DNA of 64,000 nt, taken from positions 1 through 64,000 of the forward strand of contig JAGFIT010000015.1 of NCBI GenBank assembly GCA_024103385.1, given 5' to 3'. Source of the DNA: Vicingus serpentipes. Lineage in GTDB: Bacteria; Bacteroidota; Bacteroidia; Flavobacteriales_E; Vicingaceae. Of this stretch, positions 1-64,000 are shown piece by piece. Within the stretch, counting starts at the first letter, position 1. Each line of letters begins with the position of its first letter. A program made the position numbers and the translations under genes. The notes under the pieces were generated by a model. The model saw only the letters and a program-made list of their open reading frames with translations. It ran no database searches and had not been told where the DNA came from.

Positions 1-2300
1 CAAATTTAGATGACCCTACGATTGCTAATCCCACATTCACTCCAACTGTGGATGGTGTTTTCACTTATGTTGTGACCATAACGGATGATTTAGGAACAGA
101 TACCGATAGTACAACCATTACTGTTAACCCATTACCAGTAGTCATCGCCTCATTAGATACTTCTATATGTGTAGGAGCTTCCGCCAATGTAATGGCATCA
201 GGAGCGAGTACATACGTTTGGGACAATGGCTTACCAGCCACAGCAGGACCACACAATGTAAGCCCTATCACTACAACAACCTATACCGTAACAGGAACAG
301 ATGTAAATGGCTGCGTAAACGATTCTTCGGTAACCGTTACCGTCAATCCATTACCCGTACCTGATGCTGGAGTGGACCAAGCTATTTGTATTGGTGATAA
401 TGCTACGGTAACGGCTACTTCTACTGGGGCTGCTCCTATTACTTATACTTGGGATCAAAATCCTCCAGGAACTGGAGCGGGGCCTCATTCGTTAAGTCCA
501 ACTATTTCTACTACTTATACGGTAACAGCTACGGATAATAATGGTTGTGTGAATACGGATGCGATGACCATTACTGTTAATCCTTTACCTGTTCCTGATG
601 CTGGAGTGGATCAAACTATTTGTATTGGTAATAATGCTACCATCACAGCTACTTCTAATGGAACTAATCCTATTGGGTATACCTGGGATAATGGTCTTAC
701 TGCTACGGCTGGTCCGCATAATGTAAATCCAGCTGCTACTACTATTTATACGGTAACGGCTACAGATAATAATGGTTGTATGAATACGGATGTGGTAACG
801 GTAACGGTCAATCCTTTACCAACGCCTAATGCGGGTACTGATCAAACCATTTGTTTGAATGGTAATGCTACAATAACTGCCATTTCCGGTGGAACGGGTC
901 CTTTTAATTTTATTTGGGATAATGGGCTTCCTGCAACTAACGGACCTCATACGGTAAGTCCTGCTGTAGGGACAACTACTTACATTGTTACGGTAACCGA
1001 TGCTAATGGTTGTGTGAATACCGATAGTGTGGACATTACGGTGAATCCTATTCCTACTATTGTGGCCAGTAACGATACTAATATTTGTGCTGGTGAGTCT
1101 GCTACATTATTTGCAAGTGGGGGTAGTACTTATGTATGGAAGAACTTAACCACAGGAGTAGATTTTTCTACTAGTTCTAATCCAACGGTACAGCCTACAG
1201 ATGCGAATACGTGTTATCAGACAACTAGTAATGATGCTGCTGGGTGTGTTAGCACTGATGTGGTTTGTGTAACGGTAGAACAACCTCCTGTTACTGATTT
1301 TAATGTTAATGAGGTGTGTAATGGAGAAACAACGCTATTTAACAACCTTACTACTGGAGCAGCTGCTTATACATGGGACTTTGGTGATGGGAATATTTCT
1401 AATGTGTTTAATCCACAGCATACATACAATGGAGAAGGCAAATATTATGTACAATTAACTGCTACCAGTCAGGCAGGATGTATGAGTTTTGATGCAGACA
1501 CTGCTATAGTAAAATATGTACCAGTAGTGAACTTTGATGGAATTAACCTAACGGGTTGCTCTCCGGTAATGGCTACTTTCACGAACAGGTCAGACTCTTT
1601 AGATCCAACATTTACTTACTTGTGGGAGTTTGGAGATGCTACATCATCTAACATCAGTGATACTAATGTTTCTCATACTTATGCTGAGGTAGGAAGTTAT
1701 ACGGTAAGACTGACCGTAACCAGTAACGGTTGTTCTAATATGAGAGAACGGATCAATTATGTAATTGTTCATCCGGCACCTCAGGCACACTTTACCGCTG
1801 AACCTGGTATAGTAGATATTTATGAGCCTACGATCAATTTCACGGATCTTTCTATAGGTGCTGATTTTTGGTTTTGGAACTTCGGAGACGCTACTACTTC
1901 TAATGATCAGCATCCTATACACCTTTATACTGATACAGGAGTCTTTACAGTATGGTTAAGGGTAGAAAATCAATATGGATGTGCTGATTCTATATCAAAA
2001 CCAGTAGAAATAAAAGATGTTTACACCTTCTTTGCTCCTAATGCTTTTACTCCTGATGGGGATGGTGTAAATGATGTTTTCCTGCCACAAGGTCATGCTA
2101 TTGACCTAAATGAATACAAGCTCTATATATTTAACAGGTGGGGAGAGCTTATTTTCGAAACGCATCATTATGATGAAGGTTGGGATGGAACAGTTAATGG
2201 AGTTTTAGTTCAAACGGATACTTATGTGTGGAGAGTAGAACTTCAGGATATTTTTGGAAAAAATCATCAGTATATTGGAAGGGTAAGTGTTATGAAATAA
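1..2300 (+). CDS. Secreted Ig-like/PKD repeat protein with type B (gliding-motility) C-terminal sorting domain, 5' partial
   Basis: The frame is open from base 3, so the gene begins left of the window and about 765 residues are visible. Roughly bases 120-1285 encode five tandem Ig-like repeats of about 75-80 residues, each with a conserved Cys near the start (TICIG-like), a YTWDNG-like strand and DxNGC near the end. Three PKD-like domains follow ([22 protein letters not shown]). The last 95 or so residues (from about base 2010) match the CHU_C/T9SS type B domain: [28 protein letters not shown] infer secretion through the type IX system (SprA is at 17594-24946) and a role in adhesion, gliding or the cell surface. 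Ligand unknown. No porP/sprF partner follows it, although type B substrates often have one. Confidence 0.9.
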
Positions 2301-2362
2301 TAGCTTTACCTATTAATTAAATCTTATTTTTTCATAAAAAGTCAAAGCAATGGAACATTGAT

Positions 2363-2370
2363 TATCTTTG
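2363..2370 (+). promoter_or_regulatory. Bacteroidota -7 element upstream of gap
   Basis: TATCTTTG fits the Bacteroidota sigma-A -7 consensus TAnnTTTG and ends 13 bases before the gap ATG. I see no clear -33 TTG at the right spacing, so the call rests on the -7 match and its position. Confidence 0.4.
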
Positions 2371-2383
2371 TGAAAAATAAGAC

Positions 2384-3379
2384 ATGGTTAGAGTTGCAAT
2401 AAATGGCTTTGGAAGAATAGGTAGAGTGTTCACTCGGGTAATACAGGATCACCCCAATATTCAATTGGTGGCTATTAATGATTTGGCAGATACTAAAACC
2501 TTAGCTCACCTCCTAAAATACGACTCGGTTCATGGTCATTTTGATGGTGACATTGATATCAGTGGAGATGATTTACTAATTAATCAACATCCTGTAAAAA
2601 TATTAACTGAAAGAAACCCAGAAGAATTACCATGGGCATCTTTGGGAATAGATATCGTTATAGAATCTACGGGTTTATTTAGAACTAAAGAGTTAGCATC
2701 AAAACACATTATTGCAGGGGCGAAAAAGGTAATCATATCTGCTCCATCTAAAAGCAATGATCTAAAAACAGTAGTGTTGGGAATTAATGAACACTCGATT
2801 GATGGTACGGAAAACATTCTATCTAATGCGTCCTGTACAACCAATGCTACGGCACCTTTAATCAAAGTGTTGGATGATTTGTGTGGAATTGAAACCGCTT
2901 TCTTAACTACGGTTCATTCTTATACCAACGATCAAAAATTACATGATGCACCGCATGAGGATTTGAGAAGGGCGAGAGGAGGAGCGCTATCCATTATCCC
3001 TACATCAACTGGAGCAGCAAGTGCTATTACCAAAATATTCCCTCAATTAAAAGGAAAAATAGAGGGTTATGCGGTGCGTGTACCTGTACCGGATGGTTCT
3101 TTAATTGATGTTTGTGCTACTGTAAAGAAAAGTACTACCAAGGAAGAAATTAACGCTGCTTTTAAAAAAGCAGCAATTACCAATTTAAAAGGGGTTCTAG
3201 CATATACAGATGAGCCTATTGTTTCTATTGATATTGTTGGAAATCCATATTCATGCATTTTTGATTCAGATCTAACATCAGTTATTGGAAATACGGTTAA
3301 GGTGGTTGGGTGGTACGATAATGAAGCAGGTTATTCCAATCGTTTGGTTGATTTAATTGAAAAAATTAATCAATTGTAA
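2384..3379 (+). CDS. gap: Glyceraldehyde-3-phosphate dehydrogenase
   Basis: Cytosolic enzyme that converts glyceraldehyde 3-phosphate, phosphate and NAD+ to 1,3-bisphosphoglycerate. At 331 residues it is the usual length for type I GAPDH. The N-terminal Rossmann motif is INGFGRIGR. The catalytic Cys (about residue 151) sits in ASCTTN, the HSYTNDQ segment gives the catalytic His, and WYDNEAGYSNR is near the C-terminus. AINDLAD keeps the acidic residue typical of NAD-preferring enzymes. The ATG follows a TAnnTTTG element at a short distance. Its 3' end overlaps the convergent aroA by 14 bases. It stands as a single gene, not in a glycolytic operon. Confidence 0.97.
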   Translation: MVRVAINGFGRIGRVFTRVIQDHPNIQLVAINDLADTKTLAHLLKYDSVHGHFDGDIDISGDDLLINQHPVKILTERNPEELPWASLGIDIVIESTGLFRTKELASKHIIAGAKKVIISAPSKSNDLKTVVLGINEHSIDGTENILSNASCTTNATAPLIKVLDDLCGIETAFLTTVHSYTNDQKLHDAPHEDLRRARGGALSIIPTSTGAASAITKIFPQLKGKIEGYAVRVPVPDGSLIDVCATVKKSTTKEEINAAFKKAAITNLKGVLAYTDEPIVSIDIVGNPYSCIFDSDLTSVIGNTVKVVGWYDNEAGYSNRLVDLIEKINQL

Positions 3380-4583
3380 AACCAACTTGTTGTAAGTCTT
3401 TCCAAAAATCTGGATACGACTTTATCACTACGTCTTCATTCTCAATTTGAGTTGCATTTATCAGCGCTAGAGGAGCAAAAGCCATAGCCATGCGATGATC
3501 ATCGTAGGTTTTAATAGGATGAATGTTTGGCATAACTAATGCAGACGAAGAACGAATAAGAATATCATTATCTTCTACAGTTACATGATACCCCAATTGA
3601 TTCAATTCGGTTTGTAAAGCAAAGACACGGTCGGTTTCTTTTATTCTTAGTGTTTTTAACCCTGTTAATTGGGAGTTAATATTCAATGCTGCACAAGTTA
3701 CTGCTACAGTTTGAGCAATGTCAGGACAATCTTCAAAATTATAGTTAAAAGAAGTTACGCAGTTATCGGTTTTGGTTAAACAAATACCTCCATTTATCCA
3801 TGTGGTTTTTACTCCAAAATTTTCATAAATTTTATACAATGCAGCATCCCCTTGTAAACTATCTTTTTTTAAACCAAGCAAATTAATGGTTGTTGTTTTT
3901 GAGAGGGCAGCAATTCCGTACCAGTACGAAGCAGAGCTCCAATCTGCTTCTACAGTAATTTCTTTTGCTTGATATTTTCCATTTTTAACAACAATATTAT
4001 TGTTGCTCCAGCTGGTTTGAGCGCCAAAATAATTCATTATTGACAGGGTCATATTGATATAAGGTTTAGAAATGATTTCTCCCTTAAATTCGATAGTTAA
4101 CCCACTTTGAAGTTGTGGGGCTATTAAGAGTAAAGCAGAAACATACTGGCTACTTACACTTCCATCAATTGATATAGTTCCACCTTCCATTTGATATCCT
4201 CTAATTTTTAAGGGAGGAAATCCTTCATTTTCAAGGTAGTCAATTTCTGCACCTAGTGTTCTTAAAGCATCTACCAAAACTTTTATCGGGCGCTCTTTCA
4301 TTCTAGAAGATCCTGTAATAGTATGTTCTTCTTCTTGTAAAGAAAGATAAGCAGTTAAAAAACGCATAACTGTCCCAGCATGACCAACATCCAATGTTTT
4401 TTCGGAAGAAATTAATAGTTGTTGTAAAGTTTGTGTATCCTTTGCAGCTGCTAAGTTGTTAATGCCAAAAGAGGTATCACACAATGCCTGTATAATTAAA
4501 ACTCTATTGCTTTCACTTTTAGAAGAAGTAAGGTTGATAGTTCCTTCTATATGTTGAGTTGGGTGAAAAAGACGAATAGACAT
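3366..4583 (-). CDS. aroA: 3-phosphoshikimate 1-carboxyvinyltransferase (EPSP synthase)
   Basis: Sixth step of the shikimate pathway: joins phosphoenolpyruvate to shikimate 3-phosphate. Family signatures appear in order: SSKSESNRVLI near the N-terminus, GHAGTVMRFLTAYLS, EADWSSASYW, ETDRVFALQTEL and YDDHRMAMAFAPLAL near the C-terminus. The protein has 405 residues, slightly short of the roughly 430 of E. coli AroA, as is common in Bacteroidota. aroB lies 13 bases upstream on the same strand, so the two are probably co-transcribed. The stop codon lies inside the 3' end of gap on the other strand. Confidence 0.95.
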   Translation of the reverse strand: MSIRLFHPTQHIEGTINLTSSKSESNRVLIIQALCDTSFGINNLAAAKDTQTLQQLLISSEKTLDVGHAGTVMRFLTAYLSLQEEEHTITGSSRMKERPIKVLVDALRTLGAEIDYLENEGFPPLKIRGYQMEGGTISIDGSVSSQYVSALLLIAPQLQSGLTIEFKGEIISKPYINMTLSIMNYFGAQTSWSNNNIVVKNGKYQAKEITVEADWSSASYWYGIAALSKTTTINLLGLKKDSLQGDAALYKIYENFGVKTTWINGGICLTKTDNCVTSFNYNFEDCPDIAQTVAVTCAALNINSQLTGLKTLRIKETDRVFALQTELNQLGYHVTVEDNDILIRSSSALVMPNIHPIKTYDDHRMAMAFAPLALINATQIENEDVVIKSYPDFWKDLQQVGFTID

Positions 4584-4596
4584 TTTTTTAAGGAGC

Positions 4597-5682
4597 TTAT
4601 TTTTTAATTAATGAATTGTAGTAGTTTAACGATTCTATAATCAATTCTACATCCACTTCATGGTTAACTTCTGCCAATCCAATTTCTTTTAACAAAGTGA
4701 AATTAATACTACTGGTTTCATTTTTTTTATCATGTTTCATGAGTTCTATCAATTGATGAAATTGATTATCATCAAGTCTATATCGAGAATAGAAACTTAA
4801 AATAGAAGAAGAAATTTCTTTTAAGTTGGCAGCACTTAACTCTAAAACCAGATGGGATAAGTAGGTTTCACAAACCATGCCGATAGCTATTGCTTCGCCA
4901 TGAAGCAGAGGGAGAGAGTCGTTTTTTAAAGAATAGCTTTCTATAGCATGACCGATAGTATGTCCAAAATTTAACAGTTTACGTTCTTTTTTTTCTTTTG
5001 GATCTTTTAATACAATACTGTTTTTAATGTTAACGGAAGTGGTAATAAGATTTTCCCAGTCTTCTGAATTGGAAAGCAGCCCTCCTTTTAAATTTTTCCA
5101 ATATTTTTTGTCTGTAATTAAAGCGTGTTTCAGTGCTTCAGCATAACCTGAAAGCATTTGTCGTTTATCGAGTGTTTTTAAGAAAGGAGGATAGATAAAA
5201 ACACCTTTAGGTTCATTAAAAACACCAATCATATTTTTTAAATCATCAAAATCTATCCCAACTTTTCCTCCAACAGAAGCATCTATTTGTGAGAGAAGAG
5301 TGGTTGGTATGTTGATGAAATCAATACCTCTTTTATAGGTAGAAGCAACAAATCCTCCCATATCAGTAATTACTCCTCCTCCTAGATTAATGAGAACGGA
5401 ATTTCTATCAGCTTTATAATCTGAAAGAGTTTTCCATATTTGATAGCAAATATCCAGCGTTTTGTTTTCTTCACCGCTTTCAATTTCTATAATTTCTACA
5501 TTTTCTAATGCTTTTACTTGACTAATCAACTGTGTAGTACAGTTTTGTAGGGTGTTCTCATCTACCAATAAAAATTTCTTACAATCTTTGTAAGGAGTTA
5601 AATATTCAGTTAACACTTTAAAAACGTGTTCACCTATAAATACTTCTGAATGGGTAGTTTTTATGCTCTGAACCTTACTCAT
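4597..5682 (-). CDS. aroB: 3-dehydroquinate synthase
   Basis: Second step of the shikimate pathway: cyclises DAHP to 3-dehydroquinate using NAD+ and a divalent metal. The 361 residues show NLGGGVITDMGGFVAS (NAD/substrate site), IPTTLLSQIDASVGGK, and metal-ligand segments LNFGHTIGHAIE and LLHGEAIAIGM. The ATG lies in AT-rich sequence with no Shine-Dalgarno. It is the first gene of an aroB-aroA pair. Other shikimate genes are not in the window. Confidence 0.95.
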   Translation of the reverse strand: MSKVQSIKTTHSEVFIGEHVFKVLTEYLTPYKDCKKFLLVDENTLQNCTTQLISQVKALENVEIIEIESGEENKTLDICYQIWKTLSDYKADRNSVLINLGGGVITDMGGFVASTYKRGIDFINIPTTLLSQIDASVGGKVGIDFDDLKNMIGVFNEPKGVFIYPPFLKTLDKRQMLSGYAEALKHALITDKKYWKNLKGGLLSNSEDWENLITTSVNIKNSIVLKDPKEKKERKLLNFGHTIGHAIESYSLKNDSLPLLHGEAIAIGMVCETYLSHLVLELSAANLKEISSSILSFYSRYRLDDNQFHQLIELMKHDKKNETSSINFTLLKEIGLAEVNHEVDVELIIESLNYYNSLIKK

Positions 5683-5783
5683 GGAGTAATTAATTTAAAT
5701 TTTTGTAAAAAAGATGCTTAAAAGTTTGTAAAAATAAGTTTTTCTAGGTGAGCCAAATCATATTTTCAACTATTTTCACATTT

Positions 5784-5791
5784 TACATTTG
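5784..5791 (+). promoter_or_regulatory. -7 element upstream of the proline dehydrogenase gene
   Basis: TACATTTG matches TAnnTTTG exactly and ends 14 bases before the ATG at 5806, which would give a leader of only about 8 bases. No convincing -33 TTG is visible. Confidence 0.4.
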
Positions 5792-5805
5792 TAAGATAAT
5801 CGTTA

Positions 5806-6984
5806 ATGGTGGATTTTAATAACACGGAAACAGCTTTTGCTGGTAAAACAGATTCGGATTTAAAACGAGGTTATTGGCTGTTTAAAATAATAGCTTGGAA
5901 TTGGCTAATAAAAATAGGACCTATTTTATTAAAAGTATTCATGCCTTTTGGGTTTCCTATTCCTATCATAAAGGCAACAATTTTCAAACAATTTTGTGGA
6001 GGAGAGAGTATTGAAGGGTGTAATCATACGATTGATGAATTAGGGTATTACAATATAAAAACGATTTTAGATTATTCTGTTGAAGGAAAAGAGAAAGAAT
6101 CTATTTTTGATGATAATGTTGCTGAAGTTATCTCTACAATACAAAAAGCAAAAGCTGATTTTAATATTCCTTTCTCCGTTTTTAAACCTACTGGATTTGC
6201 TAGGTTTGAATTGCTTCAAAAAGTAAATTTAAAAGAAAAATTAAATCAAAAAGAAAAAGAGGAATTTAAGCGAGTAAGAAATAGGATAGATAAAATTTGT
6301 GAAGCAGCATTTAATTTTAATATTCCTGTTTTTATTGATGCGGAGGAAACCTGGATTCAAAATCCAATTGATGCTATTGCTTTAGAAATGATGCGGAAAT
6401 ACAATAAGGAGAAAACGATTGTTTTTAATACTATCCAGCTGTATAGAAAAGATAGAATTATTTATTTGAAGGAATTAATGGCGATAGCCCGAAATGAAGG
6501 TTTTTATATGGGGTTAAAATTAGTAAGGGGGGCATATATTGAGAAGGAAAGAGAAAGAGCAAAAAAGATGAATTATGAAGATCCTATGCATAAAACAAAG
6601 GAAGATACGGATAGGGATTATAATTTGGCTTTAAAATTATGTATAGAAAACATTGATGTTATCTCTTTTAGTTGTGCATCCCACAATGAAAAGAGCAATT
6701 TGTACCTTATAGAATTAATGAAAGAACATGCAATTGAAAAAAATGATAAACGCATTTATTTTGCTCAACTCTTAGGGATGAGTGATCACATTAGTATGAA
6801 TTTAGGTAAAGCAGGTTATAATGTAGCTAAATATGTTCCTTATGGTCCTGTTAAGGATGTAACACCCTACTTAATTAGGCGAGCAGAAGAGAATACTTCT
6901 ATTGCTGGACAAACAGGAAGAGAGTTAGCACTAATTTTAGCAGAGAGAAAAAGACGAGAAGTTAAAAATATTGAAATAAGTTAA
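5806..6984 (+). CDS. Proline dehydrogenase (monofunctional PRODH)
   Basis: FAD enzyme that oxidises L-proline to pyrroline-5-carboxylate and passes electrons to the quinone pool. The 392-residue protein carries the PRODH barrel motifs: FNTIQLYRKDR, MGLKLVRGAYIEKER (substrate/FAD region), SCASHNEKS, FAQLLGMSDHIS, KYVPYGPVKDVTPYLIRRAEEN. It is a stand-alone PRODH of the Bacteroidota type and lacks the P5C dehydrogenase half of PutA. A partner P5C dehydrogenase is not in the window. It precedes lnt by 31 bases on the same strand but is functionally unrelated to it. Confidence 0.93.
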   Translation: MVDFNNTETAFAGKTDSDLKRGYWLFKIIAWNWLIKIGPILLKVFMPFGFPIPIIKATIFKQFCGGESIEGCNHTIDELGYYNIKTILDYSVEGKEKESIFDDNVAEVISTIQKAKADFNIPFSVFKPTGFARFELLQKVNLKEKLNQKEKEEFKRVRNRIDKICEAAFNFNIPVFIDAEETWIQNPIDAIALEMMRKYNKEKTIVFNTIQLYRKDRIIYLKELMAIARNEGFYMGLKLVRGAYIEKERERAKKMNYEDPMHKTKEDTDRDYNLALKLCIENIDVISFSCASHNEKSNLYLIELMKEHAIEKNDKRIYFAQLLGMSDHISMNLGKAGYNVAKYVPYGPVKDVTPYLIRRAEENTSIAGQTGRELALILAERKRREVKNIEIS

Positions 6985-7015
6985 TAGCCAAATTCTTTAT
7001 TGATATATTTACTGC

Positions 7016-8623
7016 ATGCAAAAATTAAAATTAGCAGGATTAGCTCTACTTAGTGGTTTGTTAATGGGGGTTTCTTGGCCAGAAACAGGAGGATTAGCAC
7101 CTCTTTTTTTTATTGCATTGCTGCCTTTGTTGTATGTGGAATATACCATTAATCAAAATATAGATAAATTAGGATCTAGGCACGTTTTTTATTTTTCTTA
7201 TCTCACATTTTTAACATTTAACACTTTTACTACTTGGTGGATATGGTATGCCTCAGAAGGAGGGATGGTTATGGCGGAGGTATTGTATTCTTTATTTATG
7301 GCGATTACTTTTTTAGGCTTTCATGTCGTTAAAAAAAGGTTAGGGGAAAATAAAGGATATTTTGCGTTAATTGTTTTATGGTTAGGGTTTGAATGGTTGC
7401 ATTTTAACTGGGAGTTTTCGCATCCATGGAATCCTTTTGGAAATGTTTTTTCCAATTTTCCTAAGTGGATTCAATGGTATGAATACACAGGAGTTTCTGG
7501 AGGAACACTATGGGTTTTATTAATCAATATATTAATATTTAAAGTTTTAAAACGAACTATTGTATTCCATGAGTCGATTAAAAAGAATTACTTATTATAT
7601 TTAGGTATAGGGTTGATTATTGTTGTTCCGATATCTATATCTACAACCATTTACAACAGTTATGAAGAAGAGGAAGCTCCTGTAGAAGTAGTTGTTGTTC
7701 AACCCAATATTGATCCTTACAAAGAAAAGTTTGGAGGGATGACAGAAGCTGAGCAGGTGAATCGAATTATATCTTTAGCAAAACAGGAAATTACCTCAAC
7801 AACCAAATACGTTGTTGCTCCAGAAACAGCTATTCCAAGAGGGTGTGTTGAAGCTGAATTAGAAGAGAATTATGCTATTCAAGAAATTCGTAAAGAGATG
7901 ACTAACTATTTGAACATCAACTTTATTATTGGCTCATCAACTTACATTGATTATCCCCCAAGTAAAAAAAAGCCAACACCAACTGTTCGGGCAGATCAAC
8001 AAACAGGTGGTTGGTATGATGCTTTTAATTCGGCATTACAAGTGAAAGAAAATGAAAACATTCAAATATATCATAAATCAAAGCTAGTTTTAGGGGTAGA
8101 AAAATTACCCTATCCTAAATTTTTTAGCATGTTTGAGAAATTCGCTATTAATTTAGGTGGTACTATGGGTAGTTTGGGGGTAGAAAAAGAAGCTCATAAT
8201 CTTACTGATGGAGATATTCAGATTGCACCAGTAATTTGTTACGAATCCATTTATGGAGAATATGTTGCTAGTTATGTAAAAAAAGGAGCGAATGCTATTT
8301 TTATTATTACCAATGATGGATGGTGGGAGGATACTCCTGGTTACCAACAGCACCTTGCTTATGGGCGATTAAGAGCAATAGAGACAAGAAGAAGTATAGC
8401 GAGGAGTGCGAACACAGGAATTTCTTGTTTTATTAATCAACGGGGAGATATTATTCAGCCTACAGAATGGTGGGAGAAAGATGTTATAAAAGAAGTAATT
8501 AACTTAAATACGGGGACTACTTATTATGTAGAGCATGGAGATTATTTAGGACGAATAGCGGGGTTTATTGCGGTATTACTTTTATTATGGGCATGGACAT
8601 TAAAGTTGATGCCTAAAAAATAA
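7016..8623 (+). CDS. lnt: Apolipoprotein N-acyltransferase
   Basis: Inner-membrane enzyme that adds the third acyl chain to the N-terminal Cys of lipoproteins. The 535 residues comprise an N-terminal block of membrane helices (to about residue 215), a periplasmic CN-hydrolase (nitrilase-like) domain and a C-terminal helix (AGFIAVLLLLWAWTL). The catalytic triad is visible: Glu270 in VAPETAIP, Lys354 in YHKSKLV and Cys408 in PVICYES. FITNDGWW and RAIETRRSIARSANTG are further family motifs. The gene ends 2 bases before a convergent lipoprotein gene. The window encodes several lipoproteins that would be its substrates. Confidence 0.95.
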   Translation: MQKLKLAGLALLSGLLMGVSWPETGGLAPLFFIALLPLLYVEYTINQNIDKLGSRHVFYFSYLTFLTFNTFTTWWIWYASEGGMVMAEVLYSLFMAITFLGFHVVKKRLGENKGYFALIVLWLGFEWLHFNWEFSHPWNPFGNVFSNFPKWIQWYEYTGVSGGTLWVLLINILIFKVLKRTIVFHESIKKNYLLYLGIGLIIVVPISISTTIYNSYEEEEAPVEVVVVQPNIDPYKEKFGGMTEAEQVNRIISLAKQEITSTTKYVVAPETAIPRGCVEAELEENYAIQEIRKEMTNYLNINFIIGSSTYIDYPPSKKKPTPTVRADQQTGGWYDAFNSALQVKENENIQIYHKSKLVLGVEKLPYPKFFSMFEKFAINLGGTMGSLGVEKEAHNLTDGDIQIAPVICYESIYGEYVASYVKKGANAIFIITNDGWWEDTPGYQQHLAYGRLRAIETRRSIARSANTGISCFINQRGDIIQPTEWWEKDVIKEVINLNTGTTYYVEHGDYLGRIAGFIAVLLLLWAWTLKLMPKK

Positions 8624-8625
8624 CT

Positions 8626-8979
8626 TTAATCTTCTTCTTCTCTTTTAGATTGTACTTTAGCTTGCTCTTGGGTAAGTTGAACAATGGCTTGGTTATAGAT
8701 TTCTTCCATTTCTTTGGGATGTTTTGCGTAGTAAGCTAAGCTAGTATTGAATTGTTCTTGAGAAGTATTTTGCTTATTAAATACATCATCCATTAAATGA
8801 TGGTAATTAATGGAGTCCTTGTTGGCAAATTTTAGTTTATAAATGGCCTGAGAGACTTCTATATCAACAATAAGATCTACCATTTGTTCTTTACCAAGTA
8901 CTTCTGATGGAGGTAATTTACTTTCAGAACATGCTGCTAAAGTAACTAGTAATGATATGGTAAGAATGAAATTATTCAT
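8626..8979 (-). CDS. DUF4296-type small lipoprotein
   Basis: A 117-residue protein with an N-terminal hydrophobic stretch ending in the lipobox LAAC, so it should be lipid-anchored in the envelope. The mature part begins with LPPSEVLGKEQMVDLIVDIE, the hallmark start of the Bacteroidota DUF4296 family, and ends in a charged tail. Function unknown. A TTG lies three bases upstream of the ATG; I chose the ATG at 8979. A terminator of the next gene lies immediately upstream, so it needs its own promoter or read-through. Confidence 0.75.
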   Translation of the reverse strand: MNNFILTISLLVTLAACSESKLPPSEVLGKEQMVDLIVDIEVSQAIYKLKFANKDSINYHHLMDDVFNKQNTSQEQFNTSLAYYAKHPKEMEEIYNQAIVQLTQEQAKVQSKREEED

Positions 8980-8985
8980 CAATAA

Positions 8986-9018
8986 AAATCCCTATTCTGT
9001 TTTTTAGAATAGGGAGTA
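8986..9018 (-). terminator. Intrinsic terminator of the 9039-9584 gene
   Basis: A 10-bp perfect stem (TCCCTATTCT/AGAATAGGGA, 8989-8998 with 9006-9015) has a 7-base loop. On the minus strand a T-rich run follows it. It lies just downstream of the lipoprotein gene's stop codon. Confidence 0.75.
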
Positions 9019-9038
9019 AAAATAAAATTTAACAATTC

Positions 9039-9584
9039 TTAAACAGCCTCTTTATTAGCTGTTTCTACTGCTTTTATAGTTTTAGCAGCAGCTAACATTT
9101 TTTCAATCATACCTTCACCATACTCCCCGTCCATTAAGTCTCGTACCTCATAAATATTTTCACCTAATTGTGCTTTATAGAAAAAATGATGCTGTGTTTT
9201 TACTCCAGAGTCAGGTATATCTTGTGTATAAACCAATGCATTTTCTTCCTCCTTTAAAATTTCTGAAGAAAAAACAAGGTCTTCTTTTAAGTCTGTTTTT
9301 AATAATTCAATGTCTCCCTCACCATACATGATTTCTATACCAAATCCTGCTCCAACAATAATTTGTACAGACCCCATTTGCGTTAATTCAATTTGAGGTT
9401 CTCCATTCTCCTCAGCATTAGGAACCATAACGGACATGTTAAACCCCCATTTACTTAAATTGATTTCTTCATAACCTTTTAATTCTACCATTTCTACATC
9501 TTCTGTTACATCTGAGGACTTGTCTCCACAAGAAACGAAACTAATTAATAAAAACGCAGATAAAATATAAGCCAATTGTTTCAT
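9039..9584 (-). CDS. Hypothetical lipoprotein
   Basis: A 181-residue protein with a signal sequence ending in the lipobox-like FVSC, hence a predicted envelope lipoprotein. The rest is acidic and soluble-looking, with no family I recognise. KWGFNMSVMVPNAEENGEP and repeated short strands suggest a compact alpha/beta or beta fold, and the C-terminal KMLAAAKTIKAVE is helical. A terminator follows it and a TATATTTG element precedes it, so it is probably a single-gene unit. Confidence 0.65.
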   Translation of the reverse strand: MKQLAYILSAFLLISFVSCGDKSSDVTEDVEMVELKGYEEINLSKWGFNMSVMVPNAEENGEPQIELTQMGSVQIIVGAGFGIEIMYGEGDIELLKTDLKEDLVFSSEILKEEENALVYTQDIPDSGVKTQHHFFYKAQLGENIYEVRDLMDGEYGEGMIEKMLAAAKTIKAVETANKEAV

Positions 9585-9606
9585 ATCACTAATTTTTTAT
9601 GTTAAA

Positions 9607-9614
9607 CAAATATA
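9607..9614 (-). promoter_or_regulatory. -7 element upstream of the 9039-9584 lipoprotein gene
   Basis: On the minus strand TATATTTG matches TAnnTTTG and lies 22 bases upstream of the ATG. No good -33 element was seen. Confidence 0.35.
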
Positions 9615-9685
9615 AATTAAAAAATTTTAAATGGTGTCTTTCTGTCCTCTTTTCATTAATAAAATAGAATTGTTTTTTAACAATG

Positions 9686-12600
9686 TTATTTTTTAATTGT
9701 CAATCGAATACCTTTAGAGTGGGCCGTGAATTCAGGAGCATACATACACTGAATACTACTTATACCATTAGAAAAATTACCACTCATGTTAACTCTTAAT
9801 GGATATTCAAAAACATAAGTTCCTTTTCTTAAATAATCAAAAAAGAAATCAGTAGAAGCGTCCTTCGTACTTTGATAATATCCTAAGCCGTCTTGATAAC
9901 GATGTCCAGAAAATACATTGATAGGCTCTAATCCAGCAGCACGCATGTCTTTCATGTGGACGTATTCCATGTCTCTATCTACCCTTAATTCAATCCGCAC
10001 TTTTATTTTATCTCCATGTTTTAGTTTTGTTTCTTCTATGATGGGGGTAATTACAGGTCCTGTCGGAGTATGCTTTTCTACAAATAATGTTTTGACCAAT
10101 TTTAAAGGTGTTTCATGTGGGGTTATTTTATCTAGTTGTTCAAAATATTGCCAATACATTGCTCCCCATGCTACTCCTTCCTCTTTTTTAGTTACTGTAA
10201 TATTTCCCATGTTAGGTTGAATTGCTGTTTTATTCCATGAAGTTTTAAAATAACCAGTTCCTGCTTCCACTTTTACATCCTCTATTTTTTTAGGATCAAT
10301 TACTTGATTTCCCACTTTAATTTCTACCAATTGATCGCTTGCTAATAAGTCCGTTCCTTTTAAAAGTAAAGCATAACAAGCTTCCGTTGTTGCTTTAGTG
10401 GTTCTCCAATCTTGTGTTTGTTTTTGTTTTAATAACCACACTTTCATTGCTCCCACACTTTCTTGATCATTAATTACCTCATCAAATGCTTCAATTAATA
10501 AGGCTTGTGTTTCTATAGGTGCTTGATACCATTGATAACCACCCTGATTGTTTTTCCAATACATGCCTAATTCTTCATGATGGATAGCATTTTCTTTTAA
10601 TGAAGCCATAATTTTTTGTTGGGTAGCTGGGGAGTCTTTTGTTCGGTGAAGAAATAAGGCAATCATTCCTTGCATATATACGCTTTTATTTACCCAGTAT
10701 TTTTGAGATTGACTTTTATAATAGTTGTAAGCTTTTTGATTTTTAGCATCAATTGGAAGGTCTAGAAAATAACTTCTAGCATATAAATATTGGATTTGAT
10801 GGTAATCAATAAGATCCAGATCGATGTTTGAATTATGTTTTTTGAGGCGGTCGTAATCTGTCCTAATACTATTATCTAAATAAGTAATTGCCTTTTTTAC
10901 CATGTTCCATGTATCGTTATTAGCCCGAATTTTCTGGATGCCTAAATGGTCTAAATGTCCCATTCCAGTAACAATATGTTGGGTAATATACCTGTTTTCT
11001 GGCATGCCTTTAAACCAAGCCCAAGCACCACTACTGACTTGCAATTCTTGTAATTTTTTTTCAGCTTTCTGGAGTTCGTTATCCATCTTATTAAGATCGA
11101 ATAAAAGAGCAATACGTTTTTTACGTTCGCTTTCATTCTGTGCATTAAGCACCCATGGAGTTTCTTTTAATAATACTGCTTTTAATTCTTGATTTTTTTC
11201 TAAGTTGGATAAAAAGGTTTCAGGAGAACTATTTTTCCAGCTTTCAAAAACAGCCTTAATTTTTGGATTGGAATTAGCAATATGTGAAGCGATAGCATTA
11301 GCATAAAAACGACTAAATGTTTGTTCAGCACAATCGTAAGGGTACTCCATTAAATAAGGGAGAGCTTGTATCGCATACCATGCTGGATTAGACGTGTATT
11401 CTAATGTTAATTGATGGTGTTTTAGAGTTGTTGATTTATTATTGATGAGCTTTTCAAACTGATAAGTTTTAGTTTGTTTTCCTCTAATGGGCAATGGCAT
11501 ACTTTCCGTCACCAACATTCTATTCGTTAATACAGGAATAGTCATTTCTTCTCCGTCAGAAAAATCACCTGATGTTGCAATTACTTTATAGGTAATAGCG
11601 GAATAACCTTCAGGAATTCTTATTTGCCAGGTGATAGATGTACTTTTTCCTTTTTCTATGTGGAAAGAATTAATGGAACTACTATTTAATAATTGTTCAT
11701 CTATGGGAGCCATAGTAATGGCATCATAAAAGAAAATTTTTGCATCACCATTCAAGTTTTTATCTGATAAATTGACAATTTTGGTGGAAAAATCTAACTG
11801 ATCACTTTCTCTAAAAAATCGAGGAGCGTTAGGGTAAACCATTAAATCTTTTTGGGTTAGGGTTTCATTAAAAATCATTCCTGTTTTTAAATCTTTAGTA
11901 TGCGCTAACCCCATAAATTTCCATTTGGTTAATGCTTCAGGAATAGTAAAATTGATGATTATCTCTCCTGCTTCATTAGTGGTTAAATGAGGATAAAAGA
12001 AGGCAGTTTCATTAAAGTTTTTACGAGCTTTTAATGTCTCAAAATTTTGTTGATTTTCTATTTTATTGATTGGGGTAGATGTTTCTTTCATCTTATCAGA
12101 GCCTCTTTGAGGTGAACTTTGAACGGTCATTTCAGAAACCTCTTCTAAATCACTATCACTGTCAACAACTTCTAACGCACCCATACTTTTTGCCATAGGC
12201 ATTCCATACAATTCAATGCCAGATCGATACCCATTATATCCAAACCAATTCAAGTCATCATAATGTTTTTGAGGAAATGGGGTATAGGTATTCCAATCTT
12301 TAGCAAATAGTTGAGAATTAATTGTTCCAAAAGAAGTGTTTCTTTTCCAGTACATATTGTTTTGATAGTAGGGTAAGATGTTTATTCCCCATGAATTGCT
12401 TCGGAAAGCATCTAAAGAGGCATCATATAATGTAGCTGCCATTTCTGCAGCTACTTTTTCACCTCTTTTTCCTTTCACCTTAATTTTCCATTGCTCTTTT
12501 TGTCCAGGATACAATTTGTTCCTGAATGTTTCAAATTGAATATCAAGTTCTTTGTTGGTATACGGAACAGTAACTGTTGATGAGAAAGAATGACTCCTCC

Positions 12601-15600
12601 CATGTTTTACAAAACTAATATGTACTTGAAAATTCCCTCTGTGGTTTTCTTTAATGGGAACAATAATTTTACGTTGTTCTCTTTCTTTTAAGGTAATTTT
12701 TTCCTGATGCGTTATTTTTCCTTTGTGCTCTATTTCATATAACAGATGCACATTTTTAGCAGCAGACCCAATAAGGAAAATAGCTTCTTCTCCAGGTTCT
12801 CCATTGGTTTTTATTTCGTTAAACCATGCTAAATCATTAGAAGGAATATACTTTTCCTCTTCACTAAAAACAGTGAAATATTTTATTTCTTTAATTTCCT
12901 CTCCAAATTTATCTTTGGTAATAATTTCTAAAATATAAACACCTGATTTCCATTTAGAAAGTTGAGCTAACTGGAATGAATTTTTGTTGGCGGTATTAAA
13001 ATGGTCATCATAAACTAAACGCTCTTTTTCCCATTTGTATAAATTGTTTTCATCATCGTATTCATCTAAAGGGAAATCGGTTAAATAATCTTCTTTAGTA
13101 ATGTATTTTTTATCCACCTTTCCAAGTAGTGAACTTCTGTAATATTGTTGCGGAATTTTTAGTGCCCAAATTTTTATATTCCCTTGTGCTGATTGATGTT
13201 CTCCATTTAAATTGGTAGTGGACAAATCAAAAGTGTCAACTCCATTTTTATTGAGCTTTTCAGGAAAATTCAGATTGATTTTTAATGCTTGATAGCTCAC
13301 ATTTATGACTGTACTAGAGCTATGAGTTTCTCCATTAATATCAACCACATCAGCATAAACGGTATAAGAGTAGGTTGGAGAAAAATCCTTGGTAATGGTT
13401 TTGTCACTTTTTGCAATAAAATCAATATTAAACTGTCCATTATCATTGGTAGTGGTAGTTCCATTTTTAATTTCTACTTCGTTAGATGGAGGCCAATATC
13501 CCCAACGGTAATAGCAAGAATAAGGGAAGTTTGCGTTTCGTACTACTCGATAATTGACTGTTGCTTCATCCAAAGTTGCACCGGAATATGTTTTGGCTGC
13601 CCCAACTATGTCTACATTTTTTTCTAGTCGATAACTTCCTCGAACAGGTTGAAAGCTAACTTCAAACTTTGGGCGTTTATACTCTTCTACTGCAATATAT
13701 ATAGATCCATATGTATTGGAAATGTGCATTTGTCCGTTAAGTCCATTATTAGGAGCAGTGAAAGAACCGCTAAAAGTTCCATATTCATTAGTGGTTAATT
13801 CTGTACTTGTAATTTTTTGATAGTTTACATCGTAAAATGTAACGGTAGATTTAAAATTAGCTTGAATTCGATTGTTGTTTTTATTGTCTGTTTCTAGCAC
13901 AACTCCTTTAAAATAAACAATTTGCCCAGGGCGATAGATAGCCCTGTCAGTAAAAAACAGGGTTTTGGTGTGTTTTTTATTTTCGTCAATGAAGCTTTTA
14001 TATTGGTAAAAATTATCATTCGTGTTGAGTTGATCATTTTTATAAGAGAAATTAACTGTATAGTTTTTATATTCATCTTCCGCTTGAATAAGAAAAGAAC
14101 CATTTGCATTGGTAGTTTTAGTGGTCAATAATTTTTCTTCATATTTTTTTGATTCATAATTGTATTTTCTGGAAAAAAGTTCTGCTTTTACCCCTTGAAT
14201 AGGAAGACCAGATTCTCGGTTGACAACTATAAACTCATCTGTATTTTCATCTTTTTTTCTACTTAAATAGCCTAGATTGGATACCCAAAATGGGGTAATG
14301 GCTACAGCTTCTTTTTGGTAGGTGAAATTAGTAGTGTTTGAGGTTAATAAAACATAAAAACCGACTGCTAGTGGGTCTATTTTAATCTCTCCTGAGTGGG
14401 ATTGAAAATCACCTTCATTTTGTAAATCTAGTTCCCACTTTCTTATGAAATCCATAGAATTGATTTCTGAAAGAAACTTTTCTTGAGTATTGTAGTTGTT
14501 TATTTTACTATACCATTCGTAGCTAACTTCGTATAGTCTAAAGAAAACGTTGTTGATGTTTTTTGAAATAATTTTTGCTTTTAATGGAGAAGAAGGAATG
14601 TTGACTTTTTCCATTAGTACAGATAAATCCTTTTGTTCAATTAAGCTTTGTAAATGACTACATTGTTCTGCTCCGAAAGAGTTAGGATGTTTTTTGATGG
14701 AGTTAATACAGAGGTCATAAGCGGTCTTTAAATCCCATTGGTATTTTGGAGATTTTAAAGGATCGTATTTCTTTCCATTTGCATAATGGATATTCGCTAA
14801 TTGGTAGGAAATTTCTCCTTCACTAGAGCTTTCTTTGTATTGTTGATGCAATTTTTTTAAACTATAATAATACAAAGAGTCCGCATTGGGAAAAGTTGCA
14901 TTATTGACCACAAATTTTAGTCGTTTTAACTCTACATCTATAAGTGCTGTTGGAGTAGAATCATGGAGATGAATTTGGGTTAAATTTTGAAGGGTTGTTA
15001 ATGCATAATATTTTGAAGAGCGATGTTGGGGAGAGTTTATTTTAATTTCAGCAAACGATTTTGCAGAAGCTAGATAAATATTGCTGTCTATTGTAAATTG
15101 GACAGCAGAGTTGATAATATCAGCTTCTTCATTCATGAAAAAATCAATAGCTCTATGCGCTAAGAAATCATATAAAAATGGACGATATTTTCTGGCATTA
15201 TTTTCAAGGATGATTTGATTAAAATTTTTGATTGGCGTACGTTGTAAACTATCCATGTTTTTGATGGATAATAAATAATGTTGAGTAGTGACATCAATTA
15301 TTTTTGCTAAGCTCCAGGTAGTAATATCATCATTCTTAAAATTGGGAGTGGTAGATCTGTTTTGAAATCTCCATCTGTTTTTTTGGTAATATTGCCAATA
15401 CATTTCTGCAATAATAGAGTGGAGTAGCGGTGTTAACGGATAATTACTTTGTTGAGCTTCTAGGGTTAATTCTTGAAGTGTATTTTCAAACGCATTTTCT
15501 TCAACACGAGATTGTAATTTTGCTTTAACAATTAATGATTTGAGTTGTTGTTGGTAGTTATTTTCTTCAGTTGATTTTTGACGAATTTTATTTACTTCAT

Positions 15601-15799
15601 TTAAAGCTGATTTAGTTAATCCTATTGCTTCTAATGAATCTACTTTTTTCCATTCATTTTGATAAACATCGTTGTTGCTATAAAATAGTAACGATTTATT
15701 TCCCTCTTTGTTTGCTATTTTTGGATTAGAACAATTGTATAATAAACCAATAGTTAAAATAAGAACTATTCCAGAGTTAAATAAACGATGTGTTTTCAT
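9686..15799 (-). CDS. Alpha-2-macroglobulin family lipoprotein
   Basis: A 2037-residue envelope protein with a lipobox (LLYNC) after a short signal sequence. The N-terminal third is helical and extended. An MG2-type domain follows, with FFTDRAIYRPGQ near residue 620. A central alpha-2-macroglobulin region around residue 1270 reads FFYPHLTTNEAGEI, then IPEALTKWKFMGLAHT. The thioester motif CAEQ (in YPYDCAEQTFSRFY) is near residue 1490, followed by the helical thioester-domain barrel and a C-terminal receptor-like domain. Known family members trap proteases by a conformational change. Because CxEQ is intact, covalent trapping is possible here. No PBP1C gene, the usual partner in proteobacteria, is adjacent. 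The substrate is unknown. Confidence 0.9.
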   Translation of the reverse strand: MKTHRLFNSGIVLILTIGLLYNCSNPKIANKEGNKSLLFYSNNDVYQNEWKKVDSLEAIGLTKSALNEVNKIRQKSTEENNYQQQLKSLIVKAKLQSRVEENAFENTLQELTLEAQQSNYPLTPLLHSIIAEMYWQYYQKNRWRFQNRSTTPNFKNDDITTWSLAKIIDVTTQHYLLSIKNMDSLQRTPIKNFNQIILENNARKYRPFLYDFLAHRAIDFFMNEEADIINSAVQFTIDSNIYLASAKSFAEIKINSPQHRSSKYYALTTLQNLTQIHLHDSTPTALIDVELKRLKFVVNNATFPNADSLYYYSLKKLHQQYKESSSEGEISYQLANIHYANGKKYDPLKSPKYQWDLKTAYDLCINSIKKHPNSFGAEQCSHLQSLIEQKDLSVLMEKVNIPSSPLKAKIISKNINNVFFRLYEVSYEWYSKINNYNTQEKFLSEINSMDFIRKWELDLQNEGDFQSHSGEIKIDPLAVGFYVLLTSNTTNFTYQKEAVAITPFWVSNLGYLSRKKDENTDEFIVVNRESGLPIQGVKAELFSRKYNYESKKYEEKLLTTKTTNANGSFLIQAEDEYKNYTVNFSYKNDQLNTNDNFYQYKSFIDENKKHTKTLFFTDRAIYRPGQIVYFKGVVLETDNKNNNRIQANFKSTVTFYDVNYQKITSTELTTNEYGTFSGSFTAPNNGLNGQMHISNTYGSIYIAVEEYKRPKFEVSFQPVRGSYRLEKNVDIVGAAKTYSGATLDEATVNYRVVRNANFPYSCYYRWGYWPPSNEVEIKNGTTTTNDNGQFNIDFIAKSDKTITKDFSPTYSYTVYADVVDINGETHSSSTVINVSYQALKINLNFPEKLNKNGVDTFDLSTTNLNGEHQSAQGNIKIWALKIPQQYYRSSLLGKVDKKYITKEDYLTDFPLDEYDDENNLYKWEKERLVYDDHFNTANKNSFQLAQLSKWKSGVYILEIITKDKFGEEIKEIKYFTVFSEEEKYIPSNDLAWFNEIKTNGEPGEEAIFLIGSAAKNVHLLYEIEHKGKITHQEKITLKEREQRKIIVPIKENHRGNFQVHISFVKHGRSHSFSSTVTVPYTNKELDIQFETFRNKLYPGQKEQWKIKVKGKRGEKVAAEMAATLYDASLDAFRSNSWGINILPYYQNNMYWKRNTSFGTINSQLFAKDWNTYTPFPQKHYDDLNWFGYNGYRSGIELYGMPMAKSMGALEVVDSDSDLEEVSEMTVQSSPQRGSDKMKETSTPINKIENQQNFETLKARKNFNETAFFYPHLTTNEAGEIIINFTIPEALTKWKFMGLAHTKDLKTGMIFNETLTQKDLMVYPNAPRFFRESDQLDFSTKIVNLSDKNLNGDAKIFFYDAITMAPIDEQLLNSSSINSFHIEKGKSTSITWQIRIPEGYSAITYKVIATSGDFSDGEEMTIPVLTNRMLVTESMPLPIRGKQTKTYQFEKLINNKSTTLKHHQLTLEYTSNPAWYAIQALPYLMEYPYDCAEQTFSRFYANAIASHIANSNPKIKAVFESWKNSSPETFLSNLEKNQELKAVLLKETPWVLNAQNESERKKRIALLFDLNKMDNELQKAEKKLQELQVSSGAWAWFKGMPENRYITQHIVTGMGHLDHLGIQKIRANNDTWNMVKKAITYLDNSIRTDYDRLKKHNSNIDLDLIDYHQIQYLYARSYFLDLPIDAKNQKAYNYYKSQSQKYWVNKSVYMQGMIALFLHRTKDSPATQQKIMASLKENAIHHEELGMYWKNNQGGYQWYQAPIETQALLIEAFDEVINDQESVGAMKVWLLKQKQTQDWRTTKATTEACYALLLKGTDLLASDQLVEIKVGNQVIDPKKIEDVKVEAGTGYFKTSWNKTAIQPNMGNITVTKKEEGVAWGAMYWQYFEQLDKITPHETPLKLVKTLFVEKHTPTGPVITPIIEETKLKHGDKIKVRIELRVDRDMEYVHMKDMRAAGLEPINVFSGHRYQDGLGYYQSTKDASTDFFFDYLRKGTYVFEYPLRVNMSGNFSNGISSIQCMYAPEFTAHSKGIRLTIKK

Positions 15800-15871
15800 A
15801 AGTGAAATAAGTTTAAAAAGGTAGCTAATTAATAAGATGCAGTTTTAATTATAGTTTCACAAAAATTAATC

Positions 15872-15907
15872 CAAAAAAAAAGCATTTCAATTTTTTGAAA
15901 TGCTTTT
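15872..15907 (-). terminator. Intrinsic terminator of the tonB-like gene
   Basis: A 10-bp stem (AGCATTTCAA/TTGAAATGCT, 15881-15890 with 15895-15904) has a 4-base loop. On the minus strand a run of about nine T follows. It separates the tonB-like gene from the alpha-2-macroglobulin gene. Confidence 0.8.
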
Positions 15908-15927
15908 GAAGTTCAATAAGTACAAAA

Positions 15928-16596
15928 TTATTTAAGCGTAAAATTTATTGGTAAGTTAAAAGAAACATTTACAGCTTTCCCTCTTTGTCTCCCAGGAGTG
16001 TATGGAGGAAAAGATTTTACCACTCTTATAGCTTCTTTATCCAATAATTCATGCACACCTCTTAGAATTTTAACATCTTTAACTTTTCCATCTTTTCCAA
16101 CAGTAAAAGTCACAAATACTCTACCTTGAATACCATTAGCTTTAGCTGCTTCAGGATATTTAATATGCTCGTATAAATATTTTTGTAATCCAGCTTGTCC
16201 ACCAGGGAATTCAGGCATGTTTTCAACGATAACAAATACTTCATCTTCAATAATTTCTTCTTCTTGTTCGAATACTTCTACAACTGTTTCTGCATCAGCT
16301 TCCGTATCTTCAATTTCAATGTCTTCCACCTCTTCATCATCTTCAACAATTTCGATAATTTCAGGAGCAGCAGGTGGTGGTGGTGGTGGTGGTGGTGGTG
16401 TATTTTGCTCTGTAATAGGAATAATATCTTCCTCTTCTTGTTGTGCTACTAATTGACCTAATTCAGAAGCTTGCACATCATAAAATTTGAGATTAATAAT
16501 CATGAAAATAATGAACAAAGAGAGTACTAAACCTCCTAATAAAAATGTTCCTCTTAATTTTTCTAAATCTGCTTTTGGGTTCTTTTTTGATTCCAT
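15928..16596 (-). CDS. Energy transducer TonB family protein
   Basis: Links the inner-membrane proton-motive force to outer-membrane transporters. The 222 residues show a cytoplasmic Lys-rich start typical of Bacteroidota TonB (KKNPKADLEKLRGTF), one membrane helix (about residues 19-40), a periplasmic linker with nine consecutive prolines followed by a strongly acidic Glu/Asp stretch, and a C-terminal TonB_C domain (FPGGQAGLQKYL, YPEAAKANGIQGRVFVTF, PPYTPGRQRGKAVNVSF). No exbB/exbD lies nearby. It closes the maeB-ruvA-sprA-gcvH-vanZ-tonB gene run and has its own terminator. Confidence 0.9.
   Translation of the reverse strand: MESKKNPKADLEKLRGTFLLGGLVLSLFIIFMIINLKFYDVQASELGQLVAQQEEEDIIPITEQNTPPPPPPPPPAAPEIIEIVEDDEEVEDIEIEDTEADAETVVEVFEQEEEIIEDEVFVIVENMPEFPGGQAGLQKYLYEHIKYPEAAKANGIQGRVFVTFTVGKDGKVKDVKILRGVHELLDKEAIRVVKSFPPYTPGRQRGKAVNVSFNLPINFTLK
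16373..16400. repeat. GGT trinucleotide microsatellite (poly-Pro in TonB)
   Basis: Just over nine uninterrupted GGT units (CCA/ACC on the coding strand) encode the nine-proline tract of the TonB linker. Loss or gain of units would stay in frame and change only linker length. Confidence 0.85.
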
Positions 16597-16648
16597 AAGA
16601 ATAAGTTTCAGTCCATAAAATTAATATTTTTTTAATAGAATTATCTAT

Positions 16649-17032
16649 TTAATTCCACCATTTATTTAGAGGTAACCATTTTATAACATAAGGTTGTATA
16701 AATACACCCATTACACTTCCTATTGTGTTAGCTATAAAATCATACATACTACCACTTCTATTAATAAAGATGTAATGTTGTAAAATTTCCATAACACCAC
16801 CATAAAATACACTAAAAAAAGCAATTAAACTGATAGTGAAGTAACGTGTTTTCTTTGTTGAATATTGTGGATTATAGGCGGTTAATAATAAAAAAGAAAA
16901 AACAGCATACATTCCAATATGTACCAATTTATCTATATTCCAAACAGGAATGTCGGGTATTTTGTTACCAGGAAAAGCACTTAATAAAAAAATAATGATT
17001 GCCCAAACGATGGCCGGGAAAAATGATTTCAA
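16649..17032 (-). CDS. VanZ-family small membrane protein
   Basis: A 127-residue integral membrane protein with about four hydrophobic segments (AIVWAIIIFLLSAFPG, YAVFSFLLLTAY, FTISLIAFFSVFYG, a C-terminal VMGVFIQPYVIKWL). Family motifs are WNIDKLVHIGMYAVFSFL and MEILQHYIFINRSGSMYDFIANTIG. The molecular role of VanZ-like proteins outside teicoplanin resistance is unknown. In many Bacteroidota it follows gcvH beside sprA, as here. A strong hairpin separates it from gcvH. Confidence 0.8.
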   Translation of the reverse strand: MKSFFPAIVWAIIIFLLSAFPGNKIPDIPVWNIDKLVHIGMYAVFSFLLLTAYNPQYSTKKTRYFTISLIAFFSVFYGGVMEILQHYIFINRSGSMYDFIANTIGSVMGVFIQPYVIKWLPLNKWWN

Positions 17033-17086
17033 TTGAGGAAGGGATAGGGAGGTAGAAAAATAAGGAATTCTATTATTTAAAAATAG

Positions 17087-17125
17087 GTTTCTCTGAGTAA
17101 ATGATAGAAATTTACTCAGAGAAAC
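17087..17125 (-). terminator. Strong hairpin terminator downstream of gcvH
   Basis: Two perfect 16-base arms (17087-17102 and 17110-17125) enclose a 7-base loop. On the minus strand CTATTTTTAAATA follows. It ends gcvH transcription shortly after the stop codon at 17138. The vanZ-like gene then depends on read-through or its own promoter. Confidence 0.8.
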
Positions 17126-17137
17126 ATACTATGTGTA

Positions 17138-17515
17138 TTACCCAATAATTGCTGTGTACTGATCTGCAGAAAGTAATTCATCTAATTCACTTGAATCAGC
17201 TACTTTTACTTTAATCATCCAGCCATCACCATAAGGATCTTTATTAACGGCTTCAGGATTGCCTTCTAATGCATCATTAAATTCAGTTATTTCACCAGAA
17301 ACAGGCATAAATAGGTCAGAAACAGTCTTTACAGCTTCTACTGATCCAAATACTTCTTCTTTACTTAACGTTTCTCCTTCAGTTTCTATTTCCACATAAA
17401 CAATATCTCCTAATTCACCTTGTGCGAAATCAGTTACTCCAATGGTAGCAATGTCTCCGTCAATTTTCACCCATTCGTGATCTTTAGTGTATTTTAAATT
17501 TCCTGGTACGTTCAT
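17138..17515 (-). CDS. gcvH: Glycine cleavage system H protein
   Basis: Lipoyl carrier that shuttles the aminomethyl group between the P, T and L proteins. The 125 residues begin with [18 protein letters not shown] and carry the lipoylation site in [19 protein letters not shown] (the Lys of VEAVK), ending with [10 protein letters not shown]. Length is standard. gcvP and gcvT are not adjacent; the gene sits between sprA and a vanZ-like gene, as in many Bacteroidota. It has a promoter just after the sprA stop and a strong terminator behind it, so it looks like a single-gene transcript. Confidence 0.95.
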
Positions 17516-17559
17516 CTTATGAAAAATTAATAGTTAATGTATGATTTAAGTTTATGTGC

Positions 17560-17590
17560 CAAATGTAGTTTACATATTTAATATTTCAAA
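17560..17590 (-). promoter_or_regulatory. gcvH promoter (TTTG-N19-TACATTTG)
   Basis: On the minus strand TTTG (17590-17587) is followed after 19 bases by TACATTTG (17567-17560). Both elements and the spacing fit the Bacteroidota sigma-A consensus. The leader to the gcvH ATG would be about 38 bases. It lies directly behind the sprA stop codon. Confidence 0.6.
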
Positions 17591-17593
17591 ACA

Positions 17594-20500
17594 TTATTGT
17601 GATAATGTAAACCTTAAACTTATCCCTGCATTGGTATTAGAAGTAGGGAAAGTAGTAGAGATAAATGGAGTGGTAGCAATGTAATCGTAGAAAGCTCTGA
17701 TGTTCAATTTAGTGCTCACTCTATAATCAGCTGTAAATTTTATAGAGAATATTCTTTGCCCTGCAGTTAATTGATTAATTTTTTCTACTATTCTTCGAAT
17801 AATGGTATTGTTATCTCTAATAGAAACATCTATACGCGTATCAATATCGCTCTTACTTTTAAATAACGGAATTCGTACTTGTCTAAATTTATATCCGGTA
17901 CCAAATGTCCAAGCAGCTCCTTTTACCTCTGTAATTTGATTGTTAGATAAACTTAGAGATGCATTTCTATCTTTTTTGTATTCGACTTTAATTAATATGT
18001 CATTCTCTAAAGTCATATCCACCCCTAACAGAGGACCAAATTGTTCTGAAATAGATACGGTAGCTATTTGTAAACGAGGAATAAAATTTCCGCTAATATC
18101 TCTTACGCTGTTGTCGGGTAAATGGTTTAAATTACTTGTAAAGGAGCCCACATTAAAAGTAGAGCGGTAAGAATGGGTTAAAGTAAATTTTTTGAACCAA
18201 TTGCTAATTAAAGGCATATTACTTAATCCATCATAAGTTACCCTCCAGTTGGGTAAAGGAATATATTTTTGAAAAGGCTGCAAGGAAACATCTTTCCCAC
18301 TTTTTCCGGAATAACCAGCAATAAATGCAGGGATTAATACCTCTTGAGAAGTTTCTCCGTATCCATCACTATATCCATTAATAAATCCATTAGAATTAGC
18401 ATTTTTCTGTCCTAAACGTTGAGATATTGCTTCTCTTTCAGCTAAGAAGTTATCGAATATAGAGGAAGATCTGTCCAATTCATCATCAGGAGCAAAAGCT
18501 GTTCTAAAGGAGAGGAAAGACATGCTGAAATTACCTGTTTCTACTGGAGCAACAAAGAAATAATTGTTTCTAAGTTCTCCATTGGCGGTATCGACAAAAT
18601 TATCTCCTGCCTCAAAAAATTGTTGGGTGAGGTTAGTGGAATAGTTTCTGGTTGCGGTTAGTTGTATTCGTAGTGTTTTTATGGGGCGTAGTGTGGCTCT
18701 AATGTCGTAATTCTCTGAATAGGTAGTGTTATAGTTGAACATTAAATTATTGGATGCTAACCAGTTTTGGTCAGCTGCATTTGTTGCAAAATTTTCTTCC
18801 TGAATACCACTAACAAAATTAAATCCCGGAGCACTAAAACCAGGGTTATATCCTAAAATTTCAGTTTCTTGGTTGTAGTTAGGGAGCATTGTTCCTCTAC
18901 TTCTAGAATAGGTCCCTGAAATATTTTTTGGACTCATCATTAATATCCAAAAGGGATCCATAGGGTGAAGAGGTTCTTTCTTCATCCATAATTCTACTTT
19001 TGTACTATCTGAGTCTTTAAATTTTTTGGTTTCAAATTTTATGTCTGGAGGGGGGAGACCACTCTTCCATCCTTTGGCTATTGCATTTTCTGCATCTGTT
19101 TTATTTGGATCTGATTTTTTCCTTCGTAATGCTTTTCTTCTCTCTCTTTCTCTCTCCCTTTTTTCTATCTCTTTTAGCGGTTTTATTTGATTATAGAATT
19201 TCGTCATGTTGAGTTGGTTATTGATAGAGATAGTATTGGAATTTTGAATGGTGTGACCTAAGGTGTCGGCCCCTATTGGTGCTCTTTGCCAATCATAATC
19301 TCCAGAATAACGAGTTGTAAGATTAACGAAATCGAGGTAAGGCAATTTATCGATAGGGACAGTATAATTAAGATTAAAATTATGGTGATAATGGGTGTTG
19401 GTAACAAATTCTCTAAAACTTTGGTAAACAGTATCTTTCCATGATTGATACTCATCAGGATAGTCTTTATCTACCCTACCATTAGTTGCCACTCCATTAT
19501 AAGTAAGGGGCTCTTCAAGAATAGCGTTGTTAGTAGCATTGAAATCAAATTTTAGAGATTTGGTAATGTCGTATTTTAGACTGTAAATTCTATTCCAATA
19601 AAAGTGTTTTTGATAGTAAGTAGGTAATTTAAAATCAAAACCAGTATTATTTCTAGCTTGTCTTTCAGAATACATTCTATCTAAGTCTGTTTGAAAAGAA
19701 AGTTGTTTAGGTGCTAAATAGAAATTAAAATCTTTGAACCATTCAAATCCTTTCTTTTTTCCAATAGCGCTCTTATCAAAAGGCTTGTAGTTTTTAGGAT
19801 TATTTCCAAAAGCATAACCAAAACCACCTTTATAGGTTTTTTTGGTGTTAAATTCAGTATCAATATCTCGGTATTGAGATTCTGAATAACCATAGTTAAA
19901 TGAGAAGTTGGAAATGTCATAGAAATGGGATTTAGTCTGTCCTTTGGGCTTTAGTTTACGCACATTAGTGAAGTTAATACTTCTTCGTTTGGTGACTTCC
20001 TGGCTACGAACACCAATAGAATCTCTCGCTTCTTGTGAGAGCAGTTCATTTTTTAGTAAATCTTTTAACTCCAAATCAGGGTCTAAGGGATTGTATCTTG
20101 GAGTAACTACTCCTTGAGAAACATTGTAGTACATAGGAACGCTTATACCTATTTTTTCAGGAATAAATTTACCTAATTCCACATTGGTAGATAAATCGTA
20201 ACTTCTTCTTGTTTCTTGTTGTCTGTCGTTTAATTTTTGCTCAATACTTCCAAACCCAGGAGTACTATAATCCCCTGCTACGGTGATGTTCCCTAAATCA
20301 GCTATTTGTGTGGTTACTCTTGCTTTGGTTGCCCACCCTCCCTCATTATCAAAGTCAGTCATTCTTAATTCATTTACCCATATTTCAGCACACTTTGTTA
20401 AACCATCATCATCAATATTAATTGCATTTTGTTTGGTATTTCTAACACCAATCATAAATACCCTTACATTAGCAATATTGGGATTTCCTTTTATTCGTAT

Positions 20501-23500
20501 GGTATTTTTACCATCCAATTGTTCAAATGGTTTGATAATTTGAACACCACTATTGGGGTCAGGGAGTTTGCTGTTCCTTAATATTTTGGCATCGGTTAAT
20601 TTAGAGAATTGTAAATCAATATTGTTAGCTTCTGGCCACACAATTAACCTGTCGGCTTCATTGCTAGTGTTTTCAGTATTGTATCTTCCTTGGGGGGTTA
20701 CTTTTAGAGGTACTTCATATTCATAGTAGTTATTGTCAAAATCAGTACCCATTCTAATAAACAGAGAAACATCATTATCTCTTAAAGGAATAGTAGGATT
20801 GTTTTCTTCTGCGTGTACAAACATTTTAATTCGTTTGTATCTACGAATATCAACATCCATCACTTTGTATGCTGCTCGAGCATCTCCATCTTTTAGGTTA
20901 CATACATCTAATACTAAAGCTTGTTCATTTAACTTTTGAATAGTTGTTCCTGCTGAAGGATTAGGGTTGATTTGTCGATCAATTCCAGGAGGAATAATGT
21001 AGTTAACAGGTGTTTTTTCACTGTTTTCTTCCACATTCACTGCAGAAATATTTAAAGTAGTTTCATCATCATCATTTCCGATGTAATCACCAGGGCTTAA
21101 TAAACCATCAGTATATTTTCTCCATTCACCTCTAATTAAATCTAGCGTAGCAAATCTTAATACAACTTCTTTACTAAAACCTTTCATAAACATTCGCATA
21201 AATCGAATGGATTTAAATCCTTCAATATCTCCAACTACCCGTTGAGGTTCTCTAATAGGAATTTTAAATTGGTACCATCGAATAGGTCTTGATCTTCCGT
21301 CTTTAGTGGTTACAGTTGTTTCAAATACGTTGGTAATGTAATTGTTTCCAACATTAGAAGGGTTTAATTCTGATGGGGTTAGGTTAATGGCATATTGGTA
21401 GTAACTTTCTCTAAAATCAAGATTGTTATTATTGTTTAAATCTTCTATGTCGGGACGAGTTGTTGCTGAAGTAGAGTAGCTCTCGGTAAATTGCTCAGAA
21501 GTAGGAGAGTTGCCTTCCATACCGTTAAAATCCTTATATCTTTTTAATATATCTAGTTGTTGAGCATCGTAGTCAGATCCTCTGTAATGGTGATAGTTAT
21601 CAGCTGAAGGATCGGAACCAAAATTATTTCCAAACCAGCTTATCTCATCCGCATCGTTTAATCCATCCAGCCCAATATCTTGAAAAGGTCGTGTTGAAGG
21701 ATTATTATCAAAAGCATTTACTAACGCACTAATTTTTGGAACTCTTCCCCAAATACTACTATCTATCAAATTAGCGTTTGAATTGTCTATTGCAGTTAAT
21801 GGCATTCCATTTTCAAATGATTTTTTATTGTCTTTTAAAATATCTTCAGAAACGTTTCCTAGATTAAAATACAATTGTCCTCCAGGATGATTTGGATCTC
21901 CATCTTCTGCATCAAAAGGGTCCATTATCCAAAATTGAATAAACTCAACGTTAGAAGATTCAAAATCAGTTGTTTCAACTTTACGCATCACTCCAGACCA
22001 TCTTGATGAAGGGTTATTTAATTCCCCAGATGCATTTATACCTGCAGCAACGGGGCTAGTTCCATCATCATAATTGTACTGACCTCTTTCTTTTGGGTAA
22101 TACGCTAAATCGAAAACAGGGAGGTTAGTAACAATACCATTGCTTGGGCTTTTGAATGGGAAAACTTCTGTTTGCAATACTTCTCTCATGTAATGGTTAG
22201 ATTGCATGGTTGGGTTGCTGCTGATGTGACTAGGTGTTCTTGAATCGTTTCTCCAAAACAAGGGATCAATGACATACCATGCCAATTTAGCTCTATTGTA
22301 CCCAAAAGCTAGAGAAGTGTCTAGAGGGAATTCCCCTTCAGGAAAAAGATCAGGTTGTCCTTGTGGGGTACTTGCTAATTTCCATTGGGTAACGGTACTC
22401 ATATTAATTTGCGATTGACTTCCTTCAAAGTCATCTAGGTAAGCAATTCCCTCTTTGGTTATGGCTCCAGGATTTCCAGGGATTAAATGAGCAAATTCTC
22501 CTTCAACTGTAATGGTTGATTTTTCTTTTGTGCTATAAATAGGTAATTTGTCTGCCCACCGGGTAAGAAAAGGGACATCGTGAGTATAAGTTAAATCTAG
22601 TCCCCAAATGGTGTTGTTAATAGGCTCATCGCCAATACTCACTTTTTGAGTCAATGGTTTTTCAGATAATTTCAAGATAGTACCACCAATGTTAAAATTG
22701 TCATTTATTTTATAATCCAATCTTGATCCCATTAAGGTTTTGGTTTGAATATTAAAAAGAGATTGACTTTCTAGAGATATTTTTATTGGGGTTCCTGATT
22801 GTAAAATACCATCATTAATAATTTTTACCCGTCCTAAATTGTAATCTACGGTATAATCTACATTTTCTGTTAAAGAAACTCCACCTGCCGTTACTTTAAC
22901 AGACCCTTGAGGAACGTTCATTGAATTTAATGAGATATCTGAACTTGATGAGGAAGCGTATTGTCCTTTAATTCTAAAACGATTTTTATTAACATCTTGT
23001 TCGGCCAGGATTTGAGTAGTAACATAAAGAGAGTCATAAGCATATTTGTTAGCTAGTTGTGGGTCATTGAATTGACTTCTTAAATGTGATCCAAAAGGTT
23101 CTAGAACAGGGAAGTAGACTCTTCCGTTAGTAGCATTAATCGTAATCCCGTTTATAAAATCAAAAACTCCATCTGAACTAGCTTGATTTAAGGAGTTAAG
23201 TTTATCCAAGTTTAAAACGCCAATTAAAGGGAGTCCATTTATTTTTCCTTCTGGGATAAATGGAATTTCTACACCTGTAGCGGGGTTTAAATAATAAACA
23301 TTTAAATAAAAATCAGTTGGAGAAATATTAAAAGCGCCTAAAGAGTAAACGTTTTTCATCATTAAATCCCATGTTGGTAATTTGGTACTGATAGTAGTTC
23401 CTTTTAAGAGTTTTACGTACAATGCATTTTCCCCCGAAACTCCATCTGTTGAAAATTCTCCCACTTGATATACATTTCCATCTAAGGTGTATTGAAAAGA

Positions 23501-24946
23501 AACGGCTAAAATGTTATCAGGATTTAGAGCTGAGTTCAAAGAAATGTATCCTAATTGAGGATTAAGTGTATATTCCGAAGGGTTTAATAACCTTGCATTT
23601 TGGTATGTTTCAAAGTCGATTCCGTTTTGATAACCTACATTTTCCAACGCTTGGCTAGCTTTACTGAAGCCTCTGATGGAAGTAGTATCGTATAACGGAT
23701 TATAGGGTTTTGCCGTTAAATTAGGATAAAGAGTGTTGGCGAAGTTGTTAGGGAAATTAGCAGCAGCATTAGCATCATTGATTAATGGATCATTATAAAT
23801 ATTATTAGAGTTGGCTTCTCCTAAATCCATAAATCCAATTATATTTTTTATGTTTTCTGTTGAATTATTGATATTAGAAACCCAAACTTCTATTTTGGTA
23901 ATGTTAATTCTAGAACTTATGATTGGAGGTGTAGCTAATGATGCTTCGTATTGATCTCTAAAATATTGCGATAAAAAGTAATGCTTGTTCTCCTCGTAAT
24001 CAGACGCTTCTTTTTCAAACTTTTGAATTTGGGCACCTCCCTGAACATTAATTTCTTTTTTTTCTCCTTTTTCTTGAGATAAAACACTTGTAACGTATAA
24101 TCTACCAAATTTTAATTCTGTTTTTATTCCAAAAAGCGTTTGACTTCCTGTGATTAAAGATCCTTTTAATGGTAAAGAAACATTTCCAGCTTCTATTTTT
24201 TGAATAATTTCATCTTCATAGCCAGTATATTCTATTTTCATTTGATTTTCAAAATCAAAAGTAGCTTGTGTATTGTAACTAGTAGATAATTTTAACTTTT
24301 CTCCAATATTTCCTACGACATTTAGTTGTATTTGTTGGTCAAAATCAAAAGTAGTAGTACTTCGTTGATTAGCAGGTAGCGCAGGATTATCTCTGGTTGA
24401 CCTGTTGATGCCAAAAGATAATTCAGCGGAACCTTGAGGACGAATATCAATTTTATTACCTCCAAATAATCGGTCGAAAGCTTCCCCTTTAACCGTTAGT
24501 TCAGGACGAAATCCTTTAGTTTGATTAATATCCTCAGCATCAGCTTTTTGTTTCCAATAATCTTGTAGGGATTTTTTGCTGTCATAGTTAATGTATTCTT
24601 CAAAATCCATGTAGGTAGGATACCTAAAATAGGTATCTCCTACTTTTTCATAATAATTATAAGTTCCTGTTGCTGGATCATATTCAAACCCAGATTTTAC
24701 ATTGCTAGGATTGGGCATATGAAGTCCACTAGTCTTGTCGCTAGGATCTCCTTTTCCATCTTTAAAAGGATATTTCAGTTTTATTTCAGGAGTATCTATA
24801 GGAAGTATAAGTTGTAAAGCTAAAATGTTGTTGTGAGGAAAAGCATTTAGGTTTTCAGTATTTAGCAACCAACTTCCGGTTGCTATTATTAGAGATAAGG
24901 CAACAACAAATGTTAATTTTGTATATATTTTTTTACTAAAGTTCAA
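17594..24946 (-). CDS. sprA: SprA, type IX secretion system outer-membrane translocon
   Basis: A giant 2450-residue outer-membrane protein that forms the beta-barrel channel of the type IX secretion system. It starts with a signal/anchor segment (LTFVVALSLIIATGSWLL). The early region LKYPFKDGKGDPSD and very many alternating beta-strand segments with Tyr/Asn-rich turns match SprA. Also characteristic are SAELSFGINRSTRDNP, EGEFAHLIPGNPGAI, AYLDDFEGSQ and the C-terminal FYDYIATTPFISTTFPTSN barrel end. Length is at the upper end of the family's usual 2300-2500. It is coupled to ruvA (12-base gap). In the window its likely clients are the two type B CTD proteins at both edges. Other T9SS genes (gldK-N, porV, sov partners) are not here. 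Confidence 0.95.
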   Translation of the reverse strand: MNFSKKIYTKLTFVVALSLIIATGSWLLNTENLNAFPHNNILALQLILPIDTPEIKLKYPFKDGKGDPSDKTSGLHMPNPSNVKSGFEYDPATGTYNYYEKVGDTYFRYPTYMDFEEYINYDSKKSLQDYWKQKADAEDINQTKGFRPELTVKGEAFDRLFGGNKIDIRPQGSAELSFGINRSTRDNPALPANQRSTTTFDFDQQIQLNVVGNIGEKLKLSTSYNTQATFDFENQMKIEYTGYEDEIIQKIEAGNVSLPLKGSLITGSQTLFGIKTELKFGRLYVTSVLSQEKGEKKEINVQGGAQIQKFEKEASDYEENKHYFLSQYFRDQYEASLATPPIISSRINITKIEVWVSNINNSTENIKNIIGFMDLGEANSNNIYNDPLINDANAAANFPNNFANTLYPNLTAKPYNPLYDTTSIRGFSKASQALENVGYQNGIDFETYQNARLLNPSEYTLNPQLGYISLNSALNPDNILAVSFQYTLDGNVYQVGEFSTDGVSGENALYVKLLKGTTISTKLPTWDLMMKNVYSLGAFNISPTDFYLNVYYLNPATGVEIPFIPEGKINGLPLIGVLNLDKLNSLNQASSDGVFDFINGITINATNGRVYFPVLEPFGSHLRSQFNDPQLANKYAYDSLYVTTQILAEQDVNKNRFRIKGQYASSSSSDISLNSMNVPQGSVKVTAGGVSLTENVDYTVDYNLGRVKIINDGILQSGTPIKISLESQSLFNIQTKTLMGSRLDYKINDNFNIGGTILKLSEKPLTQKVSIGDEPINNTIWGLDLTYTHDVPFLTRWADKLPIYSTKEKSTITVEGEFAHLIPGNPGAITKEGIAYLDDFEGSQSQINMSTVTQWKLASTPQGQPDLFPEGEFPLDTSLAFGYNRAKLAWYVIDPLFWRNDSRTPSHISSNPTMQSNHYMREVLQTEVFPFKSPSNGIVTNLPVFDLAYYPKERGQYNYDDGTSPVAAGINASGELNNPSSRWSGVMRKVETTDFESSNVEFIQFWIMDPFDAEDGDPNHPGGQLYFNLGNVSEDILKDNKKSFENGMPLTAIDNSNANLIDSSIWGRVPKISALVNAFDNNPSTRPFQDIGLDGLNDADEISWFGNNFGSDPSADNYHHYRGSDYDAQQLDILKRYKDFNGMEGNSPTSEQFTESYSTSATTRPDIEDLNNNNNLDFRESYYQYAINLTPSELNPSNVGNNYITNVFETTVTTKDGRSRPIRWYQFKIPIREPQRVVGDIEGFKSIRFMRMFMKGFSKEVVLRFATLDLIRGEWRKYTDGLLSPGDYIGNDDDETTLNISAVNVEENSEKTPVNYIIPPGIDRQINPNPSAGTTIQKLNEQALVLDVCNLKDGDARAAYKVMDVDIRRYKRIKMFVHAEENNPTIPLRDNDVSLFIRMGTDFDNNYYEYEVPLKVTPQGRYNTENTSNEADRLIVWPEANNIDLQFSKLTDAKILRNSKLPDPNSGVQIIKPFEQLDGKNTIRIKGNPNIANVRVFMIGVRNTKQNAINIDDDGLTKCAEIWVNELRMTDFDNEGGWATKARVTTQIADLGNITVAGDYSTPGFGSIEQKLNDRQQETRRSYDLSTNVELGKFIPEKIGISVPMYYNVSQGVVTPRYNPLDPDLELKDLLKNELLSQEARDSIGVRSQEVTKRRSINFTNVRKLKPKGQTKSHFYDISNFSFNYGYSESQYRDIDTEFNTKKTYKGGFGYAFGNNPKNYKPFDKSAIGKKKGFEWFKDFNFYLAPKQLSFQTDLDRMYSERQARNNTGFDFKLPTYYQKHFYWNRIYSLKYDITKSLKFDFNATNNAILEEPLTYNGVATNGRVDKDYPDEYQSWKDTVYQSFREFVTNTHYHHNFNLNYTVPIDKLPYLDFVNLTTRYSGDYDWQRAPIGADTLGHTIQNSNTISINNQLNMTKFYNQIKPLKEIEKRERERERRKALRRKKSDPNKTDAENAIAKGWKSGLPPPDIKFETKKFKDSDSTKVELWMKKEPLHPMDPFWILMMSPKNISGTYSRSRGTMLPNYNQETEILGYNPGFSAPGFNFVSGIQEENFATNAADQNWLASNNLMFNYNTTYSENYDIRATLRPIKTLRIQLTATRNYSTNLTQQFFEAGDNFVDTANGELRNNYFFVAPVETGNFSMSFLSFRTAFAPDDELDRSSSIFDNFLAEREAISQRLGQKNANSNGFINGYSDGYGETSQEVLIPAFIAGYSGKSGKDVSLQPFQKYIPLPNWRVTYDGLSNMPLISNWFKKFTLTHSYRSTFNVGSFTSNLNHLPDNSVRDISGNFIPRLQIATVSISEQFGPLLGVDMTLENDILIKVEYKKDRNASLSLSNNQITEVKGAAWTFGTGYKFRQVRIPLFKSKSDIDTRIDVSIRDNNTIIRRIVEKINQLTAGQRIFSIKFTADYRVSTKLNIRAFYDYIATTPFISTTFPTSNTNAGISLRFTLSQ

Positions 24947-24958
24947 TTATTGTGCTTA

Positions 24959-25540
24959 CTAAAGATTCTTTAAAGTTCTTTTAATAAGTTCTTCTACTGT
25001 TAATTCATCTGATGAATCAATGGTTTTTTCTAATGCTTTTTCAGCAGGTTTTTTAGAAAAACCCAACATCATGAGAGCACTTAACGCTTCATCTTTAATA
25101 GTATTGTTTGGAGTGAAAAAATTTGATGAAGAAATTTCAATTCCTGGAATTTTATCACGCAAGTCAATGATTACTCTTTCTGCGGATTTAGCACCAATTC
25201 CTTTAACGCTTTTAAGTGTGTTTACATCACCTGATGTAATTGCTTTTTTTGTTTCTGAGGGGGATAAAGAAGATAAAATCATCATGGCAGTACTTGGACC
25301 AATTCCTGAAACAGATGTTAATAATCTGAAAAGTTCTCGTTCACTTTTTTCCTTGAAACCATAAAGTAATTGAGCATCTTCTCTTACTACAAAATGGGTA
25401 AAAAGTAGACAATGCTCATCATCTCCTAGATGAGAATACGTGTTTAATGATATTTTTAATTCATACCCAACTCCACCACAATCAATAACAACATAAGTGG
25501 GTGTTTTTTCTATTAATCTTCCTTTAATTTGTGCTATCAT
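24959..25540 (-). CDS. ruvA: Holliday junction branch migration protein RuvA
   Basis: Binds four-way junctions and loads the RuvB motor. The 193 residues carry the N-terminal OB fold (MIAQIKGRLIEKTPTYVVID), the HhH region (LLTSVSGIGPSTAMMIL and LKSVKGIGAKSAERVIIDL) and a C-terminal RuvB-binding domain (EALSALMMLGFSKKPAEKAL). It lies 2 bases after maeB and 12 bases before sprA, so it is part of one transcript. Its partner ruvB is at 31706-32728, not adjacent. Confidence 0.95.
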   Translation of the reverse strand: MIAQIKGRLIEKTPTYVVIDCGGVGYELKISLNTYSHLGDDEHCLLFTHFVVREDAQLLYGFKEKSERELFRLLTSVSGIGPSTAMMILSSLSPSETKKAITSGDVNTLKSVKGIGAKSAERVIIDLRDKIPGIEISSSNFFTPNNTIKDEALSALMMLGFSKKPAEKALEKTIDSSDELTVEELIKRTLKNL

Positions 25541-25542
25541 TT

Positions 25543-27813
25543 TTATTTTTTTGTTTGAGAGTCACTTACAGCAATAGTAACCATGTTCACAATTTCTCTA
25601 ACGGAACTTCCTAGTTGAAGAATATGTACAGGCTTTTTCATCCCTAAAAGAATAGGTCCGATAGATTCAATTTCACCCATTTCTTGCATTAATTTGTAAG
25701 CAATGTTTCCTGATGAGAGGTTGGGGAAAATAAGTGTATTGGTATTTTTTTTGGATAAATCAGAGAAAGGGAAAATTTCATTTCTCAACTCTTTATTTAA
25801 AGCAAAATTGGCTTGGATTTCTCCATCAACAATCATATCGGGATATTGTTCGTGTAGCATTCTTGTTGCTTCTCTCATTTTAATAGCATCAGGTTCTTCG
25901 GAAGATCCAAAGTTGGAGTAGGATAATAATGCTATTCGTGGAGTAATTTTAAAACGTTCAACGGCTTGTGCTACTAGAACTGTAATATCTACGATGTCTT
26001 CAGCAGTAGGGTTCACATTTACAGTAGTGTCTGCAAAAAAGAAGGGACCTTGTTTGGTAAACATAATGTACATCCCAGCTATCTTTCCTACTCCTTTATC
26101 AGTACCAATTACTTGTAATGCTGGGCGAATGGTATTTCTATAATTTCTGGTAAGACCAGAAATTAACGCATCAGCTTCTCCATTTTCTACCATTGCAGAT
26201 CCAAAATAGTTTCTACTTCTCATTAAATCTACAGCTTCACTTAAAGTTACCCCTCTACGTTTTCTGTTTTCAAAAAACTGTTGTGCGTATTTATTTTTTA
26301 TTTCACGTTGAGATGAACTTCGTGGATCAATAATAGGAATATCATCTATGTCTAAATGATATTCTTCTATTACTTCTTTAATTTTTTTGACTTTCCCTAA
26401 AAGAATAGGTTTAGCTATACCTTCTTCATAAACAATTTGTGCAGCCTTTAGTGTTTTGTAATTATCTGCCTCAGCAAAAACTACCGTTTTCGGATTTCTT
26501 TTTGCTTTTTGAGTAAGGTTTTTAAGTAGCTTATTATTTAACCCTAGTCTTTTTGCTAGCTCCTCTTTATATTCTTCAAAATCACCAATTGATAAAGCAG
26601 CTACTCCAGAATCCATTGCTGCTTTTGCTACAGCAGGAGCAACAGTGGTTATTAATCTTGGATCTAAAGGTTTGGGAATAATAAAATTTCTGCCAAACAC
26701 GATGTTCTTTTCATCATAAGCTTCATTTACTTCTTCTGGAACGGCTTCTTTTGCCAAATCAGCTATTGCGCGAACAGCGGCTAATTTCATTTCTTCATTG
26801 ATACAATTAGCTCTCACATCTAAAGCTCCCCTAAATATAAAAGGAAACCCTAGCACATTATTCACTTGGTTAGGATGATCAGATCTTCCTGTTGCTAGAA
26901 TAATGTCTTTTCTGGAATCCATAGCATCTTTGTATGATATTTCAGGATCAGGGTTGGCTAAAGCAAAAACAATAGGGTCTTTAGCCATAGATTGAACCAT
27001 TTTCTTGCTGACAACACCACCCTTTGAAAGCCCCAAAAACATATCGGCATCTTTCATGGCTTCCTCTAAAGTATTTAGATCTCTACTTGTAGCAAACTCA
27101 GCCTTTGATGCTGACAAGTTCTCTCTATCTTTTCGAATTACTCCTCCGCTATCAATCATTACAATATTTTCTGGTTTAATACCTAATGCTACGTATAGTT
27201 TGGTACATGACATTGCCGAAGCACCAGCACCACTAACCACTAGTTTTATATCGTTGATTTTCTTTTTAGTGATTTCAACAGCATTAAGCATTCCTGCAGA
27301 AGAAATAATAGCAGTTCCATGTTGGTCGTCATGCATAACAGGAATCGTTAATTCTGCTTTCAGGCGCTCTTCAATTTCAAAGCATTCAGGTGCTTTAATA
27401 TCTTCTAAATTAATTCCGCCAAAAGTAGGAGCTATGGCTTTTACTGTATTTACAAATAAATCAACATCTTTAGCATCTACTTCAATATCAAAAACATCTA
27501 TATCAGCAAATATTTTAAATAATAAACCTTTTCCCTCCATCACAGGTTTTGATGCTTCTGGACCAATATCTCCTAAGCCAAGCACAGCTGTTCCATTAGA
27601 AATAACAGCTACCAAATTTCCTTTAGCAGTGTATTTGTATACATCTTCTTTGTTAGCAGCAATCTCATTACATGGTATTGCTACTCCTGGAGAATAAGCT
27701 AAAGATAGGTCTCTTTGAGTGGTGTAAGGCTTTGTTGGCATTACCTCTATCTTGCCTGGTTTTCCTTGAGAATGGTAATCTAATGCATCTATATCTTTTC
27801 TTGACTTTTTCAT
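25543..27813 (-). CDS. maeB: NADP-dependent malic enzyme with phosphotransacetylase-like C-terminal domain
   Basis: Decarboxylates malate to pyruvate with NADP+. At 756 residues it has the MaeB architecture. The malic enzyme domain is about residues 1-420 (SLAYSPGVAIPC, DDQHGTAII, SGAGASAMSC, ALANPDPEI). A phosphate acetyltransferase-like domain follows (about 430-750: PKTVVFAEADNYKTLKAA, SGLTRNYRNTIRPALQVIG, GPILLGMKKPVHILQLG). The latter is regulatory, not catalytic, in known MaeB proteins. First gene of maeB-ruvA-sprA and divergent from the sirtuin gene. Confidence 0.95.
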   Translation of the reverse strand: MKKSRKDIDALDYHSQGKPGKIEVMPTKPYTTQRDLSLAYSPGVAIPCNEIAANKEDVYKYTAKGNLVAVISNGTAVLGLGDIGPEASKPVMEGKGLLFKIFADIDVFDIEVDAKDVDLFVNTVKAIAPTFGGINLEDIKAPECFEIEERLKAELTIPVMHDDQHGTAIISSAGMLNAVEITKKKINDIKLVVSGAGASAMSCTKLYVALGIKPENIVMIDSGGVIRKDRENLSASKAEFATSRDLNTLEEAMKDADMFLGLSKGGVVSKKMVQSMAKDPIVFALANPDPEISYKDAMDSRKDIILATGRSDHPNQVNNVLGFPFIFRGALDVRANCINEEMKLAAVRAIADLAKEAVPEEVNEAYDEKNIVFGRNFIIPKPLDPRLITTVAPAVAKAAMDSGVAALSIGDFEEYKEELAKRLGLNNKLLKNLTQKAKRNPKTVVFAEADNYKTLKAAQIVYEEGIAKPILLGKVKKIKEVIEEYHLDIDDIPIIDPRSSSQREIKNKYAQQFFENRKRRGVTLSEAVDLMRSRNYFGSAMVENGEADALISGLTRNYRNTIRPALQVIGTDKGVGKIAGMYIMFTKQGPFFFADTTVNVNPTAEDIVDITVLVAQAVERFKITPRIALLSYSNFGSSEEPDAIKMREATRMLHEQYPDMIVDGEIQANFALNKELRNEIFPFSDLSKKNTNTLIFPNLSSGNIAYKLMQEMGEIESIGPILLGMKKPVHILQLGSSVREIVNMVTIAVSDSQTKK

Positions 27814-27922
27814 CTATAATTATTTATACTAAAACCCGTAAAAATAGCAATAATATTTGTGACTGTAATGGATTGAGAGCTCATTAAAATTAAATACATT
27901 TATGTTTTTATAGCTGATAATT

Positions 27923-28606
27923 TTGAAAAAAATAGTTGTTTTTACAGGAGCAGGAATAAGTGCTGAAAGTGGGCTGAATACTTTTCGTGATAGTGATGGT
28001 TTATGGGAAAATCATGAAGTAACAGAGGTCGCTACTCCCCAAGCGTGGGAAAAGAATGCTGGGATGGTGCTTGATTTTTACAATATGCGAAGAAAACAGG
28101 TGTTAGAAGCTTTTCCCAATATAGCTCATTATGCTCTGGTAGAGTTAGAAAAGAAATATAAGGTTGATATTATTACCCAAAATGTGGATGATTTACACGA
28201 GAGAGCAGGTTCATCTAATATTTTACATTTGCATGGAGAAATATTAAAAGCAAGAAGTGTTGTAGATGAAAATAAAAAATACCTTATCAAAGGAAATCAA
28301 TTGTGTTTAGGAGAGAAGTGTGAATATGGGCAACAATTACGACCTGATGTTGTATGGTTTGGAGAAGAAGTTTCAAATATGATAAAGGCCGAAAAGATAT
28401 GTATTGATGCGGATATTTTAATTATTATCGGAACATCATTAAATGTTTATCCAGCAGCAAATATTGTTAGTTATGTGCCTGACGCTTGTTTAAAATATTT
28501 GATTGACCCTAAAGAAGTATTCTTGAATGGGATAAAAAATTTAACCGTTATTAAGGAGAAAGCAACTATTGGTATTACGCAGTTAAATAATGAATTACTG
28601 AAATAA
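27923..28606 (+). CDS. Sir2-family NAD-dependent protein deacylase (class III-like), zinc site incomplete
   Basis: Removes acyl groups from lysines using NAD+. The 227 residues include GAGISAESGLNTFRDSDGLW (NAD pocket), TQNVDDLHERAG, LHLHGE with the catalytic His, RPDVVWFGE and GTSLNVYPAANIV. YNMR gives the Tyr-x-x-Arg pair that binds succinyl/malonyl groups in SIRT5/CobB-type enzymes, so desuccinylation is possible. Of the four zinc Cys only CLGEKC remains; where the first pair is expected the sequence reads KARSVVDENKKY. The start is a TTG: the frame closes with a stop at 27911 and holds no ATG before the conserved KKIVVFTGAG. It begins the sirtuin-barrel-ubiX run. Confidence 0.88.
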   Translation: MKKIVVFTGAGISAESGLNTFRDSDGLWENHEVTEVATPQAWEKNAGMVLDFYNMRRKQVLEAFPNIAHYALVELEKKYKVDIITQNVDDLHERAGSSNILHLHGEILKARSVVDENKKYLIKGNQLCLGEKCEYGQQLRPDVVWFGEEVSNMIKAEKICIDADILIIIGTSLNVYPAANIVSYVPDACLKYLIDPKEVFLNGIKNLTVIKEKATIGITQLNNELLK

Positions 28607-28617
28607 TCAGATCAATA

Positions 28618-29247
28618 ATGAAAAAAATAATAGTCTTAATAATTATTTTATGGAGTTATAGTCAGCTTCAGGCACAATTTTTTAGAACAGGATTGATTAG
28701 TGGAATTAGTGGTGCTCAGGTAGAGGGAGATGGTTTTGGAGGATATAAAAAATTGGGATTTGTTGTTGGGGGGTATGCGGGTTTTGATTTAGCTGAAAAA
28801 TGGAGTACCCAATTTGAAATCTATTACATTGGTAAAGGAAGCAGAAAAAACCCTCACCCAGACAAAGGAGATTATCGGTATTTTAAGCTTAACCTTAACT
28901 ACATTGAAATTCCAGTCGTTCTTCGTTATCATTACCAAAAATTTCGGTTTGAAATGGGTTTCTATTATGGAGTATTATTAAATCATTATATTGAAGATGA
29001 ATATGGCGTTAGATTTACCCAAAATTACCCGTTTAAAAAAGGAGATTTTGGTGGATTAATAGGTGTTTCTTATCAGTTAAATGAACATTTTTCATGTAAC
29101 TTAAGGTCTAAAAATTCAATTGTTCCCATTAGAGATTTTCAAAATAAAGATGCTAATATTGGAATATTAAATAAGCTTTTTAATAGAGGGTGGTATAATG
29201 TAGATTTGAACTTTACCCTTCGTTATCATTTTGGAGGAAATAATTAA
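28618..29247 (+). CDS. PorT-like outer-membrane beta-barrel protein
   Basis: A 209-residue protein with a signal peptide ending ...QLQAQ. It consists of alternating beta-strands (TGLISGISGAQVEGDG, GGYAGFDLAEKWSTQFEIYY, LNYIEIPVVLRYHYQ, FRFEMGFYYGVLL, GGLIGVSYQLNEHF) and ends in the aromatic-rich barrel strand NLNFTLRYHFGG. This matches the Bacteroidota 8-strand outer membrane beta-barrel family (PF13568 type). Ligand or role unknown. It overlaps the ubiX start by one base, so they are translationally linked. Confidence 0.75.
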   Translation: MKKIIVLIIILWSYSQLQAQFFRTGLISGISGAQVEGDGFGGYKKLGFVVGGYAGFDLAEKWSTQFEIYYIGKGSRKNPHPDKGDYRYFKLNLNYIEIPVVLRYHYQKFRFEMGFYYGVLLNHYIEDEYGVRFTQNYPFKKGDFGGLIGVSYQLNEHFSCNLRSKNSIVPIRDFQNKDANIGILNKLFNRGWYNVDLNFTLRYHFGGNN

Positions 29248-29849
29248 TGGAAAGTAAAAGAAAAATAATTGTTGCAATTACAGGTGCATCAGGGTCAATC
29301 TATGCTAAATTATTGTTAGATATGTTGTCAACCCTTCGAAATTCCGATCCCGATAGCTATCGGGATCGGAATCAGGGTGACAACCTTGAAATAGGGGTAG
29401 TATTATCTGATAATGCTAAAATTGTTTGGGAACATGAATTGGGGACAAAATCTTACAAGGATTATCCTTTCACTTTTTATGCTAAAAATGATTTTAATGC
29501 TCCTTTCGCTTCAGGGTCTGCAAAATATGATACGATGGTAGTAGTACCATGTTCCATGGGAACTTTAGGACGAATAGCTAATGGAATTTCTAATGATTTG
29601 TTAACTCGTGCTGCAGATGTGGTGCTGAAAGAAAGACGAAAATTAATTTTGGTTGCTCGAGAAACACCATACAATCTTATTCATATCCATAATATGGAAT
29701 TAGTTACCCAAGCGGGAGGGATTATTTGCCCTGCAACTCCTTCTTTTTATAGTCAACCAACTACGGTTGAGGAGGTTGCTAAAACGGTAGTTGATAGAGT
29801 AATTGATTTGATGGGATTGGAGAATGATACTTACCGGTGGAATTCTTGA
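29247..29849 (+). CDS. ubiX: UbiX-family flavin prenyltransferase with a 16-residue repeat-derived insert
   Basis: Makes prenylated FMN, the cofactor of UbiD-type decarboxylases. The 200 residues show ITGASGSIYAKLL (FMN site), VVPCSMGTLGRIANGISND, RRKLILVARETPYNLIH, HNMELVTQAGGIICPATPSF and YSQP. Residues 31-46 (RNSDPDSYRDRNQGDN) lie where family members join helix 1 to strand 2 by a short loop. They are encoded by a near-perfect palindromic element, an insertion that keeps the frame. The core residues are intact, so the enzyme is probably active. No ubiD is in the window. Confidence 0.92.
   Translation: MESKRKIIVAITGASGSIYAKLLLDMLSTLRNSDPDSYRDRNQGDNLEIGVVLSDNAKIVWEHELGTKSYKDYPFTFYAKNDFNAPFASGSAKYDTMVVVPCSMGTLGRIANGISNDLLTRAADVVLKERRKLILVARETPYNLIHIHNMELVTQAGGIICPATPSFYSQPTTVEEVAKTVVDRVIDLMGLENDTYRWNS
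29324..29384. repeat. Palindromic repeat element inside the ubiX coding region
   Basis: A perfect 32-base palindrome (29341-29372, 16-base arms centred on TAG|CTA) is flanked by an imperfect extension: GTTGTCA-a-CCCT on the left and CAGGGTGACAAC on the right. It is translated in frame as ubiX residues 31-46. The right edge CAGGGTGAC also occurs in the repeat just after the gene (29905-29913). Confidence 0.85.
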
Positions 29850-29852
29850 TTA

Positions 29853-29914
29853 CGTCATGCTGAACTTGTTTCAGCATCTGTTTGAAGAGACCTTGAAATG
29901 AATTCAGGGTGACG
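29853..29914. repeat. Dispersed inverted-repeat element between ubiX and queG
   Basis: Ends CGTCATGCTGAA and TTCAGGGTGACG are imperfect inverted repeats, and an inner hairpin TGCTGAA-cttgt-TTCAGCA is present. It resembles short dispersed repeats I know from Bacteroidota intergenic regions (from memory, not searched). It fills the whole space between convergent ubiX and queG and may double as a transcription end. Confidence 0.6.
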
Positions 29915-29922
29915 CTCTAGTT

Positions 29923-30801
29923 TTACTTAGAACCCACAAACTCAATATTCCTTTTTAGGCCTTTAAATTTGGTTCTCTTTACGGCAGATTTTTTAAAAAT
30001 TTCCTGATAGATTTCTTCTGTTAATTCTTGCCATTCGTTTTTAGAAAAATTCAATAACCTTTCATCGGGTTGAAACTTAGGTTCAGGAGTTGCTAATGAA
30101 AACCGATTCCATGGGCAAACATCTTGACAGATATCACAACCAAAAACCCAATCGTCAAATTTTCCTTTTACCTCTTTTGGAAGTATTTCATCTTTTAATT
30201 CAATCGTAAAATAAGAGATGCATTTACTTCCGTCAACTACTTTATTCGGAAGAATTGCCTCAGTAGGACAAGCTTCTACGCAGGCAGTACAGGTGCCACA
30301 ATGGTCGGTTATCGGATTGTCGTACTCTAAATCTAAATCTAAAATAATTTCTGCTAAAAAGAAAAATGAACCTTGTTGTTTGTTGATGAGCATCCCGTTT
30401 TTACCTATCCATCCTAAACCACTTTTTTTTGCCCAAGCTCTATCTAATACCGGTGCAGAATCTACAAAAACACGCGCATTTACTGCTCCAATGTTGTCTT
30501 CGATGTAATGAACAATGTCTTTTAATTTATGTTTAATTACAAAATGATAATCTTCTCCGTAAGCATATTTGGATATTTTAAAGGTGTTTGCTGTTTGTTC
30601 TTTTTCAGGGTAGTAATTGAAGAGCAAAGAAATAACCGATTTAGCTCCTTCAACGAGTAGAGTAGGGTCTAAGCGTTTATCAAAATGATTGGCCATGTAA
30701 TGCATTTCTCCATGCATATTTTGATTCAACCATTTTTCTAGTCGAGGAGCTTCTTCTTCTAAAAATCCAGCTTTGGAAATCCCACAAAAAGAAAAACCCA
30801 A
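29923..30801 (-). CDS. queG: Epoxyqueuosine reductase QueG, true N-terminus upstream of the first usable start
   Basis: Last step of queuosine synthesis: reduces epoxyqueuosine in tRNA with cobalamin and two [4Fe-4S] clusters. Cluster motifs [16 protein letters not shown] and [10 protein letters not shown] are intact, as are [30 protein letters not shown] and GRGTPLI-like downstream regions. The coordinates use a TTG at 30801 and give 292 residues. The same frame stays open back to 30897 and encodes [14 protein letters not shown] directly before the TTG, which matches the conserved QueG N-terminus. That stretch has no ATG, GTG or TTG; the nearest candidates are CTG (30855) or ATT/ATA codons. 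The upstream gene ends at 30866. Confidence 0.9.
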
Positions 30802-30865
30802 ACGTTGGGTTTCGGATTTTATTTTTTGGGTGTATCGGTTTTTTGATAAAGGCAGAGCGTGAAAA

Positions 30866-31702
30866 TTATTTATATCCTTCTTTACAATACTGTTGCATTA
30901 ATGATATGGCTTCTTGATCGTTGTTTTTAGCCAGTTTGTTCAGGTTCGAACAAGCATCATCAATCCATTTTAAATTAAGTTGAGTTATTGCTAAATTATA
31001 TAAGCAGTCGTTAGTTGGATTACGAAGGTTGGATAGTTTAAACATTCTTTCAGCAATAAAATACTTTTTTTCTTTTAATTTCTCTAATGCAAAATTATAG
31101 TACATAACTCCTGCCGATTCTGTATGATAGTTTGATTGAGAAGGAGGACCATATAGCATCAGGAAATGATTTTCTGTTAATGGGTTTGATTCTGTATGTT
31201 TAGGGGTATACAAAAAATTCAAATCTGCTGATTCTCGTTCAAAATTATATCGAAAATTATATATTTTTTGATCTTTCCATTTAAAAATAAAGTCATGGAA
31301 AATAGTATCATAACAGGACTTTCCATTAATTTCACTAGGAATCCATAACCCTTCTGAAAATTTACATAAGGCTTGGGTTTGTTTTGAGAAATACTGCTTA
31401 AAATAATCATCTGATAAATCGCGTCTTGACCAATTATATTCAATTGATATAAATCCATTAATTGTTACAGATTCAATTAAACCGTTTGGAGAAATAATTA
31501 ACTTTACAGGAACTATTGCCTTATCGACAGGAGAAGAAAAGTCTCCCGATCCTAACGGAAACACTTGCATGAAGCTAATAATTTGATCTAATTCATCAAT
31601 ACCATAGACAAATTCCGCTTTTAAAAAAGTTGAATCTTTTTGAGCTATGACGTTTGCATTAAAAAGCGATAAGCTAAATATGAATAGTATTATCTTTTTC
31701 AT
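30866..31702 (-). CDS. Secreted protein with TonB_C-like domain and TPR-like tail
   Basis: A 278-residue protein with a signal peptide ([18 protein letters not shown]). The middle (about residues 50-150) resembles a TonB C-terminal domain: [18 protein letters not shown], then [23 protein letters not shown]. This fits the strand-turn-strand pattern and the 'W-x-P-x-x-x-x-G-K' segment. The last 75 or so residues form a TPR-like helical pair ([43 protein letters not shown]). There is no membrane helix besides the signal, so it is not an energy transducer; periplasmic or outer-membrane associated. Function unknown. It lies 3 bases after ruvB. Confidence 0.6.
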
Positions 31703-31705
31703 TGT

Positions 31706-32728
31706 TTAAAACAAATTTCCTTGATTGGGCGCTTTTATTCTACCTAAGTGTCTATATGCTCTTTCGGTAGCCTCTCTTCCTCGTGGGGTACGCATAAGAA
31801 ATCCTTCTTTAATTAAAAAAGGTTCGTAAACTTCTTCAATGGTTCCTGCTTGTTCACTCACTGCAGTAGCAATAGTGGTTAAGCCAACAGGTCCTCCTTT
31901 AAATTTATCAATAATAGCAGAAAGAATTCTATTGTCCATATCATCCAATCCGTTCTTATCTACATTTAATGCATCTAATCCAAATAAGGCTATTTTATTG
32001 TCTATTCTTCCATCTCCTTTTACTTGTGCAAAATCCCTTACTCTACGTAATAAAGCGTTAGTGATACGGGGTGTTCCTCTACTTCTTCTCGAAATTTCAT
32101 CAGCAGCGTCATCATCAATACTTACATTTAAAATATCTGCCGATCGTTTGATTATTTTTGATAACAATGGGGCATCATAGTATTCTAATCGTGATGTTAT
32201 CCCAAATCTTGCTCTCAAGGGAGAGGTCAATAATCCTGTTCGTGTAGTAGCTCCAATTAAGGTAAAAGGATTTAATTCTATTTGTACGCTTCGTGCATTA
32301 GGTCCTGTATCTATCATAATGTCAATCTGATAATCCTCCATAGCAGAATATAAATATTCTTCTACTACTGGTGATAATCGATGGATTTCATCAATAAATA
32401 AAACATCTCCCTGTTCAAGGTTCGTTAGTAGTCCAGCTAAATCTCCAGGTTTTTCTAATACAGGCCCTGATGTAACTTTAAATCCCACGTTCAACTCATT
32501 GGCAATGATGTTGGCTAAGGTAGTTTTTCCTAAGCCAGGAGGACCATGAAGCAACACATGATCTAAGGCTTCACTTCGTTGATCAGCGGCTTTTACAAAT
32601 ACTTTTAAATTTTCTACAACTTTATCTTGACCAGTAAAATCATCAAAAGAAAGCGGTCTCAGCACTTTTTCTAATTCTTTTTCTGTAGAATTAAGGTTTT
32701 CGTTATTAGCATCAAGATGGGTATTCAT
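31706..32728 (-). CDS. ruvB: Holliday junction branch migration ATPase RuvB
   Basis: AAA+ motor that drives branch migration with RuvA. The 340 residues show [14 protein letters not shown], Walker [17 protein letters not shown], Walker [10 protein letters not shown], sensor 1 [12 protein letters not shown], the arginine finger region SPLRARFGI and a C-terminal winged helix ending [18 protein letters not shown]. Length is typical. It is separated from ruvA by about 6 kb, which is common in Bacteroidota. Confidence 0.97.
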
Positions 32729-32777
32729 AATTCAAAAATAAGCATATTTAGGAGTATCTTGATTAAGGAAGAATGAA

Positions 32778-33440
32778 TTATTCTGCTGGGATTTCCCTTC
32801 CTGTAATTGTTCTATAAATTTCTCCTAAATAGATTTTTAGTTTTAAAACATATTCTGGAGAAGAGAATTTTTGTTTGATACCAGGGCTTTTGTAAAAAAT
32901 TAATCGATATCCAACCCCTGTACCTATTCCTATCCATCTAATGATTTTGTAATCAATTAACGTTGCTGGTTCGTAGGATAAAATGGTTGTTTGATTGGCT
33001 CTTTGTTTGTCCCCATTTTTGTCTAAGTAATTGTGATTAGCGCCACCGAGTCCAATTTGAGCAGATAAACTAAATTCCCACTTTTTACTTGAAAAATAAA
33101 CGTACTCAATATAGGGAGAAATGTAAACATATTCCATCTGTACAGCTATGGTATCTTCTTGCTCAATAATATTTGATGTTACAGGAAGAACCATGGTATT
33201 GATTCCTAGTCCTAGTTTAAATTTTCTATCAAAACTAAGTCCAACTTTCACCCCAACTGTTTTTACATCATTATCTCGAATAAATGAAAATCGGTTATCA
33301 AATTTTACATCTAACTTTGGTTTGCTGGAAAAACTTTTTTTGAAATGATCTTCAAATGAAAGTTTTTTTTCTCCATCAATTTGTGCAATTAAGAAAGGAG
33401 AGGAGGTAAATACAAGAAATAATAGTATAAGTACACGCAT
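32778..33440 (-). CDS. Hypothetical beta-barrel outer-membrane protein
   Basis: A 220-residue protein with a signal peptide (VLILLFLVFTSSPFLIAQ). The rest alternates in strands (KVGLSFDRKFKLGLGINTM, YVYISPYIEYVYFS, WEFSLSAQIGLGG, IGIGTGVGYRLIF, EYVLKLKIYLGEIY), consistent with a small outer-membrane barrel. No family name can be given. It lies 2 bases behind the small CAMC membrane protein gene and so may be the last gene of the SCO1 transcript. Confidence 0.6.
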   Translation of the reverse strand: MRVLILLFLVFTSSPFLIAQIDGEKKLSFEDHFKKSFSSKPKLDVKFDNRFSFIRDNDVKTVGVKVGLSFDRKFKLGLGINTMVLPVTSNIIEQEDTIAVQMEYVYISPYIEYVYFSSKKWEFSLSAQIGLGGANHNYLDKNGDKQRANQTTILSYEPATLIDYKIIRWIGIGTGVGYRLIFYKSPGIKQKFSSPEYVLKLKIYLGEIYRTITGREIPAE

Positions 33441-33442
33441 AT

Positions 33443-33685
33443 TTATGGAGCAGACTTCAATTTATTTTGTTTGTAATGCTTGTAAATAAAATAACCTACC
33501 ACAACTATTAAGAGGTAAGGGATAAACATTAAATAAATGATTCCTCCATTAATACCTTTAGCCGTTTCTCCTCCTGCTGCTAAATCAGATTCAGCTACTG
33601 CTTTACACATGGCACATTGAGCAAATGCTGCTAGATGGAATAGCCAGAATAAAGAAAATAAGATTATTTTTTTTAGTATAACCAT
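33443..33685 (-). CDS. Small membrane protein with CxxC motif, downstream of SCO1
   Basis: An 80-residue protein with a cleavable signal-like segment (IILFSLFWLFHLAAFAQ), then CAMCKAVAESDLA, a Gly-rich turn and one transmembrane helix (IIYLMFIPYLLIVVVGYFIY) with a basic tail. The CxxC would face the periplasm. Its place directly after SCO1 and the cox operon suggests a part in copper or oxidase assembly, but that is inference. The ATG at 33685 was preferred over a GTG one codon earlier. Confidence 0.7.
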   Translation of the reverse strand: MVILKKIILFSLFWLFHLAAFAQCAMCKAVAESDLAAGGETAKGINGGIIYLMFIPYLLIVVVGYFIYKHYKQNKLKSAP

Positions 33686-33706
33686 CACTTAAAATTAAGT
33701 AAGTTT

Positions 33707-34432
33707 TTAATGTTTTCTTTTTTGTTCTATCTTTTCTTTCTTACTTCCTTTTAAGGGAACAATATCTTCTTTATACAAGATATCAATAGCATCTGTTAAA
33801 TCTTTCTTCATTTCTGAATAAACAGTTCCATCAAAATAACCTCTAACGTGTCCTTTTCTATCCACTAATATTAACATTTGAGAATGTAAAAACCCTCCCG
33901 GAGCGATAGAGTCTCGCATGGTACTTACAAAAAAACCATTAAAAGCAATGTCGTATATTTTTTCTTTTTCCCCAGTTAAAAAACTCCATGATTTTATGTC
34001 GGCATGTACTTTTTTAGCATATTCTTTTAATACGTCAATATTATCGTGTTCAGGATTAACCGTTATCGAAATAAATTTTAAATCGTCTTTGCCGTTAAAT
34101 TTTTGTTGAATATACCCCATATTGGTAGTCATTTTTGGACAGATAGTCGGGCAAGTCACAAAAAAGAAATCAGCGATATAGATGTTACCTAACAAATCAT
34201 TACTAGAAACTTTATTTCCATCCTGATTAACAAACTCAAAGTAGGGGATTTTGTGGTAGTTGGTGTCGTATTTACCAGACTCATTTAAAAAAGCTTCTCT
34301 AGGGCCATAATAAGGGAGTCGGTTAAAGTGATGTTGTCCAGTAGAGAGCAATAGATAAATCGTAGCAGGCAGTAATAATATAGCCATTAAAATTAATATT
34401 TTACTTGTTTTACTGGCTGATTTCATGTTCAT
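33707..34432 (-). CDS. SCO1/SenC family copper chaperone
   Basis: Membrane-anchored thioredoxin-fold protein that supplies copper to the CuA site of cytochrome oxidase. The 241 residues have an N-terminal anchor helix (ILILMAILLLPATIYLLL). The copper-binding CxxxC is in FVTCPTICPKM, and the conserved His is in GGFLHSQMLILVD. GNIYIADFFF and ISITVNPEHDNIDVLKEYA also match. It has its own promoter-like TACTTTTG and lies behind the terminator of the oxidase operon. Confidence 0.92.
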   Translation of the reverse strand: MNMKSASKTSKILILMAILLLPATIYLLLSTGQHHFNRLPYYGPREAFLNESGKYDTNYHKIPYFEFVNQDGNKVSSNDLLGNIYIADFFFVTCPTICPKMTTNMGYIQQKFNGKDDLKFISITVNPEHDNIDVLKEYAKKVHADIKSWSFLTGEKEKIYDIAFNGFFVSTMRDSIAPGGFLHSQMLILVDRKGHVRGYFDGTVYSEMKKDLTDAIDILYKEDIVPLKGSKKEKIEQKRKH

Positions 34433-34455
34433 TGTAATTCATTTATCAAGAAAGA

Positions 34456-34463
34456 CAAAAGTA
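34456..34463 (-). promoter_or_regulatory. -7 element upstream of SCO1
   Basis: On the minus strand TACTTTTG matches TAnnTTTG and lies 23 bases upstream of the SCO1 start. It lies downstream of the oxidase operon terminator, which supports separate transcription. No clear -33. Confidence 0.4.
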
Positions 34464-34478
34464 GTCATTCTTCGATAT

Positions 34479-34514
34479 AAAAAAAGGTTACACCGAACAG
34501 CATAACCTTTTTTT
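34479..34514 (-). terminator. Terminator of the cytochrome oxidase operon
   Basis: Stem AAAAAGGTTA/TAACCTTTTT (34481-34490 with 34503-34512) has a 12-base loop and flanking A and T runs. It is placed 17 bases after the subunit IV stop codon. Confidence 0.75.
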
Positions 34515-34530
34515 ATAAGTTTAGAGAGTT

Positions 34531-34896
34531 TTACCATAACCATTTTTCTAGCATTTCAGAATATACTCCTTCTGTTAAGATGTGATAAAGAAGATATAAG
34601 GCAAACATTACGTAAGGAATAATAATTGTGTTTTTTAGAGCAGAGTTTTCATGTTTTAAGTGCATGTACTCACTTACAATAAAAAATGCTTTAATTACTG
34701 TCATCACAATAAAAGTCATTTTTACAGCACCCCAGCTCACTCCTATTTCTTTCCAAAAGATACCTAGTAATACTTCAATGGTTGTAATGGCCAATAAAAC
34801 CCAAAACATTAACCATATTCTTTTTCTTATTTTTTTACCTTCCTCTTCAGAATGATGAACGGCATATTTATAAGGTTTGTTATCAGAATGTTCCAT
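34531..34896 (-). CDS. Cytochrome c oxidase subunit IV family protein
   Basis: A small subunit of the terminal oxidase. From the ATG at 34896 it has 121 residues, a His/Lys-rich cytoplasmic start (MEHSDNKPYKYAVHHSEEEG) and three helices (IWLMFWVLLAITTIEVLLGI, MTFIVMTVIKAFFIVSEYMHL, IIIPYVMFALYLLYHIL). This is the COX4_pro/CyoD-like pattern. A longer reading from 34950 would add 18 hydrophobic residues and overlap the upstream subunit III gene; I rejected it. Last gene of the oxidase operon. Confidence 0.85.
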   Translation of the reverse strand: MEHSDNKPYKYAVHHSEEEGKKIRKRIWLMFWVLLAITTIEVLLGIFWKEIGVSWGAVKMTFIVMTVIKAFFIVSEYMHLKHENSALKNTIIIPYVMFALYLLYHILTEGVYSEMLEKWLW

Positions 34897-34913
34897 AATA
34901 TCTTTATTAAAAT

Positions 34914-35786
34914 TTAAATTAAGTAGAAGAAGGTAAATACGAATACCCAAACTAAATCTACAAAGTGCCAGTATAGTCCCACTTTTTCTACCATTTCATA
35001 GTGACCTCTTTTTTCGTAAGTACCCATTAGTACATTGACGAATATGATGAAATTAAGAACGACACCACTTAGTACGTGAGTACCGTGAAAACCAGTAATG
35101 AAGAAAAAGAAATCACCAAATAAAGGGTGACCATACTCGTTGTGCGTTAAATTAGCACCATGAATTTCAGTACCTGCAGCAACAGCATCTTTCATCTCCT
35201 GACCAGTTAATTGTAAATAAGGAGAAGTTATGTCGCCTGGAATTTCCCTCCAAGGTAATAATAAAGCATCTTGGGCATCACTCCATCTAGCAATAATACC
35301 TTGGGTAAATTCTACGGTCCCATCAGGTAATGTATAAGTTCCATTACCTAATTCAATAGCACCTAGTTCTGTTCCATGGATAAAATGACCCCATTCCCAA
35401 GCTTGGGAACCTAAGAATATAGCTCCACCTACCAATGTCCACCCTAACCAAGTGATAACTCCTTTTTTATCCATTCTGTGTCCTGCCTCAACAGCTAAAA
35501 CCATAGTAACAGAACTCATAATTAAGATGAACGTCATTAATGCAACATATAACAATGGTTGGTGTCCATGTACAAAAGGAAAGTGCGTAAATACATTTTC
35601 TGCAGATGGCCATATACTTCCATAATAATGACGGTAAAAACCATAAGCTGATAAAAACCCTGTAAACGATAAAGCATCTGAAATTAGGAAAAACCACATC
35701 ATTAACTTCCCGTAACTGGCTCCATAGGGAGAAACTTCTCCGCCTCCCCATGCTGTTTTACTATCTACTACTGCTGAACTTGACAT
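34914..35786 (-). CDS. Cytochrome c oxidase subunit III (long form)
   Basis: Non-catalytic core subunit of the haem-copper oxidase. The 290 residues include WFFLISDALSFTGFLSAYG, WEWGHFIHGTELGA, FFFITGFHGTHVLSGV and the C-terminal YWHFVDLVWVFVFTFFYL. About 75 hydrophilic residues (GNGTYTLPDG to HNEYGHPLF) lie between helices where the family usually has a short loop. It probably faces the periplasm. It follows a second subunit III-like gene, with 19 bases between them. Confidence 0.9.
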   Translation of the reverse strand: MSSSAVVDSKTAWGGGEVSPYGASYGKLMMWFFLISDALSFTGFLSAYGFYRHYYGSIWPSAENVFTHFPFVHGHQPLLYVALMTFILIMSSVTMVLAVEAGHRMDKKGVITWLGWTLVGGAIFLGSQAWEWGHFIHGTELGAIELGNGTYTLPDGTVEFTQGIIARWSDAQDALLLPWREIPGDITSPYLQLTGQEMKDAVAAGTEIHGANLTHNEYGHPLFGDFFFFITGFHGTHVLSGVVLNFIIFVNVLMGTYEKRGHYEMVEKVGLYWHFVDLVWVFVFTFFYLI

Positions 35787-35805
35787 ATTTTTTTTATATT
35801 AATTA

Positions 35806-36396
35806 TTAAGCTATAAATCTTAAAAAGAAAAAAAGATAGATCCATAAAGCACCTAAAAAATGCCAGTAAGTAACACTTATTTGTACTCCTAGGTAATTGT
35901 TTGAGCTATATTTTTCTCTAATGGATTTTATTAAAACAACGATTAAACTAATTAAGCCTCCTAGTACGTGAAGAAGGTGAAGTGCGGTTATTGCATAAAA
36001 ATAAGACCCTGCAGGTGTACTTCCTGACCCAGCAGCAATGATACCACTTTCATACAACTCTCTCCAGGCATAAAACTGACTGATTACAAATGCTACTCCA
36101 AATAAAAGTGTAATTCCGAAGGCAAGTTTAGCTGTAATAAGTTTGTCGGATTTAATTGAAAAAACACCCCATTGAAAGGTTGTACTACTGACTATTATTA
36201 AAATAGTACTAACTGTAAACATGAAAGGTAAGTGAAATTGAATCCACGTGTTACTTGCTTTACTTACCACAACAGCACTAGTTAACCCAGCAAAAAACAT
36301 CACAATACTCATCAACCCAATCCACAATAACGGTTTAGCCGTTTTGTTTTTTACGTCCGATTGAAAGTTCATATTTTCTACAGTTAATGTTGTCAT
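35806..36396 (-). CDS. Cytochrome c oxidase subunit III-like protein (short form)
   Basis: A second heme-copper oxidase subunit III-family protein of 196 residues with five helices. Motifs are GLTSAVVVSKAS, WGVFSIKSDKL, SYFYAITALHLLHVLGG and the C-terminal YWHFLGALWIYLFFFLRF. The ATG at 36396 was chosen; a TTG three codons upstream is less likely. Two adjacent subunit III-like genes are common in Bacteroidota oxidase operons, and which one occupies the canonical position is not shown by sequence alone. Confidence 0.88.
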   Translation of the reverse strand: MTTLTVENMNFQSDVKNKTAKPLLWIGLMSIVMFFAGLTSAVVVSKASNTWIQFHLPFMFTVSTILIIVSSTTFQWGVFSIKSDKLITAKLAFGITLLFGVAFVISQFYAWRELYESGIIAAGSGSTPAGSYFYAITALHLLHVLGGLISLIVVLIKSIREKYSSNNYLGVQISVTYWHFLGALWIYLFFFLRFIA

Positions 36397-36414
36397 TTTG
36401 TACAAGTATCAAGT

Positions 36415-38178
36415 TTAATGTCCACCATCTTTTTCTCCATCTGCTAATGGGGTAGTTTGTGGAATAAAATCTTCTGCTGCACCTGGTTTACTGTAATCGT
36501 AAGGCCATCTGTAAACAGCTGGTATTTCTCCAGGCCAGTTTCCATGGATATGTTCAACAGGTGTTGTCCATTCTAAAGTGTTTCCTCTCCATGGGTTTTG
36601 AGGTGCTTTAGGACCTCTTAATGCACTATAAATAAAGTTAAACAAGAAAAATAATTGTCCAATTAATGCCAATATAGCAAACATACTAATCAACTCGTTT
36701 ATCTCTATCATGTTGTCAAACAATGGAAACTCTGAATTAGTGTAATATCTTCTAGGAACACCAGCATAACCTAAAAAGTGCATTGGAAAAAACACACCAT
36801 AAGCACTTACTATGGTAATCCAAAAATGTAAGTTCCCTAATTTATTATTCATCATTCTAGTAAATATTTTAGGGAACCAGTGATAAACTCCTGCAAACAT
36901 TCCAAATATTGCAGATAACCCCATTACGATATGGAAATGTCCAACAACAAAATAGGTATCATGAACATTGATATCTAATGTAGCATCACCCAAGATTAAT
37001 CCAGTCAGTCCACCAGAAATAAAGGTGGACACTAACCCAATACTAAATAATGCAGCAGGTGTAAACACAATGTTACCTTTCCATAAGGTAGTTAAGTAGT
37101 TAAATACTTTTACTGCTGATGGAATTGCAATTAATAAGGTGGTAAATGTAAATACAGCACCTAAGAATGGATTCATTCCGGTAATAAACATATGGTGCCC
37201 CCAAACAATGAATGATAAGAAAGCAATTGCTAAAATTGAACCAATCATTGCTTTGTATCCAAAGATGGGTTTACGAGACATAGTTGAAATAATTTCGGAA
37301 GTGATACCTAATGCTGGTAGTAATACAATATACACTTCAGGATGTCCTAAAAACCAGAATAAATGCTCAAATAAGATTGGGCTTCCTCCTGCATGTTCTA
37401 ATGCTTGTCCTCCAATATAGATATCAGATAAATAAAAGCTAGTTCCGAAACTTCTATCAAATACTAATAATAAAGCTGCAGACAATAATACAGGGAATGA
37501 AAGTACTCCAATAATAGCAGTAACTAAAAAAGCCCATATAGTTAAAGGCAATCTTGTCATTGTCATACCTACAGTTCTAAGGTTTAGAATTGTTACAATA
37601 TAATTCAAACTTCCTAATAAAGAAGAAACAATGAATATAGCCATAGCAACTAACCATAATGTCATTCCTAATCCAGATCCAGGAATAGCTTGTGGTAGTG
37701 CACTTAATGGAGGGTATATTGTCCAACCTGCTGATGCAGCTCCTCCTTCAACACCTAATGAAATTAACATTATTACACTTGATATAAAGAAGAACCAATA
37801 CGATAACATATTTAAAAACCCAGAAGCCATATCTCTAGCTCCAATTTGTAATGGAATTAATAAATTACTAAATGTACCACTCAATCCTGCAGTTAGTAAG
37901 AAGAATACCATAATAGTACCATGCATGGTTACTAACGATAAATATTTATCTGGAGCCATTACTCCATTTTCAGCCCAGCTACCTAGTAATAAATCGATAG
38001 CAGCAAAGCTTTCTCCAGGCCAACCTAATTGCAATCTAAATAGAGTGGACATTACAAGCCCAATAAAACCCATGATAAAACCAGTTATTAAAAACTGTTT
38101 GGATATCATTTTATGATCTTGACTAAATACGTATTTGAATAAAAAGTCTTCTTCTTCGTGATGGTGATGTGTACTCAT
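36415..38178 (-). CDS. Cytochrome c oxidase subunit I, A-type
   Basis: Catalytic haem-copper subunit that reduces oxygen to water and pumps protons. The 587 residues include the haem a ligand region LVTMHGTIMVFF, the CuB/active-site segment FWFLGHPEVYIVLLP, WGHHMFITGMNP, and HDTYFVVGHFHIVMGL with the haem ligands. The Glu of GHPEV (the D-channel gate) marks an A1-type oxidase. The N-terminus is His-rich (MSTHHHHEEED). It lies 30 bases behind subunit II. Confidence 0.97.
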   Translation of the reverse strand: MSTHHHHEEEDFLFKYVFSQDHKMISKQFLITGFIMGFIGLVMSTLFRLQLGWPGESFAAIDLLLGSWAENGVMAPDKYLSLVTMHGTIMVFFLLTAGLSGTFSNLLIPLQIGARDMASGFLNMLSYWFFFISSVIMLISLGVEGGAASAGWTIYPPLSALPQAIPGSGLGMTLWLVAMAIFIVSSLLGSLNYIVTILNLRTVGMTMTRLPLTIWAFLVTAIIGVLSFPVLLSAALLLVFDRSFGTSFYLSDIYIGGQALEHAGGSPILFEHLFWFLGHPEVYIVLLPALGITSEIISTMSRKPIFGYKAMIGSILAIAFLSFIVWGHHMFITGMNPFLGAVFTFTTLLIAIPSAVKVFNYLTTLWKGNIVFTPAALFSIGLVSTFISGGLTGLILGDATLDINVHDTYFVVGHFHIVMGLSAIFGMFAGVYHWFPKIFTRMMNNKLGNLHFWITIVSAYGVFFPMHFLGYAGVPRRYYTNSEFPLFDNMIEINELISMFAILALIGQLFFLFNFIYSALRGPKAPQNPWRGNTLEWTTPVEHIHGNWPGEIPAVYRWPYDYSKPGAAEDFIPQTTPLADGEKDGGH

Positions 38179-38208
38179 TCTTCCTATCTATATAATTAAT
38201 ATAATTCT

Positions 38209-39183
38209 TTATTGTTGAGCAAATTTCTTCTGTTCCGCAAGCCATTTGTCATAATCCTCTTGACTTTCAACTATAATATCCATTTGCATATTGTAGTGGG
38301 CTGCACCACAAATTTTATTACATAACAAAATGTATTGAAAATCTTCATTTTGAGTAATTTCTTTCATTTCTTTTGTGGTAATTTTTGGAACAAAATTAAA
38401 CTGTGTTTTTAATCCTGGAACACAGTTCATTTGTGCTCTAAAGTGGGGCATGTAAGCACTATGCATGACATCTTGCGCTCTAAAAACAAACTGCACAGGT
38501 TTTCCTACAGGTAAATGAAATTCACCTTTCACAATTCTATCATCAGCTGCCTTTTCGTCAGTAGTATCTATACCTAAAGCATTTGTTCCCTCAATTAATT
38601 TAAAATTAGCTCTACCTAAACTTCCATCTTCTCCAGCATACCTTGCTGTCCAATCAAATTGCTTAGCATACAATTCAATTAGTACATGGTCTTCTTCATT
38701 TGCAATGGGCTTCATAATGGTATTCCACTGGCTTAATCCATATAATATTAATACTGCTAATGCCACAGAAGGTACCGTAGTCCATATTATTTCTAGTTTG
38801 TTACTGTGGGTAAAATAATCTGCTTTTCTTTTTGAACTGAAAGCATATTTATATGAAAACCAAAATAAAGCAACATGTGTGATAAAGAAAACAGGTGTAA
38901 TAAACCATAAGGTAACATTCATTAAACTATCATATCCTTCTCCATGTTCAGATGCAGATACAGGCAACTTCAATCCCCACCATTTGTATACTTGCCAAAC
39001 GAAAAAACCAAAATAGGCAAACATAAAAAGCAATAGCAATAAGCCCTGTGCTTTGCCTTCTTTTTCTGTTACTTCATATATTTTTTCTCCCTTACTAGTA
39101 GCTACTAATTCTGAAACTTTAAGGACTTGAACCCCAGTTGCAACTACCATTAAAACCGCTACTATTACTAATATAGTCATCAT
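38209..39183 (-). CDS. Cytochrome c oxidase subunit II
   Basis: Carries the CuA centre that accepts electrons from cytochrome c. In 324 residues there are three hydrophobic segments: an extra N-terminal helix (TILVIVAVLMVVATGV) plus LLLLFMFAYFGFFVW and FFITHVALFWFSY. The cupredoxin domain follows, with QFDWTARYAGEDG, DVMHSAYMPHFRAQMNCVPG and the CuA ligands CNKICGAAHYNM. There is no C-terminal haem motif, so it is not the caa3 form. First gene of the oxidase operon, divided from the upstream regulator gene by 140 bases holding two palindromes. Confidence 0.95.
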   Translation of the reverse strand: MMTILVIVAVLMVVATGVQVLKVSELVATSKGEKIYEVTEKEGKAQGLLLLLFMFAYFGFFVWQVYKWWGLKLPVSASEHGEGYDSLMNVTLWFITPVFFITHVALFWFSYKYAFSSKRKADYFTHSNKLEIIWTTVPSVALAVLILYGLSQWNTIMKPIANEEDHVLIELYAKQFDWTARYAGEDGSLGRANFKLIEGTNALGIDTTDEKAADDRIVKGEFHLPVGKPVQFVFRAQDVMHSAYMPHFRAQMNCVPGLKTQFNFVPKITTKEMKEITQNEDFQYILLCNKICGAAHYNMQMDIIVESQEDYDKWLAEQKKFAQQ

Positions 39184-39282
39184 AATCTTAGACTTTCTTT
39201 ATACTGTTTATTTAATTTATGTTCTATAACATAATGGATTTGCCGAAAATATAAATTCCTTAGCTATATTGCAAATATGGCG

Positions 39283-39314
39283 ATGAAATTTTTCATAAAT
39301 AAATCGTTATTTAT
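39283..39314. promoter_or_regulatory. Pair of adjacent palindromes upstream of coxB (candidate operators)
   Basis: ATGAAA-tt-TTTCAT (39283-39296) and ATAAATAA-atcg-TTATTTAT (39295-39314) are perfect inverted repeats touching each other, about 100-130 bases upstream of subunit II and just behind the regulator gene's stop. The second has the size and 4-base centre of a Crp/Fnr-type site. It has no T-tract typical of a terminator. Confidence 0.35.
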
Positions 39315-39322
39315 ATTGATTC

Positions 39323-40018
39323 TTATTTAGCTATCTCATCTAATTTTTTAGGATTTAAAACTACAATTTTTTGCCCCTCTGTATCAATAATTTTTTCATT
39401 TTTAAATTTTGATAGTGTTCGAATCACATTTGCCGTGTTCATATTTGATATAGCTGCAATTTCTCTTCTTTTAATTTGTACAGCCAACGTTTTATTGTCT
39501 CTCTCAAAACCATAAAAATCAACCAGCTGATTAATTGCAAATGCGAGCCTTGATACTAGATTACTTTGTGAAATATTGATTAGTTTATCTTGGTAAAGTA
39601 TTGATTTTTCTGACTGATTGGCAATAATTTCTATAGCTAATACAGCATTGTTTTTTATTACTTTAAAAAACTGCTCTTTGTCAATTACGCAAATAGAAGT
39701 GTCTTCTATGGCAATGGCAGTAGAAGAGCACTTTCCATTAAACATTAGGTCATCAAACCCTACGAAATCAACAGTTTTATGAAGAGATACTATAAATTCA
39801 TCTTCAACTTTCCCTTTCTTAACTAGTTTTACTTTCCCTTCATTTAAACAAATTAAGCCTCTTATTTTTTCACCTTCTTTATAAAGAATATCTCCTTTAG
39901 AAAAATTGTATTTTCTGCGTTTATGGTTTAATATTTCTAATTCTTCTTCATTTAAATTTTTAAACAAAGAATAATTCGCTTTTAAACATCCTACACAATT
40001 TCCTAGACATTCACTCAT
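39323..40018 (-). CDS. Crp/Fnr-family regulator with FNR-like cysteine set
   Basis: Predicted oxygen- or redox-sensing transcription factor. From the ATG at 40018 it has 231 residues: an N-terminal Cys cluster (C4, C8, C11 in MSECLGNCVGC), a cyclic-nucleotide-like beta roll (GDILYKEGE, ICLNEGKVKLVKKG), a dimerisation helix and a C-terminal HTH (IKRREIAAISNMNTANVIRTLSKFK). Cys110 in EDTSICVID aligns by eye with Cys122 of E. coli FNR (ETSMVCEI), so four ligands for a [4Fe-4S] cluster are present. The recognition helix keeps Arg but not the Glu/Ser of FNR. It sits between the complex III and oxidase operons. A longer start at 40042 would read into a terminator. Confidence 0.85.
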   Translation of the reverse strand: MSECLGNCVGCLKANYSLFKNLNEEELEILNHKRRKYNFSKGDILYKEGEKIRGLICLNEGKVKLVKKGKVEDEFIVSLHKTVDFVGFDDLMFNGKCSSTAIAIEDTSICVIDKEQFFKVIKNNAVLAIEIIANQSEKSILYQDKLINISQSNLVSRLAFAINQLVDFYGFERDNKTLAVQIKRREIAAISNMNTANVIRTLSKFKNEKIIDTEGQKIVVLNPKKLDEIAK

Positions 40019-40030
40019 ATTTACTTCATA

Positions 40031-40057
40031 AAAAAAGCCCAAAACAAATGGGCTTTT
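40031..40057 (-). terminator. Terminator of the alternative complex III operon
   Basis: Stem AAAAGCCC/GGGCTTTT (40033-40040 with 40050-40057) has a 9-base loop and a T run on the minus strand. It lies 20 bases after the ActF stop, separating it from the regulator gene. Confidence 0.75.
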
Positions 40058-40077
40058 AATTTAATTTTTTTCAATTC

Positions 40078-41292
40078 TTACGTATGAAGATGAACACTTT
40101 CATCATACATAGGGTGATTTTTGGTAGCTAAAGAAGCTTTAGATAAAGATCGTAAAACTGTAAAAATAAATACACCTAAAAACATGAAGAACATTCCAAT
40201 CTCTACTGCTCCTAAATGACCATGATCAAATAAAGTTCCTGGAAATACCATTACCAATACATCAATGAAATGTGCAAAAAAGATAATCAATGCAACTGGT
40301 AAAATAAAAATCGCATTTCTTTTTGCATCTCTTGACATTAAGATAAAAAATGGTAATAAGAAATTCACAAAGAAGGTACCTACATATAATAATTTATAAT
40401 CTTCAAATCTCACCATATAATAAGCTGTTTCTTCAGGAACGTTTGCATACCATATTAACATAAATTGCGCAAACCACAGATACGACCACAACATACTAAT
40501 CGCAAACATCCATTTCACTAAATCATGAATATGGTGTTCAGTAACATCTTTTAAATAGTTTTTACCTTTAAGGTATAGTACTAACACCACAGCTACAATC
40601 ATACAGGAAATCCACATACCAGAGAAGGCATACCACCCAAACAATGTGCTAAACCAGTGAACATCGATAGACATAATCCAATCCCATGCAGAAGAAACGG
40701 ATGAATAAGCAAAGAATATTAGAAAGAAAACGGACATTTTAATAGCTTTTCTGTAATTCGGAGAAACACCGTCTGCTATTTGAGATAAATCTAAAGCATC
40801 TTCGTTAAGGGAATTTTTTCTAAACCAATTCGCAAAAAACAACCAAACTCCAATAAAAACAATTGTTCTAACCCAAAAGAAAGGCAAGTTTAAGTATGCT
40901 GATTTTCCAGCTATAATAGCATCATAATGATGACTCGCAGGGTCTGTAACTCCTTCTGCCATCCAATGGTAAAAATGAGTATAATGTAATGAACTAGCTA
41001 TCAATACGGTTAAAAGAGCTGCAGCACCAATAGGCATAAAACTCATAATAGCTTGAAAAATTCTTTGAGTAGTTACACCCCACGCCATTTCAGCAACATA
41101 TTGAATGGCTAAAAAGAATACTGCTGCCAGCGAAAGGGTAAAAAAGAAATACCCATTTACTAATAAATTAGCCCACAATCGTTGATCTGTATGTCCATGA
41201 TCTGTAAATATTCCTGCCAACAACGCCACTAATCCAACAACAATTAATACTATTGATGTCATTTTTGCTTTACTTGATACTGTATATTCCAT
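40078..41292 (-). CDS. actF: Alternative complex III subunit ActF (quinol:cytochrome c oxidoreductase membrane protein)
   Basis: Polytopic membrane subunit (404 residues, about ten helices) of the NrfD-like ActF type. Recognisable parts are GLVALLAGIFTDHG, FFTLSLAAVFFLAIQYVAEMAWG, WIMSIDVHWFSTLFGWYAFSGMW and FAQFMLIWYANVPEET. With ActC it forms the quinol-binding and possibly proton-translocating membrane part of the complex. Last gene of the operon. Confidence 0.9.
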   Translation of the reverse strand: MEYTVSSKAKMTSIVLIVVGLVALLAGIFTDHGHTDQRLWANLLVNGYFFFTLSLAAVFFLAIQYVAEMAWGVTTQRIFQAIMSFMPIGAAALLTVLIASSLHYTHFYHWMAEGVTDPASHHYDAIIAGKSAYLNLPFFWVRTIVFIGVWLFFANWFRKNSLNEDALDLSQIADGVSPNYRKAIKMSVFFLIFFAYSSVSSAWDWIMSIDVHWFSTLFGWYAFSGMWISCMIVAVVLVLYLKGKNYLKDVTEHHIHDLVKWMFAISMLWSYLWFAQFMLIWYANVPEETAYYMVRFEDYKLLYVGTFFVNFLLPFFILMSRDAKRNAIFILPVALIIFFAHFIDVLVMVFPGTLFDHGHLGAVEIGMFFMFLGVFIFTVLRSLSKASLATKNHPMYDESVHLHT

Positions 41293-41326
41293 AGTTGAAA
41301 TAATATTATTTTTTAATCACTTTTTT

Positions 41327-41995
41327 TTATTCCGTTTCGGTTGCTTTGGCAACTTCCTCTATTACTTGTTCCACAATTACTGAATCAACTACCGTAGTAT
41401 TGGGTTTTTCTTCCATAAATCCAGCTCTGATGTAATGAATAATTTTCCACCTTTCTTCTTGTGTTAATTGAGAAGCATGAGAACCCATTAATCCTTTTCC
41501 ATAAGTAATCGTGTGAAACATCTTTCCTTCAGAAATAGCTAATCCAGGTGCAAATTTGACAGGCAGCGGAGGGAATTTTTCTCTTTCCACCAAGGAACCG
41601 TCACCTTGTCCTGTCGTTCCATGACAGTGAATACAAAACATTCCGTAAAGCTCTTTTCCTTCTTTTTCTATATCCTCACTATAACTGATGGGATTCTTAA
41701 GGTTTACTCCTGCTTTTTCGTAATCCTCAAAATTATTTTGATAAGCATAAGGTTGGAAACCTCTAGGTATAGTTCCTTTAACAGGTTGCTTAGCGGTCAT
41801 TTTATTTTTTAAACTTTCATCACCTTGTTGTCCTCTTAACTCACCATAATCTACGTAAGGCTCTACAGCTGGAGAACGATACATGTCAGGCATATATTCA
41901 GGAGCCATTCCATTTTTCTCTTTACAAGATGTAATAGAAATCACAGCTGCAATTAAAGTTAATTTTGATAATGTATTTAAATACGTTCTTTTCAT
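41327..41995 (-). CDS. actE: Alternative complex III subunit ActE (monohaem cytochrome c lipoprotein)
   Basis: A c-type cytochrome of about 222 residues with a lipobox-like end of the signal (VISITSCKE) and one haem motif CIHCH in MFCIHCHGTTGQGDG. A later Met (GLMGSHA) is the likely sixth ligand. It probably receives electrons within the complex. The ATG at 41995 (MKRTYLNTL) is preferred. An upstream start at 42019 overlaps ActD by 14 bases and would add eight polar residues before the signal sequence. Confidence 0.9.
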   Translation of the reverse strand: MKRTYLNTLSKLTLIAAVISITSCKEKNGMAPEYMPDMYRSPAVEPYVDYGELRGQQGDESLKNKMTAKQPVKGTIPRGFQPYAYQNNFEDYEKAGVNLKNPISYSEDIEKEGKELYGMFCIHCHGTTGQGDGSLVEREKFPPLPVKFAPGLAISEGKMFHTITYGKGLMGSHASQLTQEERWKIIHYIRAGFMEEKPNTTVVDSVIVEQVIEEVAKATETE

Positions 41996-42005
41996 CTGTA
42001 TTAAA

Positions 42006-42530
42006 TTATTTTTCGTCAATTTCTACAACACATGTTTCGTTAATTAAGGCTTTAATTTCTTCAGCACTTAATTCAGAATCAGATGCATGAATTTCCATTA
42101 CAAACTGATCATCAGTAGTCCTTGGATATGGATTCTTTGCTTTAAATCCTGGTAAAGTCCAGTTCCTTAGTAAATAAGTGATAGCCATACCATGACCAGC
42201 ACACAATACTCCGAACTCAAACGTTACAGGTACAAATGATGGGATATTTGTAAATAAAGAAAAATTAGGTTTGCCACCTATATTTAATGGCCAATCTTGA
42301 ATCATAAAGAACCACATTCCGGTTAGGGCTAATGATACTCCAATCATTCCATAAATAAAAGCAGCAATAGCTAAACGGGTTCTCTTTAAGCCAATAACAG
42401 GGTCTAAACCATGAATAGGAAACGGAGAGAATACATCTCTAATGTGAACTCCTTTTGCAACCAAATGCTTTGCACTTTCTAAAAGCACATAATCATCATC
42501 GTAAATTGCGTATATTGTTTTATCTGACAT
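42006..42530 (-). CDS. actD: Alternative complex III subunit ActD (DUF3341)
   Basis: A 174-residue membrane protein of the DUF3341 family. The N-terminal cytoplasmic domain reads YAIYDDDYVLLESAKHLV and the conserved FSPFPIHGLD precedes two helices (IAAFIYGMIGVSLALTGMWF and FVPVTFEFGVLCAGHGMAITYLL). The C-terminus is acidic. It has no cofactor motif and is a structural subunit of the complex. Confidence 0.92.
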   Translation of the reverse strand: MSDKTIYAIYDDDYVLLESAKHLVAKGVHIRDVFSPFPIHGLDPVIGLKRTRLAIAAFIYGMIGVSLALTGMWFFMIQDWPLNIGGKPNFSLFTNIPSFVPVTFEFGVLCAGHGMAITYLLRNWTLPGFKAKNPYPRTTDDQFVMEIHASDSELSAEEIKALINETCVVEIDEK

Positions 42531-42548
42531 AATTCAACTATTCTAAAA

Positions 42549-43976
42549 TTATTTTATATCTTTTTTAAATACAGGGTGAAGTTTTTTAAATTCTTCGTCA
42601 CTCATATTTTTATACCTTTCTCCAGAAGATTTTAATATTGTTTTTACTTCATTGAAAGCCAAAACTGGGAAGAACTTTAAAAACAATAAGTAAAATACGG
42701 AAAACAGCCCTATTGTTCCAATATATACACCTATATCTACCCATGTAGGGAAAAACATTCTCCATGTAGAAGGTAGATAATCTCTACTTAGACAAGTCAC
42801 GATAATATCAAAACGCTCAAACCACATTCCTATGTTAATGATGATAGAAAGAACGAAAGTCCAAGTTAAGTTTATTCTTAATTTCTTAATCCATAAAGTA
42901 GCTGGAGCAATGAAGTTACAGAAAATCAAAGACCAAAATGCCCAAGCATAAGGTCCTGTTGCTGCTCCAGCTGACATATAAACATAACTTTCATATTGAA
43001 CACCTGTGTACCAACCAATGAAAAACTCAGTAGCGTATGCTACACCAACTATACCACCAGTAACGATGATAACGATATTCATATATTCAATATGCTTTAC
43101 TGTGATAATGTACTCTAAACGCATTGCTTTTCTAGCAATTAACATCAATGTCTGAACCATGGCAAAACCAGAGAATACCGCTCCGGCAACAAAGTAAGGA
43201 GGGAAGATGGTACTGTGCCAGCCAGGAACAATTGAAGTAGCAAAATCCATAGATACAATAGAATGTACAGAGAATACCAATGGTGTTGCTAAACCTGCTA
43301 ATACCAATGACACTTCTTCGAATCGTTGCCATGCTTTTGCATTTCCTGTCCACCCAAAACTCAATAAACTGTACATCAATTTTGGAACTGGTTTTTTAGC
43401 TCTATCTCTAATGGTTGCAAAATCAGGAATTAAACCAATATACCAAAATACTAATGATACAGATAAATAAGTACTAATTGCAAATACATCCCATAAAAGA
43501 GGAGAGTTAAAGTTAACCCATAAAGAACCGAATTGATTAGGCAAAGGTAATACCCAATAAGCCATCCAAATTCTTCCCATATGAATCATAGGAAATAAAC
43601 CAGCCATAAATACAGCAAAGATGGTCATAGCTTCTGCAGGGCGGTTAATTGCCATTCTCCATTTTTGACGGAATAATAATAACACGGCAGAAATTAATGT
43701 TCCTGCGTGTCCAATTCCTACCCACCATACGAAGTTGGTAATGTCCCATGCCCAACCCATTGTATTGTTTAACCCCCAAGTACCAATTCCTGTTCCTAAT
43801 AGGTATAAAATACTACAGACACCCCATAAGGCAACGATGGTAGCTATAGTCATTAATACTTTCCACAATTTAGTAGGTTCATGTTCTATCGCGTGTAAAA
43901 CATCCTCCGTTATCTTGCTATAAGTAACATCATCTCCTAAAATTAGTGGTTCTCTTATTGCTGCTTCTTTATGCAT
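42549..43976 (-). CDS. actC: Alternative complex III subunit ActC (NrfD-like)
   Basis: A 475-residue polytopic membrane protein with about ten helices, NrfD/PsrC type. Recognisable parts are WAWDITNFVWWVGIGHAGTLISA, MTIFAVFMAGLFPMIHMGR, HSIVSMDFATSIVPGWHSTIFPPYF (split across one loop) and YTGVQYESYVYMSAG. It is the main menaquinol-oxidising membrane subunit next to the iron-sulfur protein ActB. Its start lies 43 bases behind ActB. Confidence 0.93.
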   Translation of the reverse strand: MHKEAAIREPLILGDDVTYSKITEDVLHAIEHEPTKLWKVLMTIATIVALWGVCSILYLLGTGIGTWGLNNTMGWAWDITNFVWWVGIGHAGTLISAVLLLFRQKWRMAINRPAEAMTIFAVFMAGLFPMIHMGRIWMAYWVLPLPNQFGSLWVNFNSPLLWDVFAISTYLSVSLVFWYIGLIPDFATIRDRAKKPVPKLMYSLLSFGWTGNAKAWQRFEEVSLVLAGLATPLVFSVHSIVSMDFATSIVPGWHSTIFPPYFVAGAVFSGFAMVQTLMLIARKAMRLEYIITVKHIEYMNIVIIVTGGIVGVAYATEFFIGWYTGVQYESYVYMSAGAATGPYAWAFWSLIFCNFIAPATLWIKKLRINLTWTFVLSIIINIGMWFERFDIIVTCLSRDYLPSTWRMFFPTWVDIGVYIGTIGLFSVFYLLFLKFFPVLAFNEVKTILKSSGERYKNMSDEEFKKLHPVFKKDIK

Positions 43977-44019
43977 TATTTAATATTTAATGTTCAAGGT
44001 TTAAAAGTTAAAAATTATC

Positions 44020-47000
44020 TTATGAATGATGACTTCCGCTTTCTGCTTTACTACTTTTTAAATTTCTTACTTTAGTTTGATAATAAATATTAGGTTCTTG
44101 ACCTTTTTCTTCTATCACTCTATAAGCTCTATCATTCTCCATTCCTGCTCTAACAGCACTTTCTTTATCGTTTAAATCTCCAAAAGTAATTGCGTTAGTA
44201 GGGCAAGCTGAAGAACAAGCTGTTTGTATAGCACCATCAACTACTTTAGATCCAGCTTTCTTGGCATCTAATTTACCTTCTTGGATACGTTGTACACACA
44301 TGCTACATTTTTCCATTACCCCTCTAGCACGAACTACAACATCTGGGTTTAACACCATACGCCCTAAATCATCTTGAGAAGGGTTAATATCTGTGAATTT
44401 TTTATATGCAATGTAGTTGTACCAATTAAACCTTCTTACTTTGTAAGCGCAGTTATTAGCACAATATCTTGTCCCAATACAACGGTTATAAGCCATCATA
44501 TTTAACCCTTCATTACTGTGGGTTGTAGCAGCAACTGGGCAAACTGTTTCACATCCTGCATGATTACAGTGCTGACACATCATTGGTTGATGTACCACCA
44601 TTGGATTATCTGCTGGAGTTTCCATCTCTTGGTAAGAGAAAGTAGTTCCTTTTCCTGTAGCTTTTTTAGTTTTATCTAAAGTTCCTGCAATATCACCTGG
44701 GTCTTGGAAATTACTAGCATAATATCTGTCAATTCTCATCCAGTGCATTATTCTTGCTCTTCTTACTTCATCTTTCCCGATAACAGGGACGTTGTTTTCT
44801 GCAATACATGAAGTAACACAAGCACTACAACCTGTACAAGCATTTAAATCAATAGACATTCCCCATCGGTGACCGATATTCTCAACAGGTTGATCTTTTT
44901 GCCAAATGTTAAATTCTTTAGTAAGTTTATTAACTGTTTCACCGTTTTCGTGTGCTAATAAAGTATGTGCTGGGTTATATTCTTCTTTGTTCCCTTTTTT
45001 GAAAATATCAAGAGTAGTTTCTCTGATAATAGCATCTCTACCCATGATAGTTTGATGTACTTGTGTACAAGCAATTTTGCACGGCTCATCTGTTTCAACA
45101 TCCGTCAATGTTGCAACACCAGAATAAGAAAAACCTCCTTCAGTTGAGGTTACCAATGGGTAAGCATTTTTACCAACTATTTCTTTTTGATTACCTACTT
45201 GTTTTCCGTAACCTAAAGCTAAACCAATTGTTCCTTTTGCTTGTCCTGGCTGAGGAATAATAGGTAAGTTTTCTACTGTTTTTCCATTAACTGTTACGTT
45301 TACCACATTCATGGCCTCTTCTTGACCAAACTTGGTGTTATACCCTTTTGCTTCCATGTCAGCAGGGTGCATAGATACGTAATTGTCCCAAGTAATCTTA
45401 GTAACCGGATCAGGCATTTCTTGTAACCAAGGGTTATCTGCACCAGAACCAGCTCCTACAGCCATATTCTGTGTTAGTTCAATCTCAATTGCTCCTCCTT
45501 TGATTTTGGTGATAGCTGATGCTGCTTTAGCAACATCTCCGTTAAATGTCAAAGGAGTTTCAGAAGGTGTTACAGGTATTTCTACTACACCATCATGTAA
45601 TGATTTATTCCAAAAGTCATTAAAAAATAAGGAGGAAGATTGTCTTGAAAAAATATCTCTTTCCCAAATGGTTTTGATGTAATCACTGTATGGTGCATCA
45701 TTTCCTGACCATTTTAATAATGATTCTTCGGCTTGTCTTGTATTAAATAAAGGAGATATAGTAGGTTGACCTAAAGAGTAATGACCTTCAACAGGGTTGG
45801 CATCACTCCATGATTCTAATTGATGGTTAGTTGCAGCAACGTACTTACATGCTGCAGCGGTATCGTTCATTTTAGTAGCAAAACAAACCGTTGTTTTTAC
45901 TTTCGTTAATGCTTTCTTAAAATCATCTCCTAAAGTAAATACAGGGTCAACTCCATTGATAATCAACGCATCAACTTCTCCAGCATTCATTGCCTTAATT
46001 AATTCTTGAACTTTACTATCAACTCCTTTTTTAGTATTAGAGTGTCTGTCTAAATCAATTGTTTTACCATAATTTCCGAGTTGGTTATTAATAGCATTTA
46101 CAATTGTTTGAACATTTTTGTCATTCGACCCACAAACTACAATCGATTCTCCTTTGTTAGCTTTCAATGCTTTAGCAGCAGCAGCAATTTGTTTATCGTA
46201 AGCTGTTTTTGGGGCGCTAATACTTCCGCCAATTGCTTTATAAATACCAGCCAATATAGCTCCATATTCAGAAGGCTTAACAGGAGTCCTCACATCCGTA
46301 TTGGTTCCGGTTAAAGACATGTTAGCCTCAAATTGGAAATGTTTCGACATCCAATCGTTTTCAGGCTTTCGTGTTTGTGCATAATCGTTGATGTACATTT
46401 GCGTATCTAACCAGTTACCCATAAAATCAGCTCCAACACTAACAATTGTTTTTGCTTTTTCGAAGTTGTAGGTAGGAATAGCTCTTTTTCCAAATGATTC
46501 TTCATTGGCAGTTAATATCCCTGAGTAGGAAATAGCATCGTATGATACGAGTACCTCATTATTGTTAGTTTCTTCAACATCACCTTTAGTTTCTTGAGTA
46601 ATCAATCCATTAATAATGGATTTAGCTGAAGGACTAATGATAGAACTAGAAAGTACTTTTAAATTTTTTGCTGATTTCAATTCTTTAACAACCGCAGCAT
46701 CTAATGTTTTCCAATCTGTTTCCTTACCATTCATTAAAGGAGCTTTCAAACGATTACCATCATACAAAGAAAGTACTGAAGCATTAATCCTTGCATTGAT
46801 AGCACCTTTAGTTAAAGTTGATTCAGTATTTCCAGTAATGTGGATAGGACGACCTTCTCTTGTTTTAACTAAAATAGGAGCATAGTCATGTCCATCATAA
46901 TAAGTAGAAGCATAATAATTTGCCTTACCAGGAGTTATCTCTTCAGGTTTATTTAAGTAAGGAATAGCTTTAGTAACAGGAGCTTCACAAGCTGCTAAAG

Positions 47001-47196
47001 AAGCTGCAGCAACACCGAACCCTAAAAATTTTAGAAAATCTCTTCGAGTAGTTGAAGCATCTTCTAATGATTCTTTGTCTCCCAAGAATTCATCAACTGG
47101 TAAATGCTCAGGGAATTCATTTTTACTCAATTCCTGAAATTCAGTTGTTTCGTTTAATTGTTCTAAACCTTTCCAGTATTTTGTTGAATTAGCCAT
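44020..47196 (-). CDS. actB: Alternative complex III subunit ActB (iron-sulfur, molybdopterin-oxidoreductase-like)
   Basis: A 1058-residue periplasmic subunit. Near residue 50 a Tat-like signal TTRRDFLKFLGFG is followed by a hydrophobic stretch and the lipobox LAAC. The N-terminal two thirds resemble a molybdopterin oxidoreductase without the cofactor ligands. The C-terminal third is a ferredoxin-like domain with four cluster motifs: CTGCSACVTSC, CQHCNHAGCETVCP, CIGTRYCANNC and CSMCVQ with CSSACP. It relays electrons from quinol to the haems of ActA and ActE. Confidence 0.94.
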   Translation of the reverse strand: MANSTKYWKGLEQLNETTEFQELSKNEFPEHLPVDEFLGDKESLEDASTTRRDFLKFLGFGVAAASLAACEAPVTKAIPYLNKPEEITPGKANYYASTYYDGHDYAPILVKTREGRPIHITGNTESTLTKGAINARINASVLSLYDGNRLKAPLMNGKETDWKTLDAAVVKELKSAKNLKVLSSSIISPSAKSIINGLITQETKGDVEETNNNEVLVSYDAISYSGILTANEESFGKRAIPTYNFEKAKTIVSVGADFMGNWLDTQMYINDYAQTRKPENDWMSKHFQFEANMSLTGTNTDVRTPVKPSEYGAILAGIYKAIGGSISAPKTAYDKQIAAAAKALKANKGESIVVCGSNDKNVQTIVNAINNQLGNYGKTIDLDRHSNTKKGVDSKVQELIKAMNAGEVDALIINGVDPVFTLGDDFKKALTKVKTTVCFATKMNDTAAACKYVAATNHQLESWSDANPVEGHYSLGQPTISPLFNTRQAEESLLKWSGNDAPYSDYIKTIWERDIFSRQSSSLFFNDFWNKSLHDGVVEIPVTPSETPLTFNGDVAKAASAITKIKGGAIEIELTQNMAVGAGSGADNPWLQEMPDPVTKITWDNYVSMHPADMEAKGYNTKFGQEEAMNVVNVTVNGKTVENLPIIPQPGQAKGTIGLALGYGKQVGNQKEIVGKNAYPLVTSTEGGFSYSGVATLTDVETDEPCKIACTQVHQTIMGRDAIIRETTLDIFKKGNKEEYNPAHTLLAHENGETVNKLTKEFNIWQKDQPVENIGHRWGMSIDLNACTGCSACVTSCIAENNVPVIGKDEVRRARIMHWMRIDRYYASNFQDPGDIAGTLDKTKKATGKGTTFSYQEMETPADNPMVVHQPMMCQHCNHAGCETVCPVAATTHSNEGLNMMAYNRCIGTRYCANNCAYKVRRFNWYNYIAYKKFTDINPSQDDLGRMVLNPDVVVRARGVMEKCSMCVQRIQEGKLDAKKAGSKVVDGAIQTACSSACPTNAITFGDLNDKESAVRAGMENDRAYRVIEEKGQEPNIYYQTKVRNLKSSKAESGSHHS

Positions 47197-47227
47197 GTTA
47201 TTTTTAAAGCTTATAAGTTCTAATTAA

Positions 47228-48613
47228 TTAATAATGACATTTAGCACATTCCCATCCACCAATCTCATCCACTGTCAATTTCCCATCTCCTAATACTTTT
47301 TCTTTATATTCATCAGTCATTCTTGAATGCATATCTTCGTAGTAACCGTTACCTTCTGTTGCTACTTTCGTTTCTTGGTGACATTCAATACACCACTTCA
47401 TGGTTAATGGAGAATATTGTTCTAGTACATCCATTTCTTCTACTGGGCCATGACAAGTTTGACATTTTTGTTTGCCAGCAGTTACGTGTTGTGAGTGGCT
47501 GTAATAAACGTGGTCAGGCAGATTGTGCACTTTAATCCATTTTACAGGCGTTGGGTTATCTCCGTATTTTTGGGTTTTTGGGTCGTAGTCCAAATGCTTG
47601 TATATTTTTTGAATTTCTTCTTCCATTGAGTATTCTTCACCATTGTACACAAATGTTTTTCCGTGTGATCCATCAATAAATTTATGACAATTCATACATA
47701 CATTTAATGACGGAATTCCAGATGTTTTACTATGACGTGCGCTAGAATGACAATAGTTGCAATCAATTTTATCATCACCAGCATGTATTTTATGTGAAAA
47801 TTTAATAGGTTGTTCTGGTTTATATCCTTGATGAACACCAATAGTAAACGCGCCATCCATCAAGTCAACTAATCCTCCAAAAAATAATACGATAACAACT
47901 GCAGCAACAAACCCTTTGTTGTTGCTTATTGTAAATTTAAGGGCATCCAATAAAGATATAGGGCCATTGAAAGGTGTTCCTTCTTTAGCCGCAACTTGTT
48001 TAGCAATAGAAACTCTTGATTTGTTGATAAAGAAAAGTAAACCTCCTAGAATTATAATTAAACCGATTAGTACATATAACATTGTTGAAGAGTCCTCTTC
48101 AACAGTCACTTCTTCAGTAGGTGTAGCAACATCCTGTTGAGAAACAGGTGGAGTTTTAATGTAAGCCAATATTGCATCAATATCTTCTACAGAAACAGCT
48201 TGCGGGGGCATCGGAACATTATTGTATTCGTCAAAAATGGCTTGCGCATCAGCATCTCCAGAAGCGATTAGCTCACCTGAATTGGTTATCCATTTTATTA
48301 ACCACTCTTTTTCTCTTTTCTCATTGATTCCTTTTAGTCCAGGACCAACAACTTTATTGTCACCAATACTGTGACAAGCTTTACAGTTAGCTTTAAATAA
48401 CTTTTCTCCTTGAAGAATTAAATCCTCACCACCAGCTGTAGCTTCGATAGTTTCTGCTTCTTTGGCTTGTTCTGTCTCAACTTTTTGAGTTGTATCGACA
48501 GTTGCTTCTTCATTTTGAGCAATCCCAACAGATTGAAATAGAAGAAAAGAAAGAAAAAAGAAAATTGATTTGAATTGGTTGGACTTTTCTTTATAAGTAG
48601 TTATCTTATTCAT
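47228..48613 (-). CDS. actA: Alternative complex III subunit ActA, with extra N-terminal haem domain (six haems)
   Basis: A 461-residue multihaem cytochrome c. After a signal segment (FFFLSFLLFQSVGIAQ) an N-terminal monohaem cytochrome domain carries CKACHSIGD (about residue 70). A helix (MLYVLIGLIIILGGLLFFI) and a second one follow. Then five CxxCH motifs appear: CNYCH, CMNCH, CQTCH, CIECH and CAKCH, the last at the C-terminus. ActA is usually described as a pentahaem protein; here a sixth haem is fused. First gene of the act operon. Confidence 0.93.
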   Translation of the reverse strand: MNKITTYKEKSNQFKSIFFFLSFLLFQSVGIAQNEEATVDTTQKVETEQAKEAETIEATAGGEDLILQGEKLFKANCKACHSIGDNKVVGPGLKGINEKREKEWLIKWITNSGELIASGDADAQAIFDEYNNVPMPPQAVSVEDIDAILAYIKTPPVSQQDVATPTEEVTVEEDSSTMLYVLIGLIIILGGLLFFINKSRVSIAKQVAAKEGTPFNGPISLLDALKFTISNNKGFVAAVVIVLFFGGLVDLMDGAFTIGVHQGYKPEQPIKFSHKIHAGDDKIDCNYCHSSARHSKTSGIPSLNVCMNCHKFIDGSHGKTFVYNGEEYSMEEEIQKIYKHLDYDPKTQKYGDNPTPVKWIKVHNLPDHVYYSHSQHVTAGKQKCQTCHGPVEEMDVLEQYSPLTMKWCIECHQETKVATEGNGYYEDMHSRMTDEYKEKVLGDGKLTVDEIGGWECAKCHY

Positions 48614-48662
48614 ACTAAAATAGTTACAATTATATTCTGAATTTTGTCAGTACAACGACACA

Positions 48663-48670
48663 CAAATGTA
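48663..48670 (-). promoter_or_regulatory. -7 element upstream of the act (alternative complex III) operon
   Basis: On the minus strand TACATTTG matches TAnnTTTG exactly, 49 bases upstream of the ActA start. It lies in the 231-base AT-rich gap between actA and the divergent SPOR gene. No convincing -33 element was seen. Confidence 0.4.
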
Positions 48671-48813
48671 TAAGAATAGCTTGTTTTTACTAAATGATTT
48701 TAAAAAAAATAAATAAATAAGGATTAATTTAGAACAATTCTAAATAAGACCATAAAAATATAATTGGATTAATTATTGAGAACCAAGATTTAGTTAATTT
48801 TTTAAATTAAATG

Positions 48814-48821
48814 TATTTTTG
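48814..48821 (+). promoter_or_regulatory. -7 element upstream of the SPOR protein gene
   Basis: TATTTTTG matches TAnnTTTG and lies 23 bases before the ATG at 48845. It sits in AT-rich sequence, so a chance match is possible. Confidence 0.3.
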
Positions 48822-48844
48822 AATGCTGGATAAAATTAAATTTG

Positions 48845-49255
48845 ATGAAGCGTATTTTTTTAATTTCAATTTTACTATTTTTTTACATAGGGAATATGTT
48901 TAGTCAGTCTGGCTTGGTAAAGGATACAGTAAATTACAAGTTGAAAATTATTCAGGACAATCGTATTGAACAATTAAACAGGACCTACACTTCTCTATAT
49001 CAGATGGAAGGTTATAGGATTCAGATTTATTCAGGAAATAAAAAACAACCAGCCCGACAAGCTCGATTAGAATTTACTCAATTATATAGAGATGTTAAGG
49101 CTCACGAATCGTATCAACAACCTTATTTTAAAGTTAGGGTGGGAGATTTTAGAACGAAGTTAGAGGCGTTGAAATTTCAAAAAGAAGTACAAGTTCATTT
49201 CCCAAATTGTTATATTGTTAAAGATGGTATTGAGGTTGAAGAATTGTTAAAATAA
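48845..49255 (+). CDS. Small secreted SPOR-domain protein
   Basis: A 136-residue protein with a signal peptide (IFLISILLFFYIGNMFSQ) and one C-terminal SPOR domain: GYRIQIYSGNKKQPARQARLEF, then YFKVRVGDFRTKLEALKFQ and FPNCYIVKDGIEV. SPOR domains bind denuded peptidoglycan strands, often at the septum. Residues before the domain form a short helical linker. A TTG one codon upstream is also in frame, but the ATG is preferred. A bidirectional terminator separates it from the convergent infB. Confidence 0.85.
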   Translation: MKRIFLISILLFFYIGNMFSQSGLVKDTVNYKLKIIQDNRIEQLNRTYTSLYQMEGYRIQIYSGNKKQPARQARLEFTQLYRDVKAHESYQQPYFKVRVGDFRTKLEALKFQKEVQVHFPNCYIVKDGIEVEELLK

Positions 49256-49287
49256 AAAAGCTTAACGAAATTTAGTTAAGCTTTTTT
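49254..49287. terminator. Bidirectional terminator between the SPOR gene and infB
   Basis: A 13-bp stem (AAAAAAGCTTAAC/GTTAAGCTTTTTT) with an 8-base loop has A and T runs on either side, so it can end both convergent transcripts. Confidence 0.85.
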
Positions 49288-49307
49288 ATTTTAACACTAA
49301 CGGTTTT

Positions 49308-51920
49308 TTATTTCAACTTTTGTTTGATTGCTACTTGTTCGTAAGCTTCAACAATATCATCTACTTTAATGTCGTTGTAATTGGCAATATTTAAACCACA
49401 TTCATAACCCTTAGCTACTTCTTTAACATCATCTTTAAAACGTTTTAAAGAACCAAGCTCTCCAGTATAAATTACAATACCGTCTCTAATCAAACGGATA
49501 CTACTATTTCTAGTAATTTTTCCTTCTTGCACCATACAACCGGCAATCGTTCCCACTTTGGAAACCTTAAATATTTCTCTGATTTCAACAGTACCCACTA
49601 TTTTTTCTTCAAATTTAGGGGCTAACATTCCTTCCATAGCATCTTTAATCTCTTCAATAGCATCATAAATAATAGAGTACAGTCGGATATCTATTTGCTC
49701 TTTTTCAGCTAGTTTTCTTGCACTGGCCGAAGGACGAACTTGGAATCCAACAATTATTGCTTCAGAAGCGGCAGCTAGCATTACATCAGTTTCCGATATT
49801 TGACCAACTGATTTATGAATGATGTTTACTTCAATTTGTTCATTTGATAATTTTTGTAAAGAATCAGATAAAGCCTCGATAGAACCATCCACATCACCTT
49901 TAATAATAATGTTTAATTCTTTAAAATCACCAATAGCTAATCTTCTGCCAATTTCATCAAGAGTAATGTGTTTTTGTGTTCTTACACCTTGTTCTCTTTG
50001 TAGTTGTAATCTTCTTTCAGCAATTGATCGTGCTTCTTTTTCGTCTTCCATGATGTGGAACTTATCTCCTGCACTTGGAGCACCGCTTAATCCTAATATG
50101 GAAACAGGTGTTGAAGGTCCTGCTTCAGTAATATTAGCACCTCTTTCGTTAAACATTGCTTTCACTCTACCGCTATAACATCCTGCTAGAATTATATCTC
50201 CAATTTTCATAGTTCCTCCTTGAACCAAAAGTGTAGAAACATAACCTCTACCTTTGTCTAGTTCAGACTCGATTACTGTTCCAACTCCATTTTTATTAGG
50301 GTTAGCCTTTAATTCTAGTAGCTCAGCTTCTAATAATACTTTTTCTAATAATTCATTAACTCCTTGTCCTGATTTAGCAGATATTTCTTGAGATTGATAT
50401 TTACCACCCCAGTCTTCTACTAAAATGTTCATTGCTGATAATTCTTCTTTTAATTTATCTGCATTAGCTCCTTCTTTATCTATTTTGTTAAACGCAAAAA
50501 CGATAGGAACACCTGCTGCTTGAGCATGGTTAATAGCTTCTTTTGTTTGGGGCATTACGTTGTCATCTGCAGCAATTACAACAATTACAACATCCGTAAC
50601 CTGTGCCCCTCTGGCTCTCATTGCAGTAAATGCTTCGTGACCAGGAGTATCTAAAAAAGCAATGCGTTTTTTGTTTTCTAATTCAACTGAATAGGCACCA
50701 ATGTGTTGTGTTATTCCGCCCGCTTCTCCAGCAATAACATTAGCTTTACGGATGTAATCTAATAGTGAAGTCTTACCGTGGTCAACATGTCCCATTATGG
50801 TAACAATAGGAGCTCTATCTTCTAAATCCTCTTCGTTGTCTTTTACATCTAAATCTACTTCATGATCTTGAGCAGCAGATATAAATTCAACTTCAAAACC
50901 GTGTTCTTCAGCAATAATGGATAGCGTTTCAGCATCTAGTCTTTGGTTAATAGATACAAACATTCCTAAGCTCATACATGCTGCAATAATGTCATTCACT
51001 CCAATGTTCATCATGCTTGCTAACTCACTCACGCTAACAAATTCGGTTAATTTAAGTATTCGTTTTTCAGCTTCTTGTATTTCAAGGTCAAGCTCCTTTT
51101 GTTCACTGGCAGCAAGACGTTTGTCTTTTCTGTGTTTTGATGCTTTACTTTTTCCACCGCCAGTTAAACGAGCTAATGTTTCCTTTATTTGTTCCTGTAC
51201 TTCTTCTTCAGTAAGCTCTGCTTTTTTCTCAATTCTAGCACCTTTTGTTTTTCCTTTAGGGAAAGTTTTTTTAGGTACATTAGCATCAACATCCACTTTT
51301 CGTTCAATACGTTTTCTTTTCTTCTTGTTTGCTCCTTCGCTATTTGAAGATGAAGTAGCTAATGGTTTCTTCTTTCTTTCTTCAGGTAAATCAATTTTTC
51401 CTAAAACTTTTGGGGAATCGATTTTTTCATACTTTGTCTCTATTTCTTCTGAAGGTTTAGATTTGCTTTCTTCTTTTTTAGCTTCTTCTGCTTTAGTGGG
51501 AGGAGTTTCTTTAACTTTTTCAGGAGCAGGTTTTTCTTCTTTTTTGTTAGGCCGAGTTTTTAAATTTAATTTATCTAAATCTATTTTCCCTACTACTTTA
51601 ACCTCTTCCTCTTTAACTTCAGGTTTTATTTCCTCCACCTTTTTTTCTTCTGATACAGGCTGTTCAACTTTAGGCTCTTTTGTTCCTTCAAGAGTAATGG
51701 TTTCTTTATCAGTACCTATTGAAACTTTCTTAGATTCCTCTTTTGCGCTTTTTTCCGATTGAAACTCGTCAAGTAAAATGGCATACACATCTCCTTCAAT
51801 CTTAGTGTTCGGATTGCTTTCAATCTTTACATTTTTAGACTCTAAATATTCAACAAGGGTATGTATCCCAACGTTAAATTCTCTTGCTATTTTACTTAAT
51901 CGTTTTGCTTGTTCAGCCAT
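49308..51920 (-). CDS. infB: Translation initiation factor IF-2
   Basis: GTPase that delivers initiator tRNA to the 30S subunit. The 870 residues comprise an N-terminal IF2_N domain ([20 protein letters not shown]), a long Lys/Glu/Pro-rich linker (about residues 60-270), a second IF2_N-like helix region ([20 protein letters not shown]), the G domain (GHVDHGKT near residue 380, [14 protein letters not shown]), then domains II-IV ending [11 protein letters not shown]. Third gene after rimP and nusA, the widespread order. The gap to nusA is 100 bases. Confidence 0.97.
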
Positions 51921-52020
51921 CTTAAACCTCTTATTTTACTTTAGTATAACTTTTTATATTAATAAGTTATTATTTTCAATCATTTTGATTTCATCCATCA
52001 AATTTGCTATAAAAGTAATA

Positions 52021-53259
52021 TTAATCTTCAAATTCTTGTAGAAGAATATTTCTAACATCTTCGATTGTTTCAATTTCTAAATCAGTTCTTTTTACTAAAT
52101 CTTCAATAGAAAGTTCTAGCACACTTTTAGCAGAATCACAACCTATTGATTTTAATTCAGCAATTACCCAATCTTCTATTTCATCCTTGAATTCATCTAA
52201 TGCAACATCATCAGTATCGTCTTCCATGTCTCTGTAAACATCTATTTCAAAACCTACCAGTTTGCCTGCTAATTTGATGTTGTGTCCACCTCTACCAATA
52301 GCTAGTGATACCTGATCTGGTTTTAAAAATACTTCTGCTGTTTTGTTTTCTCTATCTAATTTGGTTGCAGTTATTTTTGCAGGGCTTAATGCTCGTTGAA
52401 TATACAGTTCGGTATTATTGGTAAAGTTAATCACATCAATATTTTCATTTCTTAATTCTCTAACAATACCGTGTATTCTTGCTCCTTTCATTCCAACACA
52501 TGCTCCAACAGGATCAATTCTATCATCATAAGATTCAACAGCAACTTTTGCTCTTTCTCCAGGTTCTCGCACTATATTTTTAATAGTGATTAACCCATCA
52601 TATATTTCAGGAACTTCTAATTCAAATAATCGTTCTAAGAACAAAGGAGAGGTTCTTGATAGAATAATCAATGGTTTGTTGTTTTTCATTTCTACTCTAA
52701 TCACAACTGCTCTTACGCTATCTCCTTTTTTGAATCTATCATTAGAGATTTGTTCCGTTTTTGGGAGAATTAACTCATTATCCTCATCATCTAAGATTAA
52801 TATTTCTCGTTTCCACACTTGGTATACTTCACCAGTAATTAAATCTCCAACTCTGTCTTTATATTGTTTATAAATGTTGTCTTTTTCTAATTCTAATACT
52901 TTAGACATCAAGTTTTGTCTTAAAGAAAGAACAGTTCTTCTTCCAAAGTCTTCCATTTTTACCTCTTCAGACACTTCTTCTCCTACTTCAAAATCGGGCT
53001 CTATTTTAATAGCGTCTGAATAGGCAATTTCTTTATTCTCATCTTCTACCTCTCCATCAAGAACAATTTCTCTGTTTCTCCAGATTTCTAAATCTCCTTT
53101 ATCGACATTTACGATAAAGTCAAAATTTTCATCACCACCAAATCTTTTTTTGATAGTGCTTCTAAAAACACTTTCTAAGATATTCATTAATGTAGCTCTA
53201 TCAATGTCTTTGAATTCTTTGAACTCCTGAAACGAATCTATTAAGCTTAAACTTTCCAT
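52021..53259 (-). CDS. nusA: Transcription termination/antitermination factor NusA
   Basis: RNA polymerase-binding factor acting in pausing, intrinsic termination and antitermination. The 412 residues have an N-terminal domain with the conserved FKDIDRATLMNILES and FDFIVNVDKGDLEIWRNREIV, an S1 domain (LITGEVYQVWKREILIL), two KH domains (DDRIDPVGACVGMKGARIHGI and VSLAIGRGGHNIKLAGKLVG, each slightly split here) and a short acidic C-terminus with one HhH-like motif. It lies 7 bases behind rimP. Confidence 0.96.
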   Translation of the reverse strand: MESLSLIDSFQEFKEFKDIDRATLMNILESVFRSTIKKRFGGDENFDFIVNVDKGDLEIWRNREIVLDGEVEDENKEIAYSDAIKIEPDFEVGEEVSEEVKMEDFGRRTVLSLRQNLMSKVLELEKDNIYKQYKDRVGDLITGEVYQVWKREILILDDEDNELILPKTEQISNDRFKKGDSVRAVVIRVEMKNNKPLIILSRTSPLFLERLFELEVPEIYDGLITIKNIVREPGERAKVAVESYDDRIDPVGACVGMKGARIHGIVRELRNENIDVINFTNNTELYIQRALSPAKITATKLDRENKTAEVFLKPDQVSLAIGRGGHNIKLAGKLVGFEIDVYRDMEDDTDDVALDEFKDEIEDWVIAELKSIGCDSAKSVLELSIEDLVKRTDLEIETIEDVRNILLQEFED

Positions 53260-53266
53260 TTTTATT

Positions 53267-53734
53267 TTATTTAAATGATATGATTATTGTTGTTTCCTTT
53301 ATGTTGTCAAAAGGAATTTTCTTTTGTTTAACTATTTTTTCTTTTTTCTTTCTTCCTTCCATTTTTTCTTTATAAGAGAATTCTACAGTAATTTCTTCTT
53401 CACCAACTTCCTTTAACTCTCCTTTTATTTTTTCATTATCGTTAGTAATAACTTTTACTTCTTTCCCAATATTTTTAATATACTGTTCTTTAACTCTGAA
53501 TGGTTTATCTAATCCAGCAGAAGAAACATGTAATTCAAAATCTTCCTCTTCTCTATCTAAATTATGCTCTATCGTTTTACTTAAATCAACACAATCTTGA
53601 ATGGAGACACCTTTCAAACTATCCACTTCAAGTAAAATATTATTTCCAGACCTAACATCTAAAGCTACAACAAAACATTCTTTTTCAGTTAATTTTTCTG
53701 AAATCAAATTTTTTATATGATCTGTTGTTATCAT
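53267..53734 (-). CDS. rimP: Ribosome maturation factor RimP
   Basis: Needed for 30S subunit maturation. The 155 residues match the family: LTEKECFVVALDVRSGNNILLEVD (two pieces), VSIQDCVDLSKTIEHNLD, EDFELHVSSAGLDKPF and a C-terminal Sm-like domain rich in Lys/Glu. The ATG at 53734 was chosen. A TTG at 53746 would lie within the U-tract of a terminator hairpin. First gene of rimP-nusA-infB. Confidence 0.93.
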   Translation of the reverse strand: MITTDHIKNLISEKLTEKECFVVALDVRSGNNILLEVDSLKGVSIQDCVDLSKTIEHNLDREEEDFELHVSSAGLDKPFRVKEQYIKNIGKEVKVITNDNEKIKGELKEVGEEEITVEFSYKEKMEGRKKKEKIVKQKKIPFDNIKETTIIISFK

Positions 53735-53744
53735 TATTTTAGTC

Positions 53745-53777
53745 AAAAAAAGAGGGAACTTTTCGTTCCCTCTTTAC
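53745..53777 (-). terminator. Intrinsic terminator between the LolA-like gene and rimP, inside the presumed rimP leader
   Basis: An 11-bp perfect stem (53749-53759 with 53765-53775, AAAGAGGGAAC/GTTCCCTCTTT) has a 5-base loop and seven T on the minus strand. It ends transcription from the LolA-like gene. It also lies downstream of the promoter at 53800-53831 and 14 bases upstream of the rimP ATG, so transcripts of the rimP operon must pass it. Confidence 0.85.
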
Positions 53778-53799
53778 TTCTTCTTTTATTTTACAGACG

Positions 53800-53831
53800 C
53801 AAATGTAGTTATTTTTTTGTTTCACTGCAAA
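53800..53831 (-). promoter_or_regulatory. Promoter of rimP-nusA-infB (TTTG-N20-TACATTTG)
   Basis: On the minus strand TTTG (53831-53828) is followed after 20 bases by TACATTTG (53807-53800). Both elements and spacing fit the Bacteroidota consensus. The start would be near 53793, giving a leader of about 60 bases that contains the terminator hairpin at 53745-53777. The -33 part lies just behind the LolA-like stop codon. Confidence 0.55.
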
Positions 53832-53833
53832 TT

Positions 53834-54472
53834 TTATTCTCTTAAGTCAATAATTTCATATTTCGGGTATTTGGTTTTGTCGAATGTAAATTGACTATCA
53901 GGTATTCCTTGGTTAGGCGTAAAAGATTTTACTACATAAGTGAATGTTCCTCCGTCTTTTCCATAAACTTTTACTTGTGTAATTTGTGTTTTTTCTTTGC
54001 TTATATACAATGCTATTCTATGAAATGATTTTTTATCAGCTTCTATAGGGTAGAGGTTGATAATTTGAATACCATTTTCTTCTTTCACAAATTTGTATTT
54101 AAAACCTTTTTCATAGAGGGTGAATATTTTATTAGGACTGATATACTCATCATCCTCTTCATCAGGTAAGTTATTAATTTGTACTTCTTCAGCATCTTTT
54201 AAAATAGTCCAAATGCTTTTGTTATTAGAAATTACATCTTGACCTTTTATGGATAGTAAGTAATTATCGCCTTTTATTTCAATTTTACCTAATTGTGTTT
54301 CATTGATTCCTTCTTCTTTGTTGTTGATGTTGTACTGAAACTCTGCTTTTATAGTGGTGTACGCTTTTGTTTTAGCGCTTAATTTATCTAAAATGGCTTT
54401 TGCTTGCTGATCTTGAGCAAAACTGTTTAGGCCTATAATACTTGTTAATAGAACTGAAATAAATGTTTTCAT
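53834..54472 (-). CDS. LolA-family outer-membrane lipoprotein carrier protein
   Basis: Periplasmic lipoprotein chaperone family. The 212 residues start with a signal peptide (FISVLLTSIIGLNSFAQ). They then show AKAILDKLSAKTKAYTTIKAEFQY, GKIEIKGDNYLLSIKG, NKSIWTIL, YPIEADKKSFHRIALYIS and a C-terminal DSQFTFDKTKYP, the LolA-like curved sheet pattern. It follows ftsK by 24 bases. In E. coli lolA also lies next to ftsK, which supports the call. Confidence 0.85.
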   Translation of the reverse strand: MKTFISVLLTSIIGLNSFAQDQQAKAILDKLSAKTKAYTTIKAEFQYNINNKEEGINETQLGKIEIKGDNYLLSIKGQDVISNNKSIWTILKDAEEVQINNLPDEEDDEYISPNKIFTLYEKGFKYKFVKEENGIQIINLYPIEADKKSFHRIALYISKEKTQITQVKVYGKDGGTFTYVVKSFTPNQGIPDSQFTFDKTKYPKYEIIDLRE

Positions 54473-54496
54473 AAAAATTTAATTTTAAAAATATTT

Positions 54497-56923
54497 TTAG
54501 AGACTCTCCAATAATTGTTCCAAAGTATCTAAATCACTAATTAATACTTGACGTGCTTTACTTCCTTCAAAAGGACCAATTATTCCTGCTTCTTCCATTT
54601 GATCAATTAATCGGCCTGCTCTATTGTAACCGATTTTCATTTTCCGTTGTAATAAAGAAGCTGAACCTTGTTGATGTTGTACTAATGTTCTAGCGGCATC
54701 ATCAAATAAATCATCTCTATCTTCTCCATCAAAAGTACCTGAACCTCCACTGGCAGATTCTCCCACATATTCGGGTAATGTAAACACTTCTGGATAACCT
54801 CTTTGTTCACCTATAAAGTCACAAATGGCTTCAACTTCTGGGGTATCTACAAAAGCACATTGTACCCTTATTAAGTCGTTTCCTTGTGAAATTAGCATGT
54901 CTCCTCTTCCTATGAGTTGGTCTGCTCCGCTAGAATCTAAAATTGTTCTTGAGTCAATTCCCGATGTAACTCTAAATGCAATTCTTCCTGGGAAGTTGGC
55001 TTTAATAATTCCAGTAATGATATTTGCTGAAGGCCGTTGTGTAGCAATAATTAAATGAATGCCAATAGCTCGTGCTAATTGTGCTAATCGGGCAATAGGG
55101 GTTTCTACTTCTTTTCCTGCTGTCATAATTAAATCAGCAAACTCATCAATCACTAATACAATGTAGGGTAAAAATTTGTGTCCTTCTTCAGGGTTTAATT
55201 TTCGAGCAATAAACTTACTATTGTATTCTACCAAATTTCTTACTTGAGCATCTTTCAATAATTCATAGCGTTGATCCATTTCAATACACAGTGAATTTAA
55301 TGTGTGTATTACTTTCTGATTATCAGTAATGATTGCTTCTTCTGTATCGGGTAATTTAGCTAAATAGTGGCGTTCTATTTTATTGTAAAGAGTAAGTTCT
55401 ACTTTTTTCGGGTCAACCAAAACCAACTTTAATTGGGAAGGGTGTTTTTTGTAGAGTAAAGAGGTAAGTACTGCATTTAGTCCTACCGATTTTCCTTGTC
55501 CAGTTGCGCCAGCCATTAGTAAGTGTGGCATTTTTGCCAAATCAAAAACAAAAGTTTCGTTGGTAATTGTTTTTCCCATTACGATAGGCAATTCCATTTT
55601 TGCATTTTGAAACTTATCGGATGCAATAGCCTTTTTCATAGAAACTATTTCTGGATTTTGGTTAGGGACTTCAATACCTATTGTTCCTTTTCCAGGAATT
55701 GGTGCAATGATACGAATTCCCAAAGCTGCTAAACTTAAAGCGATGTCATCTTCTAAGTTTTTTATTTTTGAAATTCGAACACCTGCAGCAGGAACTATTT
55801 CATATAGTGTAACAGTTGGACCAATAGTCGCTTTTATACTTGTAATTTTGATGTTGTAATTTTCAAGTGTTTCTAAAATTCGATTTTTGTTGGCTTCGAG
55901 CTCTTCTTTTGTTACTGTTCGTTGAGAATCTCCAAACTCCTTTAACAACTCAATAGAGGGAAACTGATAGGAAGATAAATCTAAAGTAGGGTCATATTCT
56001 CCAAAAGCTTCCACTTTGTTATCTACCTTGTCATCGCTCAAAATTTCATCTTTCGATTCAGCCTCTTCTACAGAAAATTCTATGTCATCATTTCCTGTTT
56101 TTTTAGGCGTTTCTGTAGATAATTCAATACTTTCTTCCTCAGGAATGGGCTCCTCTGTAAGTTCGGAAATAGGCTCATCAATGTCTTCATCTTCTATTGC
56201 AAGGTCATCTTCAAAGGGTAGGATGTTGTTTTCGTTTTCAATATCGTTTGAAATGTTTTCTGGGTTGATTTCTTCATCTCTGTTTTCTGTGGGTTTTGGT
56301 ACGAAAAAATTAAACGAAATATTAAAATTAAAGATTAAAAATAGTAGTAATGAAAGTGCTAATAGCAATCCAATACCAATAGTTCCCATAATACTATTTA
56401 ACCATAAGTTGGACTGAAAACCAAAAGTTCCTCCTAAAATAGCATGATCACGAAATAAAAAACCAAAAGCAATTGACAACCAGATAATACTAAATACAGC
56501 ATACCTAAAAGATTTTACAAGAGGGAAGAGTGTTATTTTAAAAAGAATTCTAAAGCCTAAAATAAAACTTAAAAAAACAAACAGAAAAGAGGAAATACCA
56601 AATCCATTATAAATAAATTGATGAGAAACATAAGCACCAATTTTTCCTAACCAATTTTCAACTTGTATTTCAGGATTGTTCCAATAATGATTAATAACAT
56701 TTTGATCGGCTTTCCAAGTAAAAAGAAAAGAAGAAAAGGCTAGTAGTAAAAAGATGGAGAAGACAAATAATGATAAACCTACTGTTTTGGAGAGTTTTTC
56801 ATTTTCATACAAATTAACAAAAAATGAAGTTATTTTAGAAAACACTCCAGAATTTTCTGAAGTACTTTTCTTTACTTTTTTTTGTGTTTCTGTATTATCT
56901 GTTTTAAATTGATTAATTCCCAT
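54497..56923 (-). CDS. ftsK: DNA translocase FtsK/SpoIIIE
   Basis: Septal DNA pump for chromosome segregation. The 808 residues have four N-terminal helices (about residues 45-205), an acidic Glu/Asp linker (about 215-310), then the motor: Walker A GATGQGKSVGLN near residue 480, Walker B LVLVIDEFADL near 593, and the IATQRPSANIITG and GIDSRTILDSSGADQLIGRG segments. It ends in a gamma winged helix (ASLLQRKMKIGYNRAGRLID) that reads orientation sequences. The linker is much shorter than in E. coli FtsK. Confidence 0.96.
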   Translation of the reverse strand: MGINQFKTDNTETQKKVKKSTSENSGVFSKITSFFVNLYENEKLSKTVGLSLFVFSIFLLLAFSSFLFTWKADQNVINHYWNNPEIQVENWLGKIGAYVSHQFIYNGFGISSFLFVFLSFILGFRILFKITLFPLVKSFRYAVFSIIWLSIAFGFLFRDHAILGGTFGFQSNLWLNSIMGTIGIGLLLALSLLLFLIFNFNISFNFFVPKPTENRDEEINPENISNDIENENNILPFEDDLAIEDEDIDEPISELTEEPIPEEESIELSTETPKKTGNDDIEFSVEEAESKDEILSDDKVDNKVEAFGEYDPTLDLSSYQFPSIELLKEFGDSQRTVTKEELEANKNRILETLENYNIKITSIKATIGPTVTLYEIVPAAGVRISKIKNLEDDIALSLAALGIRIIAPIPGKGTIGIEVPNQNPEIVSMKKAIASDKFQNAKMELPIVMGKTITNETFVFDLAKMPHLLMAGATGQGKSVGLNAVLTSLLYKKHPSQLKLVLVDPKKVELTLYNKIERHYLAKLPDTEEAIITDNQKVIHTLNSLCIEMDQRYELLKDAQVRNLVEYNSKFIARKLNPEEGHKFLPYIVLVIDEFADLIMTAGKEVETPIARLAQLARAIGIHLIIATQRPSANIITGIIKANFPGRIAFRVTSGIDSRTILDSSGADQLIGRGDMLISQGNDLIRVQCAFVDTPEVEAICDFIGEQRGYPEVFTLPEYVGESASGGSGTFDGEDRDDLFDDAARTLVQHQQGSASLLQRKMKIGYNRAGRLIDQMEEAGIIGPFEGSKARQVLISDLDTLEQLLESL

Positions 56924-56944
56924 TCAACTCACTTTACTAACTTT

Positions 56945-56952
56945 CAAATATA
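56945..56952 (-). promoter_or_regulatory. -7 element upstream of ftsK
   Basis: On the minus strand TATATTTG matches TAnnTTTG, 21 bases upstream of the ftsK ATG. No clear -33. Confidence 0.35.
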
Positions 56953-57022
56953 TTAATAACAAACGCAGTATGCGATAAAGAAATTGCTACTAAATAACAA
57001 CTAATTGTGAATAACGCTGCAT

Positions 57023-57052
57023 AAAAAAAGAGGGCATATTTCCCTCTTTTTT
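57023..57052 (-). terminator. Terminator of the 57074-57742 gene
   Basis: An 8-bp stem AAAGAGGG/CCCTCTTT (57027-57034 with 57042-57049) with a 7-base loop and T run on the minus strand follows the DUF4412-like gene closely. Confidence 0.8.
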
Positions 57053-57073
57053 AAGATTTTTATCAATTATCTG

Positions 57074-57742
57074 TTATTCTCCTCCTGCTTGTCCTCCCAT
57101 CATTTTTTGGAATTCTTCCATGGTCATGGTTTGATAATCTTCAGGTGTTGTAAACTCAACAGATGCAACTTTTTCTTGATTAACCTCTTTAACCGTCATA
57201 ACCATTTTAATGCCTTGATTATGTATTTCATATTGCATAGGGAAACCTTTTAATCCTTTGTATTGCGATTTTGCCTCTTGTGCATTAATTTCTTCAGTAT
57301 AAAATACAGTTAAAGTTTCACTTTTTTCTCCATAAGTAATTTCAGCTTTTTTGCATTTGTAGCCTGCAATTTCCTTAGTTTCGTCCATGTAAGTTATTTT
57401 TGGATCTTGTTTAGGTTCCTGTTTTTTCAACTCCTCTTTATTCATTTTAATAGCCACTTTATTACCCATCATATTCATTAATGTAGTAGATGTTTCAGCA
57501 TCTCCATCATAAATAGATATAGTAGACCCCATAGTGGTATTCTGTTCTGTCCTTGTTTTAGCTCCTTTTATTTTCATCAATGTTTCTTTAGGAAGCATGG
57601 CTTCGTACCCTTCCATTTCTTCGGGAAGATCTTCATACTCGATGTTGTACGTAATTGTTCCTTCAAATGCTTTTTGTGCAAAGACATTGCTAGTTGCAAT
57701 AATTAGAACAGATAAAATAAAAGTAGAAACTAATTTTTTCAT
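57074..57742 (-). CDS. DUF4412-like secreted protein
   Basis: A 222-residue protein with a signal peptide (FILSVLIIATSNVFAQ) followed by KAFEGTITYNIEYED. Further motifs are TYMDETKEIAGYKCKKAEITYG, TVFYTEEINAQEA, KGFPMQYEIHNQGIKMVMTV and the C-terminal PEDYQTMTMEEFQKMMGG. This fits the Bacteroidota DUF4412/GLPGLI-like group of periplasmic proteins of unknown function. The next gene upstream is a diverged paralogue with the same order of motifs. Confidence 0.72.
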   Translation of the reverse strand: MKKLVSTFILSVLIIATSNVFAQKAFEGTITYNIEYEDLPEEMEGYEAMLPKETLMKIKGAKTRTEQNTTMGSTISIYDGDAETSTTLMNMMGNKVAIKMNKEELKKQEPKQDPKITYMDETKEIAGYKCKKAEITYGEKSETLTVFYTEEINAQEAKSQYKGLKGFPMQYEIHNQGIKMVMTVKEVNQEKVASVEFTTPEDYQTMTMEEFQKMMGGQAGGE

Positions 57743-57785
57743 AATGTGATGGATATTTTTAATTTAAGATATAGATTTTTGAGTT

Positions 57786-58478
57786 CTAGTTAAAGCTGTC
57801 AAAGATTTCTTTCATTTCTTTGTCCATTTCAGGCTCATTTAATTCAGTGTAATCTTCAGGGATTTCAAATTCGCTATCTTCAATTTTTTTAAAATGAATT
57901 TTTTTAGCAGTAAAACGCATGCATACGTCATATTTTTCATATTGATATTCCAATAGCACCCCGTTTATAATAGAAAATTGATTCGGCCAATTTGGGGTTT
58001 TAATATTAATTTCATCGGTATAAGCTACTGTAAACACATCATTTAAACCGTTGTCAATAGTAATTAGTGCTTGTTTACATTCATATCCTAATATTGTTTT
58101 CGTTTCGTCAATAAATTCAATTTTATATTTGGGTAGTTTGGTAAGCGATGCCGCAATTTCTTCGTTATCCAACTGTAAAAAATATTTTTTATTGATGAGC
58201 TTTACCATTTGTGTCAATTTTCTATTAGGTAAATCACATAAAAAACTCGTTTTAAACATACCCATTCCAGCAGACAAGTTAGAAATGTATTTGTCATCTT
58301 TGAATTTAAGAATCATTTTATTAGGCATAAAATCGCGCATAAAATTTTCTTTATCCATTTTAGGATAAGTCACTTTATAATGAATTTCTCCTTGAGATTT
58401 TGTGTTCAATTGATCTCCGCAAGAATAAATCAAAAGAATAGAAAACACTACAATAGTTACTCGTGAGATATATTTCAA
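57786..58478 (-). CDS. DUF4412-like lipoprotein, paralogue of the 57074-57742 product
   Basis: A 230-residue predicted lipoprotein (lipobox LIYSC). It shares with its neighbour EIHYKVTYP, FIDETKTILGYECKQALITI, FTVAYTDEINIK, the QFSIINGVLLEYQYEKY segment, and EIPEDYTELNEPEMDKEMKEI at the end. The two genes are 43 bases apart and may be co-transcribed. One paralogue is lipid-anchored and the other carries a plain signal peptide. Function unknown. Confidence 0.7.
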   Translation of the reverse strand: MKYISRVTIVVFSILLIYSCGDQLNTKSQGEIHYKVTYPKMDKENFMRDFMPNKMILKFKDDKYISNLSAGMGMFKTSFLCDLPNRKLTQMVKLINKKYFLQLDNEEIAASLTKLPKYKIEFIDETKTILGYECKQALITIDNGLNDVFTVAYTDEINIKTPNWPNQFSIINGVLLEYQYEKYDVCMRFTAKKIHFKKIEDSEFEIPEDYTELNEPEMDKEMKEIFDSFN

Positions 58479-58504
58479 TCGGGCTTTTTTTAGGGTGACT
58501 CTTA

Positions 58505-58512
58505 CAAATATA
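58505..58512 (-). promoter_or_regulatory. -7 element upstream of the DUF4412-like pair
   Basis: On the minus strand TATATTTG matches TAnnTTTG, 26 bases upstream of the lipoprotein ATG. No clear -33. Confidence 0.35.
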
Positions 58513-58661
58513 TTAATCTTTTCTAATCTTGTGCTGATATAGTTAAATAATTAAAAGGTATTAATTAGAATACAAAAACTTAAATTATAGCTATTTGGTT
58601 TAATTTGATGGAAATGTAATTCATTTTCAATAACTTCGAATCCTTTAAAAATAGACTCGTT

Positions 58662-58667
58662 AGGAGG
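58662..58667 (+). promoter_or_regulatory. Canonical Shine-Dalgarno of the arginase gene
   Basis: AGGAGG lies 7 bases upstream of the ATG at 58675. It is complementary to the 16S 3' end and fixes the start. Such a strong site is exceptional here: the other starts in this window lack one. Confidence 0.6.
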
Positions 58668-58674
58668 GTTATAT

Positions 58675-59637
58675 ATGAATAAAATTAAAATAATTAAAAA
58701 TAGGTCTGATATTGGAGCGGGAACCCGTGGTGCAGATATGGGAATAGATGCTATAGAAATAGCGGCTATTAACGCTGAAAGCAATTATTTTAACCGCTAC
58801 GAATATATTGATATAGAAACTAGAAATGAAGCGGTTTATGAAAAACAAAACACGCTTTATGCTAAAAGAATTGGAAAAGTATTAGAAGTGTGTACTAATT
58901 TGTGTAACACGGTTAAAAGTGTATTAACTGAAAATAGTTTTCCTATTGTTCTATCTGGAGATCATTCTTCCGCTTTAGGAACGATTAGTGGAGTCAAAAC
59001 AGCTTTTCCTGATAAAACATTAGGCGTGATATGGATAGATGCTCATGCAGATATCCATTCTCCTTATACGACTCCTTCAGGAAATGTACATGGAATGCCT
59101 TTAGCTGCTGCTTTGGCAGAAGATAATATAGATAGAAAAGTAAATGAAGTTACTGGAGAAACAAATGAAAATTGGGAAGGGATGAAAAGTATTGGAGGAA
59201 TTTCTCCTAAAATTGCGCATGAAAATTTGGTTTATTTTGGTGTTAGAGACACAGAAGAACCAGAAGAATATGCCTTGTCTAAAAACAAGATTAAAAACTA
59301 TATGGTGCATGAGGTAAGATACAGAGGATTGGAGACTTGTGTAGATGAAGCTTTAGAAAAGTTAACGAATTGCGATTTAATTTATATCTCATTTGATGTA
59401 GATAGTATGGATTGTGATTTAATTTCAAAAGGTACAGGAACGCCTGTTTCAAAAGGATTTGATCAGGAAGAGATAAAACGAATTATCAATCGTATTGTAG
59501 AGACAAAAAAAGTAGCGTGCATTGAAATAGTTGAAGTAAATCCATGCTTAGATAATAAAGGAAATGCAATGGCTGAAGCCGCTTTTGATGTATTAAATGA
59601 TTTTACTAAAACAATAGAAAAAATAAATATGAAGTAA
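58675..59637 (+). CDS. Arginase family protein (arginase)
   Basis: Manganese hydrolase of the arginase/agmatinase family, most likely cleaving L-arginine to ornithine and urea. The 320 residues carry the metal-ligand motifs LSGDHSSALG (about residue 97), WIDAHADIHSP (about 122) and YISFDVDSMDCD (about 241). The conserved GNVHGMPLA and IEIVEVNPCLD also match. These favour arginase over agmatinase, but substrate is not proven by sequence. The gene is followed by a dispersed repeat and argS on the same strand. Confidence 0.88.
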   Translation: MNKIKIIKNRSDIGAGTRGADMGIDAIEIAAINAESNYFNRYEYIDIETRNEAVYEKQNTLYAKRIGKVLEVCTNLCNTVKSVLTENSFPIVLSGDHSSALGTISGVKTAFPDKTLGVIWIDAHADIHSPYTTPSGNVHGMPLAAALAEDNIDRKVNEVTGETNENWEGMKSIGGISPKIAHENLVYFGVRDTEEPEEYALSKNKIKNYMVHEVRYRGLETCVDEALEKLTNCDLIYISFDVDSMDCDLISKGTGTPVSKGFDQEEIKRIINRIVETKKVACIEIVEVNPCLDNKGNAMAEAAFDVLNDFTKTIEKINMK

Positions 59638-59640
59638 TCT

Positions 59641-59679
59641 CGTCATTGCGAATGTAGTGTAACGAAATGAAGCAATCTC
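59641..59679. repeat. Dispersed repeat CGTCATTGCGAA...GAAGCAATCTC
   Basis: The 39-base segment begins CGTCATTGCGAATG and ends GAAGCAATCTC, with short inverted ends ATTGC/GCAAT. It resembles a very common intergenic repeat of Bacteroidota genomes (from memory). It lies 3 bases after the arginase stop. Confidence 0.6.
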
Positions 59680-59718
59680 ATATTCTAGGGGTGTGTAGTA
59701 ATATGTATAGTTAGGAAA

Positions 59719-61497
59719 ATGGAACATAAATTAATCAAAAAAGTAGTAGAAGGGATAAAACATCTTTATGGTGAAGAGCTAAGTGAACAACAAGTTCAGG
59801 TTCAAAAAACCAGAAAAGATTTTGATGGAGATTTGACGGTAGTTGTATTTCCATTTTTAAAAGTATCTAAAAAATCGCCAGAGCAAACAGGGGAGGATTT
59901 AGGTAAATACATTGTAGAAAATTTAGAAGATGTAGTTGACTTTAATGTAGTAAAAGGATTTCTCAACTTTTCTATTTCAGCAGCTTATTGGTTGGAAGTG
60001 TTTAAACAAATATCTGCTACAAAAAAATATGGTTTTGCTACACCTAATTCTAAGGGAACCATCATGGTAGAATACTCTTCACCAAACACGAATAAACCAT
60101 TGCATTTAGGTCATTTACGAAATAATTTTTTAGGGTATTCGGTAGCTGAAATATTAAAAGCAAACGGACATAGAGTAGTGAAGACTCAAATCATTAATGA
60201 TAGAGGAATTCATATTTGCAAGAGTATGTTGGCTTGGCAAAAAATTGGAAATGGGGAAACACCAGAAAGTTCTGGAATGAAAGGAGACCATTTAGTGGGG
60301 AAGTATTATGTGGAGTTTGATAAAACATATAAAAAAGAAATTCAAGAATTAGTTGGTAACGGTGTAGAAAAAGAGCAAGCTGAAAAAGAAGCTCCTATAT
60401 TTAAAGAGGCTCAACAAATGCTTTTGAAATGGGAGCAAGGAGATGAAGAAGTAGTTGCCTTATGGAAAAAAATGAACAGTTGGGTATATGAAGGATTTGC
60501 TACCACCTACAAAACAATGGGCGTTGATTTTGATGAACTGTATTATGAATCAGATACCTACATTTTAGGAAAAGATGTGGTAGAAGAAGGATTGAAAAAA
60601 AATCAATTTTACCAAAAAGAAGATGGGTCTGTATGGTGTGATTTAAGTGCAGAAAAAATGGATGATAAATTGGTGTTGCGTGCTGATGGAACCTCTGTTT
60701 ATATGACACAAGACATAGGAACAGCTATTGAACGTTATAAAAATCATCCAGATTTAGCTGGGTTGATTTATACTGTAGGAAACGAACAAAATCATCATTT
60801 CAAAGTGTTGTTTACCATTTTAGATAAGTTAGGTTATAGTTGGGCGAAAGGTTGTTATCATTTATCTTATGGAATGATAGAGCTGCCAGATGGAAAAATG
60901 AAATCGAGAGAAGGAACAGTAGTGGATGCGGATGATTTAATGAACATGATTGTTGGTGATGCTAAGGCAATGACGCAAGAAAGAGGACATTTAGAAGGGA
61001 TGAGCGAAGAGGAAAAAGAAGATTTATATTCTTTGATAGGGTTAGGAGGGTTGAAATACTTCTTACTCAAAGTAGACCCTAAAAAAGGAATGATATTTGA
61101 CCCAAAAGAATCGATTGATTTAAATGGAAATACAGGGCCTTTTATACAATATGCACATGCTCGGATTCAATCTCTGTTATCTAAAGCGAACGAACTAGGA
61201 TATACTAAAAGTTATACTGCTGTTGAGATGAACGCCAAAGAACAAGAACTGATTAAGTTGCTCAATGATTATCCTACAATAATAAAGGAAGCAGGGGAAA
61301 ATTATAGTCCTGCTGTTATTGCTAATTATACATTTGATTTAGTGAAGGAATTCAATAACTTTTATCAAACAGTACCTATTTTAAAAGAAGAGGATAAAAA
61401 TAAATTAGCCTTTAGATTGTCTTTGTCTGAAAAGATAGGAAGTGTTGTTCAATCTGCAATGTTGTTGTTAGGCGTTCAAGTGCCTGATAAAATGTAA
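59719..61497 (+). CDS. argS: Arginyl-tRNA synthetase
   Basis: Class I synthetase that charges tRNA-Arg. The 592 residues have the N-terminal Add-1 domain (DLTVVVFPFLKVSKKSP), the HIGH motif as HLGHLRNN (about residue 130) in SSPNTNKPLHLGHLR, the YVTQDIGTA-like segment (VYMTQDIGTA), a KMSKS equivalent KMKSREGT (about residue 393) and the C-terminal DALR helical domain ending LLLGVQVPDKM. It lies one base before the hydrolase gene. Confidence 0.97.
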   Translation: MEHKLIKKVVEGIKHLYGEELSEQQVQVQKTRKDFDGDLTVVVFPFLKVSKKSPEQTGEDLGKYIVENLEDVVDFNVVKGFLNFSISAAYWLEVFKQISATKKYGFATPNSKGTIMVEYSSPNTNKPLHLGHLRNNFLGYSVAEILKANGHRVVKTQIINDRGIHICKSMLAWQKIGNGETPESSGMKGDHLVGKYYVEFDKTYKKEIQELVGNGVEKEQAEKEAPIFKEAQQMLLKWEQGDEEVVALWKKMNSWVYEGFATTYKTMGVDFDELYYESDTYILGKDVVEEGLKKNQFYQKEDGSVWCDLSAEKMDDKLVLRADGTSVYMTQDIGTAIERYKNHPDLAGLIYTVGNEQNHHFKVLFTILDKLGYSWAKGCYHLSYGMIELPDGKMKSREGTVVDADDLMNMIVGDAKAMTQERGHLEGMSEEEKEDLYSLIGLGGLKYFLLKVDPKKGMIFDPKESIDLNGNTGPFIQYAHARIQSLLSKANELGYTKSYTAVEMNAKEQELIKLLNDYPTIIKEAGENYSPAVIANYTFDLVKEFNNFYQTVPILKEEDKNKLAFRLSLSEKIGSVVQSAMLLLGVQVPDKM

Positions 61498-61498
61498 G

Positions 61499-62344
61499 AT
61501 GACAATTACCGAAAGAAATATAGTTGTAAAAGGAAAACACAAAAAATCGATACTATTAGATTATAGTTATCAGAAAACGACCACTCAAAAACCTGTTGTT
61601 GTTTTTGCTCATGGGTTTAAAGGGTTTAAAGATTGGGGGCACTTTAACCAAGTAATGGATCATTTTGTGATGGAAGGTTTTGTTTTTGTGAAATTTAACT
61701 TTTCTCATAATGGAGGAACCATTGAAGATCCAATAGATTTTCCTGACTTAACAGCTTTTGGAAATAATAATTATACGAAAGAGTTAGATGATTTAAAAAC
61801 GGTAGTTGATTGGGTAGAAAATAACTTATCTATTCCAGATGAAGAAATTAATAAACAGCAAATTTATTTAATAGGGCATAGTAGAGGAGGAGGTATAAGT
61901 ATTATAGCTGCCAATGAAGATAAGAGAATTAAAAAGTTAGTTACTTGGGCTGCGGTATCGGATTTCATACAGCGATTACCTCAAAATAAACTTCCTCAAT
62001 GGAAAAGAGAAGGAGTAATTTACATTGAAAATGCTCGGACTCACCAGCAAATGCCAATGTATTATCAATTTGTTCAAGATTTGTTAGACAATAAAGAAAG
62101 ATTGAATATAAAAAGTGCTGCTCAACAAATTGTTATTCCATTTTTAATTATACATGGAACTAAAGATGAAGCAGTATCTGTTGACGCAGCTCATTTGTTG
62201 TATGAATGGAGTAATAGCGCTAAGTTATTTTTAGTTGAAGAAAGTGGGCATACTTTTGGAGGAAAGCATCCTTTTATTGACAATAACCTTCCTAAAGATG
62301 TGGATTTGGTCTTGGAAAAGACAATAGCATTTTTAAAGGAATAG
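61499..62344 (+). CDS. Alpha/beta hydrolase
   Basis: A 281-residue cytosolic serine hydrolase-like protein. The fold shows VVFAHGFKGFKDWGHFN (oxyanion-hole HG). The nucleophile elbow is GHSRGGG with Ser near residue 128, the acid is in IHGTKDEAV (about 222), and the catalytic His is in ESGHTFGGKHPF (about 250). It has no signal peptide. The family covers esterases, acyl-transferases and dipeptidyl-type enzymes; the substrate cannot be told. Probably co-transcribed with argS (1-base gap). Confidence 0.82.
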   Translation: MTITERNIVVKGKHKKSILLDYSYQKTTTQKPVVVFAHGFKGFKDWGHFNQVMDHFVMEGFVFVKFNFSHNGGTIEDPIDFPDLTAFGNNNYTKELDDLKTVVDWVENNLSIPDEEINKQQIYLIGHSRGGGISIIAANEDKRIKKLVTWAAVSDFIQRLPQNKLPQWKREGVIYIENARTHQQMPMYYQFVQDLLDNKERLNIKSAAQQIVIPFLIIHGTKDEAVSVDAAHLLYEWSNSAKLFLVEESGHTFGGKHPFIDNNLPKDVDLVLEKTIAFLKE

Positions 62345-62349
62345 ACACA

Positions 62350-62381
62350 AAAAAACCGACTCATTTGAGTCGGTTTTTTTA
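62350..62381. terminator. Bidirectional terminator after the hydrolase gene
   Basis: Stem CCGACTCA/TGAGTCGG (62356-62363 with 62366-62373) with flanking A7 and T7 runs serves both the plus-strand argS-hydrolase transcript and the convergent surface-protein gene. Confidence 0.85.
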
Positions 62382-62394
62382 ATTGTGACCATAC

Positions 62395-64000
62395 TTAGTC
62401 TTTTAGTAGTGTAATGAAACTGTTGTGTGTAGTTTCGTCATGTAAAGTAAGGATGTAGTAGTACGTTCCACTAGGTACTGCTTTACCTCCTTTTGTGGTT
62501 CCATCCCACCAGTTATTTCTATAATCATCACTTTCAAACATTACAATTCCCCATCTATCATAAATTACAATTTTGGAGTTAGGTCTTAATCCTTTAATAA
62601 CAAAGAAATCATTGGATCCATCTCCATTAGGAGTAAATACATTTGGAATTAACAATGGATGATAATAAGTTACATCTTGGCAAGTAGTACGATCACAATC
62701 ATTAATGTCGTACACTGTTAAACAGATTGTGTAGGTACCGGCATCGTTGTATGTGATTGTAGGGTTTTGAATAGAATCAACTCGTCCATCAGCGAAATCC
62801 CAGAACCATTTTACAACACCACCAGTAGATTGGTCGGTTAAAACAATTTTTTGACCTGTTAACATTTCTCCTATTGGACTTATTGAGAAATCAGCAAGAG
62901 GACCATCAATACTTACGTTTACAATGTCTGAATCTGTACATCCACTTCCATTAGTAACCGTTAAGGTGTATGTTCTATTAGCTGTAGGGGTACAGGTAGG
63001 ATTTTGTAAAGTGGAGTCATTTAAATCAGTGCTTGGTGACCAACTATAAGTTCCGCCACCACTACCTTGTAAATTAACAGTATTTCCAATACATGTAAAA
63101 ATATCACTTCCTGCATCAGCTAAAGGTGTTGGATTAACAGTATATGTAACTATAGCTGTATCTTGACAACCAGTAACATTATCTACCACTAACACATAAA
63201 ATACTTGAGCATTGGTAACAGTTGTATTAGTAGGGCTAGGAACAACTATTGTTAAGCCAGGATCTGAAAACCAAGAATAAGTAACAGCTCCACCGTTAAT
63301 ACCAGATTCATTATTTGTTAGGTCAACTCCTGAAGCAATACCCCCTCCTTGTGTGTCTTCACATAATGCTGCTGGGGTTTGATCTATAGCTGTTGGTATA
63401 GAATTAACAACTACGGTAACAGTAGTTGAATCTTTTTTTCCAAGGCCGTCTGTGACAACAACTTGATAAGTAGTGGTAACAGTTGGAAAGGCTAATGTAT
63501 TAGAATCATTAGGTGTAGCTAGTGTTGATACATTGTTCCATACATATGTGTAAGGAGGTGTTCCGCTAGTACTGGTAGCACTTAGTAGTGTCGTATCTCC
63601 TAAACAGATACTATCTGGAGAAGCAGTAGCAGTTACTTGTAAACACAAAATAACAGGTATATAAGCACTTAAGGTGTCAAAGCAAAAATTAGCATCAAAT
63701 ACTGCTACTCTGTATGTGGTATCAGGACCCAATCCTGATATATCTTCAATCGTATCACCATTGCTCCATGTGTAAATAAATGGCCCTGTTCCTCCTATAA
63801 CTGTAAGATCAATACTGGCATCATTATTACATGTTCCTAAATCAATTAATGTGTCTAAACTTAACGCAGGGAAGCTACCAATAACTACTGATCCATTTGT
63901 TGTACAACCATTAGCATCAGTAACAGTTACATTACATGTAGACCCTGAAGATAATCCACTAATATTTTGAGTAGTATCAGCAACACAGTCCCAAGCATAA
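62395..64000 (-). CDS. Secreted SprB-repeat/Ig/PKD protein with type B C-terminal sorting domain, 5' partial
   Basis: The frame stays open to the right edge (bases 63733-64000 also code), so the N-terminus lies outside. About 535 residues are visible. SprB-type repeats (TWSNGDTIEDISGLGPDTTY and an earlier NISGLSSGSTCNVTVTD) come first, then Ig-like repeats (SICLGDTTLLSAT, TCIGNTVNLQGSG) and a PKD domain (WFWDFADGR). The CHU_C/type B domain closes the protein: IPNVFTPNGDGSNDFF, IYDRWGIVMFES, WWDGTTKGGKAVPSGTYYY. It is predicted to be exported by the type IX system and kept at the cell surface. It resembles the protein at the left edge in plan but not in repeat type. Confidence 0.9.
   Translation of the reverse strand, partial: YAWDCVADTTQNISGLSSGSTCNVTVTDANGCTTNGSVVIGSFPALSLDTLIDLGTCNNDASIDLTVIGGTGPFIYTWSNGDTIEDISGLGPDTTYRVAVFDANFCFDTLSAYIPVILCLQVTATASPDSICLGDTTLLSATSTSGTPPYTYVWNNVSTLATPNDSNTLAFPTVTTTYQVVVTDGLGKKDSTTVTVVVNSIPTAIDQTPAALCEDTQGGGIASGVDLTNNESGINGGAVTYSWFSDPGLTIVVPSPTNTTVTNAQVFYVLVVDNVTGCQDTAIVTYTVNPTPLADAGSDIFTCIGNTVNLQGSGGGTYSWSPSTDLNDSTLQNPTCTPTANRTYTLTVTNGSGCTDSDIVNVSIDGPLADFSISPIGEMLTGQKIVLTDQSTGGVVKWFWDFADGRVDSIQNPTITYNDAGTYTICLTVYDINDCDRTTCQDVTYYHPLLIPNVFTPNGDGSNDFFVIKGLRPNSKIVIYDRWGIVMFESDDYRNNWWDGTTKGGKAVPSGTYYYILTLHDETTHNSFITLLKD

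Follow-up and report, generated by a model that had tools for sequence, protein, structure and literature searches.

The genes rimP, nusA and infB bring together the control of ribosome assembly, transcription and the start of translation. Transcription attenuation is, to our knowledge, little described in the Bacteroidota. The closest known systems are the leaders of this same operon. In the survey of Naville and Gautheret (2010), the rimP-leader was the most widespread attenuator, with NusA proposed as its effector; their text names the Firmicutes and the Gammaproteobacteria and holds no word beginning with "Bacteroid" (PMC2965389). The gammaproteobacterial rimP leader has its own Rfam family, RF01770. 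In the metY-rimP-nusA-infB operon of E. coli, the tandem terminators t1 and t2 lie behind metY and precede rimP, and the operon is under the control of its own product NusA (PMC6511841). Within the Bacteroidota, mention has been made in passing of a structured, transcribed element 5′ of rimP in Flavobacterium psychrophilum that is also conserved elsewhere in the Flavobacteriaceae and has no Rfam match; the passages of the main text that concern it give no hairpin, mechanism or spread beyond the family (PMC9723704).

We analyzed a leader of this operon in a Bacteroidota genome. In the window, i.e., the whole 64-kb stretch of DNA under study, the minus strand carries in order ftsK, lolA, a promoter, a hairpin with a T-tract, rimP, nusA and infB, the encoded RimP, NusA, IF-2, LolA and FtsK proteins being assigned by Pfam. 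Like the rimP-leader of Naville and Gautheret (PMC2965389), it has a terminator in the 5′ region of rimP-nusA-infB, a G-rich 5′ arm and a C-rich 3′ arm followed by a U-tract (here GAGGGAAC / GTTCCCTC and a T-run), and a conserved stem with no visible antiterminator. Unlike theirs, the leader is much shorter, lies on a TAnnTTTG promoter and has the motif GGGRAC(...)GUYCCC in place of GGGc(...)gCCC: the GGG/CCC core is present, the next pair is A-T in the window (GGGAAC) and G-C in most of the class, and the lower-case c-g is unmatched. With RF01770 the Bacteroidota element shares operon and place; a search with that model, for which E. coli served as the positive control (102 bits), gave no match in the window (E up to 5) or in ten Bacteroidota rimP loci. 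No known Rfam element was found in the window, the listed matches lying far below thresholds. The presence of terminators upstream of rimP is common to this locus and to that of E. coli (PMC6511841); however, the window has a single hairpin instead of a tandem pair and no tRNA before rimP, and the control by NusA that is described in E. coli is what we infer for the Bacteroidota.

We read the hairpin best as a dedicated leader attenuator, and the element as a Bacteroidota variant of the known rimP-leader kind that has probably been seen once before, in the Flavobacteriaceae. Going by the brief description in that source, the F. psychrophilum element is very probably the same as the one described here. 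To this we add, all as read from genome sequences, a description of the element's anatomy and distribution, and the findings that the element is specific to rimP, independent of the upstream gene and built on a stem conserved in sequence. If correct, this reading extends the rimP-leader to another major phylum, and a conserved attenuator of this type would give the long-standing question of how NusA controls its own synthesis a small element that is easy to test; moreover, the Bacteroidota stem could become an Rfam family of its own.

Promoter and leader in the window

The original prediction had placed a TTTG-N20-TACATTTG promoter behind the LolA-like gene, a leader of about 60 nt between its start and the rimP ATG, and an 11-bp hairpin with a T-tract separated from that ATG by a 14-nt gap; all three are borne out by the sequence (Table 1). 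The promoter, which spans 53831–53800 on the minus strand with a 20-nt spacer, is a perfect match to the Bacteroidota promoter consensus, TAnnTTTG being the flavobacterial -7 box consensus as given in PMC9723704. It went undetected in a sigma-70 scan of the window because Bacteroidota promoters differ. The arrangement exceeds what chance would give: with both strands counted, TTTG-N19-21-TAnnTTTG occurs only three times in the window, and the succession of a TAnnTTTG box, a terminator hairpin and an ORF start just once, before rimP. From the position of the box, transcription of rimP is predicted to start at about 53795, with the hairpin about 20 nt beyond, and the resulting 60-nt leader folds with -19.2 kcal/mol versus a shuffle mean of -6.9 (z = -5.6; 0/200 shuffles as good).

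Table 1. Features of the rimP leader, its operon and the adjoining upstream gene, in coordinates of the window
Feature	Position	Strand	Basis
-33 element TTTG	53828..53831	(-)	sequence
-7 box TACATTTG (TAnnTTTG, Bacteroidota sigma-A type)	53800..53807	(-)	sequence; flavobacterial consensus PMC9723704
Predicted untranslated leader, ~60 nt	53735..53795	(-)	start site predicted from box
Leader hairpin, 11 bp, loop GAAAA	53749..53775	(-)	sequence, folding; conserved in relatives
Hairpin 5′ stem arm AAAGAGGGAAC	53775-53765	(-)	sequence
Hairpin loop GAAAA	53764-53760	(-)	sequence
Hairpin 3′ stem arm GTTCCCTCTTT	53759-53749	(-)	sequence
Terminator T-tract, 7 T	53745..53751	(-)	sequence
rimP, 155 aa	53267..53734; ATG 53734-53732	(-)	Pfam RimP_N and RimP C-terminal domain
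nusA, 412 aa (NusA_N, S1, KH), candidate feedback regulator	52021..53259	(-)	Pfam
infB (IF-2), 870 aa	49308..51920	(-)	Pfam
lolA-like gene, upstream, same strand as rimP	53834..54472	(-)	Pfam

Conservation of the leader and its stem

Searches across the genus, family and phylum yielded a collection of rimP loci whose upstream DNA we read. The TAnnTTTG box lies upstream of rimP in all 39 loci of the same family and all 29 from other families of the class. The complete arrangement of a TAnnTTTG box, 10–32 nt, a terminator-type hairpin and rimP is seen in 39/39 and 27/29 of these, respectively, the other two class loci having a looser hairpin that is not easily scored. Under strict rules, the order of promoter and then hairpin is recovered in 29/39 family and 24/29 class loci versus 0.1% or less of dinucleotide shuffles, a comparison that overstates independence because the loci are related; with slightly relaxed hairpin rules it is present in all 66 loci searched (39 from the family and 27 from the class). 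The original prediction had named the conservation of this order in relatives as a check, and it holds through family and class. In these loci, the box lies 10–32 nt from the stem (median 23.5), and the interval from the predicted start to the stem (median 18.5 nt) shows low conservation; the U-tract adjoining the stem is conserved in the relatives, and the distance from hairpin to ATG is variable. We also observed that the spacer between box and stem in the 66 family and class leaders contains GAAA in 58% versus 27% of shuffles and CGAAA in 24% versus 4%, in sequences that are related and not independent.

In other classes of Bacteroidota, a hairpin with a T-tract, judged by position and shape only, precedes rimP in 41 of 61 loci versus 1.5% of shuffles. 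The stems there are quite different (e.g., GAAAGTGGGG..CCCCACTTTT or TCGCCCC..GGGGCGATTTTTG). Just 23 of these 61 loci have the exact TAnnTTTG box; thus, the promoter order is established for the family and class and not beyond them. Two variant arrangements can be noted. Eight loci of another class share a near-identical hairpin, GAAAGTGGGG..CCCCACTTTT, 60–95 nt before the rimP match with no exact TAnnTTTG box; this is the form that the leader takes in a separate lineage. In five loci from Bacteroidales/Bacteroidetes MAGs, a gene for tRNA-Gln (TTG) directly precedes the leader hairpin and replaces the TAnnTTTG promoter, a tRNA-Gln-hairpin-rimP plan that is the same as that of metY-terminators-rimP in E. 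coli.

Across the rimP leaders of family and class, the stem GAGGGRAC/GUYCCCUC is nearly invariant, taking mostly the form GAGGGGAC/GTCCCCTC in the class and GAGGGAAC/GTTCCC, then TC or TT, in the genus of the window. Flavobacterium johnsoniae (CI04) also carries the stem. Column identity is 70–97% in the stem and 32–58% in the spacer; 95.8% of cells remain paired, a level that 0/500 shuffles reach, and both sides have changed in 20 cells. The terminators of upstream genes in the genus relatives have sequences unrelated to the leader stem. Two loci from one other family of the class bear the stem GAGGCACGC/GCGTGCCTC in place of GAGGGGAC/GTCCCCTC, with several paired changes and with position and T-tract kept.

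When 31 relatives and 197 class genomes were searched with a covariance model of the stem, the best matches included rimP leaders, among them those of 17 genomes outside the training set. Among the loci checked, all 43 rimP matches have TAnnTTTG 11–26 nt before them; none of the 27 non-rimP matches has the promoter, and most of them lie after a gene end or between convergent genes, a placing which suggests that hairpins with the same stem act as terminators in these genomes. Two further model matches with the promoter present are followed by ORFs of 155 and 153 aa, which are probably rimP. Across 84,980 genomes, a scan for the exact pattern hit at least 118 places. Among the 118 matches listed, 109 lie before rimP, or 110 if one counts a Mesonia locus that is cut by the end of its slice and reads like a rimP start; only two of the remaining eight matches listed carry Bacteroidota names. 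Away from rimP, the 0.92 Mb of DNA from these loci contain a single gene with the promoter-hairpin-ORF order. The stem sequence appears to be essentially exclusive to rimP. We considered a regulon in which the same hairpin would serve other genes and rejected it, as the other model matches are mostly promoterless gene-end terminators.

Probable attenuation, a candidate role for NusA and alternative modes of action

The order kept in family and class, the hairpins that precede rimP in most of the other loci sampled from the phylum and a stem essentially exclusive to rimP strongly support the proposal that transcription of rimP-nusA-infB is subject to termination in its leader. On this comparative evidence, attenuation of the operon is highly probable. 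The main reading goes further: the hairpin and T-tract would be an intrinsic terminator dedicated to rimP-nusA-infB, at which termination is partial and NusA is the likeliest tuner, and to this combination we assign a probability of about 0.6. RNA polymerase starting at about 53795 would reach the terminator within ~50 nt; a fraction of polymerases would terminate there, giving a free leader RNA of ~45–50 nt, and the remainder would read through into rimP, nusA and infB. The leader leaves no obvious space for an aptamer, antiterminator or leader peptide, so the read-through fraction would most simply be determined by factors that act on the polymerase or the hairpin. NusA is the likeliest of these because it is encoded by the operon and is able to stimulate intrinsic termination, as it does globally in B. 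subtilis (PMC8060035). More NusA would then mean more termination and lower expression of the operon. Of the autoregulation by NusA that had been predicted, the presence of nusA in the operon is corroborated by Pfam; the NusA step, like the termination itself and its partial nature, is one that we infer, and, by analogy with the systems above, the odds that NusA is the tuner are about even.

The leader T-runs average 4.6 versus 5.9 at gene-end terminators with the same stem, in a comparison of related sequences and model-chosen matches. These shorter runs fit a leaky terminator; the window's own T-run, at 7 T, is long and may make its terminator a strong one instead of a weak one.

Other modes of control were sought within the leader. 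In the leaders of relatives, the spacer is no more complementary to the stem arms than in shuffles, and an antiterminator was rejected for that reason. A leader peptide was likewise rejected, since in the window the leader has no ATG ahead of the hairpin. The short, poorly conserved interval from start to stem shows no features of a riboswitch, T-box or leader peptide, i.e., no conserved aptamer or leader ORF, and NusA-type AGAAC motifs are not enriched in the leader.

The very short leader with no evident aptamer, antiterminator or leader peptide would also suit a terminator that senses nothing and acts as a fixed brake keeping the operon at a low basal level. We consider this unlikely: the near-invariance of the stem across families exceeds what a plain terminator needs, and the terminators of upstream genes in the genus relatives are completely different in sequence. 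The same conservation could instead mean that another RNA-binding protein recognizes the stem, and the products of rimP-nusA-infB bind RNA or ribosomes. It is conceivable, if slightly less likely than a fixed brake, that the stem is an attenuator or binding site for a factor such as RimP, IF-2, a ribosomal protein, NusG or a small RNA; however, the precedent, in E. coli, belongs to NusA. A broader possibility, which we would not favor but take seriously, is that one hairpin with an almost invariant stem serves as attenuator throughout the phylum and that this stem is the receptor for a product of the operon, either NusA or a RimP or IF-2 that binds it specifically. The tRNA-terminator-rimP plan would then have arisen separately in Bacteroidales with tRNA-Gln and in E. 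coli with metY. Were this so, the Bacteroidota would tune transcription and translation factors together by a switch lying within ~50 nt of the promoter.

The proximity of the hairpin to the start codon raises the question of whether it acts on the mRNA, by protecting its 5′ end or by hindering ribosome loading 14 nt downstream. This is improbable, since the U-tract conserved beside the stem is unneeded in an mRNA-stability hairpin and the distance to the ATG varies among relatives. Least credible of all is that the hairpin serves solely to end the ftsK-lolA transcript. The original prediction had allowed that it might simply end the upstream transcript, and in the window a same-strand gene does end upstream; nevertheless, this fails as a general explanation, as 76 of the 99 named loci among the matches listed have a divergent ORF as their closest upstream neighbor, so that the hairpin cannot merely end the transcript of that neighbor. 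Furthermore, many relatives have a separate terminator ahead of the promoter, and the hairpin keeps its place before rimP even as the gene upstream changes. As an extra role beside attenuation of rimP-nusA-infB, the idea retains some force: the window has no other terminator in the sequence between lolA and the promoter, and its hairpin may for that reason also end ftsK-lolA transcripts.

Before ftsK, and just behind the end of the gene at 57742–57074, the window carries a palindromic hairpin, GAGGG..CCCTC, flanked by tracts of A and T (57024–57052). It has the look of a common gene-end terminator, and its core is similar to that of the leader hairpin.
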